From positions 3,906,770 through 3,970,769 of the forward strand of contig CP092081.1 of the NCBI GenBank assembly GCA_022226935.1: DNA of 64,000 nucleotides, given 5' to 3'. Position 1 is the first letter of the stretch; each line of letters begins with the position of its first letter. A program made the translations under genes and the position numbers. This DNA comes from Nitrospira sp. GTDB lineage: Bacteria > Nitrospirota > Nitrospiria > Nitrospirales > Nitrospiraceae. A model generated the notes under the pieces. It was not told the DNA's origin. It ran no database searches and saw only the letters and a list, made by a program, of their open reading frames with translations. Positions 1-64,000 of this stretch are shown here, one piece after another.

Positions 1-1302
1 GCCCTCGACGTGATTCAACGCGAACGGCCGGGACTGATCCTGACGGATCTGCGCATGCCCGACCTCGACGGGATTGAAGTGTTGGCGGCGGCCAAACGCT
101 TCGACCCGTCGGTGCAGGTGGTGTTGTTGACGGCCCATGCCACGGTGCAGACGGCGGTCACCTCGATGCGGTACGGCGCATTCGACTACATCACCAAGCC
201 GTTCACGAGTACCGACCTCCTGCAAGTGGCCCGGCGCGCGTTCAGCGAGGATGGGGAGGGGGCTCCCACGGCGCAGAGCGCGGGGGAGGGGGCCACTTCA
301 CTCGATCAGACCCGGTCCGGAAAACGGATGGGGCTGTCACGCGTCATCGGGGAAAGTCCCGCCATGGAATCGGTCTTCAGCTTGATCGACAAGGTGGCGC
401 CCACGCATTCCAATGTGCTGGTGTACGGGGAAAGCGGGACGGGAAAAGAACTCGTGGCACGCGCGATTCATGACGCCAGTCTGCGCGCAGATCGTCCCTT
501 CATTCCGGTGGACTGCGTGTCGTTGCCGGATACGCTCCTCGAGTCGGAACTGTTCGGCCATGAGAAGGGCGCCTTCACCGGCGCGCATGTCTCGAAGCCG
601 GGGTTGTTCGAAGTGGCGGCGGGCGGCACCGTCTTTCTGGACGAGGTCAGCGGGATGAGCCAGACCCTGCAGTCGCGATTGCTGCGGGTCTTGCAGGAAC
701 GTCAGATGCGGCGAGTCGGAGGAATCCGGTTTTTAGATGTCGATGTCCGGGTGATTGCGGCATCGAACCAGGATCTCGAAGCCGCCTGCCGGCGGGGAGA
801 GTTTCGCGAAGACCTTTATTATCGCCTCAATGTTATTCCGATCGTGTTACCGCCGTTGCGGAGCAGGGAAGGCGATATTCCGATTCTGGCTCAGGAATTT
901 CTCCGGCGATTCATGAAGCAGCAGGATGCCGCCCTTGGATTCGTTCCGAACCTGGATCCCACCGCCACCGAATTGCTGTGCGGGTATGCGTGGCCGGGAA
1001 ACGTGCGCGAGTTGCAAAACGTCATTGAACGGGCTGCCGTGCTGGCCGATGGCCCGCTGATTACCGCCGCGCATTTGCCTGAGCGATTGCGCCAGGTGGT
1101 GGTGGACGAATCAGGACCGGGAGAGGCTGGCTCCTTCAAGCATGCCAAGCAAGCGGCGGTCACGACATTCGAGCGGAGTTTTCTGATCGAACTCCTCAAG
1201 CGAAACGATGGCCATATGGGGCGAGCCGCTCGCGAAGCCGGAGTGGATCGGAAGACCATCGAGCGCATGGTCAAAAAGCATGGCTTGCGCGAACTGTTCT
1301 AA
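1..1302 (+). CDS. Sigma-54-dependent response regulator (NtrC family), 5' end outside the window
   Basis: The reading frame is open from the first base, so the true start lies upstream. The visible part has the end of a receiver domain with the probable phosphoacceptor in LTDLRMPD and the conserved lysine in ITKPF. An AAA+ sigma-54 activation domain follows, with Walker A GESGTGKE and the sigma-54 contact loop GAFTGA. A Fis-type helix-turn-helix ends the protein (GRAAREAGVDRKTIERMVKK). Such proteins are phosphorylated by a histidine kinase, bind upstream enhancers and drive sigma-54 polymerase; the cognate kinase is probably just upstream. About 190 bp past its stop lies a perfect palindrome and, beyond that, a -24/-12 promoter in front of the multicopper oxidase gene. 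That gene is therefore the likely target. The family is certain; the target is inferred. Confidence 0.95.
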   Translation, partial: ALDVIQRERPGLILTDLRMPDLDGIEVLAAAKRFDPSVQVVLLTAHATVQTAVTSMRYGAFDYITKPFTSTDLLQVARRAFSEDGEGAPTAQSAGEGATSLDQTRSGKRMGLSRVIGESPAMESVFSLIDKVAPTHSNVLVYGESGTGKELVARAIHDASLRADRPFIPVDCVSLPDTLLESELFGHEKGAFTGAHVSKPGLFEVAAGGTVFLDEVSGMSQTLQSRLLRVLQERQMRRVGGIRFLDVDVRVIAASNQDLEAACRRGEFREDLYYRLNVIPIVLPPLRSREGDIPILAQEFLRRFMKQQDAALGFVPNLDPTATELLCGYAWPGNVRELQNVIERAAVLADGPLITAAHLPERLRQVVVDESGPGEAGSFKHAKQAAVTTFERSFLIELLKRNDGHMGRAAREAGVDRKTIERMVKKHGLRELF

Positions 1303-1326
1303 CGTGGCGAAGCATGAGACGCACAA

Positions 1327-1380
1327 CGTGAAATGTAAGACGCGAGGCGTGCTCTTTCAGGCCTTTCACGTCTTATTTTT
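1327..1380 (+). terminator. Possible weak terminator of the response regulator gene
   Basis: TAAGACG at 1336-1342 can pair with CGTCTTA at 1369-1375, followed by five T. CGTGAAA at 1327-1333 can alternatively pair with TTTCACG at 1364-1370. The loop is long, so this is only a weak candidate. Confidence 0.3.
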
Positions 1381-1453
1381 CGTCTTTCGTTTCACGGTTT
1401 GCATCTTACGTTCACCGTTTCCATCAACGCCCTCACCGTTTGTATTCACGGTT
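1361..1453. repeat. Degenerate short repeats of the TTCACGGTTT type
   Basis: Variants of one decamer recur across this spacer: TTTCACG at 1364, TTTCACGGTTT at 1390, TTCACCGTTT at 1411, CTCACCGTTT near 1432 and TATTCACGGTT near 1443. The copies are imperfect and irregularly spaced, so this looks like a decayed intergenic repeat. It has no visible coding potential. Confidence 0.4.
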
Positions 1454-1492
1454 CGCCTGATGGCTCTCGCTCATTTTTGTATGGGGCGTTGA

Positions 1493-1507
1493 TGTCCCAT
1501 TGGGACA
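1493..1507. promoter_or_regulatory. Perfect palindrome TGTCCCATTGGGACA, candidate enhancer site for the sigma-54 regulator
   Basis: The 15-bp sequence is a perfect inverted repeat with 7-bp arms around a central T. It sits about 155 bp upstream of the -24 element at 1662, a usual distance for an upstream activating sequence bound by an NtrC-type dimer. It lies between a gene for such a regulator and the sigma-54-type promoter. Binding is inferred. Confidence 0.55.
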
Positions 1508-1571
1508 AATTTTCCGGACACTCACATTTCGCCAGTCCCTTCGCAGCATTCTTGCGTATCGCTGATTTTTG

Positions 1572-1596
1572 ATGGGGCGGCGTCGCCCCATTTTTA
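1572..1596 (+). terminator. Rho-independent terminator
   Basis: ATGGGGCG at 1572-1579 pairs perfectly with CGCCCCAT at 1584-1591 over a GCGT loop, followed by a T-rich run. It lies between the response regulator and the oxidase promoter, so it would stop read-through into the oxidase gene while leaving the upstream enhancer usable. Confidence 0.7.
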
Positions 1597-1661
1597 TTCT
1601 TTCCTCCATCGTCACTGTCTGAAATTTCCAACAAAGTCTACGTTTCTGGACGTAATCAATT

Positions 1662-1677
1662 TGGAACGAGAGTTGCT
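1662..1677 (+). promoter_or_regulatory. Sigma-54 (-24/-12) promoter of the multicopper oxidase gene
   Basis: TGGAACGAGAGTTGCT matches the consensus TGGCACRNNNNTTGCW at every fixed base but one (C to A), with correct GG-to-GC spacing. Transcription would start near 1688, giving a leader of about 214 nt before the ATG at 1902. The neighbouring sigma-54 activator gene and the palindrome at 1493 support the call. Confidence 0.65.
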
Positions 1678-1697
1678 CTGATATCCGCCGTCTTTTT

Positions 1698-1829
1698 ATG
1701 CGCATTGCATTTCATGCGCATTGTGAAGTGCGCCATCGTCTCGTTGTCGCGAATCAAGGTGTGGAAACCGAAGGACCGGCCTCCTGGTGTTTCCACTCCA
1801 TGAGGTGCAGGTCTTCACGGGCCTGCACC
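1698..1829 (+). promoter_or_regulatory. Structured 5' leader of the multicopper oxidase mRNA
   Basis: The leader carries two copies of ATGCGCATTG (1698 and 1714), each containing the 8-bp palindrome ATGCGCAT. Further down is a hairpin pairing GGTGCAGG (1804-1811) with CCTGCACC (1822-1829). The in-frame ATG at 1698 lacks a ribosome binding site, so I treat the stretch as untranslated. The role of the repeats is unknown. Confidence 0.35.
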
Positions 1830-1901
1830 GTGCGCGACGAGAGTGCGATGGCAGAGCGTGGGGATGCGGAGGTTGTATGGTTTCAAGAGGAGGTAGGTCT
1901 A

Positions 1902-4900
1902 ATGAGATCGGTACGTAGCGGGCCTAAGAAACTCAGTCAGCGCAGGTCCCAGGCGGCCTGGAAGCTCCTGTTAGGAGTGATGCTTCCATCGGTCTGTGTC
2001 GGGGCGTTCCAGGTGGCTTCGGCGGCGGCGCCGGAGCTGCATGCGGCTGCGCACAATCAGCCTGCATGGGCTGAGCAGTTGAAGGGGCAGACCATTGTCG
2101 AGGATGCGCAGGAAGGCCATGTCGAGCGCACCGCGATGATGGAGCGTCAGCACCAACGCATCATGGACAAGATCAACGAGCAGCTGGTCCATGATGCGGA
2201 AGTGCAGCGGACAGGCGGCCAGTACAACAACGTCAACATGTTGCACCAGTACGGCGCCGGGAACCAGGATTTGTTGTTGATGTCGAACAGCGGCGCTGAG
2301 CCCGTCTCCTCGATGGGCGGGAAGTGTCCGGCCAGTGCGCCGGTCCGCAGTTACGACGTGTCGGCCATCAACGTGGAAATCACCTTGAACATGTGGCTCG
2401 ATTTCTATCCGGGCTACATGTACACGCTGACCGAGAACATTGAGAAGGTCCGCGCCGAAGAGACCAAAAATAAAGAGGCGCGGGATAAGGAAGGCTACGA
2501 TCCGGGCGGCGTCATGAACGGGTTGCAGAATCAGTTCATTCAGCCGCTGGTCCTTCGCGGCAATCAAGGTGATTGCGTGAAGTTGACGCTTCGCAATCAG
2601 CTGGAAGGCGATGAAGAAGTCAGCTTGAACATCCATGGTTCCAGCATGGTCATGTCGGCCACGGGACAGCCGGCCACGACCACCAATCCCGACAGCATTG
2701 CGGCCAAGGGCAAAGCCGTGGAGATGGAATGGTATATCCCCCCGACTCAGCAGGAGGGCAGCCGCCAGTTCCATTCCTACAGCAATGACCGTGAGTTGAC
2801 CGTGATGGGCCTCTTCGGATCGTTCGTGATCGAGCCGAAGGGATCCGAATACCTCGAGCCGCTCGGAACGGGCGACCCCAAGCCGACCAAGAGCGGCTGG
2901 CAGGCGATCATCAAGAACGGCAGCGGCCCGGACTTCCGGGAATTCGTGCTGTTCTATCATGAAGTCGGCGACGAAGCCTTCCGTCCATTGAACAAGAAGG
3001 GCGACTTCATCCCGCAGCGCGATCCGCTCACCGACGTGTATCGTCCGGTGGCCCGCGCGTTGAACTATCGGAGCGAGCCGTTCGGCGTCGATAACATGCA
3101 GACGCAGCACGAATACTTCGGCTTCGAAGATGAGTCGATGGCCTACAGCGCCTATACGTTCGGCGATCCGGCCACGACCATTCCGCGCAGCTACCTCGGT
3201 GACCCGGCCAAGTTCCGGCTGGTCCACGGTGGTTCCGAAGTGTTCCACTCGCACCATCCGCACGGCGGATCCATTCGTTGGCCGCGGAGTCCGCGCGCCA
3301 TCGACGAAATGCCCTTGTGGCATGCGGCGAAGAACGGTCCCGTGAAATATCCCGTGATCCGGACGAAGTCCGATCGCGTCGACGTGGAAGTCATCGGTCC
3401 GTCCGAGACCATGGATCTGGAAACGGAGTGCGGATCCGGTCTGTGCCAGCAGTTGGCCGGAGACTTCCTCTTCCACTGCCATGTGGCCCATCACTACATC
3501 GCGGGCATGTGGGGCTACTGGCGCGTGTACAACACCATTCAACAGGGTGCGAATCACAATGACGTGATGCCGGACCTGCTGGAGTTGCCGGACCGCAAGG
3601 GCCGCATCAAGGTGGGTGTGACGTCAGACGAGCTGATCGGCAAGACCGTCGATTGGTTCGGCAAGCAGTTCAAGATCGTGGAGAAGGGCAAGACTGATTG
3701 GAAGGCCGATCCGGCCATCGTGACGCTGAAGGACTGGGTGGAAATGCAATTCCCACCGCAGGGTCTTCCGGGCCACAAGAAGGATGAGCGGGATCAGACC
3801 AGGTCCTATGACGCGAGCGTGCTGAATTGGAACTGGCAGGGCAATCGTGCCATGACCGAGCCTGAGAACACGGTGCCGAATCCGCGGTATCAATCGGCCC
3901 ATCCTGGCGAGCGGTTGCCGATCGTGTTCGAACCGTTGACCGGCAAGGTCTCCTGGCCGCACTTGAAGCCGCACTTCGGTCGCCGCGTGCCGTTCTCGAA
4001 GGGACACAATCCATCCCCCTGGTTGGAAATGATCCACCTCGAGGAGGACGGCCTGCCGAGTTCCTATCCCGCCAAGCCGGGTGAGAACGGACGCTGGAGC
4101 CTGTGCCCGGAGAATGCCGGCTCGAAGAAATACAACGTGCACTTCATCCATACGCCGATGATGCTCGCCGACAAACAAGGCGACACCCCGGCCATCATGG
4201 ACGAAGGCGGGTTGATTTATGTCTTGCATGAAGAGGAAGCGGCCATTCGGAAGAACAACGATCTGAAGTTCCCGTTGGTCGTGCGGTCCAACATCTATGA
4301 TTGCGTCGATTGGATGTTGACCAGCGAATGGGACGACGACGACTTCGGCAATTTCCACGCGTCGAAGGTCAACACCCATTGGCACTTCCTGCAGTTCGAC
4401 AACCAGTCGTCGGACGGCGTGATCACCGGCTTCTCGAACGAACAGTCGGTGCGCCCGTTCACGATGTTGGAAAAGAAGACGGACAAGGGCTTGCCCTTGC
4501 CCTTGAACACGATCTTCACGAAGGCGGGGAAGAAGGGCGATCGCGTGATCACCCTGAAGAACGCGGCCCAGTATCATCCGGGCATCGAGATCCTGATCGG
4601 CGCGGATAACGTCGGCGGGAATGAAGTCGGACGGATCCAGTCGATCAAGGGCAACGAGATCACGCTCGTTCGGCCCTTGAAGAACGATCATCCGGTGAAG
4701 GATATCGTGACGGTGGAATTTGTCCGGCAGCGTTTCTGGGTGGATTCCGATGTGGGCACCGTGTTCTGGCACGACCACGCGTTGGGCCGGATCACCTGGG
4801 GCCACGGCGGCTTCGGCACGATGATCGTCGAACCGGTCGGTTCGACCTATCACAATCCGAAGACCGGGGCGCCGATCCGCAGCGGTCCGTTGGCGGACAT

Positions 4901-6785
4901 CCGCACCGCGGAGCCGGTGGGCTACGGAGTGAACGGCAGCTTCCGCGAGTTGCTGGTGCAGTTGAACGACAGTGTGCCGCACACGATCAATATCGTGACG
5001 GCGGGTAATCCTCCGGGTCAGCCGGTGGAAGTGGCCCTGGAAGCGGGGAAGACGATCTCGTTCCCGATTCCAGACCATATCAAGATGACGCCGATGCCGT
5101 TCCTGAACGGCGGTACCCATACCACGGGCGGCAGCCTCAACTTCAGGGCGGAACCGATCAGCGGACGCCTGAAGGCGAATCCGGATCCGTCCAAGCTCTT
5201 CAGCAGCGCCGTGCACGGAGATCCGTACACCCCGATGGTACGAGCCTATTTGGGTGATACGGTCGTGTTCCGGTTGTTGCAGACCATGACCAATGAAAGC
5301 ATGGTCTGGACGTTGTCCGGTCACACCTATCTGACCGAGCGGTATGCCGGCGATGCGAACCGGAAAAACTCCATCCATGTCGGTATCGCTGAGCGATACG
5401 ATCTGGTGGTGCCGCAAGCCGGTGGACCGCGGTTGCAGGCGGGTGATTACATCCACTTCAACGGCCGTTCATCCAAGTTCTCGGAAGGCGCCTGGGGTAT
5501 CTTGCGCGTCCTCGATAAGGACGTAACGGATCTCCAGAAGTTGCCTGCCGGATACAGTGGCCGGAACGAAATTCCGAAGGCCCCGGCGGTGTGCCCCGCC
5601 GATGCGCCGGTGAAGAGTTTCAATGTGTCGGCCATCGATTTCCCGTCGATGAAGTTGAACCCGAAAGCCCCGGATGCCATCGAGGTCGACTTCGAGCGGA
5701 CCATCCAGATGGTCAATCCCGATGCCAAGATTTATGTCTTGGACGAGGATGTCGCGACGGTGGCGTCCGGCCTCCAGCCGATGCCGTTGACGTTGCGCGC
5801 GAACGTTGGGGACTGTCTCAAGGTCAAGCTGAGCAATAAGATGAAGCAGGGCCGTGCGTCGTTCTCGGCGCTGGGTCTGGCGTTTGACCCGAAGGATTCC
5901 CTGGGTGCGAACGTCGGCAACAATCCGGGCGAGCAAACCGTCGCTCCGGGTGAGAGCCGTGTCTACACCTACTATGCCGATCCGTTCATCGGGGAGACCT
6001 CGTCCCTGGTGTGGGATTGGGGGAATGTCATGACCAATCCGCGTAACGGCCTCTATGGCGGTATCGTGATCGGTCCCAAGGGGGCGATCTATCGCGATCC
6101 GAAGACCGGCGCGGATATTTCCACGAAGAACAGCTGGGTCGCCGACGTGATTGTGGATCGGACGATCCAGGGCTACGAACATCGCCAGAACTACCGCGAT
6201 GTGGCCCTGTTCTTCCAGGATGAAGACAACATCATCGGAACGAGCTTCATGCCCTACGTGCAAAACACGGCGGGACTGACGGCCGTGAACTACCGTTCGG
6301 AACCGTACAAGTTCCGTGAAGCCAGCGGATGCTCGCTGGGTAAGGTGTTCCAGCCCTGCTCGGTGGACAAGCCGGAAAGCATTGCCACGCCGCTCATCGA
6401 AGCGCATGCGGGAGATCCCGTGCGTATCCATGTGTTCGGCGCGAGCAATGAGCAGAACGGCATGTTCAGCGTCGAGAAGCATGAATGGCCGATCGAGCCC
6501 TTCATGCGCGGCGCCGACCAGATCAGCGTCGTCGAGTTCTCCGCCTCGGAGACGCTCGATGCCTTCATTCCAGCGGCGGGCGGCAGCTTCCGCCTGCCGG
6601 GTGATTATGTCTGGAGCAATCAGCGGTTGCCCTATGCCCAATCGGGGCAATGGGGATTGATGAAGGTGTTGCCTGCGGATGATCAACGAATTCTCCCGTT
6701 GAGTCAGCAGGCGCCTTCGATCAAGCGGGCGGGGTCCGAGGCGGGAGATCCCATTGTCTCTCGCGCATCGAATCCCATCCAATAA
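1902..6785 (+). CDS. Giant exported multicopper oxidase with three repeated double-cupredoxin modules
   Basis: A 1627-aa protein whose start is set by AGGAGG before the ATG at 1902. It has a signal peptide ending near VASAAA, so it is periplasmic or extracellular. Three modules begin with a similar C-P-x-x-A-x-x-[KR]-x-[YF] signature near residues 142, 735 and 1231. Module 1 has HSHHPHGG (449-456) and the classic type-1 copper motif HCHVAHHYIAGM (525-536). Module 2 has THWHFLQFD (825-833) and FWHDHALG (955-962). In module 3 the position equivalent to the HCH motif reads SNQRLPYAQSGQ, so the ligands are gone. Multicopper oxidases couple one-electron substrate oxidation to oxygen reduction. The size and six-domain plan recall Mn(II)-oxidising MnxG-type enzymes, but the substrate cannot be read from sequence. 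A sigma-54 promoter lies upstream and a strong terminator downstream, so it is probably monocistronic. Confidence 0.9.
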   Translation: MRSVRSGPKKLSQRRSQAAWKLLLGVMLPSVCVGAFQVASAAAPELHAAAHNQPAWAEQLKGQTIVEDAQEGHVERTAMMERQHQRIMDKINEQLVHDAEVQRTGGQYNNVNMLHQYGAGNQDLLLMSNSGAEPVSSMGGKCPASAPVRSYDVSAINVEITLNMWLDFYPGYMYTLTENIEKVRAEETKNKEARDKEGYDPGGVMNGLQNQFIQPLVLRGNQGDCVKLTLRNQLEGDEEVSLNIHGSSMVMSATGQPATTTNPDSIAAKGKAVEMEWYIPPTQQEGSRQFHSYSNDRELTVMGLFGSFVIEPKGSEYLEPLGTGDPKPTKSGWQAIIKNGSGPDFREFVLFYHEVGDEAFRPLNKKGDFIPQRDPLTDVYRPVARALNYRSEPFGVDNMQTQHEYFGFEDESMAYSAYTFGDPATTIPRSYLGDPAKFRLVHGGSEVFHSHHPHGGSIRWPRSPRAIDEMPLWHAAKNGPVKYPVIRTKSDRVDVEVIGPSETMDLETECGSGLCQQLAGDFLFHCHVAHHYIAGMWGYWRVYNTIQQGANHNDVMPDLLELPDRKGRIKVGVTSDELIGKTVDWFGKQFKIVEKGKTDWKADPAIVTLKDWVEMQFPPQGLPGHKKDERDQTRSYDASVLNWNWQGNRAMTEPENTVPNPRYQSAHPGERLPIVFEPLTGKVSWPHLKPHFGRRVPFSKGHNPSPWLEMIHLEEDGLPSSYPAKPGENGRWSLCPENAGSKKYNVHFIHTPMMLADKQGDTPAIMDEGGLIYVLHEEEAAIRKNNDLKFPLVVRSNIYDCVDWMLTSEWDDDDFGNFHASKVNTHWHFLQFDNQSSDGVITGFSNEQSVRPFTMLEKKTDKGLPLPLNTIFTKAGKKGDRVITLKNAAQYHPGIEILIGADNVGGNEVGRIQSIKGNEITLVRPLKNDHPVKDIVTVEFVRQRFWVDSDVGTVFWHDHALGRITWGHGGFGTMIVEPVGSTYHNPKTGAPIRSGPLADIRTAEPVGYGVNGSFRELLVQLNDSVPHTINIVTAGNPPGQPVEVALEAGKTISFPIPDHIKMTPMPFLNGGTHTTGGSLNFRAEPISGRLKANPDPSKLFSSAVHGDPYTPMVRAYLGDTVVFRLLQTMTNESMVWTLSGHTYLTERYAGDANRKNSIHVGIAERYDLVVPQAGGPRLQAGDYIHFNGRSSKFSEGAWGILRVLDKDVTDLQKLPAGYSGRNEIPKAPAVCPADAPVKSFNVSAIDFPSMKLNPKAPDAIEVDFERTIQMVNPDAKIYVLDEDVATVASGLQPMPLTLRANVGDCLKVKLSNKMKQGRASFSALGLAFDPKDSLGANVGNNPGEQTVAPGESRVYTYYADPFIGETSSLVWDWGNVMTNPRNGLYGGIVIGPKGAIYRDPKTGADISTKNSWVADVIVDRTIQGYEHRQNYRDVALFFQDEDNIIGTSFMPYVQNTAGLTAVNYRSEPYKFREASGCSLGKVFQPCSVDKPESIATPLIEAHAGDPVRIHVFGASNEQNGMFSVEKHEWPIEPFMRGADQISVVEFSASETLDAFIPAAGGSFRLPGDYVWSNQRLPYAQSGQWGLMKVLPADDQRILPLSQQAPSIKRAGSEAGDPIVSRASNPIQ

Positions 6786-6793
6786 GGTGAGGG

Positions 6794-6823
6794 CGGCGGC
6801 CTCCTTTCACCGGGAGGCCGCCG
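6794..6823 (+). other. Stable mRNA 3' hairpin after the multicopper oxidase
   Basis: CGGCGGCCTCC (6794-6804) pairs perfectly with GGAGGCCGCCG (6813-6823) around an 8-nt loop. No T-run follows, so it may protect the mRNA end or assist the terminator about 30 nt downstream. Confidence 0.5.
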
Positions 6824-6851
6824 AAGGATGCAGCGCCGGTCCTAATCACCA

Positions 6852-6880
6852 GGGGGAAGCCGCAAGGCTTCCCCCTTTTT
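6852..6880 (+). terminator. Strong rho-independent terminator of the multicopper oxidase gene
   Basis: GGGGGAAGCC (6852-6861) pairs with GGCTTCCCCC (6866-6875) over a GCAA tetraloop, followed by five T. This is a textbook terminator. Confidence 0.9.
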
Positions 6881-7060
6881 GTTGGCAAAGAAACAATTTG
6901 GTATCCAGTCTGCTGTTGGAAGCGTCACCAGTCAGCTCAGAGTGATAGCTGGCGCGTGCTGATGTTTGCGCTTCCATCCGATAACTTTTACAATCCTCCC
7001 TCTCGCGCAACACACCGTTTGTGTCATGGCCGTAATCCGCGTTCGTAGCGAGGGTTTGGT

Positions 7061-8041
7061 ATGCCAGTGTTTCTCATCCTTCTCTTGACGGTCGCGGGGT
7101 GGTTCTTTGCCGCTCAGACCTGGGCCTTTGGTGATCTGGGCCACCGGACGGTCGGAGCCATTGCCGATGCCCAGCTTACATCTGAAGCCAGGGCGGCCGT
7201 CGGGTCCCTCCTCCGTTCAGGAGAAACTTTGGCGACGGTTGCAACCTGGCCGGACGAGGTGAAACGCGCAAAGAAAAACGCCGGGCCATTGGCTCATGAC
7301 GCGGAAGCTCAGCGTTTCAACGAAGATTTCCCCGATAATCGGGAATGGCATTATGTCGATCTTCCGTTGGATACCGCCGTCTATAAGGAAGGTACGGTCG
7401 GAAGCCGTCTCAACGACATCGTGCAGACGATCAAGCGCTGCATCCGTCTCATTGAGTCAAAGGCCATTCCTCCCCACGAGATGACCAGGGCGCAGGCCTT
7501 GCGGTGGCTGGTTCACTTGCTCGGAGACCTCCACCAACCGCTCCACCTCGGCAGCGGTTATTATCAGTTCGATGGTCAACATCAGGCGCACCTCATGACC
7601 GACCCTCAGGAAGCTGCGGGGAAGGACGGGGATCGTGGCGGCACTCTTCTATTCTATGCAGCCGAAGAACAACTGCACGCTTTGTGGGACGACCGTCTGA
7701 TAAATGTGGTGGCCAAAGGCCGGTCGTATCTGGAAGTCGCTCAAGACCTTCTGGCACAAGGTCATCCACAGGCGTGGGATGGCAGCGGTTCTTATCACGC
7801 ATGGGTCGATCAGTGGGCGGTTGAGAGCATCAGGCTAGGAAAGTCGGCTTATGAGCGCCTCATCTTCGGCGCAGGGCAATTCGATGCGGACCATCATGGC
7901 CTGCAAAAGATTACGATCACCTTGCCGGCCGGCTATGAACAAGACGAGGCCAAACTCGCGGAGCAGCAGGTAGCCAAGGCCGGCTACCGTCTTGCCGCGA
8001 TCTTGAATGCCCTGCAATTTCCGGCGACGGCTTCACATTGA
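7061..8041 (+). CDS. Exported S1/P1-type nuclease
   Basis: A 326-aa protein with a signal peptide that would be cleaved after AQTWA. The mature start FGDLGHRTV aligns with the S1/P1 nuclease N-terminus. The trinuclear zinc ligands are visible: H28, the D of WPDEV, the H of WHYVD, HLLGDLHQPLH (H, D and H) and LHALWD (H and D). These enzymes cut single-stranded DNA and RNA and remove 3' phosphates, often for phosphate or nucleotide scavenging. The mature first residue is Phe, where the family normally has Trp, whose amino group binds zinc. It stands alone between the oxidase terminator and a minus-strand gene. Confidence 0.9.
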   Translation: MPVFLILLLTVAGWFFAAQTWAFGDLGHRTVGAIADAQLTSEARAAVGSLLRSGETLATVATWPDEVKRAKKNAGPLAHDAEAQRFNEDFPDNREWHYVDLPLDTAVYKEGTVGSRLNDIVQTIKRCIRLIESKAIPPHEMTRAQALRWLVHLLGDLHQPLHLGSGYYQFDGQHQAHLMTDPQEAAGKDGDRGGTLLFYAAEEQLHALWDDRLINVVAKGRSYLEVAQDLLAQGHPQAWDGSGSYHAWVDQWAVESIRLGKSAYERLIFGAGQFDADHHGLQKITITLPAGYEQDEAKLAEQQVAKAGYRLAAILNALQFPATASH

Positions 8042-8527
8042 GCCGCCCATAGCGTTCTGAACGACGTAGTGCGTCTCCTCCAAACCCTCGAAGATCATCG
8101 CGCCTGATACACAGCGGTCAGGAGGGCTCCATATCTGCACAGAAGAGTTCCAACCCATCATCGGGTGGAATCTCTCGAAGAGGTAGAGTTGAGGGTGCGA
8201 CTTCAATCGTCAGCGACGCGGCGGTCCAGTCTGGCGTTGGGGCGAAGGCGGAAGTCGACGCGGTGGATAGTGTTGCGGCAGGTTACATGGGTATGTCCGT
8301 CCAGAGATTTCCGGAAACATGAACACATATGCCGGTTCATCAGTTGAACTGCCGCGCATCTGCTAATCCGGAAACTTTTTTCGCAGGGGGCCACCGCACG
8401 CGCCTATGCCACCAAACGTCCAATGGCTCAGGCATGACGCTGGATTGTTGGAATGATGGTGATAGCCAGGTAAGTCGGTGAAGCGAGGTATGCCGGAAAC
8501 CGAGCCGAAGCGAGTACGGTTAGTGTG
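8042..8527. other. Intergenic region with no recognisable gene
   Basis: This lies between the convergent nuclease and DsbA-like genes. Short open frames occur but lack ribosome binding sites and protein-like composition. I see no clear terminator, repeat or RNA. Confidence 0.6.
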
Positions 8528-9313
8528 TCACCGATGAGGTGCATCAATGGGACGAAACTTTACGGCCTCGCTCCCACGTGCGATCAATTCCTTCAGCCCA
8601 TTCAAGTCCAATGCGCCTGGAACGAGTTCTGTTCCGACAATGAAGCCGGGCGTGCCGCTGATGCCGAGGGTGCGCGCCAGGGCGCGATTGCTATCGATCA
8701 CCGTCTGCCATTCTGGATTACGCATGTCGGCTTCCAGCTTCGCCGTGTTGAGACCGACTTCACCGGCTAGACTGAGGATCGATTCTTTGGTGATGTCGCC
8801 TTTGAACGCCAGCATGGCTTCATGGAAGGCCTGATGCTTCCCCTGAGCTTGTGAGGCCAGGGCGGCTTTGGCCGCGAGTTCCGAAACTTCGCCTAGAATG
8901 GGAAAATCCTTGTAGATCACACGCACCCGCGCGTCTTCCTGCTGCAATTGTGTGACGGCGCCGGCCGCTCGTTTGCAGTAGCCGCAGCGATAATCGAAAA
9001 ACTCGACGAGCGTGATAGGACCCGAGTGATTCCCGCTCACTGGCGACCTGGCATCGTTGAGCAGTTCATGCTGGTGGGCCGCCAGCGCGACTTTCTGCCG
9101 TGCTTTCTCCTCCGCCTCCCGTTTCGCTTCCAGCGCTTGCAGAGATTGCTCAATCACTTCAGGATGCGTGCGGATGTATTGCTCGATGAGCCGCTCCATG
9201 AGTTCTCTGGCAGCCGGATCGGGTTCCGATGCTGCCACAGGCCGCAAAACTGACAGAGAGGTGATCAACAGAATGAGTAGGGTCGCGGCAAGGGGATAAG
9301 GGTAGCGATTCAT
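8528..9313 (-). CDS. DsbA-family periplasmic thiol oxidoreductase (Com1/ScsC-like)
   Basis: A 261-aa protein starting at the ATG at 9313, with AAGGA upstream. It has a signal peptide, then a charged helical region (about 35-85) of the kind that oligomerises Com1/ScsC-type proteins. A thioredoxin fold follows with active site C110-G-Y-C113 and the cis-proline motif TP at 221-222. Such proteins make, isomerise or reduce disulfides in exported proteins. No DsbB or DsbD partner is visible nearby, so the redox direction is open. A candidate promoter lies at 9389-9418, and a 14-bp palindrome lies in the leader. Confidence 0.9.
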   Translation of the reverse strand: MNRYPYPLAATLLILLITSLSVLRPVAASEPDPAARELMERLIEQYIRTHPEVIEQSLQALEAKREAEEKARQKVALAAHQHELLNDARSPVSGNHSGPITLVEFFDYRCGYCKRAAGAVTQLQQEDARVRVIYKDFPILGEVSELAAKAALASQAQGKHQAFHEAMLAFKGDITKESILSLAGEVGLNTAKLEADMRNPEWQTVIDSNRALARTLGISGTPGFIVGTELVPGALDLNGLKELIARGSEAVKFRPIDAPHR

Positions 9314-9329
9314 CGGAGATCCTTCAGGT

Positions 9330-9343
9330 CTGATCGCGATCAG
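9330..9343. promoter_or_regulatory. 14-bp perfect palindrome in the DsbA-like gene leader
   Basis: CTGATCGCGATCAG is a perfect palindrome ending 17 nt upstream of the start codon. It could be an operator or a leader hairpin. Confidence 0.3.
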
Positions 9344-9388
9344 GTTGGTCAGGTGACGGGCCGGATGGTGCCCCAGTTGCGCTGCAGG

Positions 9389-9418
9389 AGAATACGCAGA
9401 GCTAGCTCTCAAGGTCAA
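9389..9418 (-). promoter_or_regulatory. Candidate sigma-70-type promoter of the DsbA-like gene
   Basis: On the minus strand, TTGACC (-35) and TATTCT (-10) are separated by 18 bp, placing the start about 70 nt before the ATG at 9313. This is based on consensus match only. Confidence 0.35.
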
Positions 9419-9495
9419 CCAGCTGGCCGGACAATTGAATGAGGCATGGTTATGGCACGTACCCCGACTGGATGGGTGCTGTTGACGTGAGGAGA

Positions 9496-9813
9496 TCAGT
9501 TGGCCGGATCGGTCGGCAGCTTCGCGATCTTGATCAAGGTGTGCTCGTCATTGAGTTCGAAAGTCACATGGTCTCCGATGCTAAGGCCCTGCAGAAGGCG
9601 AGCGTCGCGAACGGGGAGCGCCCGAGATTCTCCCGTGGGAAAAAGGATGGTCACGGTGAGGGCGTCCTGATTGATCGAGACAATCGTGCCGCCCAGCAGA
9701 GCGGCCTCCGCGGATGTGGCTGCAGCCACAAAGTTCGTCGGCATAGTACAGGAAACGAGAAGGAGGATGGCGCCCAGCATCAGCGGCAGCATCCGATACG
9801 ATAGCGCATCCAC
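9496..9813 (-). CDS. Small putative lipoprotein, function unknown
   Basis: A 105-aa reading frame with a hydrophobic N-terminus and a possible lipobox, LVSC. The rest is a compact, probably beta-rich domain (GGTIVSINQDALTVTILFP) that could form a small barrel. The first in-frame start is GTG at 9813; ATG at 9792 is an alternative and would give a shorter, more typical lipoprotein signal. The family is not recognised. It lies between the DsbA-like gene and the divergent acetate kinase. Confidence 0.6.
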   Translation of the reverse strand: MDALSYRMLPLMLGAILLLVSCTMPTNFVAAATSAEAALLGGTIVSINQDALTVTILFPTGESRALPVRDARLLQGLSIGDHVTFELNDEHTLIKIAKLPTDPAN

Positions 9814-9927
9814 GGTCCCTGTGGAACTAGCGTTTCCCCTATAGTGATTCCGCGCAGAAGACCTAGACGAAAGGTCCAGGGATTTTCCGGTTGCGCTGAT
9901 CGTATGGTCGATCTATGGTGAGAGGGC

Positions 9928-11148
9928 ATGCCGCAATCCAAACGCGAAGTCCCAGCCTTGCTGATCGTGAACGCCGGATCGTCCAGCGTCAAATGGGCGT
10001 TATTCCACGTGGCAGCATCGCCCGTCAGGTCGGCATCGGGACGGATCGAGCGCATCGGGATTCCCGACGGTATCGTGAGCGTGACCGATGCCGCGACCGG
10101 GCAGGACCACCGGCGTACTGCGCAGATTCCGACCCACGCAGCTGCCGTGCAACTGCTCATTGACCAACTCGAGCAGAGCGGCCGGGGCTTGTCTCTCCAG
10201 GCCATCGGTCATCGCGTCGTCCATGGAGGAAGCCGATATACCAATCCGGAGGTGCTCTCGACGGCGGTCATGGAAGAATTGCGCCGGCTCAGTCCCTACG
10301 ATCCCGAGCATCTTCCGGCGGAGCTCACCCTCATCGAAGCCTTGGCTGTGCGGTACCCCGCCATCCCGCAAGTGGCCTGTTTCGATACCGGATTCCATCA
10401 ACATCTGCCGCCGGTCGCTCGCTTGCTGGCGATCCCCCGCCGCTATGAAAAACAGGGTGTCAGACGATACGGCTTTCATGGGCTGTCGTATGCGTACCTG
10501 ATGGAAGAATTGGAGCGAGTGGCGGGTTCTGATGCCGCGCGCGGCAACGTGATCCTGGCGCATTTGGGCAACGGAGCCAGTCTCGCCGCCGTGCGCGACG
10601 GCGTGAGTATCGATACGACGATGGGATTCACACCGGCCTCGGGGTTGCCGATGAGCACCAGGTCCGGCGACCTGGATCCTGGTTTGATATCCTATCTCTC
10701 CACAACCGAGGGCATGACGGCGGAGCAGTTTCATCATATGGTCCATGCGCAATCGGGTCTGTTGGGGCTGTCTGAACTCAGTCCCGACTTGCGGGATTTG
10801 CTCGCGCAGGAAAGCTGCGATACGCGCGCGGCAGAGGCGGTGGCGGTATTTTGTTATCACGGGAAAAAGTGGATCGGCGCTTATGCGGCGGCGCTTGGCG
10901 GACTGGACCAGCTCGTCTTCAGCGGCGGCATCGGCGAACATTCATCCATTGTGCGGGCGCGCATGTGCGACGGCTTGGCGTTTCTCGGCATTCAATTGGA
11001 TCAGGCTCGCAACGGAGCCCATGATGCGGTCATCTCCGCTCCCGGCAGCCGGGTGACGGTGCGCGTGATCCATACGGATGAAGAGCGCCACATCGCGCAA
11101 TCGGTCTGCCGGCTGCTGGCATTGCCTGGCAGCCGTGGCACACAATGA
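9928..11148 (+). CDS. ackA: Acetate kinase
   Basis: A 406-aa protein of normal length with the N-terminal phosphate-binding motif NAGSSSVKW and the C-terminal signature [15 protein letters not shown] precedes the ATG. It interconverts acetyl phosphate plus ADP with acetate plus ATP in the cytoplasm. The phosphoketolase gene begins 65 nt downstream, so the pair would split sugar phosphates to acetyl phosphate and harvest ATP as acetate is formed. The pathway reading rests on both enzymes being adjacent. Confidence 0.97.
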
Positions 11149-11213
11149 CACCACGGCGTCAGCCGGATAGGACTGACGCGGCCGGATACGCTCACATCGG
11201 AAAGAGGGACTTC

Positions 11214-13589
11214 ATGACACAGACGACCCACGCGAATCAGCCGCTCAGCCCCGAGATGGTTCAGCAGATCCATGCCTACTGGCGAGCGGCGAATTATCTC
11301 TCCGTCGGGCAGATTTATTTGTATGAGAACCCCCTGCTCAAGCAGCCCTTGAAGCGCGAACATATCAAGCCGCGCCTGCTCGGCCATTGGGGGACGACGC
11401 CGGGGCTGAATTTTATCTATGTCCATCTCAACCGCATCATCAAGGCGCAGGATCTTCCCGTGCTTTATGTTGCCGGGCCAGGCCACGGCGGTCCCGGGTT
11501 GGTCGCGAACGTCTATCTCGAAGGCACCTACAGCGAAGTCTATCCGAACATTTCGCAGGACGAGGAAGGGTTGCAGCGGCTGTTCAAACAGTTTTCCTTT
11601 CCAGGCGGCATTCCGAGCCATGTCGCGCCGGAAACCCCCGGCTCTATTCACGAGGGCGGGGAGTTGGGATATTCCTTGGCTCATGCCTACGGGGCGGCCT
11701 TCGATCACCCCGAGTTGCTGGTGGCCTGCGTGATCGGGGACGGAGAGGCGGAAACCGGTCCGTTGGCCGGCAGTTGGCATGGCAACAAGTTTCTGAACCC
11801 GGTGCGGGACGGAGCCGTGCTGCCGATCCTGCATCTGAACGGGTACAAGATCGCCGGGCCGACCGTGCTCGCCCGCATGCCCCCGGATGAACTCGAATCC
11901 CTGCTGATCGGCTATGGCCACCAGCCGTTTTTTGTCGAGGGCGATGACCCGGCGACGATGCATCAATTGATGGCCTCCACGCTTGATGAAATCGTGGCGA
12001 CGATCCGGCGCATTCAACAGGAGGCGCGCACGAACGGATTCACGACCCGGCCGCGCTGGCCCATGATCGTCTTACGCACGCCGAAGGGCTGGACCGGCCC
12101 GAAAGAAGTGGACGGCAAGTTGACGGAAGGAACCTTCCGCTCCCACCAGGTGCCGATGGCGGAGATGGATAAGCCCGGGCATGTCGAGTTGTTGGAGCGC
12201 TGGCTGAAGAGTTACAAACCCGACGAATTGTTCGACGACACAGGGAAGTTGCTCCCTGAGCTCGCCTCGCTGGCGCCGACCGGCGCGCGGCGCATGGGCG
12301 CCATTGCCTGCGCGAATGGCGGCAGCCTCCTGCGCGATCTGCACATGCCGGATTTCCGGCAGTATGCCGTGCCGGTGGTCAAGCCGGGCGCGGATGAGGC
12401 CGAGGCCACGAGGGTGCAGGGACTGTTTCTTCGCGATGTGTTGAAACTGAATATGCACAACTTCCGGATTTTCGGGCCGGACGAGACGGCCTCCAACCGC
12501 TGGGGCGCCGTGTTCGAAATAACCGACCGGTGCTCGACGGAGGAAATTCTTCCGATCGACGAACATGTGGCCCATGACGGACGTGTCATGGAAATCTTGA
12601 GCGAACATCTGTGTCAGGGGTGGCTCGAAGGGTACCTCCTCACCGGACGCCACGGGTTCATGAACTGCTATGAGGCGTTCATTCACATCGTCGATTCTAT
12701 GTTCAACCAGCATGCCAAGTGGTTGAAGACTTCGCGCGAGATTCCCTGGCGGCGGCCGATCGCCTCCCTCAACTACCTCTTGACGTCCCATGTGTGGCGG
12801 CAGGACCACAATGGATTCAGCCACCAGGATCCGGGGTTTATCGACCATGTCGTGAATAAGAAGGCCGAAGTGATTCGCGTCTATCTGCCGCCCGATGCCA
12901 ACACGCTGTTGTCGGTGACCGATCACTGCCTGCGCAGCCGCGATTATGTGAATGTGGTCGTGGCGGGGAAACAGCCGGCGCCGCAATGGTTGGATATGGA
13001 GTCCGCCATCCTCCATTGCACGGCCGGCATCGGCATTTGGGAATGGGCCAGCAATGACCGTGGCAGCGAACCGGATGTGGTGATGGCCTGTTGCGGCGAT
13101 GTGCCGACCATGGAGACGCTGGCGGCCGTGGACATTCTGCGCGTGGCCCAGCCCAATTTGAAGGTGCGTGTGGTGAACGTGGTCGATCTCATGAAGCTGC
13201 AGCCGGCCAGTGAACATCCGCACGGCATGTCCGACAAGGAGTTCGATGCGCTGTTTACGACCGATAAGCCGATCATGTTCGCCTTCCATGGGTACCCGTG
13301 GTTGATCCACCGGCTCACCTACCGGCGGACGAATCATCACAATTTGCATGTGCGAGGCTACAAAGAAGAAGGCACGACGACGACGCCCTTTGATATGGTC
13401 GTGTTGAATGACCTGGATCGCTTCCATCTCGTGGCTGACGTGGTCGACCGTGTGCCGCAGCTCGGGGCGCGGGCTGCGTACCTCAAACAGGAGATGCGGG
13501 ATAAACGCATGCAGCACAAACAGTACATCGAGATCCATGGCACCGATATGCCTGAGATCAGAAACTGGAAGTGGAGCGGAAAGCGATAA
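11214..13589 (+). CDS. xfp: Xylulose 5-phosphate/fructose 6-phosphate phosphoketolase
   Basis: A 791-aa protein, typical for the family, with the start chosen at the ATG at 11214 after AAAGAGG. Characteristic segments are [17 protein letters not shown] and the thiamine diphosphate motif GDGEAETGP. The middle and C-terminal transketolase-like domains are intact. The enzyme cleaves xylulose 5-phosphate or fructose 6-phosphate with phosphate to give acetyl phosphate and a shorter sugar phosphate. It lies between ackA and a HAD phosphatase gene in one operon. Substrate preference cannot be decided from the sequence. Confidence 0.96.
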
Positions 13590-13592
13590 GGT

Positions 13593-14279
13593 ATGGCAGA
13601 TCCTACGGTGGTCGTGTTGTTCGATGTCGATAATACCTTGATGGACAACGACCGGATTACGGCCGACCTCACGCAACATCTGGATGAAGAAATCGGCACC
13701 AAGGGGGAGCGGCAGTACTGGGCGATCTTCGAAGAGCTGCGGGAAAAGCTGGGCTATGTGGATTACCTTGGCGCCCTGCAGCGCTATCGCCAAGAGTATC
13801 CCCGTGATCCCCATCTCTTCGCGCTCTCCCGCTTCCTGTTGAATTATCCCTTCTCAGAGCGAGTGTTTCCGCAGGTGCATGACGTGATTCGCCAGACCGC
13901 TCAGTGGGCGCAGACCGTCATCCTTTCCGATGGCGACATCGTCTTCCAACCGCGCAAGGTCGACCGTTCCGGCCTCTTTGACGCAGTCGAGGGTCATGTC
14001 CTCATCTACATTCATAAAGAGCAGGAATTGGATGACGTCGAGCAGCGCTATCCGGCCGACCACTATGTGCTGATCGATGACAAGCTGCGTATTCTCACGG
14101 CCGTGAAGGCCTATTGGGGCGCGCGAGTGACGACGGTGTTTCCGCGCCAGGGGCATTATGCGAACGATCCGGAGGTGCTGCGGACATTTCCTGCGGCCGA
14201 CCTCACCATCGATCGCATCGGCGAATTGCTTACGCTCGATCGGAGTGCGCTTCTGGCTGCCGCGAAGCCTCGGACATGA
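13593..14279 (+). CDS. HAD-superfamily hydrolase
   Basis: A 228-aa protein starting 3 nt after the phosphoketolase stop, so translation is probably coupled. The HAD nucleophile motif FDVDNTLMD is near residue 10, the second motif is LSDGD, and the acidic motif is LIDDK. An alpha-helical cap lies between motifs 1 and 2. HAD enzymes mostly dephosphorylate small molecules, and the position suggests a sugar phosphate or phosphoketolase by-product. The substrate is unknown. Confidence 0.85.
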   Translation: MADPTVVVLFDVDNTLMDNDRITADLTQHLDEEIGTKGERQYWAIFEELREKLGYVDYLGALQRYRQEYPRDPHLFALSRFLLNYPFSERVFPQVHDVIRQTAQWAQTVILSDGDIVFQPRKVDRSGLFDAVEGHVLIYIHKEQELDDVEQRYPADHYVLIDDKLRILTAVKAYWGARVTTVFPRQGHYANDPEVLRTFPAADLTIDRIGELLTLDRSALLAAAKPRT

Positions 14280-14334
14280 TGAGACGTCGGAAAGTTGCGT
14301 GCCTCTCATCCACCTCTAGCCAGGCAGGTGATCT

Positions 14335-15396
14335 ATGACACCCAAGACACCCGTGGACAGAATTTGGTCCCTGACGCTCGGCCGCCGGCAACTATTGAAA
14401 GGATTGGGCGTGGCGGGATCGCTCATGGCACTCGGAGGACCACGCCGCGTGGCCGACGCGCTCGCCGCAGATTCGGCCGTGCCGAGTCAGTCGCCCGGCG
14501 AGGTCCCACGGCGCGCATTGGGGAAAACGGGCTTGCAGGTGTCGGCCCTCTGTTTCGGGGGCGCGCATTGGGGCCGCATTCAGGAGGATGGAGAAGCGAT
14601 TCGCTTGTTACACGCGGCCATCGATGCGGGAGTGAATTTTTTCGACAATGCCTGGGAATACAACGGCGGACGATCCGAAGAGCTGATGGGCAAAGCGCTG
14701 CAGGGAAAACGGCAGCAGGTGGTGCTCATGACGAAGGTCTGCTCGCACGGGCGTGACAAGAAGGTGGCGCTTCAGCAGCTGGAGGACTCGCTCCGCCGTT
14801 TGAAGACCGACTATCTCGATCTCTGGCAGATTCACGAAGTGGTCTACGAAGACGATCCTGATCGGCACTTTGCTCCAAACGGCGGGGCCGAGGCGCTGCT
14901 CGACGCCAAGCGGCAGGGGAAGGTGCGATTCATCGGCTTCACCGGCCACAAGCACCCGAAGATCCATCTCAAAATGTTGGCGCACGACTTTCCATTCGAT
15001 ACCTGCCAGATGCCCTTGAATGTCTTCGACGGGACCTATCGCAGTTTTGAGCGGGAGGTGCTGCCGATTCTGAATCAACGCGGAATCGCTCCGCTCGGCA
15101 TGAAGAGCCTGAGCGGCAATGCCGAACCCATCAAGCAGGGGATCGTGACGCCGGAGGACGCGATGCGGTACGTGCTGAGTCTGCCGATCGCCTCGTTGGT
15201 CAGTGGAATCGATTCCCCGCAGGTCCTGAAACAGAATCTCGACATTGCGCGGCGATTTACGCCCATGACGGTCGCCGAAATGGAAGGCCTGCGCGCCAGA
15301 GTGGCGATGTTCGCGATGGACGGTCGGTACGAACTGTTCAAATCCACGAATCGCTACGACGGCTCCATCGGCCGCCAGCAGCACGGGATCTCGTAA
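14335..15396 (+). CDS. Tat-exported aldo/keto reductase
   Basis: A 353-aa protein with a twin-arginine leader (GRRQLLKGLGVAG) ending near residue 45. The aldo/keto reductase barrel follows, with the Asp and Tyr of FFDNAWEY, the Lys of LMTKV and the His of WQIHE. The ATG follows CAGGCAGGTG. Tat export implies folding with bound NADP(H) in the cytoplasm before transport. It is the last gene of the apparent ackA-xfp-HAD operon, and a 12-bp hairpin follows. The substrate is unknown. Confidence 0.85.
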   Translation: MTPKTPVDRIWSLTLGRRQLLKGLGVAGSLMALGGPRRVADALAADSAVPSQSPGEVPRRALGKTGLQVSALCFGGAHWGRIQEDGEAIRLLHAAIDAGVNFFDNAWEYNGGRSEELMGKALQGKRQQVVLMTKVCSHGRDKKVALQQLEDSLRRLKTDYLDLWQIHEVVYEDDPDRHFAPNGGAEALLDAKRQGKVRFIGFTGHKHPKIHLKMLAHDFPFDTCQMPLNVFDGTYRSFEREVLPILNQRGIAPLGMKSLSGNAEPIKQGIVTPEDAMRYVLSLPIASLVSGIDSPQVLKQNLDIARRFTPMTVAEMEGLRARVAMFAMDGRYELFKSTNRYDGSIGRQQHGIS

Positions 15397-15429
15397 GCGG
15401 TTCCGCTTGATGGTTGTTCAGCTCAGCGG

Positions 15430-15459
15430 CCGGCACTCGCCTGAAGCGGCGAGTGCCGG
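15430..15459. terminator. Symmetrical hairpin between convergent genes
   Basis: CCGGCACTCGCC (15430-15441) pairs perfectly with GGCGAGTGCCGG (15448-15459) over a 6-nt loop. It sits between the 3' ends of the aldo/keto reductase and the 528-aa gene. There is no T-run, so it is a probable bidirectional terminator or mRNA-end hairpin. Confidence 0.6.
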
Positions 15460-15484
15460 TCTGTGGTGGCTCAGATGCGTTCGA

Positions 15485-17071
15485 TCAGGCGGGAACCGGT
15501 TCTTTCGGCATCCGTGGGATCCGGTCCAGGACGGCATCAGCCCGAAAACCGTTCTCGGCCAATTGGGTCGCCAGCCTCGCCTCCATGCGAAGATCCTTGC
15601 TGAGCGCCGTCAAGCCTTCTTCTGTCCCCGCGCGGATGGTCTTGTCCAGCACATCATCAGCGACTGCGTTGGCCGGGAAATTCAGTTTCTGATTATGCGG
15701 GCCGACTTCGCGCAAGAGGTGTTTGAGGATGCCCCCGGCCACGTAGCGCTCGAACGGCAGGTCGATAAGTTGGAAACGATCGAACAACATGGGCCATTCG
15801 TATCGAGGAATTTTTTCCTTGAAGATCTCTTCCGTGAAGATAAATTCGCTCACGGTGCAGCGCGATGCTCGCTTCCCGAGGGCATCAATGGCCTCTTCCC
15901 CGAAGTGAACCAGGGGGGCCGCAGGAGACAGTTCCACCATGCGGTCCGTCCAGAGGATCGACCACCAGGCGGCATTCCTCATGTCGATTTGCCGCGCTGG
16001 AGGTGCCAGCCAGACGCCGCAATTCAAAAAGTAGGCGTCGATCTTTTTGAGCGCGAGCTGCCCGGCGGGCGTTTCATCAAACCCGGCATAGGGCGAGGGC
16101 GATGGAAACCGGCCGGTCAGATTGATGTCGAACCAGTGATGCCATGTGGAGTCGGCCAGGATCCGGCCCACGTCGACGTGGTGGCCGTTATAGGCCGAAA
16201 TCACGCCGATTTCCTGCCCATGCTTGCTTGCGCCTGGGTCTTTGATCCTTCCCCACGCGATGACGTCGGGAGCTTCTTGATGGCCGGCTTTCGTTGGCCA
16301 GACGGGGTTGCCGGATACCGGTGTCGGGGCGAGAGCCTCGCCTTCGTGCTGATGGTCGGGCAGAATATTGATCGGGCCTTCCTGGCTGCATAGCACAGGG
16401 TGAGGGCGGTACCGTCTCGTCAAAATCAACGGAGAGGCAACGGCATAGCGTTTCCAGCGAATGGTTTGCGGCTTGTCATCGGACTGATCGTCGAAATCAA
16501 AGGTGGATCCTGCGTCAGGTCCATCTTCAAGGGTGGTGTTCCACCCGTTTGGAACTGCATCGGGAGCCGGATATTGGCGCATCACTCCGGCTCGCGGGAT
16601 TTGCCCGGCAATGCTTCTGCCCAGGTTTGCGTGATCTCCGGTGACAAGAACTCCGCCGAATTTCGGCGCAGCCATGAATTGATTCAAGAGTGTCACTTCA
16701 ACTGCTTGCAGGTTTGGTGTCGATTCGGCACCGAAGAACCAGATTTCATCGTACTTGTTCATGATGTCGAGGGCGGGATCCGTCAGCAGCTTCGGGCCGG
16801 CAATGGTGGCCGTCGGATCGCCACCCGTTCGGTGCGCAAAGTCGATGGAGAAGTCGACATAGGAATAGGCGCGCGTCTTCAGCAGATTGTAAACATACTG
16901 GAGGCCAAGAAATGACCCGCCGTTGAAGTGCACGCTGCCGTCCGCATACATCAGGATTCTGACCTTGGCCGGACGACGCCACCAAGGGAAATGGAGGTCC
17001 CAGTCGATGGCTCCCCACCGCCGGCGAATCGACTGTTGAAGCAGTTGCGCATCTGAAAATGAATGGGCCAT
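15485..17071 (-). CDS. Unrecognised 528-aa protein, possibly with a GATase/ThuA-like N-terminal fold
   Basis: The start at 17071 is set by AAAGGAG seven bases upstream. I do not recognise the family. The N-terminal third looks like a Rossmann-like alpha/beta domain: KVRILMYADGSVHF, then DEIWFFGAES and GGVLVTGDHANLGRSIAGQ, resembling proteins that place a functional residue at the end of a strand. A His-rich segment DHQHEGEALAP near residue 240 also recalls ThuA-type proteins. The C-terminal part is helical and rich in charged residues. There is no signal peptide or membrane segment. It is monocistronic, convergent with the carbon operon. Confidence 0.75.
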   Translation of the reverse strand: MAHSFSDAQLLQQSIRRRWGAIDWDLHFPWWRRPAKVRILMYADGSVHFNGGSFLGLQYVYNLLKTRAYSYVDFSIDFAHRTGGDPTATIAGPKLLTDPALDIMNKYDEIWFFGAESTPNLQAVEVTLLNQFMAAPKFGGVLVTGDHANLGRSIAGQIPRAGVMRQYPAPDAVPNGWNTTLEDGPDAGSTFDFDDQSDDKPQTIRWKRYAVASPLILTRRYRPHPVLCSQEGPINILPDHQHEGEALAPTPVSGNPVWPTKAGHQEAPDVIAWGRIKDPGASKHGQEIGVISAYNGHHVDVGRILADSTWHHWFDINLTGRFPSPSPYAGFDETPAGQLALKKIDAYFLNCGVWLAPPARQIDMRNAAWWSILWTDRMVELSPAAPLVHFGEEAIDALGKRASRCTVSEFIFTEEIFKEKIPRYEWPMLFDRFQLIDLPFERYVAGGILKHLLREVGPHNQKLNFPANAVADDVLDKTIRAGTEEGLTALSKDLRMEARLATQLAENGFRADAVLDRIPRMPKEPVPA

Positions 17072-17478
17072 GAGAATCTCCTTTGTGGTTCGAGGGTCAC
17101 CATGAGCGGTGAACGCGTTGATAAGCCACTCGCACGATGAGAAAAACACGTATTCGGATTTGCCTCACCGAACGAGAATTCCTTCAGTCTGGATAGCAAA
17201 AGCCGCTCCTCAGCGGTCGAGGGGAAAAACTCGCTACGCATTCAGCGAGTTGGAAGGCGCGTCTCTGGATGTCCGAATGGTGCGAAGAAATGCTGGCTTA
17301 TTGATTCGGATACATGGCGTATCTTTGCGGATACGTACTCATGATGATGGCGTGTGAGCCGTCTGATCAATGCAAGATCGGCCCATGGCGGTGATCGCCG
17401 GACTGGCGCAGATCGGCACGGAGGTGGCTGGAACGATTCTGTGGCTCTGGCTAAGACTTGCAGAACTGTGCGGAGTCC
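17072..17478. other. Intergenic region with one minus-strand terminator
   Basis: No credible gene was seen here. Apart from the hairpin at 17223-17251 it contains no recognised element. Confidence 0.5.
17223..17251 (-). terminator. Rho-independent terminator on the minus strand
   Basis: Read on the minus strand, AACTCGCT pairs with AGCGAGTT over an 8-nt loop, and the second arm runs into a tract of five T. It probably ends the DUF3943 transcript, whose stop codon is about 230 nt upstream. Confidence 0.65.
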
Positions 17479-18990
17479 TCAACGCCACTCGACGGCGCCG
17501 AAGCCGGAATCTCCGAGGATGACATACATCAGGCTGACGGCTGTGACGGTCTGATTCCGAAATTCGACGCTCGGATAGTGCGCATCCCGGTGGGAAACGG
17601 AGTAACGAAGCGCCACGCCGTGCCGGTCGAGGACGCGAAGCGTGAAGGAAGATTCTGCGCGGATGATATTTTCCTGCCCATGCCGTTCGGGGGAGAGAAA
17701 GTCGCTGACATAATATTCCCGCCCTGTGATGTCGAACATGGCGCGATTGGCGTAAATCAGTCGGAGCGCGATCAGCGCCTGCGGCGTCGTCCCATAGTGG
17801 TAATCCCGTTCTTCCGTGCGCTGGATGCTTCCGGCCGCGCCATATCCCGCGCCCCCTAGCAATGTTCCTTGAAGCGCGAGTTCGTCCGACAACCAGGATT
17901 GCCAGACGGTTCCCAGCGAGAGCGCGGTACTGGAGACTCGGAACACCTGCGGCGAGATATAGTCGTAGCTTCCGAACAGGCCCCAGATTCCGCGGGTGGT
18001 GTCCCAGGATGCGTAGGTCTTCCCCGCGAGAAGGCCACGGGTCGTGATGGTTTCGAGGGTATTGGCCGTGGCCGCGGAGACGTGGAAATCGAAATAGTCG
18101 AAGGGGCGCGTATAGCCATAGCCCTGCTTGCCGGGCAGCCCGTATGTCAGTGTGAATTCGCCCACGGCGCCATGCTCGTTTACATTCGAGGACACGTTAT
18201 GGCTGCTCGAGGTCAGCGTGCCTCCTCCAGCCAGCCGGATGAACGTGGCGGGACGGTGGCTCGGATAGACGGCGTCGAAACGATCCCCGAACACCAGCCG
18301 GTTGAACCCGGTGGGCGGGGAAATGACGGCGGCGCCGAGCTCGCGCCAGAAACCGGGTCGGCCATCGTCGGATTCCAAGAGCAGATTGGCCATCCTGAAC
18401 AACGGCTCTCCCAGGAAGGTTCCGCCGATGGGCGTCGCGATCATGTCATTGATCGAGGGATTCGTTTTTTCGCCGCCGATTTCCCAGAGGAAACTCCCGG
18501 CGACGCTATACAGCGACGACTCCCAAAAATTCAAACCGGATGAACGGGCCAGCCCAAAATACACGCTGCCGCTGTACGGATGGAGGAATTGATTGACGGA
18601 AAACTGGTCGTTGTCGAGGACCCATTTCGAATCGGTGAGGTGCTGACGAATGGTGGTGCCGGTGGTGCGGTAATCTGCCATCGGTTCGGTGAAATGCCGA
18701 TCGAATTGGTTCAACAGGAAGAGATATGCGAGAATTTCCCCGGCTGGAATCAGATAACTGCGCCCCTCTCTCGTCTCCCAATTGAGCGTCGAGGACCGGT
18801 CTGAATCCTTTGCCGGAGCATCTGCCCCACCGGCGTAGGGTACCGGCCCGATCAGATCGCGTCCGCTGGGTTTCTCCAGAGGATGGGGAGTCTGATTTTG
18901 AGTCAGCGCCATGCCCGGAAGCATCAAGACCAGCACCGAGACCAGTGAAACGATCCGGACCATCTGACTGGCACGTAGTAATAACGGCAT
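17479..18990 (-). CDS. DUF3943-type outer-membrane protein
   Basis: A 503-aa protein with a signal peptide (VLVLMLPGMALT). The central stretch NPSINDMIATPIGGTFLGEP and the surrounding sequence resemble DUF3943. The C-terminal half alternates aromatic and polar residues in repeated beta-strand-like segments, ending in SLMYVILGDSGFGAVEWR, consistent with an outer-membrane barrel. An alternative ATG lies at 18963; neither start has a strong ribosome binding site. The function of the family is not established. Confidence 0.75.
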   Translation of the reverse strand: MPLLLRASQMVRIVSLVSVLVLMLPGMALTQNQTPHPLEKPSGRDLIGPVPYAGGADAPAKDSDRSSTLNWETREGRSYLIPAGEILAYLFLLNQFDRHFTEPMADYRTTGTTIRQHLTDSKWVLDNDQFSVNQFLHPYSGSVYFGLARSSGLNFWESSLYSVAGSFLWEIGGEKTNPSINDMIATPIGGTFLGEPLFRMANLLLESDDGRPGFWRELGAAVISPPTGFNRLVFGDRFDAVYPSHRPATFIRLAGGGTLTSSSHNVSSNVNEHGAVGEFTLTYGLPGKQGYGYTRPFDYFDFHVSAATANTLETITTRGLLAGKTYASWDTTRGIWGLFGSYDYISPQVFRVSSTALSLGTVWQSWLSDELALQGTLLGGAGYGAAGSIQRTEERDYHYGTTPQALIALRLIYANRAMFDITGREYYVSDFLSPERHGQENIIRAESSFTLRVLDRHGVALRYSVSHRDAHYPSVEFRNQTVTAVSLMYVILGDSGFGAVEWR

Positions 18991-19107
18991 GTTGTGTCAG
19001 GGACCTTCCATCGTGAGTTGAGCGCATCGGCTCGCTCGGGGCTACTCGGGGAAACCCTAGCTCATGCCGGGGGGAATGACTTGCAAGAGAGATCGATGGC
19101 GGTCGGT

Positions 19108-20007
19108 TCAGCGGGGTTTCACCAGCCGTTGCAGGCTGGCGCCCGTCGCAAGGCGCGCGAACTGGAGCTTCAAGCCGTTGACCCTGGCGAGGTAGCTGCC
19201 GGCATTGTGATCCCCGCATTTATGGTGGGGAGTGAGGTGAAAGCCGCGAGCGGCGAAGGCGTGGCCCGCTCCTGCCCCGCAAAGGTGGATCAGAGCGGCG
19301 AGGTCCTGTTTCTGCTGTCTGGTGATAGCGGCATTTCGCCGGGAGCCGATTGCCGCGGCGACCTGACGGTCGAGCAGCGCGGCAGTCAGTTCGATGGCAT
19401 GGCTCGGAACAATGCGCGTGTAGAGACTGTTGAACCAGCAGGAATGAACCTCGTTCCACGGGCCGTCCTCGACCACCACATGGTTGTGGATGCAGTAGCG
19501 TTTTGCCTCTCGAAATGTGCCATCGGTCAACTGGAACATCCCGACTGCGCTGGAAGCTGGCCGGTACCAGTCGAAGGGGTTCCAGGATAATCGCCACCGC
19601 CAATAGGTTCGTGCCACGGGGTTGCCCGCTCCCTCTACCTGAGCTAGCGCCGCGAGAAGGTCCGGCGTGATGATTGCCGTCGAATGTTCCCGAAAGAGCG
19701 GGCCGTATTCCTGCCACGTGGCCGCAGGACGTTTGTCCAGCGCATCCTCCAGGGGGAACAACACTTCGGCCGGTTTATTGATCGCATGATAGGTCCAGTT
19801 CAAGATCAGCCAGAGACAGCCGATGAGGATGGCGCCGATGAGAAGGCGCGGCACCGGATGGGTGTTTCCCACGGCGCGCAGGAACGCGCGAAGGTCGCGC
19901 CAACGGCGACCGGTGAATCGCCAGAGCGAGGTGAGCGTGAGCCGGTGACGGGAGCGACGTCTGGGGTGGAGATACGTGCCCGCACGATGTGTCACTCGAG
20001 GCGCCAT
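19108..20007 (-). CDS. Membrane-anchored lytic transglycosylase (SLT domain)
   Basis: A 299-aa protein with a basic N-terminus, one membrane helix (about 54-73) and a periplasmic domain. The SLT-type motif has the probable catalytic Glu in ALAQVEGAGNPVA and the downstream segment SSAVGMFQLTDGTF. Such enzymes cut the glycan strand of peptidoglycan to give 1,6-anhydro ends. GAGGAG abuts the ATG at 20007, which is unusually close; GTG at 19995 is a possible alternative start. It follows the DUF4124-type gene on the same strand, so both may serve envelope remodelling. Confidence 0.85.
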   Translation of the reverse strand: MAPRVTHRAGTYLHPRRRSRHRLTLTSLWRFTGRRWRDLRAFLRAVGNTHPVPRLLIGAILIGCLWLILNWTYHAINKPAEVLFPLEDALDKRPAATWQEYGPLFREHSTAIITPDLLAALAQVEGAGNPVARTYWRWRLSWNPFDWYRPASSAVGMFQLTDGTFREAKRYCIHNHVVVEDGPWNEVHSCWFNSLYTRIVPSHAIELTAALLDRQVAAAIGSRRNAAITRQQKQDLAALIHLCGAGAGHAFAARGFHLTPHHKCGDHNAGSYLARVNGLKLQFARLATGASLQRLVKPR

Positions 20008-20117
20008 CTCCTCACTATAACCGAAATGGATTCGCGAGCCGTCTACTTCTTCTCGACCGCCTGCGAAGGTCGTTCAACAACAGTCCCGCATCGCGGAGGC
20101 TTCCGCCCATGGGCTTG

Positions 20118-21395
20118 TTACCGGCCGTGGTGACCGCCGCTGCTGTGGGAATGGCCGCCCCCGCCTCGCCCCGCAGAGCCGCCGGATGATCGAGGTGCCA
20201 TGCTGATCGATGGGCTGTGCTGCGGCATCGACGGAAGACTCTGAACGTTCGGCGGCGTGGGGCGCCAGAAATGGTTGGGATGTACCTGGTAGGGTGCCGC
20301 TTGCGGGGTGTATTGCGGAGTCGAGGGAACCGATCGTGGTGTCGGGATGACCACCACGTCGCCTACCTTGGCCTGCTGGCCCTGGCTGTTGAGTCGCGGC
20401 GAGGCCTGCTGTTGATGCGCAGGGGGCAGAGGCGGGACCAACAGCGAGGGGCGCGGCGGTGTTGAGGACGGCGGTTGTGCGGGCGGAGCGCTGTTGTTGT
20501 AGGCCGTGATCGTCCGTTGCGCGAGCGGGAGGTGGCGATGATGCGGCGAGAGGCGTTGGGCTTGAAGTAACAGGCCGTTGATGCCAGATATTCCGAACCA
20601 CGGATACGAGGCGAAACCTAATGTCGGATAGGTCCAACTTGTCCAGGCCTGCGACAGGAGCGCGTTGGCCTGCATCTGGTCGAGCATATCCTGGCGTTGA
20701 TCCGTGTAGTACTGCACGTCGGAAGCAGTCGAGGCGGCGGCCAGCGCGCGGTTGGTGTCGTCGACTTGCGCCTGGAGTCGATCGGTTTCCGCCCGGAGCG
20801 CGAGGAGTTCCTGCCGGGCCTGGTCGTTTTCCCTGAGCGCGGCAATCGCGTGAACCACGTCCTGTGGCTCGACTTCCCCCGTGATGTCCACACGAATCAC
20901 CACTTGGTCTTGCTCCAGCCTCGTGGTTACCGTCTGGTCGATCACCTTGACCACTCCCGCGGTGAAGCTGCGGATATCGTCTCGCGTGACGTTCAAGTCG
21001 CGCACTTCGGTAATACGTTCAATGTAGGTCGCGACCTGGTCGAGCGCGTCCTGCTTCGCGGCTTCCGTTGCCAGGCGAACGGCATCGGCGCGGTTGTCAT
21101 GATCACCCAGGCGGTATTCGCCGCTGGCCGAGATGGTACGAATTGGCGAAGAAATGGTCGGGATGACAGGAGTAACTTGCGTCGTTGAGGCCGCCTCCAG
21201 CTCGTGCTGGATCACCTGCTCTCGGTACTGCTCGGGGATGGATTCAAACTCGTTGGTGAAGGTTTGAATGCCAGCGTTGTCGGTGTAGGTATAGATTGGA
21301 GTAGCGCCGACCCCAGGTGCAACGATCAGGGGAGCGGCGAGCCATAGCAGCAGGTACGTGCGAACTGTCACGAATCTGCGGGAGTCGTACATCAT
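20118..21395 (-). CDS. DUF4124-type exported protein with Pro/Gly/His-rich tail
   Basis: A 425-aa protein starting at one of two adjacent ATGs (21395 or 21392) after a G-rich site. It has a signal peptide, then a DUF4124-like segment (IYTYTDNAGIQTFTNE). A region with alternating charge follows (about 90-190), reminiscent of LPP20-type domains, then a coiled coil. The last 150 residues are low-complexity, rich in Pro, Gln, Ser and, at the very end, Gly and His, which could bind metal or cell wall. The function is unknown. It lies downstream of the sensor kinase gene on the same strand with a gap of about 210 nt. Confidence 0.75.
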   Translation of the reverse strand: MMYDSRRFVTVRTYLLLWLAAPLIVAPGVGATPIYTYTDNAGIQTFTNEFESIPEQYREQVIQHELEAASTTQVTPVIPTISSPIRTISASGEYRLGDHDNRADAVRLATEAAKQDALDQVATYIERITEVRDLNVTRDDIRSFTAGVVKVIDQTVTTRLEQDQVVIRVDITGEVEPQDVVHAIAALRENDQARQELLALRAETDRLQAQVDDTNRALAAASTASDVQYYTDQRQDMLDQMQANALLSQAWTSWTYPTLGFASYPWFGISGINGLLLQAQRLSPHHRHLPLAQRTITAYNNSAPPAQPPSSTPPRPSLLVPPLPPAHQQQASPRLNSQGQQAKVGDVVVIPTPRSVPSTPQYTPQAAPYQVHPNHFWRPTPPNVQSLPSMPQHSPSISMAPRSSGGSAGRGGGGHSHSSGGHHGR

Positions 21396-21604
21396 CAAGC
21401 CCCCCCGTTCGCCACAGTCAGAATAACACATTCGGCAGGGGTATGGCTGAGAGCGCGGCTTGGATAAGTTCGCGGTGGAAGGGTCGGTCTTGTCGCCCGT
21501 GAGCCCGGCTCAGGAACGGTGGGAGGAATCTGCCTGCGGATCGGACTGCTGGTCTGACTCTGCTGGCTCTGGTGGCCGTAGCAGGGATAAGGTGTGTCTC
21601 TGCT

Positions 21605-24349
21605 TCATGCCGTTGAGTTCGGTCGGCTGATTACGCGCGCAAACCAGTGGTTCACGACCTGTTCAAGTTCGTTCGGGTCAAATGGCTTGAGAATATAGGC
21701 TTGAGCACCCAGACCCATCGAACGAACGGCAAGGTCCTTGGATTCGGCGGCGGTGATGATCACAATGGGAAGTTGTTGATTCGACGTCCTCACCTGACGC
21801 AGCACCTCCAGACCGTTGATCCCGGGCATGCCGATATCCAGGAGAACTCCTGAAAACCGGCATGCTCGAATCATCTTTACGGCCTGATTTCCATCCACGG
21901 CCGTCGCGACCTCATAACCGTCGGCGCTCAGGCGATCCACGAGAAGCTGCCGAATATCGGGATCGTCATCCACAATGAGCAGGCGTTTCCGTGTGGCCTG
22001 ACCGGATAGTGTGGGTGAAGAAGCGGGTATTACTGGCAGTATGACGGAGAATTCCGTGCCTATCCCTGGCTGGCTGCGCACCGCGACCTGCCCGTTATGA
22101 AGATCGACGAGCGTTTTGACGATGGATAATCCGAGCCCGAGGCCTTTCGACCCGCTGCGCGCTTCCTGCTCCATGCGAAAGAATGGATCGAATATTTTTT
22201 CGAGGAATTCTGGCGGAATTCCAGGACCGGTGTCGCAGACGCAAATGCTGGCCTGGGCCGACTGTAGTGTGGTGACACGGACTGAAACCATGCCTGCTCG
22301 CTGCGTGAACTTGATGGCATTGTGTACGAGATTGGTGACGATCTGAATCAACCGGTCTCGGTCCGCCCACACGATGACAGGGGACGGCGGATACTCAGCC
22401 GTGAAGAGTTGCTCTTTCTCCAGGGCGAGAGGGCGTAATTGCTCAAGCACCTCGGCGATGCAGCGCTCAAGATCAACTTCGGCAGGCGACAACGTCAATT
22501 GCCCGGTTTCGATTCTCGTGCGGTCCAGAAGGTCATTGATCATGCGAATGAGGCGGCCGACATTGTCGACGATACGGCCCAAGTACCGCTGTTGCTTCTC
22601 GTTCAGTGGTCCGGTCAACCCGTCGAGCAGGTTTTCGACAAACCCTTTGACCGAAGTCAGCGGCGTTCTGAGCTCATGAGAAACATGCGAGAGAAAAAGC
22701 GAACGTGATCGGTCGGCACGTTCCAATTCGGCGGTGCGTTCACGAACTTTCGATTCCAAGCCGATGTTCATCTCCTCGATCTGCGCATAAGCCGCGGCAT
22801 TGTCGAAAGCGATCGAGACCTGGTTGCCGAGCGTGACCATCAGCTCCAAGTCTTCGCTCGTCAAGGTGTTGGGTGCCGTACGATCGACCGTGAGCGTTCC
22901 GAGGATCCGGCCCTTTGCGATCAAGGGCACCCAGATCAGAGACCTGGTGCCGGTGAGGAGCGCCAATTCCTGGTTGGCCGGATGCAAGTGCTCCCATAGA
23001 TCGGCGATATCCTGGACGAGAAGCGGTTTGCCGTCATGCAGAGCAGAAGCCGGAAAACCTTTCGGATCCGAAACCGGCAATTCCCGGCGCCGGACGAATT
23101 CTGCAATGTCTTCCGAAACACCGAGGATTCGTCCGTCGTATAAAATCCGGCGATCCGGGTCGTAAAAGCTGATCATCGCGCGGTCGTAATGGAGGTCTTG
23201 GATGAGGGTCCCCAGGACGGTTTGCACCAGGGATTCACGGTCCAGCGTGGAGTTGAATCCAAGCCCTGCCCGGTTGAGCGCCGTGAGCTGGCTGACTTTT
23301 CTCCGAAGTTCTACCCGTGTCTGCTCCTGCTCCACGAACGCGTCGCGCAAGTCCTCGTATCGCGCCTCTACGAATTGCATTTGCTCCCGGATCAGCGATT
23401 CGCGTCGGCGGGCGAGGCTGCGTTGACGGAGTTCGGTGACGAGTGCAGTCAGGGTGGTGGGTATCAGAATAAGGAGCAGCGCCTCCACTCCCGACATGGC
23501 GGGATAGTAGCGGCGAAGATAGGTCCACGCCAGCATGGCAGCAAGCAGAGAGCCCAGGAACCAGTAGGACAGTGCCGGCTCGGGATGCCATCGGACCTCC
23601 CATTCGCACCAGGGATCTCCATTGACGATGCAGGCCCGATCCGTCACGGTGGCGGGCGGACCTCCGTGAATCAGCGTGGGGGCTGCCACCATGCGGCCTT
23701 TTGTGGAGGCACAGACCTGTTGTGCGCAAGCCTTGAGGTAGGGGCCGAATTGCCGGAGGGTATGGTCGGTAAAGCGCAGGCGGTAGATCATCGAATGATC
23801 GGTCACCTCCGCGACTTCACATTCGACGGTCCCCTGGGTATATCGCTGGGCCCAATAGAGCGCAAGCCGGGAGAATTGGGACAATGAAAAGGGCCTGGCC
23901 AGCACGCGAAAGACGGGCGAGATAACCTTGGTCAACCCGGTATTGAAATGAAAGTCCGGATCGCCCGAGAGTTGTTTGCAGAACTCGCGAAGGTAGCTGA
24001 GAAATTCATAGGAATAACTGTTCCATTCTTTCCTGAGAAACGCGGGGGTGACATGATACGCCGAGTCCGGTATGCGCTCGTTTAAGAGACGGCATACCTG
24101 CTCTACTGCGGCGTCCGCCGCGTCTCGCCCCGCGGCCTTTTCCACACATTTTTCCAGATGCTGAATGCTGGACAAGACGAGGGTGCCGCTCACGTCAGCG
24201 ATCTTGTGTCCCTGCTCATCGATCCCGAATGGACGAAACGCCATCACCGGACGTTCGAGAATGGTGTGGTCCTTCGTCAGAAGCAACCAGGGCCCCTCGT
24301 CCACGCCTCCTGGAAGGACAGGGGGGCTCGCCATCGTTCCGTTAGGCAT
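21605..24349 (-). CDS. Hybrid sensor histidine kinase with V4R-like input domain, GAF, HisKA, HATPase and receiver
   Basis: A 914-aa protein whose ATG at 24349 lies inside the last codons of the lipoxygenase-like gene (8-nt overlap), implying coupled translation. The N-terminal domain (about 85-245) ends in CIVNGDPWCEWEVRW, resembling V4R-type small-molecule sensors. Two membrane helices follow (near 258 and 290), then a coiled coil, a GAF domain (about 350-505), and HisKA with the phosphorylated His in HVSHELRTPL (about 556). HATPase motifs are DTGPGIPPEF and GLGLGL. A C-terminal receiver has DDD and the phosphoacceptor Asp in LLDIGMPG. There is no output domain, so the signal must pass to another protein. 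Its operon mates suggest it senses fatty acids or oxylipins, which is an inference. Confidence 0.93.
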   Translation of the reverse strand: MPNGTMASPPVLPGGVDEGPWLLLTKDHTILERPVMAFRPFGIDEQGHKIADVSGTLVLSSIQHLEKCVEKAAGRDAADAAVEQVCRLLNERIPDSAYHVTPAFLRKEWNSYSYEFLSYLREFCKQLSGDPDFHFNTGLTKVISPVFRVLARPFSLSQFSRLALYWAQRYTQGTVECEVAEVTDHSMIYRLRFTDHTLRQFGPYLKACAQQVCASTKGRMVAAPTLIHGGPPATVTDRACIVNGDPWCEWEVRWHPEPALSYWFLGSLLAAMLAWTYLRRYYPAMSGVEALLLILIPTTLTALVTELRQRSLARRRESLIREQMQFVEARYEDLRDAFVEQEQTRVELRRKVSQLTALNRAGLGFNSTLDRESLVQTVLGTLIQDLHYDRAMISFYDPDRRILYDGRILGVSEDIAEFVRRRELPVSDPKGFPASALHDGKPLLVQDIADLWEHLHPANQELALLTGTRSLIWVPLIAKGRILGTLTVDRTAPNTLTSEDLELMVTLGNQVSIAFDNAAAYAQIEEMNIGLESKVRERTAELERADRSRSLFLSHVSHELRTPLTSVKGFVENLLDGLTGPLNEKQQRYLGRIVDNVGRLIRMINDLLDRTRIETGQLTLSPAEVDLERCIAEVLEQLRPLALEKEQLFTAEYPPSPVIVWADRDRLIQIVTNLVHNAIKFTQRAGMVSVRVTTLQSAQASICVCDTGPGIPPEFLEKIFDPFFRMEQEARSGSKGLGLGLSIVKTLVDLHNGQVAVRSQPGIGTEFSVILPVIPASSPTLSGQATRKRLLIVDDDPDIRQLLVDRLSADGYEVATAVDGNQAVKMIRACRFSGVLLDIGMPGINGLEVLRQVRTSNQQLPIVIITAAESKDLAVRSMGLGAQAYILKPFDPNELEQVVNHWFARVISRPNSTA

Positions 24350-25940
24350 TGATATTCGCCTCAAGATCGGCCGGGTACAACGTCCACGGTGCCCACGGTT
24401 TTCGCTCCATCTTCCGTTGAAGGCGGGCCAAATCGAGTCGGAAACGCGCGAAGGCTGCTTCCGCGCGTGGGTGCCGGTCAGGACGGCCGGATTCTACAAG
24501 GGCGAGGGGCGCATAGTCCTGCAGCAGGGGCACCCGGACCACATTGAGAATGTAGTTGGAGTTGACCAGCCGCTGATAGACATCTTCGGGCATCCGGCGG
24601 CCATCTCGGTAGACCCGGACGGGATGGGTATGTGCCCACAGTTGATAGTTCCATAACTGGGTACCGAGCTGTTCATGCTGGACGGATACCAGATAGATGA
24701 GCCGGGCCACGACTCGCGCCAACGTGGCACAGGTGAGCGTGGTTGATATGAGGCCGAGCCCATTCGGCAGCAGGCGCTCCAATTCAGCCAGCCAGTTACG
24801 GATCGATTGATCCGTCCGGAGCTCCTCGTCCGTATAGTACAGGCGTAGATACCGTTCGGCATGAGCTTGGATCACCCGAAAGATCCGCCGGCAGTTGGCG
24901 AAGGTTTGCATCGGCAGGTCGCTGTCGAGCAGGCCGCGATGGCGCGCATCTTCTTCGGGATCGCATGCGCGCAGATTGAAATCCTGACCGGCCTTGCCTA
25001 TGAGTTGGCATAATCCGGAATAGGTCAGACTGTAGATGGCCTCAAAATCTCCGTCTGGCATCAGCTGACCAAGGGTGGCCAATCGATTACTCGCATGCGT
25101 GCCGACCATGTGGGGCCACAGCAGCCGGCAGAGCGGGTGATCGGGCGGCAGGTGGTTGCGGGTGGCTGCTGAGAAATACTCTCCTCCGATCAGGTGCGTC
25201 CAGGTCCAGTGCCGAACCAGCGCCGTATGAGTCGTGGCAGCGCACATGGCAATACGCGTTGCCAGCGGCCAGTTTGCATCATCGGGATGAATCGAGCCGA
25301 GTTCACAGCGTACTCGAATGGGCCTGAGTGAGGTATGCGCGGGATCCGCCTTGAACAACACATGCGCCCAGGGAGCATAGAGATTAGAATGGTGACTGTA
25401 CGACCCGAGTTCTTCCAGATCCCATTCAAAACCATCGGAACTGCCGTGGACCTTACGGAGATATCCCGCATAGGGTCCTCGAAGCGCCAGCATGCCCAAA
25501 TCCGGAACACCCTGGAGCTCGACCGGCATCGTGGGGGGACGAAGTATCCGCTGGGAATCGAGTCGAACTGCCGCCGCCTGCTGCAGGACTGTCTGTCGAT
25601 GACGATGGCTATAAGCCTCGTCCAGTGCCTGATGAGGACTTGCTGCAATTTCAGGTCTTCCGGCCTGCATGGGAGAAAAGAATGTGCACGCTTTCGCAAG
25701 CAAGCGCATCATGCTTTCTTCGCTGGTCTGCGTTTCATCTTTCGGAACCTGCTCGGCTACCCGTATGCCGGATATGGGAATGGCGGGATAGGCTTCGTTC
25801 AGAGGAATCAGCGCCACCTGTGCACGCATCGGGGCAATCGTTGTGACGTCTTTGGGAACGGTGGCTCGGTATTTTCGCGTGGCGATGCCGTTCCACAGAC
25901 CTTTACGGACCATCCATTGAAAGGAATTAATCAGGGACAT
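24342..25940 (-). CDS. Lipoxygenase-family protein (fatty-acid dioxygenase)
   Basis: A 532-aa protein with the start at 25940 set by AGAGAGGA. The catalytic-domain signature is clear: HWTWTH (H244, H249) matches the paired iron-binding His, followed by the conserved pattern of TRNHLPPDHP, LLWPH and ASNRLA. A third His, H422 in SVQHEQLG, fits the later iron ligand; the residue four places on, Asn or His in many relatives, is Gly here. The chain ends NINA, where most lipoxygenases end in Ile whose carboxylate binds iron. There is no PLAT domain, as in bacterial forms, and no obvious signal peptide. Lipoxygenases insert oxygen into polyunsaturated fatty acids to give hydroperoxides. It lies between the alpha-dioxygenase and kinase genes. 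The altered ligands leave activity uncertain. Confidence 0.85.
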   Translation of the reverse strand: MSLINSFQWMVRKGLWNGIATRKYRATVPKDVTTIAPMRAQVALIPLNEAYPAIPISGIRVAEQVPKDETQTSEESMMRLLAKACTFFSPMQAGRPEIAASPHQALDEAYSHRHRQTVLQQAAAVRLDSQRILRPPTMPVELQGVPDLGMLALRGPYAGYLRKVHGSSDGFEWDLEELGSYSHHSNLYAPWAHVLFKADPAHTSLRPIRVRCELGSIHPDDANWPLATRIAMCAATTHTALVRHWTWTHLIGGEYFSAATRNHLPPDHPLCRLLWPHMVGTHASNRLATLGQLMPDGDFEAIYSLTYSGLCQLIGKAGQDFNLRACDPEEDARHRGLLDSDLPMQTFANCRRIFRVIQAHAERYLRLYYTDEELRTDQSIRNWLAELERLLPNGLGLISTTLTCATLARVVARLIYLVSVQHEQLGTQLWNYQLWAHTHPVRVYRDGRRMPEDVYQRLVNSNYILNVVRVPLLQDYAPLALVESGRPDRHPRAEAAFARFRLDLARLQRKMERKPWAPWTLYPADLEANINA

Positions 25941-26019
25941 GGGGCATCCTCTCTGAGGAAAATTAATCAGCAACGATCAACGCCCAAGCCGTTCTGTTAA
26001 GGTTTCCCTTCCATGGGCT

Positions 26020-27849
26020 CTACTTCCATACCGGCTCATGGACGTGGTGCCATGGGAAGAATGCGTTCTCCAAGCCTCGCAGTGCCGGTGCCAGGGACGG
26101 GTAGTGGCGCAGCAATACGCTTGTGAGATCATGGTCTTGTACCCATTGGATTCCAAGGGGCGTATACACCTCCGGCCGAAAATCCGCGGTGAAAAATCGA
26201 TCGCTTTTGAGCCGGCGCGGCGCCATCAGGGTAAAAATCCGGAAGGCCGTGTCGCTGATGGCAAAACCCGGCGGTGGTGCTTCTGCGTAGAGCCCGACCA
26301 TCAGGTCCAGGCGTTCGAGATCGCCTTGATAGAGATCGTGGAGCTTCTTGGCCCATTCGGGATTCAATTCTTTGAAACTTTTCAGCGGTTTCAAGCGAAG
26401 CATGCGTCTGAACGCATTGTAGCGAGGCACGCCCCGCTCGCGATCGCGAAAGATGTCGATGGCGGCCACATCCAGAATCTCGGGATCCCCATTCGGCAAT
26501 CGCTTGATGCGGCGAAACTCCTGAAGAAAACGCGGGAAATTTCCGAGCGTCAATTGTCCGGGATGAGCCACCCCGAACGAGAACCACAGATTGTCGATGC
26601 CTACTTCGTCGATGGTTGATCGAGTCTTGTTGCCTTGGATGTCGGGGAATGATTTGTATTGACTAAAGGACGAATCGGTCAGCGAGAAGAAGCGGTACTC
26701 ATCGGGGATTAGCGGATGCAGCCGGTAGACCGCGGCAAACTCTTCGGTCATCGCATAAGGCGCCGTATGATGATCTGTGGGTGAGCCAGGAATGCCGCTC
26801 CATACTTCGCTGTCGCTGAGCCGTCCCATTCGCGTTCGGATCTGTTTGCCGAGGAGCCCCCACCAGTTGGCTTTCATGCCGGTGTCAAGTGTGGGATGTT
26901 GGAGCAGGGCGGGTGTCCACTCCACCGTATGGATTTTGGCGATCAGAGCGGCATTAATGAGGCGAGCTTTTTGAAAGAGTTGCTCATCTGTCCAGCGGGG
27001 ATAGTGCTGGAATAGCCTCTCGCAGATGGCATTGTGTTCTGAGGCAAAAAGCGTATGAAACAGGCTGAGGCCGATCCAGTAATTGTCGTTGAAGCCGGTG
27101 AGATCGATTCCCGGGAGTTGCCCGTCGAGTTCGCCCATCGATGGCAGGCGTCCCTGGTCGAGTTTGAGTTTTCCGTCTCGGTGCGAACGTACGTCCTGTT
27201 GCCTCTGTGTGCTGCTGCCATAGAGCTGTGAACCATCCCACCAATGGGTTTCCGTATTGAGGAAGATGGGGATTTGGGCCGGACAACAGCCTGCCGCGGC
27301 CTTCCTCGTCCGGCGAACCTTCATCGGATTGTCGCGCCACGTGTCGCCTTCTGCCAAGGCGATCGGAGCCGAGGCGTCATTCTCCTGCTGATGGCCGAAC
27401 CAGTCGTGAACCTGAAACTGAATCCAGGCGGCGGCCAGAAGATTCAGCGAAGTTGCCGGGATGAAGTGCGTGCGAGTCATGAGCAACCGGCTGATGGCAC
27501 GGGGGCTCGGTGTTTCGAGACCCGGTTCGGCGGGGGCAGAGATGATGTTGAATGGCGCATTGCGACCAAAGGGACAACCAGCGCCGCCCATCGAGGGAGC
27601 CTGAAGATCGTTGTGGGAGCCGTCTGCCCGCCGTTCATCAAGGTCTTTGCTGTGAAACGGACAGTGGCTCGTTCCGGTTCCAGCTACGAGGGGGCCTGTG
27701 TCGAAGAGATTCCAGCGTCGTAGGTCATGCCGGAGCGCGACTAAATTGCCAATGCCGAGGATCTTCGGAAGACGATGCCAGGGGAGAACCCGGTTCAGTT
27801 GCCGGTAGCACCATGCCAGAATATTTAACGCGCGGTCCTTGCGCTTCAT
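26020..27849 (-). CDS. Fatty-acid alpha-dioxygenase-like haem peroxidase
   Basis: A 609-aa member of the animal haem peroxidase superfamily, closest in pattern to plant alpha-dioxygenases. It has AAAWIQFQVHDWFGH with the distal His (H148), the AVYRLHPLIPDEYR segment with the probable radical Tyr (Y375) and proximal haem His (H378), and the late motif ERGVPRYNAFRR. The C-terminal GFAISDTAFRIF segment is also typical. Alpha-dioxygenases add oxygen to C-2 of fatty acids, giving 2-hydroperoxides that decay to aldehydes one carbon shorter. There is no signal peptide. It is the first gene of an operon with the lipoxygenase (80-nt gap) and the sensor kinase. A related cyclo-oxygenase or linoleate diol synthase activity is the main alternative. 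Confidence 0.88.
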   Translation of the reverse strand: MKRKDRALNILAWCYRQLNRVLPWHRLPKILGIGNLVALRHDLRRWNLFDTGPLVAGTGTSHCPFHSKDLDERRADGSHNDLQAPSMGGAGCPFGRNAPFNIISAPAEPGLETPSPRAISRLLMTRTHFIPATSLNLLAAAWIQFQVHDWFGHQQENDASAPIALAEGDTWRDNPMKVRRTRKAAAGCCPAQIPIFLNTETHWWDGSQLYGSSTQRQQDVRSHRDGKLKLDQGRLPSMGELDGQLPGIDLTGFNDNYWIGLSLFHTLFASEHNAICERLFQHYPRWTDEQLFQKARLINAALIAKIHTVEWTPALLQHPTLDTGMKANWWGLLGKQIRTRMGRLSDSEVWSGIPGSPTDHHTAPYAMTEEFAAVYRLHPLIPDEYRFFSLTDSSFSQYKSFPDIQGNKTRSTIDEVGIDNLWFSFGVAHPGQLTLGNFPRFLQEFRRIKRLPNGDPEILDVAAIDIFRDRERGVPRYNAFRRMLRLKPLKSFKELNPEWAKKLHDLYQGDLERLDLMVGLYAEAPPPGFAISDTAFRIFTLMAPRRLKSDRFFTADFRPEVYTPLGIQWVQDHDLTSVLLRHYPSLAPALRGLENAFFPWHHVHEPVWK

Positions 27850-28866
27850 GGGGCCTCATGCCGGTACAGAGGGGACGATTAGGGAGGTGATGATAATTGA
27901 ACCTGCGGCGCCATCGGCTCAGCCCCTTTGTGATGAGTAGGAAGTTGCCGGTTGGGATCGTGGCTTCCAGGAAAAGACACGCTGTCCCTTGCTCATGAGT
28001 GAGCGGAAGGCAAGGGACGTACCGTTTTTATCGCCGATACGTCGGCCCCTCGTGTCGGCAGGGACTCTTGAGTTCTGACATGGGTTTAGGGATGGCCGTT
28101 TGCCTCGGCTCACTAGAGCCGGACAGTCGGAGCTCTTTCACCCGTCAAGGCGAGGTATCTTTTCCGATACAGCATCAATCGAAAAGGATACAGAACAACC
28201 GGCAGCAAGGGTCGAACTGAGGGGAAAGCGGCTGACCAAGCAGCATTGACTGAGAATCAAGCGCGTAGGCTCAGCGCAACAATCTCCACATTGTGGCTCT
28301 TCCGTTCCAGAAATGGAAAAACTCTCAGTGAGCGGGTCGTATTCCCGTCTCCTCCCGCGCGCACAGATTCCCAAGAGCAGAATGTACGCGTCAAGCAAGA
28401 GAAAAATTGGTTGTTGTAGGTTTGTGGGGCTGCCACCGTTTGTGGCCATCTCAAACTTTCTATACGGACACCATGGATCGCCGCGGGATCGGGCAGCCTT
28501 TAGTACGTTTCAAAAACTGGACGCCGTCGCTGGTACCTCAGTAGAGCTTGTCAAGGAACAAGGCGAGTTTACTTGTGCTACCTCCGCTGAATGGTTCGGG
28601 CCGTCCGATGCGACTGGTCCGGCAGTTCGCCGGAGCGGCCGGGGGCACTGGTCTTCGCCATCAGTACCGACCGGAAACAGGCCTAGTTTACCGCCAACCG
28701 TCATAGCTCTCCGGACCGACCGGCATGCGACCTGGTTGATCAGGCAAAGCTATTCATGTGGTCATAGCACTCAGTGTAGAGCCGAAAAATAGGTGAGAGA
28801 TTTGGCGCAGATCTGAGTTCGAAGAATGCGAGCCAGAGGAAGGTTGTAATTTCGGCGCGATCCACC
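27850..28866. other. Long intergenic region of lower GC, no recognisable gene
   Basis: About 1 kb without a convincing reading frame. The open frames present lack ribosome binding sites and protein-like composition. It should hold the promoter of the alpha-dioxygenase operon, but I find no strong match. Composition is visibly less GC-rich than the neighbours, so it may be a decayed gene or acquired DNA. Confidence 0.5.
27984..28018. promoter_or_regulatory. 9-bp inverted repeat upstream of the oxylipin-type operon
   Basis: GTCCCTTGC (27984-27992) and GCAAGGGAC (28010-28018) form perfect arms around a 17-nt spacer, about 135 bp upstream of the alpha-dioxygenase start. It may be a regulator site or a hairpin. 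The TGTCCC half resembles the palindrome at 1493, which may be chance. Confidence 0.35.
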
Positions 28867-29547
28867 TCACTGCGTGAGTGGACTCGAGGATGATGGGCCA
28901 GGAGCCGAAACGATGGAAGGCCCCGATAAGACATGCTTGTGCTGGCTCTCCTGAAGAATGGCTCGATGGAGGTCGTAGACCACCTGAGTCTCCGTCGCTT
29001 GTAGGCCTTCTCTGAATGGCATGGCAAACAGGAGAAACAACTGCACCCAGGTTGCGACGGTTTCCGATTGTTTAAATTCTCCGAGGGAACGTCCGTCTCG
29101 CTCGGTGAACGTGGCGGTCACACTAAATGCGGCGGTGCTTTTTTGGGGCACAACAAGAGAGGAGAGACCGAACGTAAATCCCAGCAGGAATGACAGTGTT
29201 TGGCTGTATTCGCCATGCATGTGAATGGCAATATCGACCCGGACGTCCGTGGGCTCATCCTCTCCGAGTTTCACCTCCGAAAATAATCCCGATTCTTCGA
29301 ACGCCTTTCCCGCCTGCGTTCGCCATTGTCCCAAAAAGTTCGATTGCACTTTGTCCGCAGGAATCTGATCATCATTGACCCAGGCTTGTCCGGTCACAAA
29401 CAAATTGACCGAAGGCTTCTTTTCACCGGCCTTGAGCGGCCACTCGGTGATCGAAGTTCGGTTATCGTCCCGAAAGCTTGCACAGCCTCCGAGCAATAAT
29501 GAAGTGGTCAGACTAAGGGCTGTGAGCAAGGCGATGGTCGGTTTCAT
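28867..29547 (-). CDS. Putative lipoprotein, function unknown
   Basis: A 226-aa protein starting at the ATG at 29547 after CAGGAGG. It has a lipoprotein signal peptide ending in LLLGGC (acylated Cys at 22). The mature part has a mixed alpha/beta pattern and a hydrophobic Gly-rich stretch (TLSFLLGFTFGLSSLVVP) that may touch the membrane. The tail is Ser/Pro-rich. The family is not recognised. It is monocistronic and divergent from the FHA-PrsW gene. Confidence 0.75.
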   Translation of the reverse strand: MKPTIALLTALSLTTSLLLGGCASFRDDNRTSITEWPLKAGEKKPSVNLFVTGQAWVNDDQIPADKVQSNFLGQWRTQAGKAFEESGLFSEVKLGEDEPTDVRVDIAIHMHGEYSQTLSFLLGFTFGLSSLVVPQKSTAAFSVTATFTERDGRSLGEFKQSETVATWVQLFLLFAMPFREGLQATETQVVYDLHRAILQESQHKHVLSGPSIVSAPGPSSSSPLTQ

Positions 29548-29886
29548 GAAGCTATGGGCCTCCTGAATCAGGCGGTCTCTCCTATTGATCAAGAAAAAAT
29601 GGCTCCGCTGCCTGGAAAAGGATAGCAAGCTATGGCCGTCTGTCCAGAAAGGGGGGAGGAAATTGTCGGCAGGGGTTTGGGATCCCGTGGCTGCAGAGGA
29701 TGAGCGATTTCAATCTAGAGTATTCCGTTGATTAATAAGTGGGCGTTCATTTTTGTTCATCCACTGACCGCCGGTTCTCGCCATGCCGCGTTTTTCCAAA
29801 ACAATCCTGGTTGCAATTGAAGCCCTTAAGGGAACTTGTGTATTCTTGCTGCCCATTGCCGTCACCCTGCTGTACGAGGTGCCACC
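29548..29886. other. Divergent intergenic region
   Basis: It separates the lipoprotein gene (minus) from the FHA-PrsW gene (plus). A candidate plus-strand promoter lies at 29817-29846. I see no other element. Confidence 0.5.
29817..29846 (+). promoter_or_regulatory. Candidate promoter with internal palindrome, FHA-PrsW gene
   Basis: TTGAAG and TATTCT are spaced 18 bp apart, with the perfect palindrome CCCTTAAGGG (29823-29832) between them, where a repressor could act. The gene starts 41 nt downstream. Consensus match only. Confidence 0.35.
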
Positions 29887-31218
29887 ATGAGCCACTCCGT
29901 ATCGTCCGTTCCTTCCGATCTCTTTCTGATCTGTATCTCCGGTCCCGATCTCGGCAAACGCATCGCGCTCCGTGCCGGTGAGGTGCTTATCGGTCGGTCC
30001 CTGCAGTGCGACGTGTTGAGTGACGATCAGGATGTGGTGGAGCGGCATGCAGTCGTGCTGTGGCACAATGGGCAATTCGTCTGCCGGGCGGTTCAGGGGA
30101 TCGTCTATTTGGATGGGCACAAGACGATGGAATCCATCCTGACGCCGCAACAGCAGATACGGATGGGGCGTTCGCTGTGGCAACTCAGCGGACCATCCGC
30201 TGCACGAGGCGCCGGCGGGTGGATCGAAGACTTGAGCGACCGCATCAGCGAGGTCGCCGGGGTGGAGCGCCTTCAAGGATTCAACGCGCGCGACATGTTT
30301 TCCGACGTGTTGCGTAAGCGTACCGATGAGGAAATTGAAGAGCATTTTACCGCAGGAACGTTAACGACCACCCCTCCGATCGAGAAGGTCATGACCGGCT
30401 GGCCGAAGCCCTGGGTCTTTTTCAAGACCTTCATCCTCTCTGCGGTCGTCTACCTGGCGTTTGTGTTCGCCATGAAGGAATTCAACAACGCCAATCTGGT
30501 GCCGGGCCTCATCATGACAGGCGCGTTTCTGATTCCTTCGTCCTTGCTCATCTTCTTTTTTGAAATGAACGTTCTCCGGAATGTCTCGCTGTACCAGGTC
30601 GTCAAGATGGTGATGTTCGGCGGGGTGACTTCGTTGGTCCTGTCGCTCTTTCTCTTCAAGTGGACCGACCTCGACAGCTGGATGGGTGCGATGAGTGCCG
30701 GAATCATCGAAGAGACGGGAAAGGCTTTGGCGCTGTTGCTCATCATCAACAATCAGAAATACCGGACGGCGCTCAATGGGCTGCTGTTCGGAGCCGCGGT
30801 GGGTACAGGCTTCTCCGCGTTCGAGTCCGCGGGCTATGCGCTCATGGCGGGATTGAGCGGTGGTCAGTCCGCCATGTTGCACAGCATCACGGTACGCGGA
30901 CTCTTAAGCATGTTAGGCCTGCATATCGTGTGGACCTCGATGGTCGGTGCCGCGCTCTGGCGCATCAGGGGAGATCGATCGTTCACCATCGACATGGTGT
31001 ACGACAAGCGATTCCTCCGCATCTTCGGATTGGCGGTGGCCCTTCATATGTTTTGGAACGCGCCCTTCAATGTGCCGTTTTATCTCAAGTACATCGCCTT
31101 GGGGTTCATTGCATGGGTCGTGAATTTGGCGCTGGTGCAGATCGGCCTCAAGGAAGTGAAGGCGCTGCAAGAGGCACAGGCATCCGAGGTCGAAGAGTCG
31201 AGATTGAGAACGGCCTAA
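29887..31218 (+). CDS. FHA domain fused to a PrsW-type intramembrane protease
   Basis: A 443-aa protein starting at the ATG at 29887 after GAGGTG. The first ~100 residues form an FHA fold (GEVLIGRSLQCDV, then VERHAVVLWHNG), which in other proteins binds phosphothreonine. After a linker come seven or eight membrane helices with PrsW hallmarks: the acidic EETGK motif, FSAFESAGY, and LHIVW and LHMFW histidines. PrsW proteases cut membrane-spanning proteins such as anti-sigma factors. The fusion suggests proteolysis recruited or gated by a phosphoprotein. The FHA core reads VERHA where SxRHA is usual, so binding may be altered. No anti-sigma factor gene is adjacent. Confidence 0.88.
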   Translation: MSHSVSSVPSDLFLICISGPDLGKRIALRAGEVLIGRSLQCDVLSDDQDVVERHAVVLWHNGQFVCRAVQGIVYLDGHKTMESILTPQQQIRMGRSLWQLSGPSAARGAGGWIEDLSDRISEVAGVERLQGFNARDMFSDVLRKRTDEEIEEHFTAGTLTTTPPIEKVMTGWPKPWVFFKTFILSAVVYLAFVFAMKEFNNANLVPGLIMTGAFLIPSSLLIFFFEMNVLRNVSLYQVVKMVMFGGVTSLVLSLFLFKWTDLDSWMGAMSAGIIEETGKALALLLIINNQKYRTALNGLLFGAAVGTGFSAFESAGYALMAGLSGGQSAMLHSITVRGLLSMLGLHIVWTSMVGAALWRIRGDRSFTIDMVYDKRFLRIFGLAVALHMFWNAPFNVPFYLKYIALGFIAWVVNLALVQIGLKEVKALQEAQASEVEESRLRTA

Positions 31219-31450
31219 GAGCGAAGCGTTTTGCTGATCGGAGAGGAACTCCAAAAGCCGATGGTTCATAGCCGGAAGCGGCATGAAGGTCGTTCGGATA
31301 AGGTCCTTGCCTGACGTCGGGTTCATCGTGTTCGCCCGACAGTTCCGTCCACCTTGCGCAGATTTCCCCACCAATCCTAGAGATTAGTAGCGGAACGATA
31401 AGGTGTAGACAGAGGGGCTAGGACTCGGATAGTTTCGATCGAGGATCTGC

Positions 31451-31930
31451 ATGCCCAAGAAACTCAGCGCCGGAATTGTGCTGTATTGGAGAAGCGGGAG
31501 GGAGCTGGAAGTCTTTCTGGTCCATCCGGGCGGGCCGTTCTGGGCAAGGAAAGATGCCGGTGCTTGGTCGATTCCGAAAGGGGAATATACAGAAGGCGAA
31601 GATCCGGAAGCAGCCGCCCGGCGTGAATTTACAGAAGAGACCGGCTGTGAGCTGACGGGTCCGCTCCATCCGCTGACATCGCTCAAACAACCAAGTGGAA
31701 AGGTGATCTCCGCCTGGGCAATGGAGGGCGATTTCGATCCTGCGCTGCTGAAAAGCAATACATTCCCTCTCGAATGGCCGCCTCGGTCAGGAAAGATTCA
31801 ACACTTCCCGGAAGTCGACCGCGGCGCTTGGTTCGATCTCCCCACTGCGCGCGAAAAGATTCTCGCCGGTCAGCGGCCGTTCCTTGAGGAACTGCTGTGT
31901 TTCGTGAAGAAGCACGATTGTGCGCCATGA
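31451..31930 (+). CDS. Nudix hydrolase
   Basis: A 159-aa protein. The full Nudix box is present, starting at GEYTEGE and ending REFTEETG, with the spacing Gx5Ex7REUxEExGU. GAGGA lies six bases before the ATG. Nudix enzymes hydrolyse nucleoside diphosphates linked to another moiety. The N-terminal pattern (KKLSAGIVLYW, then VFLVHPGGPFW) is that of a house-cleaning type, but the substrate cannot be assigned. It stands alone. Confidence 0.92.
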   Translation: MPKKLSAGIVLYWRSGRELEVFLVHPGGPFWARKDAGAWSIPKGEYTEGEDPEAAARREFTEETGCELTGPLHPLTSLKQPSGKVISAWAMEGDFDPALLKSNTFPLEWPPRSGKIQHFPEVDRGAWFDLPTAREKILAGQRPFLEELLCFVKKHDCAP

Positions 31931-32118
31931 TTTGTCGACGATGCGTTCCGGTTGCATGTGTCATGGCTAAAATTATTGGCACCTTTTAACTTATTCAGCA
32001 GTGGCAGATGAGGCGGGCTGCTGACCACTATGCCGGTATCGCCTGATTGATTCTCTTCAATGAGACTGCGTATCTTTGCTCTAAGACCAATTGGTGTACT
32101 CAGTACTGAGAGGATCTG

Positions 32119-32469
32119 ATGGATTTGGGAAATAAGTCCGACGCGGAAATTCTGGCGATAGCCGATCCCATCATGGACAATCTGATGGAGGCTTCGACAG
32201 CCATTGATCATGCCCGTCATGTGCAGGACTTTACCGATCGCTTAAAAGCCATCGTGACGAAAGACTATCTCGAGCGCGTGTGCCGGCAATATCAAGCCGA
32301 GAAGGGTACGTTTGGCGCACGAACGCCCGTCTCGATCTTCCGCCGTCCAGGCTCCATTGCCATTGTGTGGCGGCAGCAATTCACCGACTCGCCCGGTGAC
32401 TATGTCGCTGAAATGGTGTTGGTCCAGCAGGGAGGCCGCTACCTCGTCGACCACGTGTTTGTGCTGTGA
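32119..32469 (+). CDS. Small protein, possibly NTF2-like, function unknown
   Basis: A 116-aa protein with TGAGAGGA just before the ATG. The first half is helical; the second half has beta strands (VSIFRRPGSIAIVWRQQF, AEMVLVQQGGRYLVDHVFVL) in an order compatible with an NTF2-like cone fold. No catalytic residues can be named. The ribosome binding site abuts a 12-bp palindrome, CTCAGTACTGAG (32099-32110), which could be an operator. Confidence 0.65.
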   Translation: MDLGNKSDAEILAIADPIMDNLMEASTAIDHARHVQDFTDRLKAIVTKDYLERVCRQYQAEKGTFGARTPVSIFRRPGSIAIVWRQQFTDSPGDYVAEMVLVQQGGRYLVDHVFVL

Positions 32470-32552
32470 CGGGTTCGTCTATCGGTCGCGCAGTCATTCA
32501 CCCTGCTGTCCCCCTTCTTTCAAGCTCCATTGACCGCTTATTTTTAAGGTAA

Positions 32553-32579
32553 TGGCATCCTGCTATCATGGTGATGCCA
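32553..32579. promoter_or_regulatory. Inverted repeat upstream of the antitoxin gene, candidate autoregulatory operator
   Basis: TGGCATC (32553-32559) and GATGCCA (32573-32579) form a 7-bp inverted repeat with a 13-nt spacer, ending just before the AAGGAGG ribosome binding site. Ribbon-helix-helix antitoxins repress their own promoter at such sites. Confidence 0.45.
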
Positions 32580-32595
32580 GAAGGAGGAGACCTCT

Positions 32596-32763
32596 ATGGC
32601 GCAGATTCTTGTGCGACAACTTGATCGCAACGTGATCGGTCGGTTGAAGAAGCGGGCGAAGGAGCATGGTCGCTCCTTGCAGTCTGAAGTGAAGACCATT
32701 CTGGAAGAAGCGGTGCCAGATTACGAAGCGGCCTGGAAGCGACTCGAGGGATTTCGCGGATGA
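32596..32763 (+). CDS. FitA/VapB-type ribbon-helix-helix antitoxin
   Basis: A 55-aa protein starting at the ATG at 32596 after AAGGAGGAG. The N-terminal strand AQILVRQLD, a basic helix (GRLKKRAKEHG) and the SLQSEVKTILEEA helix match the MetJ/Arc-type DNA-binding fold of FitA-like antitoxins. The charged tail would wrap the toxin. Such proteins neutralise a PIN-domain RNase encoded directly downstream, but here only a 14-codon toxin remnant follows. It may still act as a repressor. Confidence 0.8.
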   Translation: MAQILVRQLDRNVIGRLKKRAKEHGRSLQSEVKTILEEAVPDYEAAWKRLEGFRG

Positions 32764-32825
32764 CTGAGGAAGTCAGGAAAAACATTCAGTGATAGCGCCG
32801 ACCTGATCCGTGAAGACCACGACCG

Positions 32826-32870
32826 GTGAGCGGCTCTGTCGTGGATGCCAGTGTCGCGATTAAGTGGTGA
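32826..32870 (+). pseudogene. Relic of a VapC/FitB PIN-domain toxin
   Basis: A GTG-initiated frame encodes SVVDASVAIKW and stops at once. This is the start of a PIN-domain toxin, including the first metal-binding Asp; the remaining ~120 codons are missing. Directly after it the sequence runs into the broken amine oxidase gene, so the toxin was truncated by deletion or rearrangement. Confidence 0.7.
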
Positions 32871-32906
32871 GTCGAGATCGGCTCATGGTGCGAGGGAGAA
32901 ATTGCC

Positions 32907-34261
32907 ATGCCGCGTAATAGGACCTTGCAGGGCCGCTCCGTCATCGTCGCGGGTGCCGGGTTGGCAGGACTGACGGCGGCGGTCGAACTGCAGCGGTAGG
33001 GCGCGCGGGTCATCGTGCTGGAGGCGCGCGATCGGATCGGCGGTCGTGTGTGGACGCAGCGAGAGGGGTTCGCGGAAGGTCAGCATGCCGAGGCCGGCGG
33101 GGATCTGATCGATTCGGATCAGGACGCCATCCGCCGGTTGGCCAAAAACCTAAGGCCGACCTTGTCGCCCATTCTGCGCGGCGGCTTCGCCTTCGTCGGC
33201 CAAGGATCTCGTAGCCTGGTTTCCAAGCCGGCCTCGGCTGCCGGTCATGTATGGTCGAAGCTTGCGAAGATCTGCGAGCCCTGATTTGGGCCTATCGCCT
33301 GAACGAACGGCGATGGGACGGTCCCATTGCGCGGATGTTGGCCGATCGATCGGTTGCGGACTGGCTCGATGACGTCCGGGCCGATCGGGCGTTGCGTGCC
33401 CGCTTGAATGGTCCGCGCGGATTTTTCTTGGCTGATCCGGAGGAGCGGTCATTGCTCGCCTTGGTGGATCAACTGGCTGCAGAGTCATCGGTGCTGAACC
33501 GGTTCTATCGCATTGAGGGTGGGAACGACCGCATCATCGCCGCGCTGGCCGGGAAGCTGCGAGAACCGGTCCGGTTAGGGACCAGGTTGTCAGCGGTGAG
33601 GCAGCATCGAGGCAAGGTGTCGGTCATCGTGCGCCGTGCGCCGTGCTGAAGGGCAAGGCCAGATTGTCGCAGACTTCCTCGTGATTGCCTTGCCGGCCAC
33701 CATGGTGCGTTCTGTGCTCTTCCGTCCACCGCTGCCTTCGCCGCAACGCGCAGCCATCCGGCAACTGCGTTACGGGCCGGCGACGAAGACCCTGTTGCAA
33801 TTCGATCGGCGATTCTGGCGGCGCCGCGGGCGACCGCTGGCCCATGAAACGGACTTGCCGATCGGAGCTATCGGGGACGGCAACGAGGAGCAGCGCGGGC
33901 GCGCAGGTATTTTGACACTGCTCGCCGGCGGGTCGGCCAGTCGGGATACGAAGACCCTCCTCATGCGGCAGGGGCTTGCGGGACTGGTGGCGGCGTTGAA
34001 GCGGCTGGTACCGAGAAGCCTGCGTTGCTCGAGTCACGCGTGGTGCGTTGGGAGGACGATCCGTTCGTGAAAAGAGGGTATGCGGTCTTCCAAGCTGGAT
34101 ACGATCCCGAGCAACGGGCCTGGCTCGCTCGGCCTCACGGACTGGTCTTGTTTGCCGGCGAACACACCAGCCTGTGTTGGCAAGGGGGCATGAACGGGGC
34201 GGTGGAAAGCGGATGGCGAGCCGCAGCGGAAGTGCAGGCCCTGCTTCGACGCACTCACTGA
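32907..34261 (+). pseudogene. Broken FAD-dependent amine oxidase, degraded paralogue of the gene at 36095
   Basis: The translation can be followed end to end against the intact gene 2 kb downstream: SVIVAGAGLAGLTAAVEL (FAD site), GFAEGQHAEAGGD, RLNERRWDGPIAR, LLQFDRRFWRR and FAGEHTSL. The frame is broken by a stop at 32997 (TAG after CAGCGG), where the paralogue encodes Arg, and by frameshifts near 33285, 33640 and 34020. The end is intact (TGA at 34261). Four lesions make a sequencing error unlikely. The PPOX-fold gene 15 nt downstream may have shared its transcript. Confidence 0.9.
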
Positions 34262-34276
34262 GGGAGGCGGATCACG

Positions 34277-34837
34277 GTGGCTCAACGATACAAGGAAATT
34301 TCCAAGACCCATATCGAATTCATCACCCAGCAGAAGGTGTTCTTTATCGGGACGGCCACGGCGGAGAGCCGGGTGAATGTGTCGCCGAAAGGCATGGACT
34401 CGTTCCGTGTGCTTGGCGCCACTCGCGTGGTATGGCTCAATGTCACCGGCAGCGGGAATGAATCCTCGGCCCATGTGCAACAGGACTCGCGTATGACGAT
34501 CATGTTCTGCGCCTTCGAGGGCCAGCCGCTGATCCTGCGGCTCTATGGCAGGGCGAAGGTTGTGCACAAGGGCGACTCCGAGTGGCCGGAGTTATGTGTT
34601 CTGTTTCCGCCATTGCCCGGTGCCCGTCAGATTTTCGACGTCACGATTGATCTGGTGCAGACTTCGTGCGGCATGGCCGTTCCTTATTTGTCTTATGTCG
34701 GTGATCGGAAGTTGCTCAACGAATGGGCCGATAGGAAAGGCGAGGAAGGCCTGAGCCGCTATCGGGCGGAGAAGAATCAAGTAAGCCTGGACGGCATTCC
34801 TACGCACATTGTGAGCAAGAGCGGTCGCTTAACGTAG
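34277..34837 (+). CDS. Pyridoxamine 5'-phosphate oxidase-fold (FMN split-barrel) protein
   Basis: A 186-aa protein with a GTG start after GGGAGG. The N-terminal strands (FIGTATAESRVNVSPKG) and the beta-rich middle (RVVWLNVTGSGNESSAHV, then MTIMFCAFEG) match the general-stress/PPOX FMN-binding split barrel. Such proteins bind FMN or F420 and reduce or bind small flavin-dependent substrates; most are not true PdxH. The active role is unknown. It lies 15 nt behind the broken amine oxidase. Confidence 0.85.
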   Translation: MAQRYKEISKTHIEFITQQKVFFIGTATAESRVNVSPKGMDSFRVLGATRVVWLNVTGSGNESSAHVQQDSRMTIMFCAFEGQPLILRLYGRAKVVHKGDSEWPELCVLFPPLPGARQIFDVTIDLVQTSCGMAVPYLSYVGDRKLLNEWADRKGEEGLSRYRAEKNQVSLDGIPTHIVSKSGRLT

Positions 34838-35266
34838 GTTGTATTCCTAATGTTAATGACGACTCGGGGCTGCGGATCGCCGTCGTTCGTTTTCCCTACG
34901 AGTCGCAGGGGCGCGCTTTCAGCCGACACCGGCCTCTATTGGCGGGTGGCCGGCTCGTACTTGCTGATCGGACATGATTTCGGTGCTGGGTTCAGAGGGG
35001 GTCAGGTAAATATTACGAGGATCTGGTCAGGATTAGCGTGAGGCGTGTTTATTAAGTGACCAAAAGCGGTTGGAGCGAGGAACGGAGATTAGATCACGAT
35101 GGGAGGGAGGTACGGCGATGCTGCATGACCCGTCTTCCTGAAAACGACGACAGCGTAACACGAGACTAAATGGCGGCCTTCGACGGCCTCCTCCTCTTAC
35201 CATTCGCAATACGCTTCTTCTTATGTCACCCGACCTACGTCGTAACCCATCAGCGCATATTCTCTC
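34838..35266. other. Intergenic region with no recognisable gene
   Basis: It separates two convergent genes. Short frames exist, but none has a convincing start or composition. No terminator or repeat was found. Confidence 0.5.
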
Positions 35267-35914
35267 CTAGTCCGCCTTATTTCCTTGATCGCAGGAGAGC
35301 GAGGGACTCACACGGCCTGCATCCCATTTCCAAAACATACAAAAGTCGGTGCGATGAGATTCGTGAAAGATGTCTCGGTAGCACACCGTCCCATGGTAAT
35401 AGAGCGCCGACTTGGCCGTCTGTATGGCCGTGACCTCCTCGGCCGTCAACGGCGTCTCGCGCACCGTTTCTCTTCGTGGGACCTTGCCCAGGAACCACCT
35501 TCGTTTGTCTGGCTGCGAATCGTCCGGGGGGCAGGTCACCCGCTCGAAATTCTTGATCAACGGGTAGTCGGCTACGGTGACGAAGGACTGGATGGCATCG
35601 TTGTACGCTGGCGTCCGCCCTCTGTTCAGGATCGTGTCCCGGACTCCAGGCGGCACGCCTTCCTTCAAAGCCGGCGGCCCGAGTGCGCGGACATTGACGT
35701 AGGCACGCAACTCGAGTTTCGCTTCTTGCTGCGAGACGTATTCCTGCCAAGTCGGATATCCTACGAAGGCGCCGACTACCGCAACGATGACCACAGACGC
35801 AAAGACGGCGAGCCTGATGTGAAAGCTTCGTTCGTCGGCAGGGCTTGGAGCGGATGGAGACTGAGGCATGAGCATGTCAGGAGGGGACGGGGTACTCGGT
35901 TGATCGGCATCCAT
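35267..35914 (-). CDS. Single-pass membrane protein, function unknown
   Basis: A 215-aa protein starting at the ATG at 35914 after AGGAGG. A Pro/Ser-rich cytoplasmic N-terminus (about 30 residues) is followed by one membrane helix (LAVFASVVIVAVVGAFVGYP), a short coiled stretch and a periplasmic domain with three Cys. The arrangement, an N-terminal helix followed by a compact extracytoplasmic domain, is common in uncharacterised envelope proteins. No family was recognised. Confidence 0.75.
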   Translation of the reverse strand: MDADQPSTPSPPDMLMPQSPSAPSPADERSFHIRLAVFASVVIVAVVGAFVGYPTWQEYVSQQEAKLELRAYVNVRALGPPALKEGVPPGVRDTILNRGRTPAYNDAIQSFVTVADYPLIKNFERVTCPPDDSQPDKRRWFLGKVPRRETVRETPLTAEEVTAIQTAKSALYYHGTVCYRDIFHESHRTDFCMFWKWDAGRVSPSLSCDQGNKAD

Positions 35915-36094
35915 GCGCAACCTCCTGGTTTCAAGACTGTAGGGTAGCGATTCTAGAAGGTGGGATCAAGGGAGAGAATCGGTCGATCGTAACCAGGCAG
36001 TGAGCTTCGACGGAACACAAGTGTCATCCTTCCGGATTTCACACGCTCACATCACACTATCTCTGGATTGCTGAATCGCGTATCGTCGAGAGTC

Positions 36095-37468
36095 ATGGGA
36101 TACAGCCCAACATTGCGTGGCACGTCGGTGATCGTGGCAGGGGCGGGGCTTGCCGGACTGACCGCCGCGCGTGAACTGCAAAGGCGAGGAGCGCGGGTGA
36201 CGGTGGTGGAGGCGCGTGACCGCTTGGGCGGCCGGGTCTGGACGAGGCGTGAGGGATTTGCCGAAGGCCAACATGCCGAGGCCGGGGGCGATATGATCGA
36301 TCCTGATCAGGAGGCCATCCGCCGGTTGGCCAAGGATCTGGGTTTGACCTTGTCGCCGATCTTGCGCGGGGGCTTTGCCTTTGCCCGTCAGGCAGCTCGC
36401 GCGCCTGTCGTCACGCGAGCTTCGGAAGCCGGCGGCTTGTGGGCTGAATTGGCGCAAGCCGCGGAGCCGTGGGTGCGAACCCACCGGTTGAACGAGCGTC
36501 GATGGGACGGGCCGATTGCGCGGCAGCTCGCGGAACAGTCTGTTGCGGACTGGCTGGACTCTATCGGAGCAAACCGGCAGCTGCGCGCGCGGCTGAACGG
36601 CATGCGCGGGTTTTTTCTGGCCGACCCTGAGCATCTGTCATTGCTGGCCCTCGTCGATCAACTGTCTACGGAATCGTCTGCGCTGGACCATTTCTATCGG
36701 ATCGAGGGTGGCAACGATCGTCTCGCCACCGCACTCGCCGGGACTTTGCACCAACCGGTTCAACTCAAGACCATGGTTCGCGCTGTTGCAGCGCATCGCG
36801 GGAAGGTGCGAGTGACCTTGCGTGGTCGGGACGGGCAGAGCCACATGATTGCTGACGCAGTGGTACTGGCGCTGCCGGCGACTATGGTGCGGCGTCTTGC
36901 CTTCACGCCGCCGTTGCCTCCTCCGCAACACCAAGCCTTTCAAGATCTACAGTACGGATCCGCGACCAAAACACTTTTGCAGTTCGATCGGCGTTTCTGG
37001 CGACGCGCCGGAAACCCTCTGGCCTATGGAACCGATTTGCCGATCGGCGCGATCTGGGATGGAAACGAAGAGCAGCGGGGGCGAAGCGGCATCCTGGCAT
37101 TGCTTGCAGGCGGGTCGGCGAGTCGTGACACGAAGCAACTCCTGACCCAAGGCGGAGCCGAGGCGGTGGTGCGGTGGCTGAAGTGGTTGGGGGCGACGAA
37201 GGCCCTGCTGCGCGCGTCGTGCCGCATCTCATGGGAGGACGACCCATTGGTGCGCGGCGGGTATGCGGTGTTTCAAGCGGGATACGATCCGGAGCAACGA
37301 GCCTGGCTGTCTCGGCCGCATGGACGGATTCTCTTTGCCGGCGAACATACGAGTCTGCGTTGGCAAGGGTACATGAACGGGGCCGTCGAGAGTGGGCTGC
37401 GGGTTGCGGAAGAAGTCACGGTTCTCTTGGCGAAGGCTCACCGCCCATCACCGGGCGTCGCAAGATAA
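36095..37468 (+). CDS. FAD-dependent amine oxidase (flavin monoamine oxidase family)
   Basis: A 457-aa protein starting at the ATG at 36095. The Rossmann FAD motif VAGAGLAGLTAARELQRRG, then VEARDRLGGRVW, is at the N-terminus, and the C-terminal FAD segment LFAGEHTSLRWQGYMNGA closes the fold. There is no signal peptide. These enzymes oxidise amines or desaturate related substrates with oxygen as acceptor; the substrate is unknown. A decayed paralogue lies at 32907-34261. Its 3' end overlaps the opposite-strand acetyltransferase gene by 53 bp. Confidence 0.9.
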   Translation: MGYSPTLRGTSVIVAGAGLAGLTAARELQRRGARVTVVEARDRLGGRVWTRREGFAEGQHAEAGGDMIDPDQEAIRRLAKDLGLTLSPILRGGFAFARQAARAPVVTRASEAGGLWAELAQAAEPWVRTHRLNERRWDGPIARQLAEQSVADWLDSIGANRQLRARLNGMRGFFLADPEHLSLLALVDQLSTESSALDHFYRIEGGNDRLATALAGTLHQPVQLKTMVRAVAAHRGKVRVTLRGRDGQSHMIADAVVLALPATMVRRLAFTPPLPPPQHQAFQDLQYGSATKTLLQFDRRFWRRAGNPLAYGTDLPIGAIWDGNEEQRGRSGILALLAGGSASRDTKQLLTQGGAEAVVRWLKWLGATKALLRASCRISWEDDPLVRGGYAVFQAGYDPEQRAWLSRPHGRILFAGEHTSLRWQGYMNGAVESGLRVAEEVTVLLAKAHRPSPGVAR

Positions 37469-38000
37469 ACTCCTGTCGCAACAGACCGTACAGTTCCACG
37501 TCGATGCGTTGGCCGAACCGAAGATAGTGTTCACGCAGGCGGCCTTCGTGCGTCATGCCCACCTTCTGCAACACTCGTCCGGAAGCGGGATTGGTATGAA
37601 AATGCGGGGCGTAGATGCGATGCAGCTTGAGGCTGTTGAACCCGTATTCGACGAGTGCCGCGACGGCTTCAGTCCCATAGCCCCGGTTCCAATAGTCACG
37701 GCCCAGCCAATAACTTAGCCGCCCTTGTTCATGCGCAGGGACAAGCTCCATGCCGATGGAGCCGATGACCTCTGCGCTCTGGGCCAAGGTGATGGCAAAG
37801 GTCACGCCTGTTCCTGCCGCCTGGTCCTTCACGCGGTCCGTGATCCAGTCATGGGCCGCCTGCCGATCCATTGGATGCGGGAGAAAAGTGCCGGCGGCCA
37901 CGTCTTGTGATCCGGCGAGACGGTGCACGGCCTCTGCGTCGGTCGTTTGAAATGGCCGGAGCCGCAGCCGCTTGGTTCCAATTGTGACGACTGGTGTCAT
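37416..38000 (-). CDS. GNAT acetyltransferase, RimJ/RimL-like
   Basis: A 194-aa protein. It shows TKRLRLRPFQTTDAEAV at the N-terminus, SYWLGRDYWNRGYGTEAV (the acetyl-CoA site, with R/Q-x-x-G-x-G/A-like residues) and the late NPASGRVLQKVGM motif. The family acetylates N-termini of ribosomal proteins or small amines or antibiotics; the target is unknown. Its last 53 bp lie inside the amine oxidase gene on the other strand. The start at 38000 lacks a strong ribosome binding site. Confidence 0.9.
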   Translation of the reverse strand: MTPVVTIGTKRLRLRPFQTTDAEAVHRLAGSQDVAAGTFLPHPMDRQAAHDWITDRVKDQAAGTGVTFAITLAQSAEVIGSIGMELVPAHEQGRLSYWLGRDYWNRGYGTEAVAALVEYGFNSLKLHRIYAPHFHTNPASGRVLQKVGMTHEGRLREHYLRFGQRIDVELYGLLRQEFILRRPVMGGEPSPREP

Positions 38001-38114
38001 GGGCCGATCTCATCATATCGACCGGGCAGACACAACTGTCGGCTTTCGCCTGGATTCTTGACGCTCCTCTCGTTCGCGCGTAGGGTTTCCCTGGCGTTTA
38101 CGTAAGGAGTTTCA

Positions 38115-38321
38115 ATGGATGTCGCGCAGGTGTTGATCGCCATTGCCGGCTTCGGGGCCGCGGTGACGACCTATTGCCTCATGCGGTTTCCGCACATGCG
38201 CCGAGAACCGTTCAGGCAGTATCCAGCCTGCTCCGTCCTGATCTCCGCTCTTGCCGCGCTGGTCGCGTTGTGCCTTTCGCTGCTGGTGCTGATCGCGCAA
38301 TATGCCTGGCAGGCACGGTAA
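38115..38321 (+). CDS. Small two-helix membrane protein
   Basis: A 68-aa protein with AAGGAG five bases before the ATG. Two hydrophobic helices (VLIAIAGFGAAVTTYCLM and VLISALAALVALCLSLLVL) flank a short basic loop. No family was recognised. The strong start site and hydrophobicity pattern support a real gene. Confidence 0.65.
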   Translation: MDVAQVLIAIAGFGAAVTTYCLMRFPHMRREPFRQYPACSVLISALAALVALCLSLLVLIAQYAWQAR

Positions 38322-38681
38322 AGGAAGCGGGCAAGCTTCAGCGTTCAGCATTCATTCAGCCTTATTGTCCTCACCGATTTCGCGATTCGTTCGATCGTGG
38401 AACGATGTGCCGGAAAGGAAGAGGATCCGGCCCGGAGGCCGATGCGCCGAGGTTGGCCATTGGAGCCCTCATTGAATCCGCCGACTACATTGGCGACAAG
38501 GTGAACGACGAGTGGTTGTGGCCGCATCTTCTCTGTCTCACGGTCGTGATGGTGCGCTACTGTGATGAGAGGCCGCTGTCTCGCGACCGCCCACCCTCGC
38601 ATCCATCCGCCCGAAGGATTACAATCCAGTCGATGCCGATCTGTCACATGGCTACCACCATCGAACCGAGGAGTGTTGCCG
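38322..38681. other. Intergenic region, possible small reading frame
   Basis: A frame from an ATG at 38405 encodes a partly protein-like stretch (RLAIGALIESADYIGDKVND) but has no clear ribosome binding site and runs into the methyltransferase gene. I do not annotate it as a gene. Confidence 0.4.
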
Positions 38682-39704
38682 ATGTTGAAACCGGAACCGG
38701 CCGGGGGGCCGACCCCTCAGTTGTTTTTTCAGACGGCCAATGCCTACCAACGGTCGCAGGCGCTCAAGGCTGCGGTTGAGCTCGATCTCTTCACCGCCAT
38801 CGGGTTGAGCCATGATCAGGTGCCGGCACTGGCCCAACGTTGCGGCGCTGCCGAGCGCGGCGTGCGGATTTTGGCGGACTACCTCACTATCCAAGGATTC
38901 CTTGCCAAAGAAGGCGACCGGTACAAGTTGACGCCGGACAGTGCGGTGTTTCTGGACCGTCGCTCGCCGGCTTATATGGGGTCGGTTTTAGGATTTTTAC
39001 ATGCGCCGAAGTTCATCGCGGCGTTTGAAAATCTGACCGAAGCGGTGCGGAAGGGAGGGACGGTGGCCGGCGAAGCGGGAACGGTGGCGCCCGAGCATCC
39101 GCTCTGGGTGGATTTTGCGCGCTCGATGATTCCGATGATGGCCAAGCCGGCGGAGGAGATCGGCATCTTCGTGCGGCAATCGCAGCCCAACGTGAAAAAG
39201 GTGTTGGATATCGCTGCGGGGCACGGTCTCTTCGGCGTCGAAATCGGGAGCCGGTGCCCGCAGGCGGAGATTGTGGCCCTAGACTGGCCCAACGTGCTGA
39301 CCGTAGCCAGGGACCTCGCGCAACAGGCCGGTATCGCCTCGCGCTATCGGACCATCGAGGGAGATGCATTTCAGCAGGAATTCGGCGAAGGGTATGATCT
39401 CGTCCTGCTCACCAACTTTCTCCACCATTTTTCCGTCTCAACCTGCGAATCGTTATTGCGCAAAGTCCATCGTTCGCTTGCGCCAGGCGGCCGGGTCATT
39501 ACGTTGGAGTTCGTGCCGGACGAGAATCGTGTCACGCCGCCGCCGGTGGCGGAGTTCAGCTTGATCATGCTTGCGACCACGCCGGAAGGCGACGCCTATA
39601 CGTTCACCCAGTACGAGCAGATGTTCGCCGCGGCGGGGTTTGCCCGGACGGAACTCCACCCGGTAGCCGGTTCGATCGAGCAAGTGTTGGTCTCAACGCT
39701 CTAA
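38682..39704 (+). CDS. SAM-dependent O-methyltransferase-type protein with dimerisation domain
   Basis: A 340-aa protein with its start at the ATG at 38682 after GAGGAG. The N-terminal winged-helix dimerisation domain (QLFFQTANAYQRSQALKAAV) is typical of the acetylserotonin/hydroxyneurosporene O-methyltransferase family. The C-terminal Rossmann domain has the SAM motif VLDIAAGHGLFGVEIG and the acidic partner in VALDWP, then NFLHHF. The catalytic base may be one of these His. The acceptor is unknown. A hairpin follows. Confidence 0.9.
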   Translation: MLKPEPAGGPTPQLFFQTANAYQRSQALKAAVELDLFTAIGLSHDQVPALAQRCGAAERGVRILADYLTIQGFLAKEGDRYKLTPDSAVFLDRRSPAYMGSVLGFLHAPKFIAAFENLTEAVRKGGTVAGEAGTVAPEHPLWVDFARSMIPMMAKPAEEIGIFVRQSQPNVKKVLDIAAGHGLFGVEIGSRCPQAEIVALDWPNVLTVARDLAQQAGIASRYRTIEGDAFQQEFGEGYDLVLLTNFLHHFSVSTCESLLRKVHRSLAPGGRVITLEFVPDENRVTPPPVAEFSLIMLATTPEGDAYTFTQYEQMFAAAGFARTELHPVAGSIEQVLVSTL

Positions 39705-39739
39705 CTGCCAAGCCCCGTACAGCACGATAAGCCGCCTCA

Positions 39740-39770
39740 CCGACGCCAGTCGGGTGCCCACTGGCGTCGG
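39740..39770 (+). terminator. Hairpin after the methyltransferase gene
   Basis: CCGACGCCAGT (39740-39750) pairs with ACTGGCGTCGG (39760-39770) over a 9-nt loop. The following sequence is only slightly T-rich, so termination is probable but not certain. Confidence 0.5.
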
Positions 39771-39998
39771 GTTAGTCTGTCCCCCACTGTAAGGATGATC
39801 GGCGGCTGTTCGCCAGAGATCCCAACCAGCAAGCGATCATCCGTTCAAGTCATTTCACCTCCTGCTGCAGCGATCCGGCGGTATCAGAGAGCCTGTTGCG
39901 ACCGCTAGGGTTTGGGGAATGCCCGTGGCAGGCTCTGTCATTGTCTAATGAAGTGGCTGATATGATGATCGAATGATCAGCCGACCGAGAACCTGCCG

Positions 39999-40991
39999 AT
40001 GAGCGACCTCATTCGCTTGCAGCCAGAAGGGCTCGTGGGCCCGGGCAACCGTTTCCATATCGATGCCTGGGGGCAGGCTGCCGTCAACCTGATCACCCAT
40101 GCCCATGGCGACCATGCCAGGACGGGCAGTGCCGAGTATTGGTGCGCAGAGCCCTGTGCGCCGATTCTCAGACATCGGCTTGGTCCGGACGTTCGCATCC
40201 GGCCTGTGCCATACCGCAAGCCGGTGCGGCTCGATGATTGCTGGATCTCGTTTCACCCCGCCGGCCACATCTTGGGATCCGCGCAGATACGGGTGGAGCA
40301 AGGCTCTCGTGTCTGGATTGTCACGGGGGATTACAAACGCAATGCCGATCCCACGTGCGAACTCTTTGAGCCGGTGCCATGCGACACGATGATCACGGAA
40401 GCGACGTTTGGATTGCCGATCTATCGCTGGGCTTCGACCCGTTCTGTGACCGAGCGGATCGTCGAATGGTGGCAGAGATGCCGGGAGGAAGGAGTCACGG
40501 CCCTGCTGTTTTGTTATGCATTGGGAAAGGCGCAACGCATCCTCGCCGAACTGACGCACTTCACGGAGGACGAAGTGCTCCTCCATGGAGCAGTGGCCTC
40601 ACTGACGCAGATCTACCGCGAACAAGGCGTCTCGATGGTGCCGACCAGGCTGGTGAGCGATGCAGAAGGTCCCACCGAAGGGCGGCTGATTCTCGCCCCG
40701 CCGTCCGCTCATCGAAGCCCCTGGATGAAGCGATTTCGTTCGGTCTCCACGGCATTTGCGTCCGGTTGGATGGCCGTACGGGGGATTCGACGCCGTCGCG
40801 GCTATCACCGCGGGTTCGTCCTGTCGGACCACGCCGACTGGAAGGGCCTTCTCGACACGGTCGAAGAATCGCGCGCGACTCGTCTGTTAGTCACGCACGG
40901 CAGCTCCGACACCCTGGCTCGATATCTTCGAGACGTGAAGGGCATGAAGGCCGAAGCCCTGACGACGCATTTTGGTGAGGGGGAAGATTAG
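39999..40991 (+). CDS. Ligase-associated DNA exonuclease (metallo-beta-lactamase/beta-CASP fold)
   Basis: A 330-aa protein. The metal site THAHGDHA is at about 33-40; later motifs are HPAGHILGSAQ and TGDYKRN with the metal-binding Asp. It is the first gene of a four-gene cluster (exonuclease, ligase, helicase, PdeM). In characterised clusters from other bacteria, these enzymes process and seal DNA ends and are DNA-damage linked. Its stop codon TAG overlaps the GTG of the ligase by one base, so translation is coupled. Confidence 0.93.
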   Translation: MSDLIRLQPEGLVGPGNRFHIDAWGQAAVNLITHAHGDHARTGSAEYWCAEPCAPILRHRLGPDVRIRPVPYRKPVRLDDCWISFHPAGHILGSAQIRVEQGSRVWIVTGDYKRNADPTCELFEPVPCDTMITEATFGLPIYRWASTRSVTERIVEWWQRCREEGVTALLFCYALGKAQRILAELTHFTEDEVLLHGAVASLTQIYREQGVSMVPTRLVSDAEGPTEGRLILAPPSAHRSPWMKRFRSVSTAFASGWMAVRGIRRRRGYHRGFVLSDHADWKGLLDTVEESRATRLLVTHGSSDTLARYLRDVKGMKAEALTTHFGEGED

Positions 40992-42721
40992 TGCAGGCGT
41001 TTGCCACCCTCTTCGAACAACTCGATCAGACGACCGCGACCAACGAAAAGGTGCGGATCATGACGGAGTTTTTCGGTCGACAGGACCCCGACACCAGCGC
41101 CTGGGTCCTGTTCTTCCTTTCGGGTCAAAGGCCGAAACAAATCGTCGGTTCCACCAAGCTGCGGCGCTGGGCGCAAGAGAAGGTAGGGTATCCGGACTGG
41201 TTGATGGAGGAATCCTATGCGGCGGTGGGGGATACGGCGGAACTGATCGCACTCGTGCTCGCTGCGGGAGAGAACGCCGTCAAGCCCGCGCCGTTATCCC
41301 GGCTGTCGTTGGGGGAGTGGATGGTGCAGCGCATATTGCCGCTCGCGGGGATGGACGATGAGGTTCGCCGCTCGCACATTCTCGAGTGGTGGGAAGAACT
41401 CGATACCCATGAGACGTTCATCCTGAACAAGTTGCTGACAGGATCGTTACGTGTCGGGGTGTCCGAAACGCTCGTGTACCGCGCCGTGGCAGCGGTGTGT
41501 TCGCTGAGTTCTTCGGTCATCGCATCCCGGCTGGTGGGAAACTGGCAGCCCAGCGCGGAGTTCTTTCTCCGTCTCGGTGCGCCGGCAGAAGAGACACAAG
41601 ATGGGCAGAGGGCCGACGAAACCTTGTTACCCCTTCCTTTCTGTCTGGCTGCTCCGATAGAGGGCGATCCGGAGGAACTGGGAGACATTTCGGACTGGCA
41701 ATGTGAGTGGAAATGGGACGGCATCCGTTGCCAGGTCGTAAAAGCCGGCTCGCGAATGGAGATCTGGTCACGCGGCGAGGAGCGGATCACCGGCTCCTTC
41801 CCTGACTTGTCGCGGCTCCTCTCATCGGTTTCCGGAGACTGGGTCATCGATGGAGAGATCGTGGCAGGGGATTGGCACCGTCCCGGGTCATTTCAAGCTC
41901 TGCAGCGGCGGTTGAACCGCAAGAGACCGTCGCTGGCGCTCATCGCGTCCAGTCCTGTTTCATTTTTGGCCTATGACCTGCTCCAAGCCGATGGACGGTC
42001 ATGGCGACACCATCCCCTTTCAGAACGGCGGGCAATGCTTGAAAGGAAACTGAATCCGTCCATAGGGGAGCGTCTAGGGATCAGTCCGTTGCTGGTGTTG
42101 TCATCGTGGGAGCAGGCCAGATTGCTACGTGAGACGTCGCGTTCAGAGGGAGCCGAAGGCCTCATGCTCAAAGCGAAGGACAGCGAGTATGTGACGGGCC
42201 GCAAGCGCGGAGTGTGGTTCAAATGGAAGATCGATCCACTGGCGATCGATGCCGTCCTTACTGCCGCCCAGCCGGGAACCGGCAGGCGCGCCTCCCTCTA
42301 TACGGATTACACGTTTTCTGTTTGGGCGGGAGAGAGCCTCATCACGGTCGCGAAAGCCTATTCCGGCCTCACGGACGAGGAGATTCGCGAACTCGACGGG
42401 TGGATCCGCAAGCATACGCGCGAACGGTTCGGTCCTGTTCGTACGGTTGAAGCCAGCCGGGTGTTTGAAATCGGCTTTGAGGGCATCAGCCGGAGCGATC
42501 GGCACAAGTCGGGGTTCGCGCTGCGCTTTCCCCGGATTCTGCGCGAACGGACGGATAAACGAGTGGAGGATGCCGATCGCGTTGGAACGCTTGAAACGCT
42601 ACTTGCATCCTTAGATTCACCGACAGGTCCGGCGGTACGCGCCAGGGCAAGAGCGGAATCCTCTCCTGAGCAGGAAAAACTGCAGTTCGATCTCGGCCAT
42701 GGAGAAGGTCTTCATGAGTAG
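40991..42721 (+). CDS. ATP-dependent DNA ligase
   Basis: A 576-aa protein with a GTG start overlapping the exonuclease stop. The catalytic motif EWKWDGIR carries the adenylated Lys, and later motifs include DGEIVAGD, EGLMLKAKDSEY and VWFKWK. An N-terminal helical DNA-binding domain (1-200) and a C-terminal OB fold make it the size of a ligase of the cluster-associated type. It seals nicks using ATP. The stop overlaps the helicase start. Confidence 0.95.
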   Translation: MQAFATLFEQLDQTTATNEKVRIMTEFFGRQDPDTSAWVLFFLSGQRPKQIVGSTKLRRWAQEKVGYPDWLMEESYAAVGDTAELIALVLAAGENAVKPAPLSRLSLGEWMVQRILPLAGMDDEVRRSHILEWWEELDTHETFILNKLLTGSLRVGVSETLVYRAVAAVCSLSSSVIASRLVGNWQPSAEFFLRLGAPAEETQDGQRADETLLPLPFCLAAPIEGDPEELGDISDWQCEWKWDGIRCQVVKAGSRMEIWSRGEERITGSFPDLSRLLSSVSGDWVIDGEIVAGDWHRPGSFQALQRRLNRKRPSLALIASSPVSFLAYDLLQADGRSWRHHPLSERRAMLERKLNPSIGERLGISPLLVLSSWEQARLLRETSRSEGAEGLMLKAKDSEYVTGRKRGVWFKWKIDPLAIDAVLTAAQPGTGRRASLYTDYTFSVWAGESLITVAKAYSGLTDEEIRELDGWIRKHTRERFGPVRTVEASRVFEIGFEGISRSDRHKSGFALRFPRILRERTDKRVEDADRVGTLETLLASLDSPTGPAVRARARAESSPEQEKLQFDLGHGEGLHE

Positions 42722-45275
42722 CTCGGCCAAAGTCCTGCGAGGCATCCAGCGGCTCAATCGAATGGGCTCACCTCGTCCACGGCGTGATGCGGAGGAACAC
42801 AGGCGGGCTCGTAGAAACGCCTGGCCGACGCTCTCGCACGAGGAGGCCTGGAAAGAATGGAACGGGTGGTTCGAGCGGCAAGGATGGTCTCCGTTTCCCT
42901 TTCAGGTTGAGGTCTGGCAGGCGTTCGAAGCGGGACGCTCGGGTCTGGTCGCGGTACCGACCGGCAGCGGGAAAACCTACGCCGCTGTTGGAGGACCGCT
43001 TCTAAGCTTGATTGCTTGTCCCACTGCCGGCCACCAGCCGGCGCTCACAATTCTGTACATTACGCCCCTCAAAGCCCTGGCGCGCGACATTGCTCAGGCC
43101 ATTCAACGGCCGTTGGATGAGCTGGGTTGGCCCATCGATGTGGATCTTCGCACCGGCGACACGACGGCGACTGCCCGCCGAAAGTTCAAAGAGCGATTGC
43201 CCCATGTCCTCGTGACCACGCCCGAGTCCCTGGCAATCTTACTGAGTGATCCAGGTTGGGAGGATTGCATGCACGGCGTTCAGGCCATCATCCTCGACGA
43301 GTGGCACGAGCTGATGGGCACGAAGCGGGGCAGCCTATTGGAATTGACACTCGCTCGATTTCGCGCGGTGGCCGCTGGAGCCCGGGTGTGGGCCCTCTCG
43401 GCAACCATTGCGAATCTGGAGGAAGCGGCGTCGGTGGCGGTCGGGAGCGGCCGTGACCCGACCATCATTCGTGCGGACATTCCACGACACATCCGGATTC
43501 ACTGTCTCCTGCCGGAGTCGATTCAGCGCTGCCCCTGGTTCGGGTACTCGGGATTGAGTCTGTTGCCGGAAGTCGTCAAGCAGATCGATCCTGGTCAGAG
43601 CACGCTTCTGTTTACCAACACCAGGTCGCATGCCGAACGGTGGTATCAGGCGATCCTCGAAGCCAAGCCCGAATGGTCAAACGTCATGGCCTTGCACCAC
43701 GGGTCGCTCGATCAGGACGAACGGCAGCGCGTCGAAGATGGTATCAAAAGTGGCACCCTACGATTAGTCGTCGCAACCTCCTCACTGGATCTCGGAGTCG
43801 ATTTTCCGCCGGTTCAAAATGTCATCCAGATCGGTTCGGCCAAATCCATCGCCCGGGCGGTTCAGCGAGCCGGTCGCGCGTTTCATCGGCCGGGAGAAGA
43901 CACGTTCGTGCAGCTCTGCCCGACCAATGTCATGGAGATTCTCGAAGCGTCGGCCCTGCGGCAAGGGATGCAGGATGGCGTGTTGGAGGAACGGACTCCG
44001 CTGAACAAGCCGCTCGATGTGTTGGTACAGTGTCTCCTGAATGCGTCCTTCAACGAAGGGTTCGATCCGACCGACCTCAGCCGGGACGTCCGATCGGCCG
44101 TCTCGTTCCGAACCGTCACGGACGACGAATGGTCTTGGGCGCTAGGTTTCATCCGTTCCGGCGGAGCCCTATCTTCCTATCCTGAATTTCGCAAGGTGGA
44201 AGTGCTCGATGGACGCTATCGGTTCGTCTCGTCGGAGATGGCCCGCCGGCACAAGATGAACATCGGCACAATCCTCTCCGACAGCGGTGTGACGGTGCAG
44301 GTTCGCGGCGGAGCCAGACTCGGCATGATCGATGAAACGTTTGTGGCGAAGCTTCGGCCCGGCGATGTCATTCAGTTCGGCGGCCGGACCGTACAGTTTC
44401 TGCAGCTGCGAGACATGACCGCCTATGTGAAGCCGGCCCGTCAACGGAGTCCGGTCGCCGCGGTCTGGAGCGGCACCATCCTCCCGCTGAGCGTGCAGCT
44501 CTCGTTCTACCTCCGGCGAGAGGTCGATCGTCTGAGGCAAGCGGTGGAGGGGCTCGACCAACAATCACCCGAGATTGAGGCACTGCTGCCGATTGCGCAT
44601 CTCCAATCCAGCCGGTCCCGTATTCCCTCTGCGGCGCAGATACTGATCGAAACCTGCCGGACAGCGGAAGGCCATCACCTGTTCGTATACACCTGGGAAG
44701 GCTGGAGCGTCAATGAAGGGCTGGGGCATCTGGCGGCCTATCGTCTGGCGCGGCTCCGTCCAAATACGATTGCTGTTTCGGCGACCAACTATGGCTTCGA
44801 GTTGCTTTCGACTGAACCACTTGGCAGTGAGCGGGAAATCACTCAAGCCCTGACGGCGTTCGATGGGTTGGAGAACGATATCCACGCGTCGCAGAACTTT
44901 CCGGAACTCGCGAGGCGCGCGTTCCGCGAAATCGCGCGGGTTGCGGGCCTGATCTACCAGGGCACGCCTGCGGCGCGGAAAACGGCTCGTCACCTCCAAA
45001 TGAGCGCCTCGCTACTGTTCGATGTGTTTCGAGAGTACGAACCCTCCCATCCACTCCTAGCGCAGGCGTTTCGGGACGTCAACGAGCGGCAGTTGCAGAT
45101 CGACCGGCTGCGCGGCCTGATGCGTCGGATGGGCGAGCAGGAGCTGTTGATCGTCCCCATCCCGCGGCTGACTCCTTTTGCCTTTCCCCTCTATGTGGAG
45201 CGGATCAAGTCGCGTCTCTCGACTGAAAAGCTCGAACAGCGAGTGGCGCGATTGCAACGGGAGGTGTTTCGCTGA
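42714..45275 (+). CDS. Ligase-associated DExH-box helicase (Lhr-like)
   Basis: An 853-aa protein. I choose the ATG at 42714 (GGAGAAGG upstream, 8-nt overlap with the ligase); ATG at 42699 is the alternative. Walker A is VPTGSGKTYAA and the Walker B/DExH motif is LDEWHELMG. Further motifs are ALSATIANLEE (III), LLFTNTRSHAE (IV) and VQRAGRAFHRP (VI). The C-terminal domain is Lhr-type. It is an ATP-driven 3'-to-5' DNA translocase in characterised homologues. It works with the flanking nuclease and ligase genes, probably in end repair. Confidence 0.94.
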   Translation: MSSSAKVLRGIQRLNRMGSPRPRRDAEEHRRARRNAWPTLSHEEAWKEWNGWFERQGWSPFPFQVEVWQAFEAGRSGLVAVPTGSGKTYAAVGGPLLSLIACPTAGHQPALTILYITPLKALARDIAQAIQRPLDELGWPIDVDLRTGDTTATARRKFKERLPHVLVTTPESLAILLSDPGWEDCMHGVQAIILDEWHELMGTKRGSLLELTLARFRAVAAGARVWALSATIANLEEAASVAVGSGRDPTIIRADIPRHIRIHCLLPESIQRCPWFGYSGLSLLPEVVKQIDPGQSTLLFTNTRSHAERWYQAILEAKPEWSNVMALHHGSLDQDERQRVEDGIKSGTLRLVVATSSLDLGVDFPPVQNVIQIGSAKSIARAVQRAGRAFHRPGEDTFVQLCPTNVMEILEASALRQGMQDGVLEERTPLNKPLDVLVQCLLNASFNEGFDPTDLSRDVRSAVSFRTVTDDEWSWALGFIRSGGALSSYPEFRKVEVLDGRYRFVSSEMARRHKMNIGTILSDSGVTVQVRGGARLGMIDETFVAKLRPGDVIQFGGRTVQFLQLRDMTAYVKPARQRSPVAAVWSGTILPLSVQLSFYLRREVDRLRQAVEGLDQQSPEIEALLPIAHLQSSRSRIPSAAQILIETCRTAEGHHLFVYTWEGWSVNEGLGHLAAYRLARLRPNTIAVSATNYGFELLSTEPLGSEREITQALTAFDGLENDIHASQNFPELARRAFREIARVAGLIYQGTPAARKTARHLQMSASLLFDVFREYEPSHPLLAQAFRDVNERQLQIDRLRGLMRRMGEQELLIVPIPRLTPFAFPLYVERIKSRLSTEKLEQRVARLQREVFR

Positions 45276-45923
45276 ATGAGGATCAGGATCCGAAACGAAT
45301 GGGTGGCATTGCTTCCCGAACGGGCGTTGTTTTGGCCGACCCATTCGCTGCTGGTCGTGGCCGATTGCCATCTCGGGAAAGCGGAGACCTTCCAGCAGCA
45401 GGGATTGTGGCTGCCCTCGCAGTCGGGACCACAGGACCTCAAACGGCTTGCTGCCCTCGTGTTCAAAGTCGACGCACAGCATGTCCTATTCTTGGGCGAC
45501 TTGGTGCATTCGTCGAGCGGGGTGACGACAGCGGTCGTCATGGAATTCTCACAATGGTTGTCCGAGTTCAGCGGGTCGGTGCAAGTCGTGCTGGGGAATC
45601 ACGATGCCGGGCTGGCTCGCCGCTGGCCGCAAGAATGGGCGAAGGCCGAGCGGTGCGAGCAGGTGCGGATCGAGCCGTTTCTTTTCCGGCACCAACCAGT
45701 GGATGGACCCCTGGAGGCGGACACCTTTTACTGGGTGGGGCATGTCCATCCCATGATTCAATTGGCGCAAGGGCCAGACCGGGTGAGGCTTCCCGGTTTT
45801 GTGATCAATGATTGGCAGGGTGTGCTTCCGGCCTTTTCATCCGTCAGCGGCGGGTACGATGTGTCCCTGCGTCCTGACGAGCGGCGATTCGGCATCGCTG
45901 GCGATCGTATCTACGAGTTATGA
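45276..45923 (+). CDS. pdeM: Ligase-associated DNA damage response endonuclease PdeM
   Basis: A 215-aa metallophosphoesterase starting directly after the helicase stop. Motifs are VADCHLGKAETF, FLGDLVHS, VLGNHDAG and the late GHVHPMI, giving the dimetal site. In characterised clusters this enzyme is a Mn-dependent DNA phosphodiesterase/endonuclease. As fourth gene it completes the cassette, whose start/stop overlaps indicate a single transcript. Confidence 0.92.
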   Translation: MRIRIRNEWVALLPERALFWPTHSLLVVADCHLGKAETFQQQGLWLPSQSGPQDLKRLAALVFKVDAQHVLFLGDLVHSSSGVTTAVVMEFSQWLSEFSGSVQVVLGNHDAGLARRWPQEWAKAERCEQVRIEPFLFRHQPVDGPLEADTFYWVGHVHPMIQLAQGPDRVRLPGFVINDWQGVLPAFSSVSGGYDVSLRPDERRFGIAGDRIYEL

Positions 45924-46092
45924 CCGTTCAGTGAGCGAGACAAGCCGGCCTCAGCCGCCACACCCACCGTTCCTCTCCGTTGACGCGGAGACCATGCTCG
46001 CATAGGATCTGAGTCGCTTTCCGCGCGAGGTCGGCATCCAAGCCTCGGATGCGGATGCTGACGAATGGGTCGAGGCGTGGCGTGAAGGGAAG

Positions 46093-48486
46093 ATGGGGAT
46101 GGTCCTGCGCGTACTTCTAGTCGGCATGGCAATTGCGCTCAGCCTTGGCTGCAGCGGGACCGCGAAGAATTTCCCGTCATTGAATCCGCCTGAGTACGAT
46201 CCCAACAAGGGATACACGAACCAGGCAGAATCGTCTCAGATACCACGCAGGGATGGTCATGTCTCACCGGTTTTTCCTGCACCGGTACCTTCTTCCGTTG
46301 CACCGCTCCCTCTTGTTGACACAGTCCACTCCCTGCCTTCTGATAACGCCAGCCCCGCAGCCGAGTTCAGCCGACGGATTCTGGCCGGAGGTCCGGATGG
46401 CAGGAAGGCGTTGGTTGAAGCGGTGACCGCGGCGGGCTTCGGCGTCCTCGATTCGAACAAACGTCTTATCCTTGGAGTTCCGCACAAGCCTGAAGTAGGG
46501 ATGCCGTTTGAAAATTGGGAAGCAACCCTCCTTGCCAGGTCGGCTGCTGAGCACTTGACGGTCCCCTATGCCGAATTCGAAGCCGATGTCATGTTGGCCG
46601 TGGGTGACGAGCAGGATGGCCGTCTGCTTCTGAAGACGTTGCTGGCGGACCTTCGAGCTGGTGTGGCTGATGCCTCGCCGACGGTGCGCCTTTGGGCGGG
46701 TTTGATTATCGAACTGGGCCGGCAATCGGCGAATTCCTACGACCTTCTGACTCTGACCGACTTCAGTTCTGTCTACCTCAATGGACTGCAACAAGCCCTG
46801 ATGCTTAAGCATCTTGCTGCGGAGTTCATTGCGCTGGGTATTCACCAAGCCTCCACGCTGTCGGTGAGCCGCTTGACTGTTCCGTTGTCTGTCGCACCGC
46901 GCCCGCTTCATGTCGTCGCCGATACCCACCTGTTGGCTCGCCGGGTGTCGAGCCTTCAGCCAGGGGATCCCTGCGGTTTCGGAACGGATGAGGGCATTGC
47001 CACCTCGGAGGCAGCCAACTTCTGGGGACTCGGGGTGAAAACAGCGCTGGGACCTCTGAGGCAGGCAGCGGAACAGGCGGCGTTGGCCGACCTCTATCGG
47101 ACGCTTGCCGAAACGGTGGGAAAGCTCGGTACCGAGGCATACGTCAAACGCATGACGGCGCTTCGAGAGATCGCCTATTCGAAAGCCGAGTCCGCCGATC
47201 TGAACAAACTCATGAAGCGGTTCTCGACGGCCCACACGATCGCCACCGCGCTGTTGTCTCTCGCGGAATTAGTGGCCGTGATGCAAGCGGTGAAGATCGA
47301 GATTGACTTGGAGCCCCCACCCCCGCTCGTCAGGACAAAAACCAGCGCACCGGGCGAGCAGGGGGAGTTAACCGCCCATCTCTCGTTTGACTCGAGCGGT
47401 CTCGATCTCTCGACCCAACATGCGGTGGCCTGCTCGTCGCGCGCGCTCGCTGCTGTTGGACTGGACTTCTCCTTTCCGGAAAACGGCCCGATCAAGGGGG
47501 CCGACGTGCAATGGTCACTGATCGAGGGCGGCCTCTCCATGGATTCGAAGGCAGGCTATCGGGTTCGAGAGGCCATCGTGGAACTCGAAAATCCCGGCCC
47601 GCGCATCCAAGAGGCCGGAGTCGGATTCGGAGACGTCAAACGCTCTGTTCGGACGGACGAACAGGGAGCAGCGAAAACCGGCATCCACGGCGCACCGCAA
47701 AAACGTCCTCTGGGTATCGATCCGCAACCGGTGATCAAGCGGGCGACGGTTCGTGCCAATGTGCAACTCAAACCCGCGGATCTTTTTCGGGATCTCGCCG
47801 ATGCGTTGAAGGGGCCTTGGGCTCTGCCGGCGCAAGTTCTGTATCGCAGCCATCTCATGGGCAAGAACTTCACGTTTACGGTTCGAGATTGGACGCCGCG
47901 ATTGGTGCTGGAGCTTCGATCAACGATTATCGCGAGCGATAAAAAAAGTCCCGATCCCGCGCAATCCGAAGCCAGGGCCAGGATTCCTCTATCCAGCCTG
48001 GAAATTGCGGCCTCCGACGTGACACGAGTGTTCAAGGGCGAGGGAATGCTCGCGTATAGGACGAGCCCACCCCAGAATTGGAATCCTTGCATGGCCCTCG
48101 TCAAGGGTGAAGGAACCGTGGGGATGCGAATATTTCAGGCCATCGTCCGTCAAGAGCCGGAAGAGGGGACGACCGGATCTAGCCTTCCCCCACAGGTTGA
48201 GTTGGTCTACGGCATCCTCGGAGAGTCGCAGGAGACCAGTACGGGGATGCATACCATGGTCAATTACAAATGCGTGCCCAATCGGCCGGAGCGGTCGCCC
48301 TTTTGGACGACCATGTTTGTCAGTGGGCGCGGAGAAGTCTCTACGGATCCCATGGTGATGTTCTCGCTGAAAGACTGGACGCCTGTCGGGGACAATGGCG
48401 TCGTGGCCACCAAGACACTGCGGAGCACGTGTGGCGGTCAATGCGACCAAGAGGTGACGGTGTTCACCTTGAGGGAAGAATATTGA
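46093..48486 (+). CDS. Large putative lipoprotein, function unknown
   Basis: A 797-aa protein with a signal peptide and lipobox ALSLGC near residue 20. GAAGGGAAG precedes two possible ATGs (46093 and 46099). A Pro/Ser-rich linker follows the anchor. The middle is helical with an AEFIALGIHQASTLSV stretch, and the C-terminal third is beta-rich with several Cys (CSSRALAAVG, NPCMALVKGEG, STCGGQCDQEV). No enzymatic motif was found. It is probably attached to a membrane and faces the periplasm or outside. Upstream, the frame at 46008-46092 reads on from a stop codon and looks protein-like, which may mean an older, longer gene. Confidence 0.75.
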   Translation: MGMVLRVLLVGMAIALSLGCSGTAKNFPSLNPPEYDPNKGYTNQAESSQIPRRDGHVSPVFPAPVPSSVAPLPLVDTVHSLPSDNASPAAEFSRRILAGGPDGRKALVEAVTAAGFGVLDSNKRLILGVPHKPEVGMPFENWEATLLARSAAEHLTVPYAEFEADVMLAVGDEQDGRLLLKTLLADLRAGVADASPTVRLWAGLIIELGRQSANSYDLLTLTDFSSVYLNGLQQALMLKHLAAEFIALGIHQASTLSVSRLTVPLSVAPRPLHVVADTHLLARRVSSLQPGDPCGFGTDEGIATSEAANFWGLGVKTALGPLRQAAEQAALADLYRTLAETVGKLGTEAYVKRMTALREIAYSKAESADLNKLMKRFSTAHTIATALLSLAELVAVMQAVKIEIDLEPPPPLVRTKTSAPGEQGELTAHLSFDSSGLDLSTQHAVACSSRALAAVGLDFSFPENGPIKGADVQWSLIEGGLSMDSKAGYRVREAIVELENPGPRIQEAGVGFGDVKRSVRTDEQGAAKTGIHGAPQKRPLGIDPQPVIKRATVRANVQLKPADLFRDLADALKGPWALPAQVLYRSHLMGKNFTFTVRDWTPRLVLELRSTIIASDKKSPDPAQSEARARIPLSSLEIAASDVTRVFKGEGMLAYRTSPPQNWNPCMALVKGEGTVGMRIFQAIVRQEPEEGTTGSSLPPQVELVYGILGESQETSTGMHTMVNYKCVPNRPERSPFWTTMFVSGRGEVSTDPMVMFSLKDWTPVGDNGVVATKTLRSTCGGQCDQEVTVFTLREEY

Positions 48487-48588
48487 GGGATCCATCGGGA
48501 ACTAGGGTTATTGCGAGGCACGTTCCTCCTGCTGCCGTTGTTAAATGGCGCAGAGGTCGCCCCGAACGGGCGACGAAAGGAGGGCCCC

Positions 48589-49035
48589 ATGCGGAATGCC
48601 ATTGCTATTGTGGTCATGTGCCTGTCCGTCGCGACGACCGTCCAGTATGCCGACGCTCGGGATCGCAGCGGCGTGTTCAAGGCCAGTGAGCTGATCGGGA
48701 TGAAAGTGCAGGGAACGGACGGGAAGAATCTCGGCGACATCAAGGATCTGGTCATCAATCCCGATGACGGGGCGATCGATTATGCCGTCCTGGATTTCGG
48801 CGGCTTTCTGGGCATCAAGGATAAATACTTCGCCATTCCTTGGGATGCGCTGCAGGTAGCGTCAGGCAAAGACAAGATCGTCATCGACGCCACAAAGCGA
48901 GATCTCAAAGACGCGCCGGGCTTCGACAAGAACCATTGGCCCGATTTTGCTGATCTGGCGCAGACCACCGTGATTTATGAATTTTACGGTGTGCCCGCTC
49001 CCAACACGAGCGGTGAGCACAAGGCAACGAGGTAA
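48589..49035 (+). CDS. Exported PRC-barrel domain protein
   Basis: A 148-aa protein starting at the ATG at 48589 after AAAGGAGG. A signal peptide ends near YADARD. The PRC-barrel has ASELIGMKVQGTDGKNLG, then VINPDDGAIDYAVLDFGG and YFAIPWDAL. These domains bind proteins or RNA in other contexts; exported versions are common in stress-related proteins of unknown role. It lies 100 nt after the lipoprotein gene on the same strand. Confidence 0.85.
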   Translation: MRNAIAIVVMCLSVATTVQYADARDRSGVFKASELIGMKVQGTDGKNLGDIKDLVINPDDGAIDYAVLDFGGFLGIKDKYFAIPWDALQVASGKDKIVIDATKRDLKDAPGFDKNHWPDFADLAQTTVIYEFYGVPAPNTSGEHKATR

Positions 49036-49056
49036 GGGCCTGTGCGCGGCCGCGCG

Positions 49057-50805
49057 TTAGAACCCGCGGCCGCCTCCGCCGCCGAATCCTCCACCCGACG
49101 ACCCGCCGCTGCTGAATCCTGCCCCCCCTGAACTGCGGGGTGCCGATGTCATCATCGCCCCGGTTCGTGACGCCATGTCGCCCATGCGGCTCGTGAATCC
49201 TCTCGTATTGAACTGCGTCAGATCGCTGCCTTGGTACCAGGCCGGCGCGGTCATGGCGATTGTTTCGAATGCCCCCGCCCAATTCTTTTCTACTCCGAGC
49301 GCCATGGCATAGGGGAGGAATTTTTCAAATAGTTCGGGCGTCTTGATGATGCGATCAAACCGGTCGACCTCGACGCGCGTGAGAAATTCTTCAAATCCCA
49401 GGACGCCTTCGAGCGCCCTTGTGCCTTGCGGCGTGCGAGCCGGCATGATGCGGCCAAATCCCACGACAAGCACCCCTGAAAGCAAGCCAGCCACGAAGGT
49501 TGTCAGTGGCGCCAGGCCCCAGTGGTCGGCAAGGGCGGCGAGCGCGATGGTTAGCACTATTCCGAATGCGGCACCGCCGAGCAGATATCCTTGCTTCACC
49601 CGATCTGGACGCTGGTTGTAATACGTACGGCGTTGCAGAGACTGAAATATCGCGTCATGAATGGCCGGCAGAGATTTGTAGAAACGGTTTTCGAGCGAGC
49701 TGAGGAGAACCTCGTCGACCTCGCTATCTTTGAACAGAGCCTCCAACAAGAGCCGTTCGTACGGGGGCAAGGTTGCCCACTCCTGCGGTGGTTTTTCCCG
49801 CCGGAACAGATAATCCATGCTGGACCATAGCCCGAAGAGATGCTCGGCCTTGCGTTCGGTAATCCGTAGGTATCCTCGCACGGCCAGGTCCACCACGGTC
49901 GCCGTGATATCGCGGGTGTCCGGATTTTCATCCACGAGTGTGCCGACTTCCGCAGGCGTCAGGTGGTCCGGTGGTTCGTACATCACGGCAATCGGCCGAA
50001 GGCGCGGATCCTTTCCCTTGACGGACCAAAGGCGATACATCACCAAGAATACGAGCACAGGAATCCCCAAGGGCCAATTGCTGACGACCGTCATGCGGGT
50101 TTGGTCCAAGACGGTGGGGGCGGCCACGAGGCCCTTGTCCCAGCCGACCACGGCGGTGAGACCTTCACGAAAGCCGAGCGGGCGCGTCATCCGCATCTCG
50201 ATCCCGGAGCCGAGGATCGTCACGGTTGCTGCCTGCTCGCGGGCGCCGTAAGCGCCGGTGAAGGCCTGGGCGCGGACACCGGTCGCGTGCGGAGGAAGGA
50301 GGATGCGCACGGACGCCTGCTCGATGGGCACATCCCATTCGTCGCCGGTGACGTTCCAATACAGCTCGTCGTGGTCTTCGAAGAATTTCAGGCCGTTCCG
50401 GACGAGGTATTTCAACACGAAGGTGCGGGTGGCATCCGTTGCACCGGGAATCCAAATCCGAAAGTTCCGATAATGCCGCTCCCGCCTACTTTCGAATTTG
50501 AGCGGAGCGCCCTGCTCGTCCGTGACGGAAATGTGATCCAGCAGCAGCGTGTAGTTGAACCCTTGCGGGGTGCGATATTCGATCGGGATCAGCCGCTCGA
50601 TGCCGTTCCAGGCCCCTTCGAATCGCGGACTAACGGTTTCCGTCACGAGCAACTCGCCGCCGGGCAAGATTTGCAGTTCCACATCGAAACGGCTCAGCAC
50701 GAATGAGCGCGCCTCAGCCGGCAGGAGGCTTACACATTGAATGAGGCACAGGAAAACCAGGCTGGAGAGAACGCAGGCGACATGTGGGCGTCGTCGGGGT
50801 TTCAC
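49057..50805 (-). CDS. DUF2207 membrane protein
   Basis: About 582 aa from a GTG at 50805, which gives a normal signal peptide; a GTG at 50856 would give a longer form that overlaps the lemA stop. The periplasmic domain (FDVELQILPGGELLVTETVS) and C-terminal helices are typical of DUF2207. Three membrane segments are seen (signal, WPLGIPVLVFLVMY, and a paired segment near GGAAFGIVLTIALAAL). The tail is Gly/Ser-rich, ending GGGGRGF. DUF2207 is often encoded beside LemA, as here, and both are envelope proteins of unclear function. Confidence 0.88.
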   Translation of the reverse strand: MKPRRRPHVACVLSSLVFLCLIQCVSLLPAEARSFVLSRFDVELQILPGGELLVTETVSPRFEGAWNGIERLIPIEYRTPQGFNYTLLLDHISVTDEQGAPLKFESRRERHYRNFRIWIPGATDATRTFVLKYLVRNGLKFFEDHDELYWNVTGDEWDVPIEQASVRILLPPHATGVRAQAFTGAYGAREQAATVTILGSGIEMRMTRPLGFREGLTAVVGWDKGLVAAPTVLDQTRMTVVSNWPLGIPVLVFLVMYRLWSVKGKDPRLRPIAVMYEPPDHLTPAEVGTLVDENPDTRDITATVVDLAVRGYLRITERKAEHLFGLWSSMDYLFRREKPPQEWATLPPYERLLLEALFKDSEVDEVLLSSLENRFYKSLPAIHDAIFQSLQRRTYYNQRPDRVKQGYLLGGAAFGIVLTIALAALADHWGLAPLTTFVAGLLSGVLVVGFGRIMPARTPQGTRALEGVLGFEEFLTRVEVDRFDRIIKTPELFEKFLPYAMALGVEKNWAGAFETIAMTAPAWYQGSDLTQFNTRGFTSRMGDMASRTGAMMTSAPRSSGGAGFSSGGSSGGGFGGGGGRGF

Positions 50806-50830
50806 GATCGGCTCGCCGGCACGATCCACG

Positions 50831-51379
50831 CTAGAACTGCACCCGTGGCGGCTCACGTTGGATGGTGTCGGTTAACTCGAAGAACTGGCGGCCGACGAAG
50901 TGGAACCAGCCGGCAATGAAGTTGGTCGGCACCTCCTGCGTCTTCGCATTGTAATCGCGGACGACGGCGTTGTAATACCGCCTGGCATGCTGCAACGCGT
51001 CCTCCACCTGGTTCAGGCTGCCCTGGAGTTGATTGAACGCTTCAACCGCGCGCAATTGCGGATAGGCTTCGGCGAGAGCGAACAGCGACTTCAACGACTG
51101 GCTCAGCTGATTTTCGGCTACGGCTTTGGCTTCCGGCCCTTGGGCCGACATGGCCTTCGCCCGGGCATTGATCACGGCTTCCAGCGCGCCCTTCTCATGG
51201 GCCGCATAAGCCTTGACCGTTTCGACGAGGTTCGGAATGAGGTCGTAGCGGCGCTTGAGTTGGACATCGATGTCAGCCCAGGCGCTTTCGCAAGCGGCAC
51301 GGAGGCGGACCAGCGAGTTGTACATCCCGATGACGATCAGCACGAGCGCAGCCAGCACGGCGAGGATGATCCAACCCAT
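50831..51379 (-). CDS. lemA: LemA family protein
   Basis: A 182-aa protein. AAGGAG lies seven bases before the ATG. A membrane helix (WIILAVLAALVLIVIGMY) precedes the conserved SLVRLRAACESAWADIDVQL and RRYDLIPNLVETVKAY stretches, which are diagnostic for LemA. The protein is a four-helix bundle facing outwards. It is the upstream gene of a pair with DUF2207. Confidence 0.95.
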   Translation of the reverse strand: MGWIILAVLAALVLIVIGMYNSLVRLRAACESAWADIDVQLKRRYDLIPNLVETVKAYAAHEKGALEAVINARAKAMSAQGPEAKAVAENQLSQSLKSLFALAEAYPQLRAVEAFNQLQGSLNQVEDALQHARRYYNAVVRDYNAKTQEVPTNFIAGWFHFVGRQFFELTDTIQREPPRVQF

Positions 51380-51643
51380 CGGTGTCTCCTTGCGGAATTG
51401 GGTGAAGGTACGTATGGAGCTTCAAGGATGATACCGTGACCCCTGCAATCTGTAAAGCATCGCGCCGCCTTCCTGCAGGGGACATCGCGGCTGACAGAGT
51501 CTCCGATCCGGGAGTGGGCGATGCTGTCACAGTTGCGTGACTTTCCTCGACTCTGCGGGTATCCTCCACGGCATCGGACGGCTCTCGCGCGGCCATCGCG
51601 GAGACCTCGGCCGTTCACTGATCCACATTTCACGGAGGTTCGC

Positions 51644-51970
51644 ATGGTGCATCGTCATGGACGAAGCGGAGTTGGCCTGGTAGTCCTACTGTTGTGCGCC
51701 TTGGGTGGAGGGACTCTCGCGGTTCCGATGACCAGGGCTGAGGAGCCGGCGATTGAACTCAATAGTGCGGATGTGTTGCGACAGCTTCTGGAGCAGCAAG
51801 TCGGCAAACGGGTGAAGGTCAAGTTGCTCTCGGGGCAGGATCTGGACGGCAAGGTGGCCAAAGTGGGCACGCAAGCGGTAGCCTTGACCGAACTATCAGG
51901 GATGGAGTTCTTCGATGCGACCGTCCGGCTGGATCAAGTCGCTGCGGTGATCGTGCGGCGCGGCAAGTAA
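51644..51970 (+). CDS. Small exported protein with Sm-like barrel pattern
   Basis: A 108-aa protein starting at the ATG at 51644 after CGGAGG. A signal peptide is cleaved near MTRAEE. The C-terminal ~60 residues (KRVKVKLLSGQDLDGKVAKV, then DQVAAVIVRRG) have the strand order of an Sm/LSm-type five-stranded barrel. Export argues against an RNA role. The function is unknown. Confidence 0.7.
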   Translation: MVHRHGRSGVGLVVLLLCALGGGTLAVPMTRAEEPAIELNSADVLRQLLEQQVGKRVKVKLLSGQDLDGKVAKVGTQAVALTELSGMEFFDATVRLDQVAAVIVRRGK

Positions 51971-52023
51971 TCAGCCATCAATATCGTCGATTGCCGATTC
52001 GGCCATCGACGCTAGGGAAAACG

Positions 52024-52533
52024 ATGCCTGTCCCTCTCCTGCGCAGAACGGTCGACCTCTCCGGCTTTCCAGACCTCGTTGTCATCTATCTCGGCATGCG
52101 GGTCAATCGGTGGACAGGGCTGAAGACGCTATTCGGTTTCGGCCCTCAGATCGCCGAATCAGTCGAGGCTCAGCCGGAGGGGTTGCTGCTTCATGAGTCA
52201 CTGCTCTGGTCGCTCATGCCGCCGCATGTCGGGATGCGGCAATATTGGCGCGATTTCGATGCGTTGGAGCGCTGGGCTCGTTCCGATCCCCATCGACAAT
52301 GGTGGCAGCAGTTTCTTCAGGATACGGGCGGAACAGGATTTTGGCACGAGGCCTACTTCATGCGCGGCGGGATGGAGGCGGTCTACAACGACATCCTGCA
52401 AGACATCGGATTCCTGCGGTTTGCACCGATTCAACCGGCGAAGGGTGTGCGGTTTACCGCCAGAAGTCGAGCAGGACGAACCGGTGAATCGACGTTACCA
52501 TCGGCGGTGACGGAAGAGGAATTGGATCGGTGA
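52024..52533 (+). CDS. DUF4188-type protein (dimeric alpha/beta barrel)
   Basis: A 169-aa protein starting at the ATG at 52024 after AGGGAAAA. The pattern VIYLGMRVNRWTGLKTL, QYWRDFDALERWARSDPH and TGFWHEAYFMRGGMEAVYND matches the DUF4188/phenylacetaldoxime dehydratase-like group, with the His of FWHEAY as a possible haem or substrate ligand. No signal peptide. It converges on the PPOX-GAF gene. Confidence 0.75.
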   Translation: MPVPLLRRTVDLSGFPDLVVIYLGMRVNRWTGLKTLFGFGPQIAESVEAQPEGLLLHESLLWSLMPPHVGMRQYWRDFDALERWARSDPHRQWWQQFLQDTGGTGFWHEAYFMRGGMEAVYNDILQDIGFLRFAPIQPAKGVRFTARSRAGRTGESTLPSAVTEEELDR

Positions 52534-52566
52534 CTCGTCGAGCATCGGGAGACTCGGCGGCCGCCT

Positions 52567-53952
52567 TCACGCAGGTTTTTCAGAGAGGATAATGTTGACG
52601 GAAGTGTCGAGTGCAAATCGGCCGCGTCCACGCGGGACGAGGCGCACATCGGGGCACTTCTGCTCCAACCGTTTCCGCAACAGAATCAATCTGGTTTCGA
52701 AGTTATCTTTCCATTCGGGCAGGCCCAGCCAACTATCCATCCGCAGTTCGCGATTCGTGAACTCCACTCGCTGTTCATCCTGATGCTGTTTCAGGATCCG
52801 CCACAGGATGCGCCCTGGGACGTTCTTGATGAGGTATTCCCCATCGACGAAGATGCAATCATCGGCGTGGTAGAAGCAGAACGAGCGTTGCGTGACGGCT
52901 GAGTGGACAGGCGGTGACGCTGTGATGGAGGCCTCGACCGCCACGGGATCGTCAGCTTCCTGTGCCGACTGGTCTATCCCGGAGGCCAGATGGCCGGCCA
53001 CGATCGCCATCACCGCTTCTTCACGAATGAGGAGCGTGAGCGGCTCCAAGGATTCAGCGACCAACACGCCGAGGCAACGGTGTCGGATCATCAGCGGGAC
53101 CGCGATCTGTGTGGACGCATTCGAGAGGCCGGGCAGGGGAATCTCGCGGCACAGGGTCTCGGAGCCTGACAGCGCCTCGGCACGATTGCGAACGGCGCGG
53201 GCATAACGAAGCGTGTGGTCGAGGCCGGAAAGGCGGAGCGGCAGTTTCGCCGTTGCCACCATGCCAATGAGGCCATCCCCGAAACCCACCTCGGACCCGA
53301 CCCCGTTTTCGTCATATCCCCGGCTTGCAATGGTCTGGAGCGTGCGGCGTTTCTCATCTACCAGCAGCAGCATCGTGTGGCGTAGGCCGAAGAATTCATC
53401 CAGGCAGCGAAGCGCTGTCTCCAACAGTTCGCCGAGGCATTCCGTTCGGTTCAACTGTTCCGCGACCACTCGTAAAGCATGCAAGTTCGGATCGATGAAC
53501 AGGGATGGGAGGCGCTCGTCCTGCGCCGGGACCGGCCACGAGGTGAACCCCTCCACCCGCTCGATGCGGCGCACGGCGTAAATGTCGGCAGCGCGCAGGC
53601 GGAAGACATCCGACATGCCGGCATGGGAGGCGATGGCTTGCAGTTGTAGCGACATGGCCTGAAACAAGGGGCCCGAGGATTCCGATCGCTCGTATCTGAG
53701 CGAAAGCCGGTAGGCCTGCATCGCGCGGGGATCGAGGACCATCACGGAGGCGAAGGGATGCTCGGCGATGTTCTTGCGTGTCTTGTTGAAGAATTGGAAT
53801 GAAATCGCAACATGCTCGGGATCGACGTAATGCACCTGGCTGACATAGCTGATGTTGGGTGTACCGTCTTTGGCGCAGGTCGCAATGGTGGCCGGGATGA
53901 TGCCTTCGAAGCAGGGCCAGAGGTCTTTGAGTGCCAGCGCGACGGTGCCCAT
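52567..53952 (-). CDS. Fusion of PPOX-type FMN barrel, GAF domain and winged-helix-like C-terminus
   Basis: A 461-aa protein. Residues about 1-140 form a PPOX-type flavin split barrel (PATIATCAKDGTPNISYVSQ). About 165-330 is a GAF domain (LLETALRCLDEFFGLRHTMLLLVDE, cut here to its core, then GDGLIGMVATAK). The C-terminus resembles an OmpR-type winged helix (VPGRILWRILKQHQ, then LILLRKRLEQK and VPRGRGRFALD). I infer a one-component redox or flavin-responsive transcription factor. It starts 3 nt after the PPOX gene upstream, so the two are cotranslated. A divergent double cupredoxin gene is a candidate target. Confidence 0.75.
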   Translation of the reverse strand: MGTVALALKDLWPCFEGIIPATIATCAKDGTPNISYVSQVHYVDPEHVAISFQFFNKTRKNIAEHPFASVMVLDPRAMQAYRLSLRYERSESSGPLFQAMSLQLQAIASHAGMSDVFRLRAADIYAVRRIERVEGFTSWPVPAQDERLPSLFIDPNLHALRVVAEQLNRTECLGELLETALRCLDEFFGLRHTMLLLVDEKRRTLQTIASRGYDENGVGSEVGFGDGLIGMVATAKLPLRLSGLDHTLRYARAVRNRAEALSGSETLCREIPLPGLSNASTQIAVPLMIRHRCLGVLVAESLEPLTLLIREEAVMAIVAGHLASGIDQSAQEADDPVAVEASITASPPVHSAVTQRSFCFYHADDCIFVDGEYLIKNVPGRILWRILKQHQDEQRVEFTNRELRMDSWLGLPEWKDNFETRLILLRKRLEQKCPDVRLVPRGRGRFALDTSVNIILSEKPA

Positions 53953-53955
53953 GCC

Positions 53956-54411
53956 TCAGACCTGTTCGCCGGCGCCGGGGCCGGGAGTTTGGGCGAAGAC
54001 GCCGGTGACTTGCATCTCGATTGCAACCGCGGGTTGCATGATGATGGCGTCGGTCTGTTCGGCCGGCACGCCGACCGCAATGAGTTCACCTAAAAACGCC
54101 CGGCGCCATGCTTGTTGTTGCACATAGTCCTGCGGGGTCGCCGGACGGATCCTCGTGACGGTGCCTTTGAGCTGGCAAGTCACGTGGTCGGTGGGCCGGG
54201 AGCAGGTGATCGCGATGAGGCCGTTGTTGCGGAGGTTGTCGAGGGTCTGTGCGGAGGCGGATTCCGTCAGTAACAGCGTCACCGCCGTACGATCGGCCCC
54301 GACCCAGATGCCCCAGCCCCTCGTGCATTCCGGCATGAGGTCCGCATCACGCGTGCCGACATTGACGGAGACGCCGGTGTGGAGCAGATCGACGATGGTT
54401 GCCGGGATCAT
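53956..54411 (-). CDS. PPOX-fold FMN-binding protein
   Basis: A 151-aa protein. The N-terminal part (SVNVGTRDADLMPECTRGWG, WVGADRTAVTLLLTESA) and the following strands show the pyridoxamine-phosphate-oxidase-type split barrel. Its start, 141 bp from the divergent cupredoxin gene, and its 3-nt spacing to the PPOX-GAF fusion mark an operon. The two barrels may form a heterodimer. Confidence 0.75.
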   Translation of the reverse strand: MIPATIVDLLHTGVSVNVGTRDADLMPECTRGWGIWVGADRTAVTLLLTESASAQTLDNLRNNGLIAITCSRPTDHVTCQLKGTVTRIRPATPQDYVQQQAWRRAFLGELIAVGVPAEQTDAIIMQPAVAIEMQVTGVFAQTPGPGAGEQV

Positions 54412-54552
54412 CGCAGGTGTCGTAACAGCCGGTTAGGAAAAATTTAGGGAGACCATAGCATATTCTTAGGAATGAAATCGGGGCCCTTCGTGGTACACCT
54501 TCGCTCGCGACGGAGATGGTGTTGGACACATTCACGACCCAGGAGGATGACC

Positions 54553-55380
54553 ATGAAAGTTCATAGACTCGCTTCGCTGTGTCTGTTCGCGCTGGCCGCC
54601 GCTAATCCTGCGGGACAGGCCTTGGCGTCGCAGCCGGGCCAGTTCACCATGACCGCGACCGACTATGGCTTTATTGTGCCGGAACAGGTGCCGTCCGGTC
54701 TGACCGCCATCGAGGTGGTGAACCAGGGCGGAGAAGTCCACCATGCGCAACTGGTCCGGTTGGCGGCGGGCAAGACGCCGGCAGACTTTGCGGCGGCGAT
54801 GAAAGCCGATCCGGAGCATCCGCCGGCCTGGATGACTTTTGTCGGTGGACCGAACGCCGTGGTCCCCGGAGATCGCGCAACGGCGGTGATGGAACTACAG
54901 CCAGGGCAACATTTGGTGCTCTGCCTCGTCCCGAATAAAGCCGGAGTTGCGCATGTGGCGCTCGGAATGGCCAAGCCGTTCATGGTGACGGAGACGAGGG
55001 GAACTGGCCTTGCCGCGCCAAACCCCGATGTGGTGATCACCGCCAGGGATTTTCAATTCGTGCTGTCCAAACCCATCACAGCAGGATCGCATACCATTCA
55101 ACTGGTCAATGAGGGACAGCAGGCCCACGAGGTCGTGCTCGTCAAGCTGGCGCGGGATGCGAAGGCCAAGGATTTTATTGCAGCGTTCGAGCCAGGGGCC
55201 ACTGCGCCTCCGCCGGGGCGGCCGCTGGGAGGCATTGTCGGAATTGAACGGGGTACCCGGGGCCTCTTCACCGCCATGTTTGATCCAGGCCCCTATGCCT
55301 TGATCTGCTTCTTTCCTGACAAGGCAACCGGTGCGCCGCATTTTGCGCAGGGGATGACCTGGGAGTTTGATGTCCGCTGA
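54553..55380 (+). CDS. Exported double cupredoxin-like protein
   Basis: A 275-aa protein starting at the ATG at 54553, six bases after AGGAGG. A signal peptide ends near ALASQ. Two repeated halves each carry a set of residues that could ligate type-1 copper: H63/H64, C124, H134, M139 in the first and H192, C252, H263, M268 in the second. Conserved surroundings are VHHAQLVRL against AHEVVLVKL, and AHVALGM against PHFAQGM. This suggests a periplasmic electron carrier or copper-binding protein. The two sites may be non-equivalent. It is divergent from the flavin regulator operon. Confidence 0.8.
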
Positions 55381-55433
55381 CGAATCACCCACGAACGGGC
55401 GGACCGCGTCGCGGTAGTTGCATCGGAGGCCGG

Positions 55434-58055
<2,622 letters not shown>

Positions 58056-58106
58056 GTGAGCCTGCCACTCGGTTTCTCCCTTCTGTACGCGCCGACCAAT
58101 CGACAC

Positions 58107-58124
58107 CTGCCGAGATATCGGCAG
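58107..58124. promoter_or_regulatory. Inverted repeat, candidate enhancer for the DedA-rhodanese promoter
   Basis: CTGCCGA and TCGGCAG form 7-bp arms around GATA, about 110 bp upstream of the -24 element at 58233, a usual distance for a sigma-54 activator site. As it also lies 50 nt after the activator gene it could be a hairpin of that transcript. A TCGGCAG half-site recurs at 59308 before the RND promoter. Confidence 0.4.
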
Positions 58125-58232
58125 TCGTTCTTCGGCACTGACGTCTGCACTCATAGCCGCCTCTCGACCTCTCCGCCGCAATTCCCTTCTCGCATCAGTG
58201 AATTCTCTTCCCATGGCAGGGCCGTATGGCCT

Positions 58233-58248
58233 GGAACAAATCCTGCTG
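58233..58248 (+). promoter_or_regulatory. Sigma-54-type promoter of the DedA-rhodanese gene
   Basis: TGGAACAAATCCTGCT keeps the GG and GC core at correct spacing, with C to A in the -24 box and T to C in the -12 box. The predicted start near 58259 leaves a 35-nt leader to the ATG at 58294. Confidence 0.5.
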
Positions 58249-58293
58249 TCAAGTTGATCACATCGAAGCGTGAAGAACGAGAGGGAGATGCTG

Positions 58294-59301
58294 ATGGAAT
58301 CGGTGAGTGAGTTGTTGGAGCAGCAGGGGGCGTGGGTGTTGTTCGGTGGTGTGCTGGCCGAGCAACTCGGGTTGCCGTTTCCGGCATTGCCGCTGCTGGT
58401 CGCGGCCGGCGTGCTGGTAGGCACCGGTCACCTCTCCTGGTCGGGCGCGTTGGTCGCTGCGCTCTCGGCGACTCTGTTGGCGGATATCATCTGGTTTCTT
58501 GCCGGGCGATGGCGTGGCCGTCCGGTGTTGACGCTCTTGTGCCGGATTGCGCTGGAGCCGGACGCTTGCGTGCGGCGGACGGAGGACTTTTTCCGCAAGC
58601 ATGGCGTGCAATCGTTGCTGGTCGCGAAATTCATCCCGGGGTTGAGCACGATCGCCCCGCCGTTGGCCGGGATCGTCGGGCTGCCCTTCACGTTGTTTCT
58701 ACTCTACGATGCGCTGGGCTCCGCAATCTGGGCGGGGGCCGGATTGGGCTTCGGGCTGTTCTTTGCTGAGCAGGTCGAGCTGGCCCTGACCTATTCGGAA
58801 CAAGCGCTGCCCGCGATCCTCCTCGCTGGGGTCATTCTCTTGCCCGCGTACATCGGCTGGAAGGCCTGGCATGTTCGTCATCAACTTCAAGCGATTCCAA
58901 GAAAGACAGTGACGGAGCTTTTAGACCAACTTCAAGCTCCGGAGGCTCCCTTGCTCATCGACGTGCGGTCACGACTTGCCGTGGACGCAGAGCCTGGTAT
59001 TCCCAATGCTCTGCACATCCCTTTGGACGAATTGGCGCATCGGTACGCCGAGCTGCCGCACTTCCGCGATCTGGTGTTGTATTGCCGCTGCCCCTCCGAT
59101 GCCGCAAGTGCGCAAGCGGCTTTGCTGTTGCAACAGAAAGGGTTCTCACGAGTGTGGCCGCTTGCCGGCGGTCTCGATGCCTGGCGCGCAATCAAGGAGG
59201 GAGCCATGCCGATGCCGTTATTTCGGCAGATGCCGATGGAAAGGCAGTCGGGTTTCGGCACACGGCTCGATGCGGTGCTATCGGGAAAAGAAGTGGCGTG
59301 A
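58294..59301 (+). CDS. DedA-family membrane protein fused to a rhodanese domain
   Basis: A 335-aa protein. ATG at 58294 has GAGGGAG six bases upstream. The DedA/VTT part (1-200) has LAEQLGLPFPALPLL, then the FRKHGVQSLLVAKFIPGLST motif and several membrane helices. The rhodanese domain follows (about 220-310), with CRCPSDAASAQ carrying the active-site Cys. DedA proteins affect lipid scrambling and membrane potential; rhodaneses transfer sulfane sulfur. The pairing suggests a membrane-bound sulfur or thiol role. A sigma-54-type promoter lies upstream. Confidence 0.9.
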   Translation: MESVSELLEQQGAWVLFGGVLAEQLGLPFPALPLLVAAGVLVGTGHLSWSGALVAALSATLLADIIWFLAGRWRGRPVLTLLCRIALEPDACVRRTEDFFRKHGVQSLLVAKFIPGLSTIAPPLAGIVGLPFTLFLLYDALGSAIWAGAGLGFGLFFAEQVELALTYSEQALPAILLAGVILLPAYIGWKAWHVRHQLQAIPRKTVTELLDQLQAPEAPLLIDVRSRLAVDAEPGIPNALHIPLDELAHRYAELPHFRDLVLYCRCPSDAASAQAALLLQQKGFSRVWPLAGGLDAWRAIKEGAMPMPLFRQMPMERQSGFGTRLDAVLSGKEVA

Positions 59302-59352
59302 ATTCCGTCGGCAGGATCAGTGTTTAGCTAGATTGTGTGGGGGATATGCGGC

Positions 59353-59368
59353 GGGAACGTCATTTGCT
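59353..59368 (+). promoter_or_regulatory. Sigma-54-type promoter of the RND efflux operon
   Basis: GGGAACGTCATTTGCT matches the consensus except at the first base and the C to A change shared with the other two promoters here. Spacing is exact. The start would be near 59379, 64 nt before the first gene. Confidence 0.55.
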
Positions 59369-59442
59369 GTGTGCCAGTGTCATTGAGTTCGTGCAATTGA
59401 TCAGTCGCGGGAGTCATCTGTTATTGGTCGGGAGGAATGGTC

Positions 59443-60570
59443 ATGAATCGTCGTGGATGGATCGGATCGTCGCTACTGATACTGACGGTGATCGGAGTCG
59501 GGGTGGGACTGGGGGCGTGGAAATACGGGAGCATCCAAGACCAAGCCGCGGCGTCGACCAACCAGCCGGAGCCGATGGAAGTCGTCACACTCGCAGTGGC
59601 CAGGGCTGTTGATCATCACCAGACTGCGACGTCGATCGGGACCGTGTTGGCGCTCCGCTCCATAACCCTGCGCAATGAATTGGCCGGCACAGTGCATCAG
59701 GTGCGATTCACGCCGGGCCAGATCGTTGAAGCCGGCACGGTGTTGGTCGCCCTCGATGTCTCGGTGGAGGAGGCCGAGCTACGAGCACAGCAGGCCCAAG
59801 CAGTACTGGCGCGTACCGTCCTCGACCGGCGCCGGGCCCTGACTCAGGATCTGGCCGCGGCACAGGAAGAGGTCGATCGCGCCGGGGCGGATCTCGATGT
59901 CGCACAGGCACAAATTGCACGTACGAAAGCCTTGATTGCTCGCAAGACCATCCGCGCACCGTTCCGTGCCCGGGTCGGCCTCGCCGATGTGCACCCGGGA
60001 CAATATCTGAATGAAGGCACGCAGCTGACGACGCTGCAGGGGATTGATGACGCCGTGCATGTGGATTTTGCCGTACCGCAGCATGTGGCGGCTGGTTTGC
60101 GGGATGGTGATCTGGTGGATGTGTATTCGGCGGGAGAGTCTACTGCTGTTCAAGCCAAGATCGTGGCATTGGACGCCCGCATCGATCCTGCGACGCGTAA
60201 TGCCATGGTACGTGCCCGCATCGACCGTTCGCCTGCTATGCCCGTGCCCGGCGCAGCCGTGCGGATCAAGGTCCGGGTGGGCGCGCCACGCAGCGCGGTG
60301 GCCATTCCGGTCAATGCGGTGCGCAAGGGGCCGGGCGGCGATCAGGTGTTCGTGATCAACCCTGACGGCCAGGGCAAAACACGCGCGCAGGTGCGTCACG
60401 TGGAGAGCGGTGCGATGTCGGGTGATGACATTATCGTCTATGCCGGCTTGACTGCCGGGGAACAGGTAGCGGCCTCCGGTGCATTTAAATTGCGTGATGG
60501 TGTGCTGGTGGTGGCTGCGGACGGACCGGTCGCTAAGTCCGAGGCCACTCCTTCGCCCGAGCAACCGTGA
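59443..60570 (+). CDS. RND efflux periplasmic adaptor (membrane fusion protein)
   Basis: A 375-aa protein, ATG at 59443 with GGGAGGA six bases upstream. An N-terminal membrane helix or signal anchor, a barrel-sandwich hybrid (LRNELAGTVHQVRFTPGQIV), an alpha-helical hairpin rich in Ala and Gln, and a beta-barrel are in order. It links the inner-membrane pump to an outer-membrane channel, which is not encoded here. Its stop overlaps a possible GTG of the pump gene. Confidence 0.93.
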   Translation: MNRRGWIGSSLLILTVIGVGVGLGAWKYGSIQDQAAASTNQPEPMEVVTLAVARAVDHHQTATSIGTVLALRSITLRNELAGTVHQVRFTPGQIVEAGTVLVALDVSVEEAELRAQQAQAVLARTVLDRRRALTQDLAAAQEEVDRAGADLDVAQAQIARTKALIARKTIRAPFRARVGLADVHPGQYLNEGTQLTTLQGIDDAVHVDFAVPQHVAAGLRDGDLVDVYSAGESTAVQAKIVALDARIDPATRNAMVRARIDRSPAMPVPGAAVRIKVRVGAPRSAVAIPVNAVRKGPGGDQVFVINPDGQGKTRAQVRHVESGAMSGDDIIVYAGLTAGEQVAASGAFKLRDGVLVVAADGPVAKSEATPSPEQP

Positions 60571-60587
60571 ATCAGAGGGGCATGACC

Positions 60588-63500
60588 ATGCGTTCATTCA
60601 CAGATGTCTTCATTAAACATCCGGTCTTGGCCGTGGTGATCAATCTGGTCATCGTGCTGGTCGGCTGGCGCGCGTTGACCACGCTGCCGGTGCAGCAATA
60701 TCCCAAGATTGAAAGCTCGTCGATCATCATCACCACGGTGTATTACGGGGCCAGCGCCGAGACGGTGCGTGGGTTTTTGACCACGCCGATCGAACGGGTG
60801 GTGTCGGCTATCAGCGGCGTCGACTATCTGGAATCCACCAGTCGGGCCGGTGTCAGCACCGTCACGGTTCATCTGAAGCTCAATCACAACAGCACGGCGG
60901 CGCTCGCCGAAGTGACGGCACGCCTGCAACAGGTCCGGTCGGAATTGCCGGCAGAGGCAGAGCCGCCTGCGGTCGAGGTGCAGCGGGCCGACCGTCCCTA
61001 TGCGTCGTTTTATCTGAGCTTTACGTCACCGGAGCGCACGGTGCCGGCGTTGACCGACTGGTTGTTGCGCTCGCTCCAGCCGCAATTCGCCACCTTGACC
61101 GGTGTGCAACGCGTGACCATCGAAGGCGGACGGCAGATTGCTATGCGGGTCTGGATCGATCCGGACCGACTCGCCGCCTACAATCTTTCTCCCGGTGATG
61201 TGCAAGCGGCGTTGCGGCGCAACAATTACCTGGCGGCCGTGGGCCGAACGAAGGGCAACCTGGTGCAGATCAATCTGCTGGCGAATACGGATCTGCGGAG
61301 CACTGAAGAGTTCGAAGACCTCATCGTCACCGATCGCGGCGGAGCCATCGTGCGGTTGAGAGATGTGGCGCGAGTGGAAAACGGGGCCGAGGAAGCCGAA
61401 GTGGTCGCCAAGTACAACCGGACGGAAGGGGTGTACCTCGGTATCTGGCCTTTGGTCGGTTCGAACGAGATCGAGGTGGCGCACAGGCTGAGGGAGGAAA
61501 TGGATCGGATTCGACCCACGCTGCCGAAGGACATCGACATGCAGTTGGTGTGGGACGGCACGATGTTTATGCGGAGCGCATTGGAGGAAATTACCAAGAC
61601 GCTCGGGGAAACGGTGCTGATCGTGGCGACGGTGGTGTTTCTCTTCATGGGCTCGGTGCGGACGGCCTTGGTGCCGTTGGTCGCGATGCCGGTGTCGCTG
61701 GTCGGCGCGGCGATCTTTATGTATGCGTTCGGCTTCAGCCTGAATCTCTTGACGATCCTTGCCATCGTGTTGTCGGTGGGATTGGTCGTGGACGATGCGA
61801 TCGTCGTGGTCGAAAACGTCGAACGGCATGTGCGCGAAGGCAAATCCCGCATACAGGCGGCGCTGCTTGGCTCGCGTGAACTGGTCGGGCCCATCATCGC
61901 CATGACGATCACGCTGGCGGCGGTCTATGCCCCGATCGGGTTTCAAGGCGGATTGACCGGGTCGCTGTTTTTGGAATTTGCGATGACACTGGCCGCCGCC
62001 GTGGTGCTGTCCGGGGTGGTGGCGATCACGCTCTCTCCGGTGATGAGTTCGTATTTCGTGCACCCTGAAGGCAAAGAGGGGCGGTTGACCAAGACGGTGA
62101 ATCGGGTCTTCGATGCCACGCGCGCGGGATATGGACGTCTTCTTGATGGGGCGTTGGAGATGCGCTGGGCGATTGTGGTTGCGGCCCTGTTGGTGATGGT
62201 TGCGGCCTGGCCGCTGTATCAGTTCTCGCGGCAGGAATTGGCGCCGGTGGAAGATCAGAGTCACATCAGCCTGTTTCTGGAAGCCGCGCCGGATTCGACG
62301 GTCGCGGCCACGAACCGGGATTCCTTGAAGGTCATCGATGCGCTTCGAGCGTTTCCCGAGGCGCGCTTCACCTGGTCGCTCACGTCATCCTGGGGCGGCT
62401 TCGGAGGCTTGGTCGCAAAAGATTGGCGCGAGCGCTCTCGTTCGACGGAGCTGATGTATGGCCAGGTCTATGGCGCGGTGTCGCAAATTCCCGGGCTGCG
62501 CGTGTTCCCACGGCTCGATCCGCCCCTGCCGACCCCGGGGCAGTATGACGTGGAGCTGATTTTAGAAAGTCAGTTGCCTGCCGAGCAGCTGATGGAAACC
62601 ACAGCGGCCGTGCTCGGCGCCGGGTGGCAGAGCGGCAAATTTCTCTACGTGGATACGGATCTCAAACTCGATTTGCCCGAGGCGCGCGTCGTCATCGATC
62701 GCGAGCGGCTGGCGGATCTGGGATTCGACCTCGCTCGTGTCGGGCAGGAACTGGGCACGCTGCTCGGCGGCGCCTACGTGAACCGGTTCAATTTCTATGA
62801 CCGGAGCTACAAGGTCATTCCGCAGATCGGCGACAAGGATCGAGCCACGCTGGATCCTTTGCTGGACTTGAAGATCAAGACGCCTGGCGGGCAGTTGGTC
62901 CCGGTCTCGACGTTCACCCGCATCGAGACCAGTGCGGCTCCACGGACGCTGAACCGCTTTCAGCAACGGAATGCCGTCCGCATCTTCGGCGGCGTGAAGC
63001 CGGGCGTGACGAAGGACGAGGCGTTGCGTGTGCTGGAAACGGCTGCCGCAGCCGCCGCCGGTTCTCGCGCGACGCTCGATTATGCGGGCGAATCGCGCCA
63101 GATCAGACATGAGGGGTCGGCCCTCATCGTGACGCTGGGGTTCGCCGTGGTGCTGATCTATCTGGTGCTGGCGGCTCAGTTCCAAAGTTTTCGTGATCCG
63201 TTGATCGTGCTGTTGGGGTCGGTGCCGTTGGCCATCTCCGGGGCACTCGTCTTCAGTTTCCTGAACCTGACGACGATCAACATTTACTCGCAGGTCGGCC
63301 TGATTACGCTGGTGGGCCTCATTGCGAAGAACGGCATTCTGATCGTGGAATTTGCCAACACCTTGCAAGCGCGCGGCTTGTCGAAAACCGCGGCGCTGCG
63401 CGAGGCGGCGATGACGCGGTTGCGCCCCGTGTTGATGACCTCGGCGGCGACGGTGTTCGGCCATCTGCCGCTGGTGCTGGTGTCGGGGCCGGGCGCGGCG

Positions 63501-63671
63501 GCGCGAAACAGCATCGGCATGGTGCTGGTCACGGGCATGACCGTCGGCACGCTGTTTACGCTGTTCGTGGTGCCGGTGTTTTATTCGCTGATCGCCACGC
63601 GGCATCAACCGGCGGAGGAGTTGGACGCAGCGGAGGAGCCGGGGCTGCAACTCGCGGGCGCAAAGGGGTGA
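60588..63671 (+). CDS. RND multidrug efflux transporter permease (HAE1 family)
   Basis: A 1027-aa protein. I choose the ATG at 60588 after AGAGGGG. Twelve membrane helices and two large periplasmic loops are present; the proton-relay pair is visible in GLVVDDAIVVVENVERH (helix 4). The N-terminal motif FIKHPVLAVVINLVIVLVG and the second-half counterpart (LIVLLGSVPLAISGALV) are typical. It exports hydrophobic compounds or drugs by proton antiport. It forms an operon with the adaptor and a small STAS-like gene. The substrate is unknown. Confidence 0.95.
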   Translation: MRSFTDVFIKHPVLAVVINLVIVLVGWRALTTLPVQQYPKIESSSIIITTVYYGASAETVRGFLTTPIERVVSAISGVDYLESTSRAGVSTVTVHLKLNHNSTAALAEVTARLQQVRSELPAEAEPPAVEVQRADRPYASFYLSFTSPERTVPALTDWLLRSLQPQFATLTGVQRVTIEGGRQIAMRVWIDPDRLAAYNLSPGDVQAALRRNNYLAAVGRTKGNLVQINLLANTDLRSTEEFEDLIVTDRGGAIVRLRDVARVENGAEEAEVVAKYNRTEGVYLGIWPLVGSNEIEVAHRLREEMDRIRPTLPKDIDMQLVWDGTMFMRSALEEITKTLGETVLIVATVVFLFMGSVRTALVPLVAMPVSLVGAAIFMYAFGFSLNLLTILAIVLSVGLVVDDAIVVVENVERHVREGKSRIQAALLGSRELVGPIIAMTITLAAVYAPIGFQGGLTGSLFLEFAMTLAAAVVLSGVVAITLSPVMSSYFVHPEGKEGRLTKTVNRVFDATRAGYGRLLDGALEMRWAIVVAALLVMVAAWPLYQFSRQELAPVEDQSHISLFLEAAPDSTVAATNRDSLKVIDALRAFPEARFTWSLTSSWGGFGGLVAKDWRERSRSTELMYGQVYGAVSQIPGLRVFPRLDPPLPTPGQYDVELILESQLPAEQLMETTAAVLGAGWQSGKFLYVDTDLKLDLPEARVVIDRERLADLGFDLARVGQELGTLLGGAYVNRFNFYDRSYKVIPQIGDKDRATLDPLLDLKIKTPGGQLVPVSTFTRIETSAAPRTLNRFQQRNAVRIFGGVKPGVTKDEALRVLETAAAAAAGSRATLDYAGESRQIRHEGSALIVTLGFAVVLIYLVLAAQFQSFRDPLIVLLGSVPLAISGALVFSFLNLTTINIYSQVGLITLVGLIAKNGILIVEFANTLQARGLSKTAALREAAMTRLRPVLMTSAATVFGHLPLVLVSGPGAAARNSIGMVLVTGMTVGTLFTLFVVPVFYSLIATRHQPAEELDAAEEPGLQLAGAKG

Positions 63672-63682
63672 ATGGACTCACT

Positions 63683-63988
63683 ATGCTGAAAATTACATCG
63701 GAGCAGAGTGGAGATTCCGCCCGGCTGACCCTGGAGGGCAGTTTGAGCGGGCCCTGGGTGACGGAACTGGAACGGACCTGGCAAGTCGTGCGGCAGTCCG
63801 GCATATTCGCGCCCGTCGTGGAACTGGTCGGGATCACGTTCATCTCGGAAGACGGTAAGGCTCTCCTGGCCAGGATGTGGCGGGAAGGTGCGGCCTTGAT
63901 CGCCCATGGCTGTTGTACCAGACACATTGTGGGCGAAATTACCGGAGCGGCCCCGGTGGCGGGCCCTGGTCAGTGCGACCCTGCATAG
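63683..63988 (+). CDS. Small STAS-like protein
   Basis: A 101-aa protein; ATG at 63683 lies just after the pump stop. The pattern SARLTLEGSLSGPWVTELER, then FAPVVELVGITFISEDGKALL, fits a STAS fold, with SEDG in the place where anti-sigma antagonists carry the phosphorylated Ser. It has no strong ribosome binding site and may be coupled to the pump gene. The partner is unknown. The gene ends 12 nt before the window edge. Confidence 0.75.
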   Translation: MLKITSEQSGDSARLTLEGSLSGPWVTELERTWQVVRQSGIFAPVVELVGITFISEDGKALLARMWREGAALIAHGCCTRHIVGEITGAAPVAGPGQCDPA

Positions 63989-64000
63989 AATAGGTTCATC

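Follow-up and report, generated by a model that had tools for sequence, protein, structure and literature searches.

Based on our observations, we suggest that three adjacent genes of Nitrospira sp. constitute a module for the oxidation and sensing of fatty acids, in which an alpha-dioxygenase (aDOX) and a lipoxygenase-like (LOX-like) protein are coupled to a hybrid histidine kinase acting as a sensor for a hydrophobic ligand. That the operon is coupled to fatty acids is well supported; for the module as a whole, we rate the chances as slightly better than even. It is the conserved set of aDOX, LOX-like and kinase genes, often found beside a gene for the channel FadL, that points to the oxidation and sensing of fatty acids or their products. 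This reading is further favoured by a natural fusion of the two enzyme genes in the genome G205, by the FadL and patatin neighbours, by the intact aDOX residues, by purifying selection acting on all three genes (as judged by dN/dS), and by the precedent of the ODS system of Pseudomonas aeruginosa (see below).

The genes are located in a window of 64,000 nucleotides (the whole stretch of DNA that was analysed), contained in a host genome of 4.23 Mb that consists of a single contig. As described in the initial annotation, they lie on one strand; the open reading frames (ORFs) are closely spaced and arranged in the order aDOX, LOX-like gene and kinase gene:

26020..27849, minus strand: alpha-dioxygenase (aDOX), 609 aa; Pfam An_peroxidase, 353 bits
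24342..25940, minus strand: lipoxygenase-like protein, 532 aa from the conserved ATG; Pfam Lipoxygenase, 36.9 bits
21605..24349, minus strand: hybrid sensor histidine kinase with V4R-like domain, membrane region, GAF, HisKA, HATPase_c and receiver domains; Pfam and an alignment of eight orthologues
24342..24349, minus strand: overlap of the LOX-like stop and the kinase start, 8 nt, ATGCCTAA, read directly from the sequence

The spacing between aDOX and the LOX-like gene is 79 nt. The ORF list begins the kinase at TTG 24364, probably too early; conservation favours ATG 24349 as the start, and with it the LOX-like and kinase genes overlap by exactly the 8 nt noted previously. An identical overlap is present in the related loci, even in L015, where identity between the LOX-like proteins is down to 58%. 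An Rfam search of positions 20000-29000 gave no matches, and scans for promoters and terminators stayed below what shuffled sequence would lead one to expect. Immediately 3' of the kinase, on the same strand, lies a gene (20118-21431) for a 437-aa protein of no Pfam family; it is retained at that place in the loci L010-L013 and L016, and is a possible fourth member of the Nitrospira form of the operon. On the strand opposite to the operon, positions 29836-31218 encode a PrsW-type intramembrane protease with a fused FHA domain.

The initial annotation had made its proposal depend on conservation of the neighbourhood in related genomes, and the trio is indeed kept in Nitrospira. Our survey covered 296 Nitrospirota genomes, including 29 of Nitrospira. 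The LOX-like gene was found in seven of the latter, in every case preceded by aDOX and followed by the kinase gene, the aDOX gene being cut by a contig end in two of them (G015 and G026). Matches to PF00305 were present in 12 of the 296 genomes, all of them members of the LOX-like family, and in each of the 12 a kinase of the same family was adjacent to the LOX-like gene or one gene away.

In G205, a member of a sister genus, aDOX and the LOX-like protein form a single reading frame of 1741 aa, located on a 4.5 Mb contig. The linker of this fusion contains about twelve predicted hydrophobic segments (membrane helices), and its gene is surrounded by genes for a patatin-like phospholipase, FadL, a RoxA-like cytochrome and the kinase. 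FadL follows immediately behind the kinase in L061, L062 and L063, and in L060 the contig with the LOX-like gene also carries patatin and an animal-haem peroxidase. The genomes G111 and G171 retain LOX, kinase and FadL without aDOX nearby, and G568, an acidobacterium, has the LOX-like gene beside transporters, with neither aDOX nor kinase adjoining. From these gene contents, the LOX-kinase pair is the Nitrospirota core, with aDOX as its usual companion; the arrangement in G568 means that the trio is not universal. In the window itself neither FadL nor patatin adjoins the operon, which speaks against the module proposed above. Chance co-location of the three genes was considered and is rejected in view of the conservation data.

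As judged from its sequence, aDOX is a convincing, genuine member of the alpha-dioxygenase family, in agreement with its earlier description as an alpha-dioxygenase-like haem peroxidase. Its best PDB match is the plant alpha-dioxygenase 4HHR (E 1e-118, residues 16-601). The distal His H148, H307, the catalytic Tyr Y375, the proximal His H378 and Arg R545 are aligned with 4HHR and invariant in six homologues; the family's catalytic Tyr, its proximal and distal haem His and its carboxylate-binding Arg are all present. Y375, H378, H148 and R545 align with Tyr386, His389, His163 and Arg565 of AtDOX1. The protein is also 50% identical to a 'peroxidase family protein' of Calothrix sp. PCC 6303, presumably the characterised CalDOX. 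CalDOX makes fatty aldehydes, and the alpha-dioxygenase tree presented in the same work names five bacterial phyla, Nitrospirota not among them (PMC8720084). By its family membership and conserved catalytic residues, the Nitrospira enzyme would oxygenate free fatty acids at C-2, giving 2-hydroperoxy acids and aldehydes one carbon shorter.

The second gene product had been annotated as a lipoxygenase-like iron enzyme. Homology to the family holds: the Pfam PF00305 score of 36.9 bits exceeds the cut-off of 23.6, with the match limited to residues 232-456 of the longer LOX-like ORF (less than half its length), and profile-profile alignment (hhalign) with bacterial lipoxygenases gave 99.7% over 355 columns. 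The normal iron site does not. Its ligand columns were aligned to four plasmid-borne bacterial lipoxygenases, and 16 LOX-like sequences from two phyla (Nitrospirota and two acidobacterial genomes) were compared. In ligand cluster 1 (His-x4-His) the first His is absent from all 16 sequences, being replaced by Thr, Leu, Met or Val (T239 in the window), and the cluster reads TALVRH, LSLVRH, MTLVRH or VSLVRH instead of HExxxH. In cluster 2 (His, then Asn, His or Ser four positions on) H422 is retained and all 16 sequences have Gly at position 426, a change that calls for caution, as Gly stands at the fourth ligand position of one Nostoc plasmid lipoxygenase as well. In place of the terminal Ile or Val that binds the metal through its carboxylate in lipoxygenases, every chain ends in a strictly conserved N-Ala, although the terminal carboxylate is still available. 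Every member has thus lost two of four ligand side chains, while keeping H244, H249 and H422; together with the terminal Ala, this leaves the 'iron enzyme' step unsupported, and it also counts against the proposed module.

A conventional iron lipoxygenase yielding PUFA hydroperoxides is therefore very improbable. The Pfam match above the cut-off would agree with such an enzyme, as would the top Foldseek matches of a poor AlphaFold2 model of the protein, which are lipoxygenases, but the canonical forms of both ligand clusters, held to be essential for true enzymes (PMC6612559), are missing. The AlphaFold2 models of the LOX-like protein (pLDDT 42) and of the kinase input domain (pLDDT 53) are of low confidence; they carry no claim about metal geometry or fold, and weigh against our preferred reading.

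Decay of the LOX-like gene does not account for these replacements, as its dN/dS is 0.12-0.15; it evolves faster than aDOX and the kinase, yet is constrained, and a pseudogene is ruled out by this ratio together with the invariant motifs. H244, H249, H422 and the N-Ala chain end are invariant across both phyla, and two new motifs invariant throughout the family, WNYQ and D-x-YQR, suggest a remodelled active site. H244-x4-H249 could in principle represent a shifted His pair. The position of H249 is conserved in ordinary lipoxygenases without a ligand role, and its equivalent is present in all four plasmid lipoxygenases compared. Such features have to be weighed against the view that the LOX-like protein is a pseudo-enzyme, i.e. 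a metal-free lipoxygenase fold that binds fatty acid or tethers aDOX to the membrane. We regard this as a serious possibility, though still a doubtful one: the replacement of ligand 1 His by Thr, Leu, Met or Val, of ligand 4 by Gly and of the terminal Ile by Ala in all members, the faster evolution under constraint and the fusion to aDOX in G205 are all in line with it, but the invariance of the three His and of N-Ala over two phyla would be unexpected without a bound metal, and the WNYQ and D-x-YQR motifs hint at a remodelled rather than an abandoned site. It concerns the LOX-like part alone, and is compatible with a fatty-acid oxidation and sensing module for the remainder.

Within that module, the LOX-like protein would share the lipid pool of aDOX, as the linkage and the natural fusion suggest, and may process, bind or pass on oxidised lipid, or have a rearranged metal site. 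Since the canonical iron site is replaced, a role of this kind is likelier than that of a standard PUFA lipoxygenase. With bacterial lipoxygenases (PA-LOX, cyanobacterial mini-LOX and Myxococcus LOX) it has in common the homology of the catalytic domain, including the core HPL..LL.PH, and a short, mini-LOX-like length; it differs from them in the replacement of ligand 1 His, of ligand 4 Asn/His and of the terminal Ile by Ala, in a one-residue insertion after H249, and in the invariant WNYQ and D-x-YQR. The family might constitute a natural experiment on the extent of iron-site change that is tolerated under purifying selection.

The third gene encodes a hybrid histidine kinase, as had been proposed, its four C-terminal domains being matched by Pfam:

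23576..24283, minus strand: V4R-like input domain, kinase residues about 23-258; conserved columns in orthologues and 28 related domains
22808..23242, minus strand: GAF domain; Pfam PF01590, 64 bits
22502..22705, minus strand: HisKA domain (HELRTPL); Pfam PF00512, 75.6 bits
22031..22363, minus strand: HATPase_c domain; Pfam PF02518, 106 bits
21653..21979, minus strand: C-terminal receiver domain; Pfam PF00072, 104 bits

The N-terminal stretch of about 260 residues matches no Pfam family significantly, and GAF is preceded by a hydrophobic membrane region; the input domain is probably cytoplasmic. Its earlier assignment as V4R-like is plausible on sequence grounds, although the Pfam V4R match is below threshold (best E 0.15, in one of 12 members). 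The candidate residues for a V4R-type zinc site, which consists of three Cys plus an acidic residue, are Cys213, Asp237, Cys240 and Cys248: the three Cys are conserved, and an acidic residue stands three positions before C240 in nearly all of the 28 domains; the kinase of L016 has Ser in place of C248. The Cys spacing is 27/8, compared with 26/8 for the zinc Cys in the phenol-binding V4R domain of DmpR (PMC7264223). As in the sensors DmpR, MopR and PoxR, a domain with three Cys at near-identical spacing lies N-terminal to the output module; in those proteins, however, the output is an AAA+ activator and not a histidine kinase, and the Nitrospira domain remains below Pfam V4R significance. A profile search with the input domain matched no PDB sequence. 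An H-NOX identity was considered and rejected: the Foldseek match (E 3e-4, TM 0.2) came from the low-confidence model, and the YxSxR haem motif is absent from all 28 domains. As H-NOX and V4R domains belong to one structural superfamily, this weak match is compatible with V4R.

The kinase input domain occurs in 92 of the 296 Nitrospirota genomes, mostly without aDOX or LOX, which argues against the proposed module. The kinase adjoins FadL in 11 of the 16 paralogue regions examined, and this frequent pairing fits a hydrophobic ligand without naming which. FadL-family channels can carry aromatics as well (PMC7728783). With phenol bound by the V4R domain of DmpR, this is a further point against the preferred reading, and an aromatic ligand stays a live rival. 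The kinase would then respond to some hydrophobic compound, aromatic or otherwise, much as DmpR does to phenol, and its position next to the oxygenases would reflect a shared outer-membrane uptake island. We find this improbable: the V4R-like Cys pattern and the widespread kinase-FadL pairs without oxygenases are consistent with it, but all LOX-family genes of the phylum sample accompany the kinase family, and the kinase tree, in which most LOX-linked kinases group together with FadL-linked ones interspersed, requires at least two changes of the association.

The host genome contains a second module (L084 4978-10972; G000:C1 about 2138977-2144971): on one strand, the gene for a two-haem RoxA-like cytochrome (two CXXCH motifs) is followed by that for a paralogous V4R-like hybrid kinase and then by FadL. 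Similar sets occur in L085, L086 and L099. In L099 (6557-12100) a kinase of the same family, 1847 aa long, contains four tandem V4R-like domains.

Returning to the proposed oxidation and sensing module, the co-translated kinase would read a hydrophobic ligand through its V4R-like domain, most likely a free fatty acid or a product of its oxidation, and would signal by phosphotransfer, the domains for which are present. In relatives, the product of the FadL gene would carry fatty acids through the outer membrane, whereas that of the patatin gene would free them from phospholipid. The self-contained lipid-oxidation system envisaged in the initial annotation is retained here in part: the coupling of the enzymes, evident from the natural fusion, and the FadL and patatin context in relatives agree with it, whereas its conventional iron lipoxygenase has to be given up. 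A modified version, which we hold to be unlikely, is self-contained oxylipin signalling, in which aDOX and a LOX-fold enzyme with a rebuilt metal site act one after the other at the membrane to make a new oxidised lipid, with the co-translated V4R-like kinase as its receptor. The rebuilt site may comprise, for example, two or three His and the C-terminal carboxylate.

A rival view, that the operon serves catabolism or detoxification only, has in our opinion a similarly limited chance. Here aDOX and the LOX-like protein would degrade exogenous or membrane-derived free fatty acids, the kinase would just induce the genes, and the oxidised lipid would carry no signal. FadL and patatin adjoin in relatives, the usual partner of the kinase family is a channel rather than an oxygenase, and kinase paralogues lie beside a two-haem cytochrome, all of which would suit this view. 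However, there is no gene for beta-oxidation, acyl-CoA ligase or aldehyde dehydrogenase among the annotated neighbours, and translation of the kinase is coupled to that of the LOX-like gene.

In the open-access literature we found no earlier description of an aDOX-LOX-kinase operon. Described bacterial oxylipin signalling systems are very few, chiefly the Pseudomonas ODS. In P. aeruginosa the ODS oxylipin synthases are encoded beside their regulator, and a FadL-type exporter is cited in the same work (PMC6377657). The Nitrospira operon appears to resemble ODS in logic and not in parts: in both, genes for fatty-acid oxygenases lie next to that for a regulator, and the pathway includes an outer-membrane protein of the FadL type (for the present operon, among relatives), but ODS uses diol synthases of the di-haem cytochrome c peroxidase type and the LysR regulator OdsR, whereas an An_peroxidase aDOX, a LOX-like protein and a hybrid kinase, unrelated to the ODS components, are found here. 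If true, this would be a second, unrelated design of oxylipin signalling, in nitrite oxidisers, and the conserved enzyme-enzyme-sensor unit would make it practicable to test if bacteria perceive fatty acids that they themselves have oxidised.

The individual enzymes also have counterparts elsewhere. Plant and cyanobacterial aDOX (PDB 4HHR and 4KVJ; CalDOX and LepDOX) share with the Nitrospira protein full-length homology, the catalytic Tyr, the haem His and the substrate Arg; the latter differs in its operon with a LOX-like gene and a kinase, and in being fused once to the LOX-like protein. Cyanobacterial catalase-LOX fusions (PMC11719350) likewise join a haem enzyme to a lipoxygenase domain, but in G205 the haem enzyme is of the aDOX family, the linker is a long multi-helix membrane region and the LOX is non-canonical. 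On a plasmid of Rhizobium phaseoli a cytochrome c gene comes after an aDOX-type gene (L116 3954-8451), and GMC oxidoreductase and patatin genes lie near aDOX on a plasmid of Calothrix PCC 6303 (L115 4992-11740). Distinct animal-haem peroxidases of 970-1060 aa, distant from aDOX, recur in Nitrospirota (L059 2495-5677, L060 2533-5685, L067 8514-11444, L068 8098-11040), in two cases no more than about 10 kb away from the LOX-like gene.
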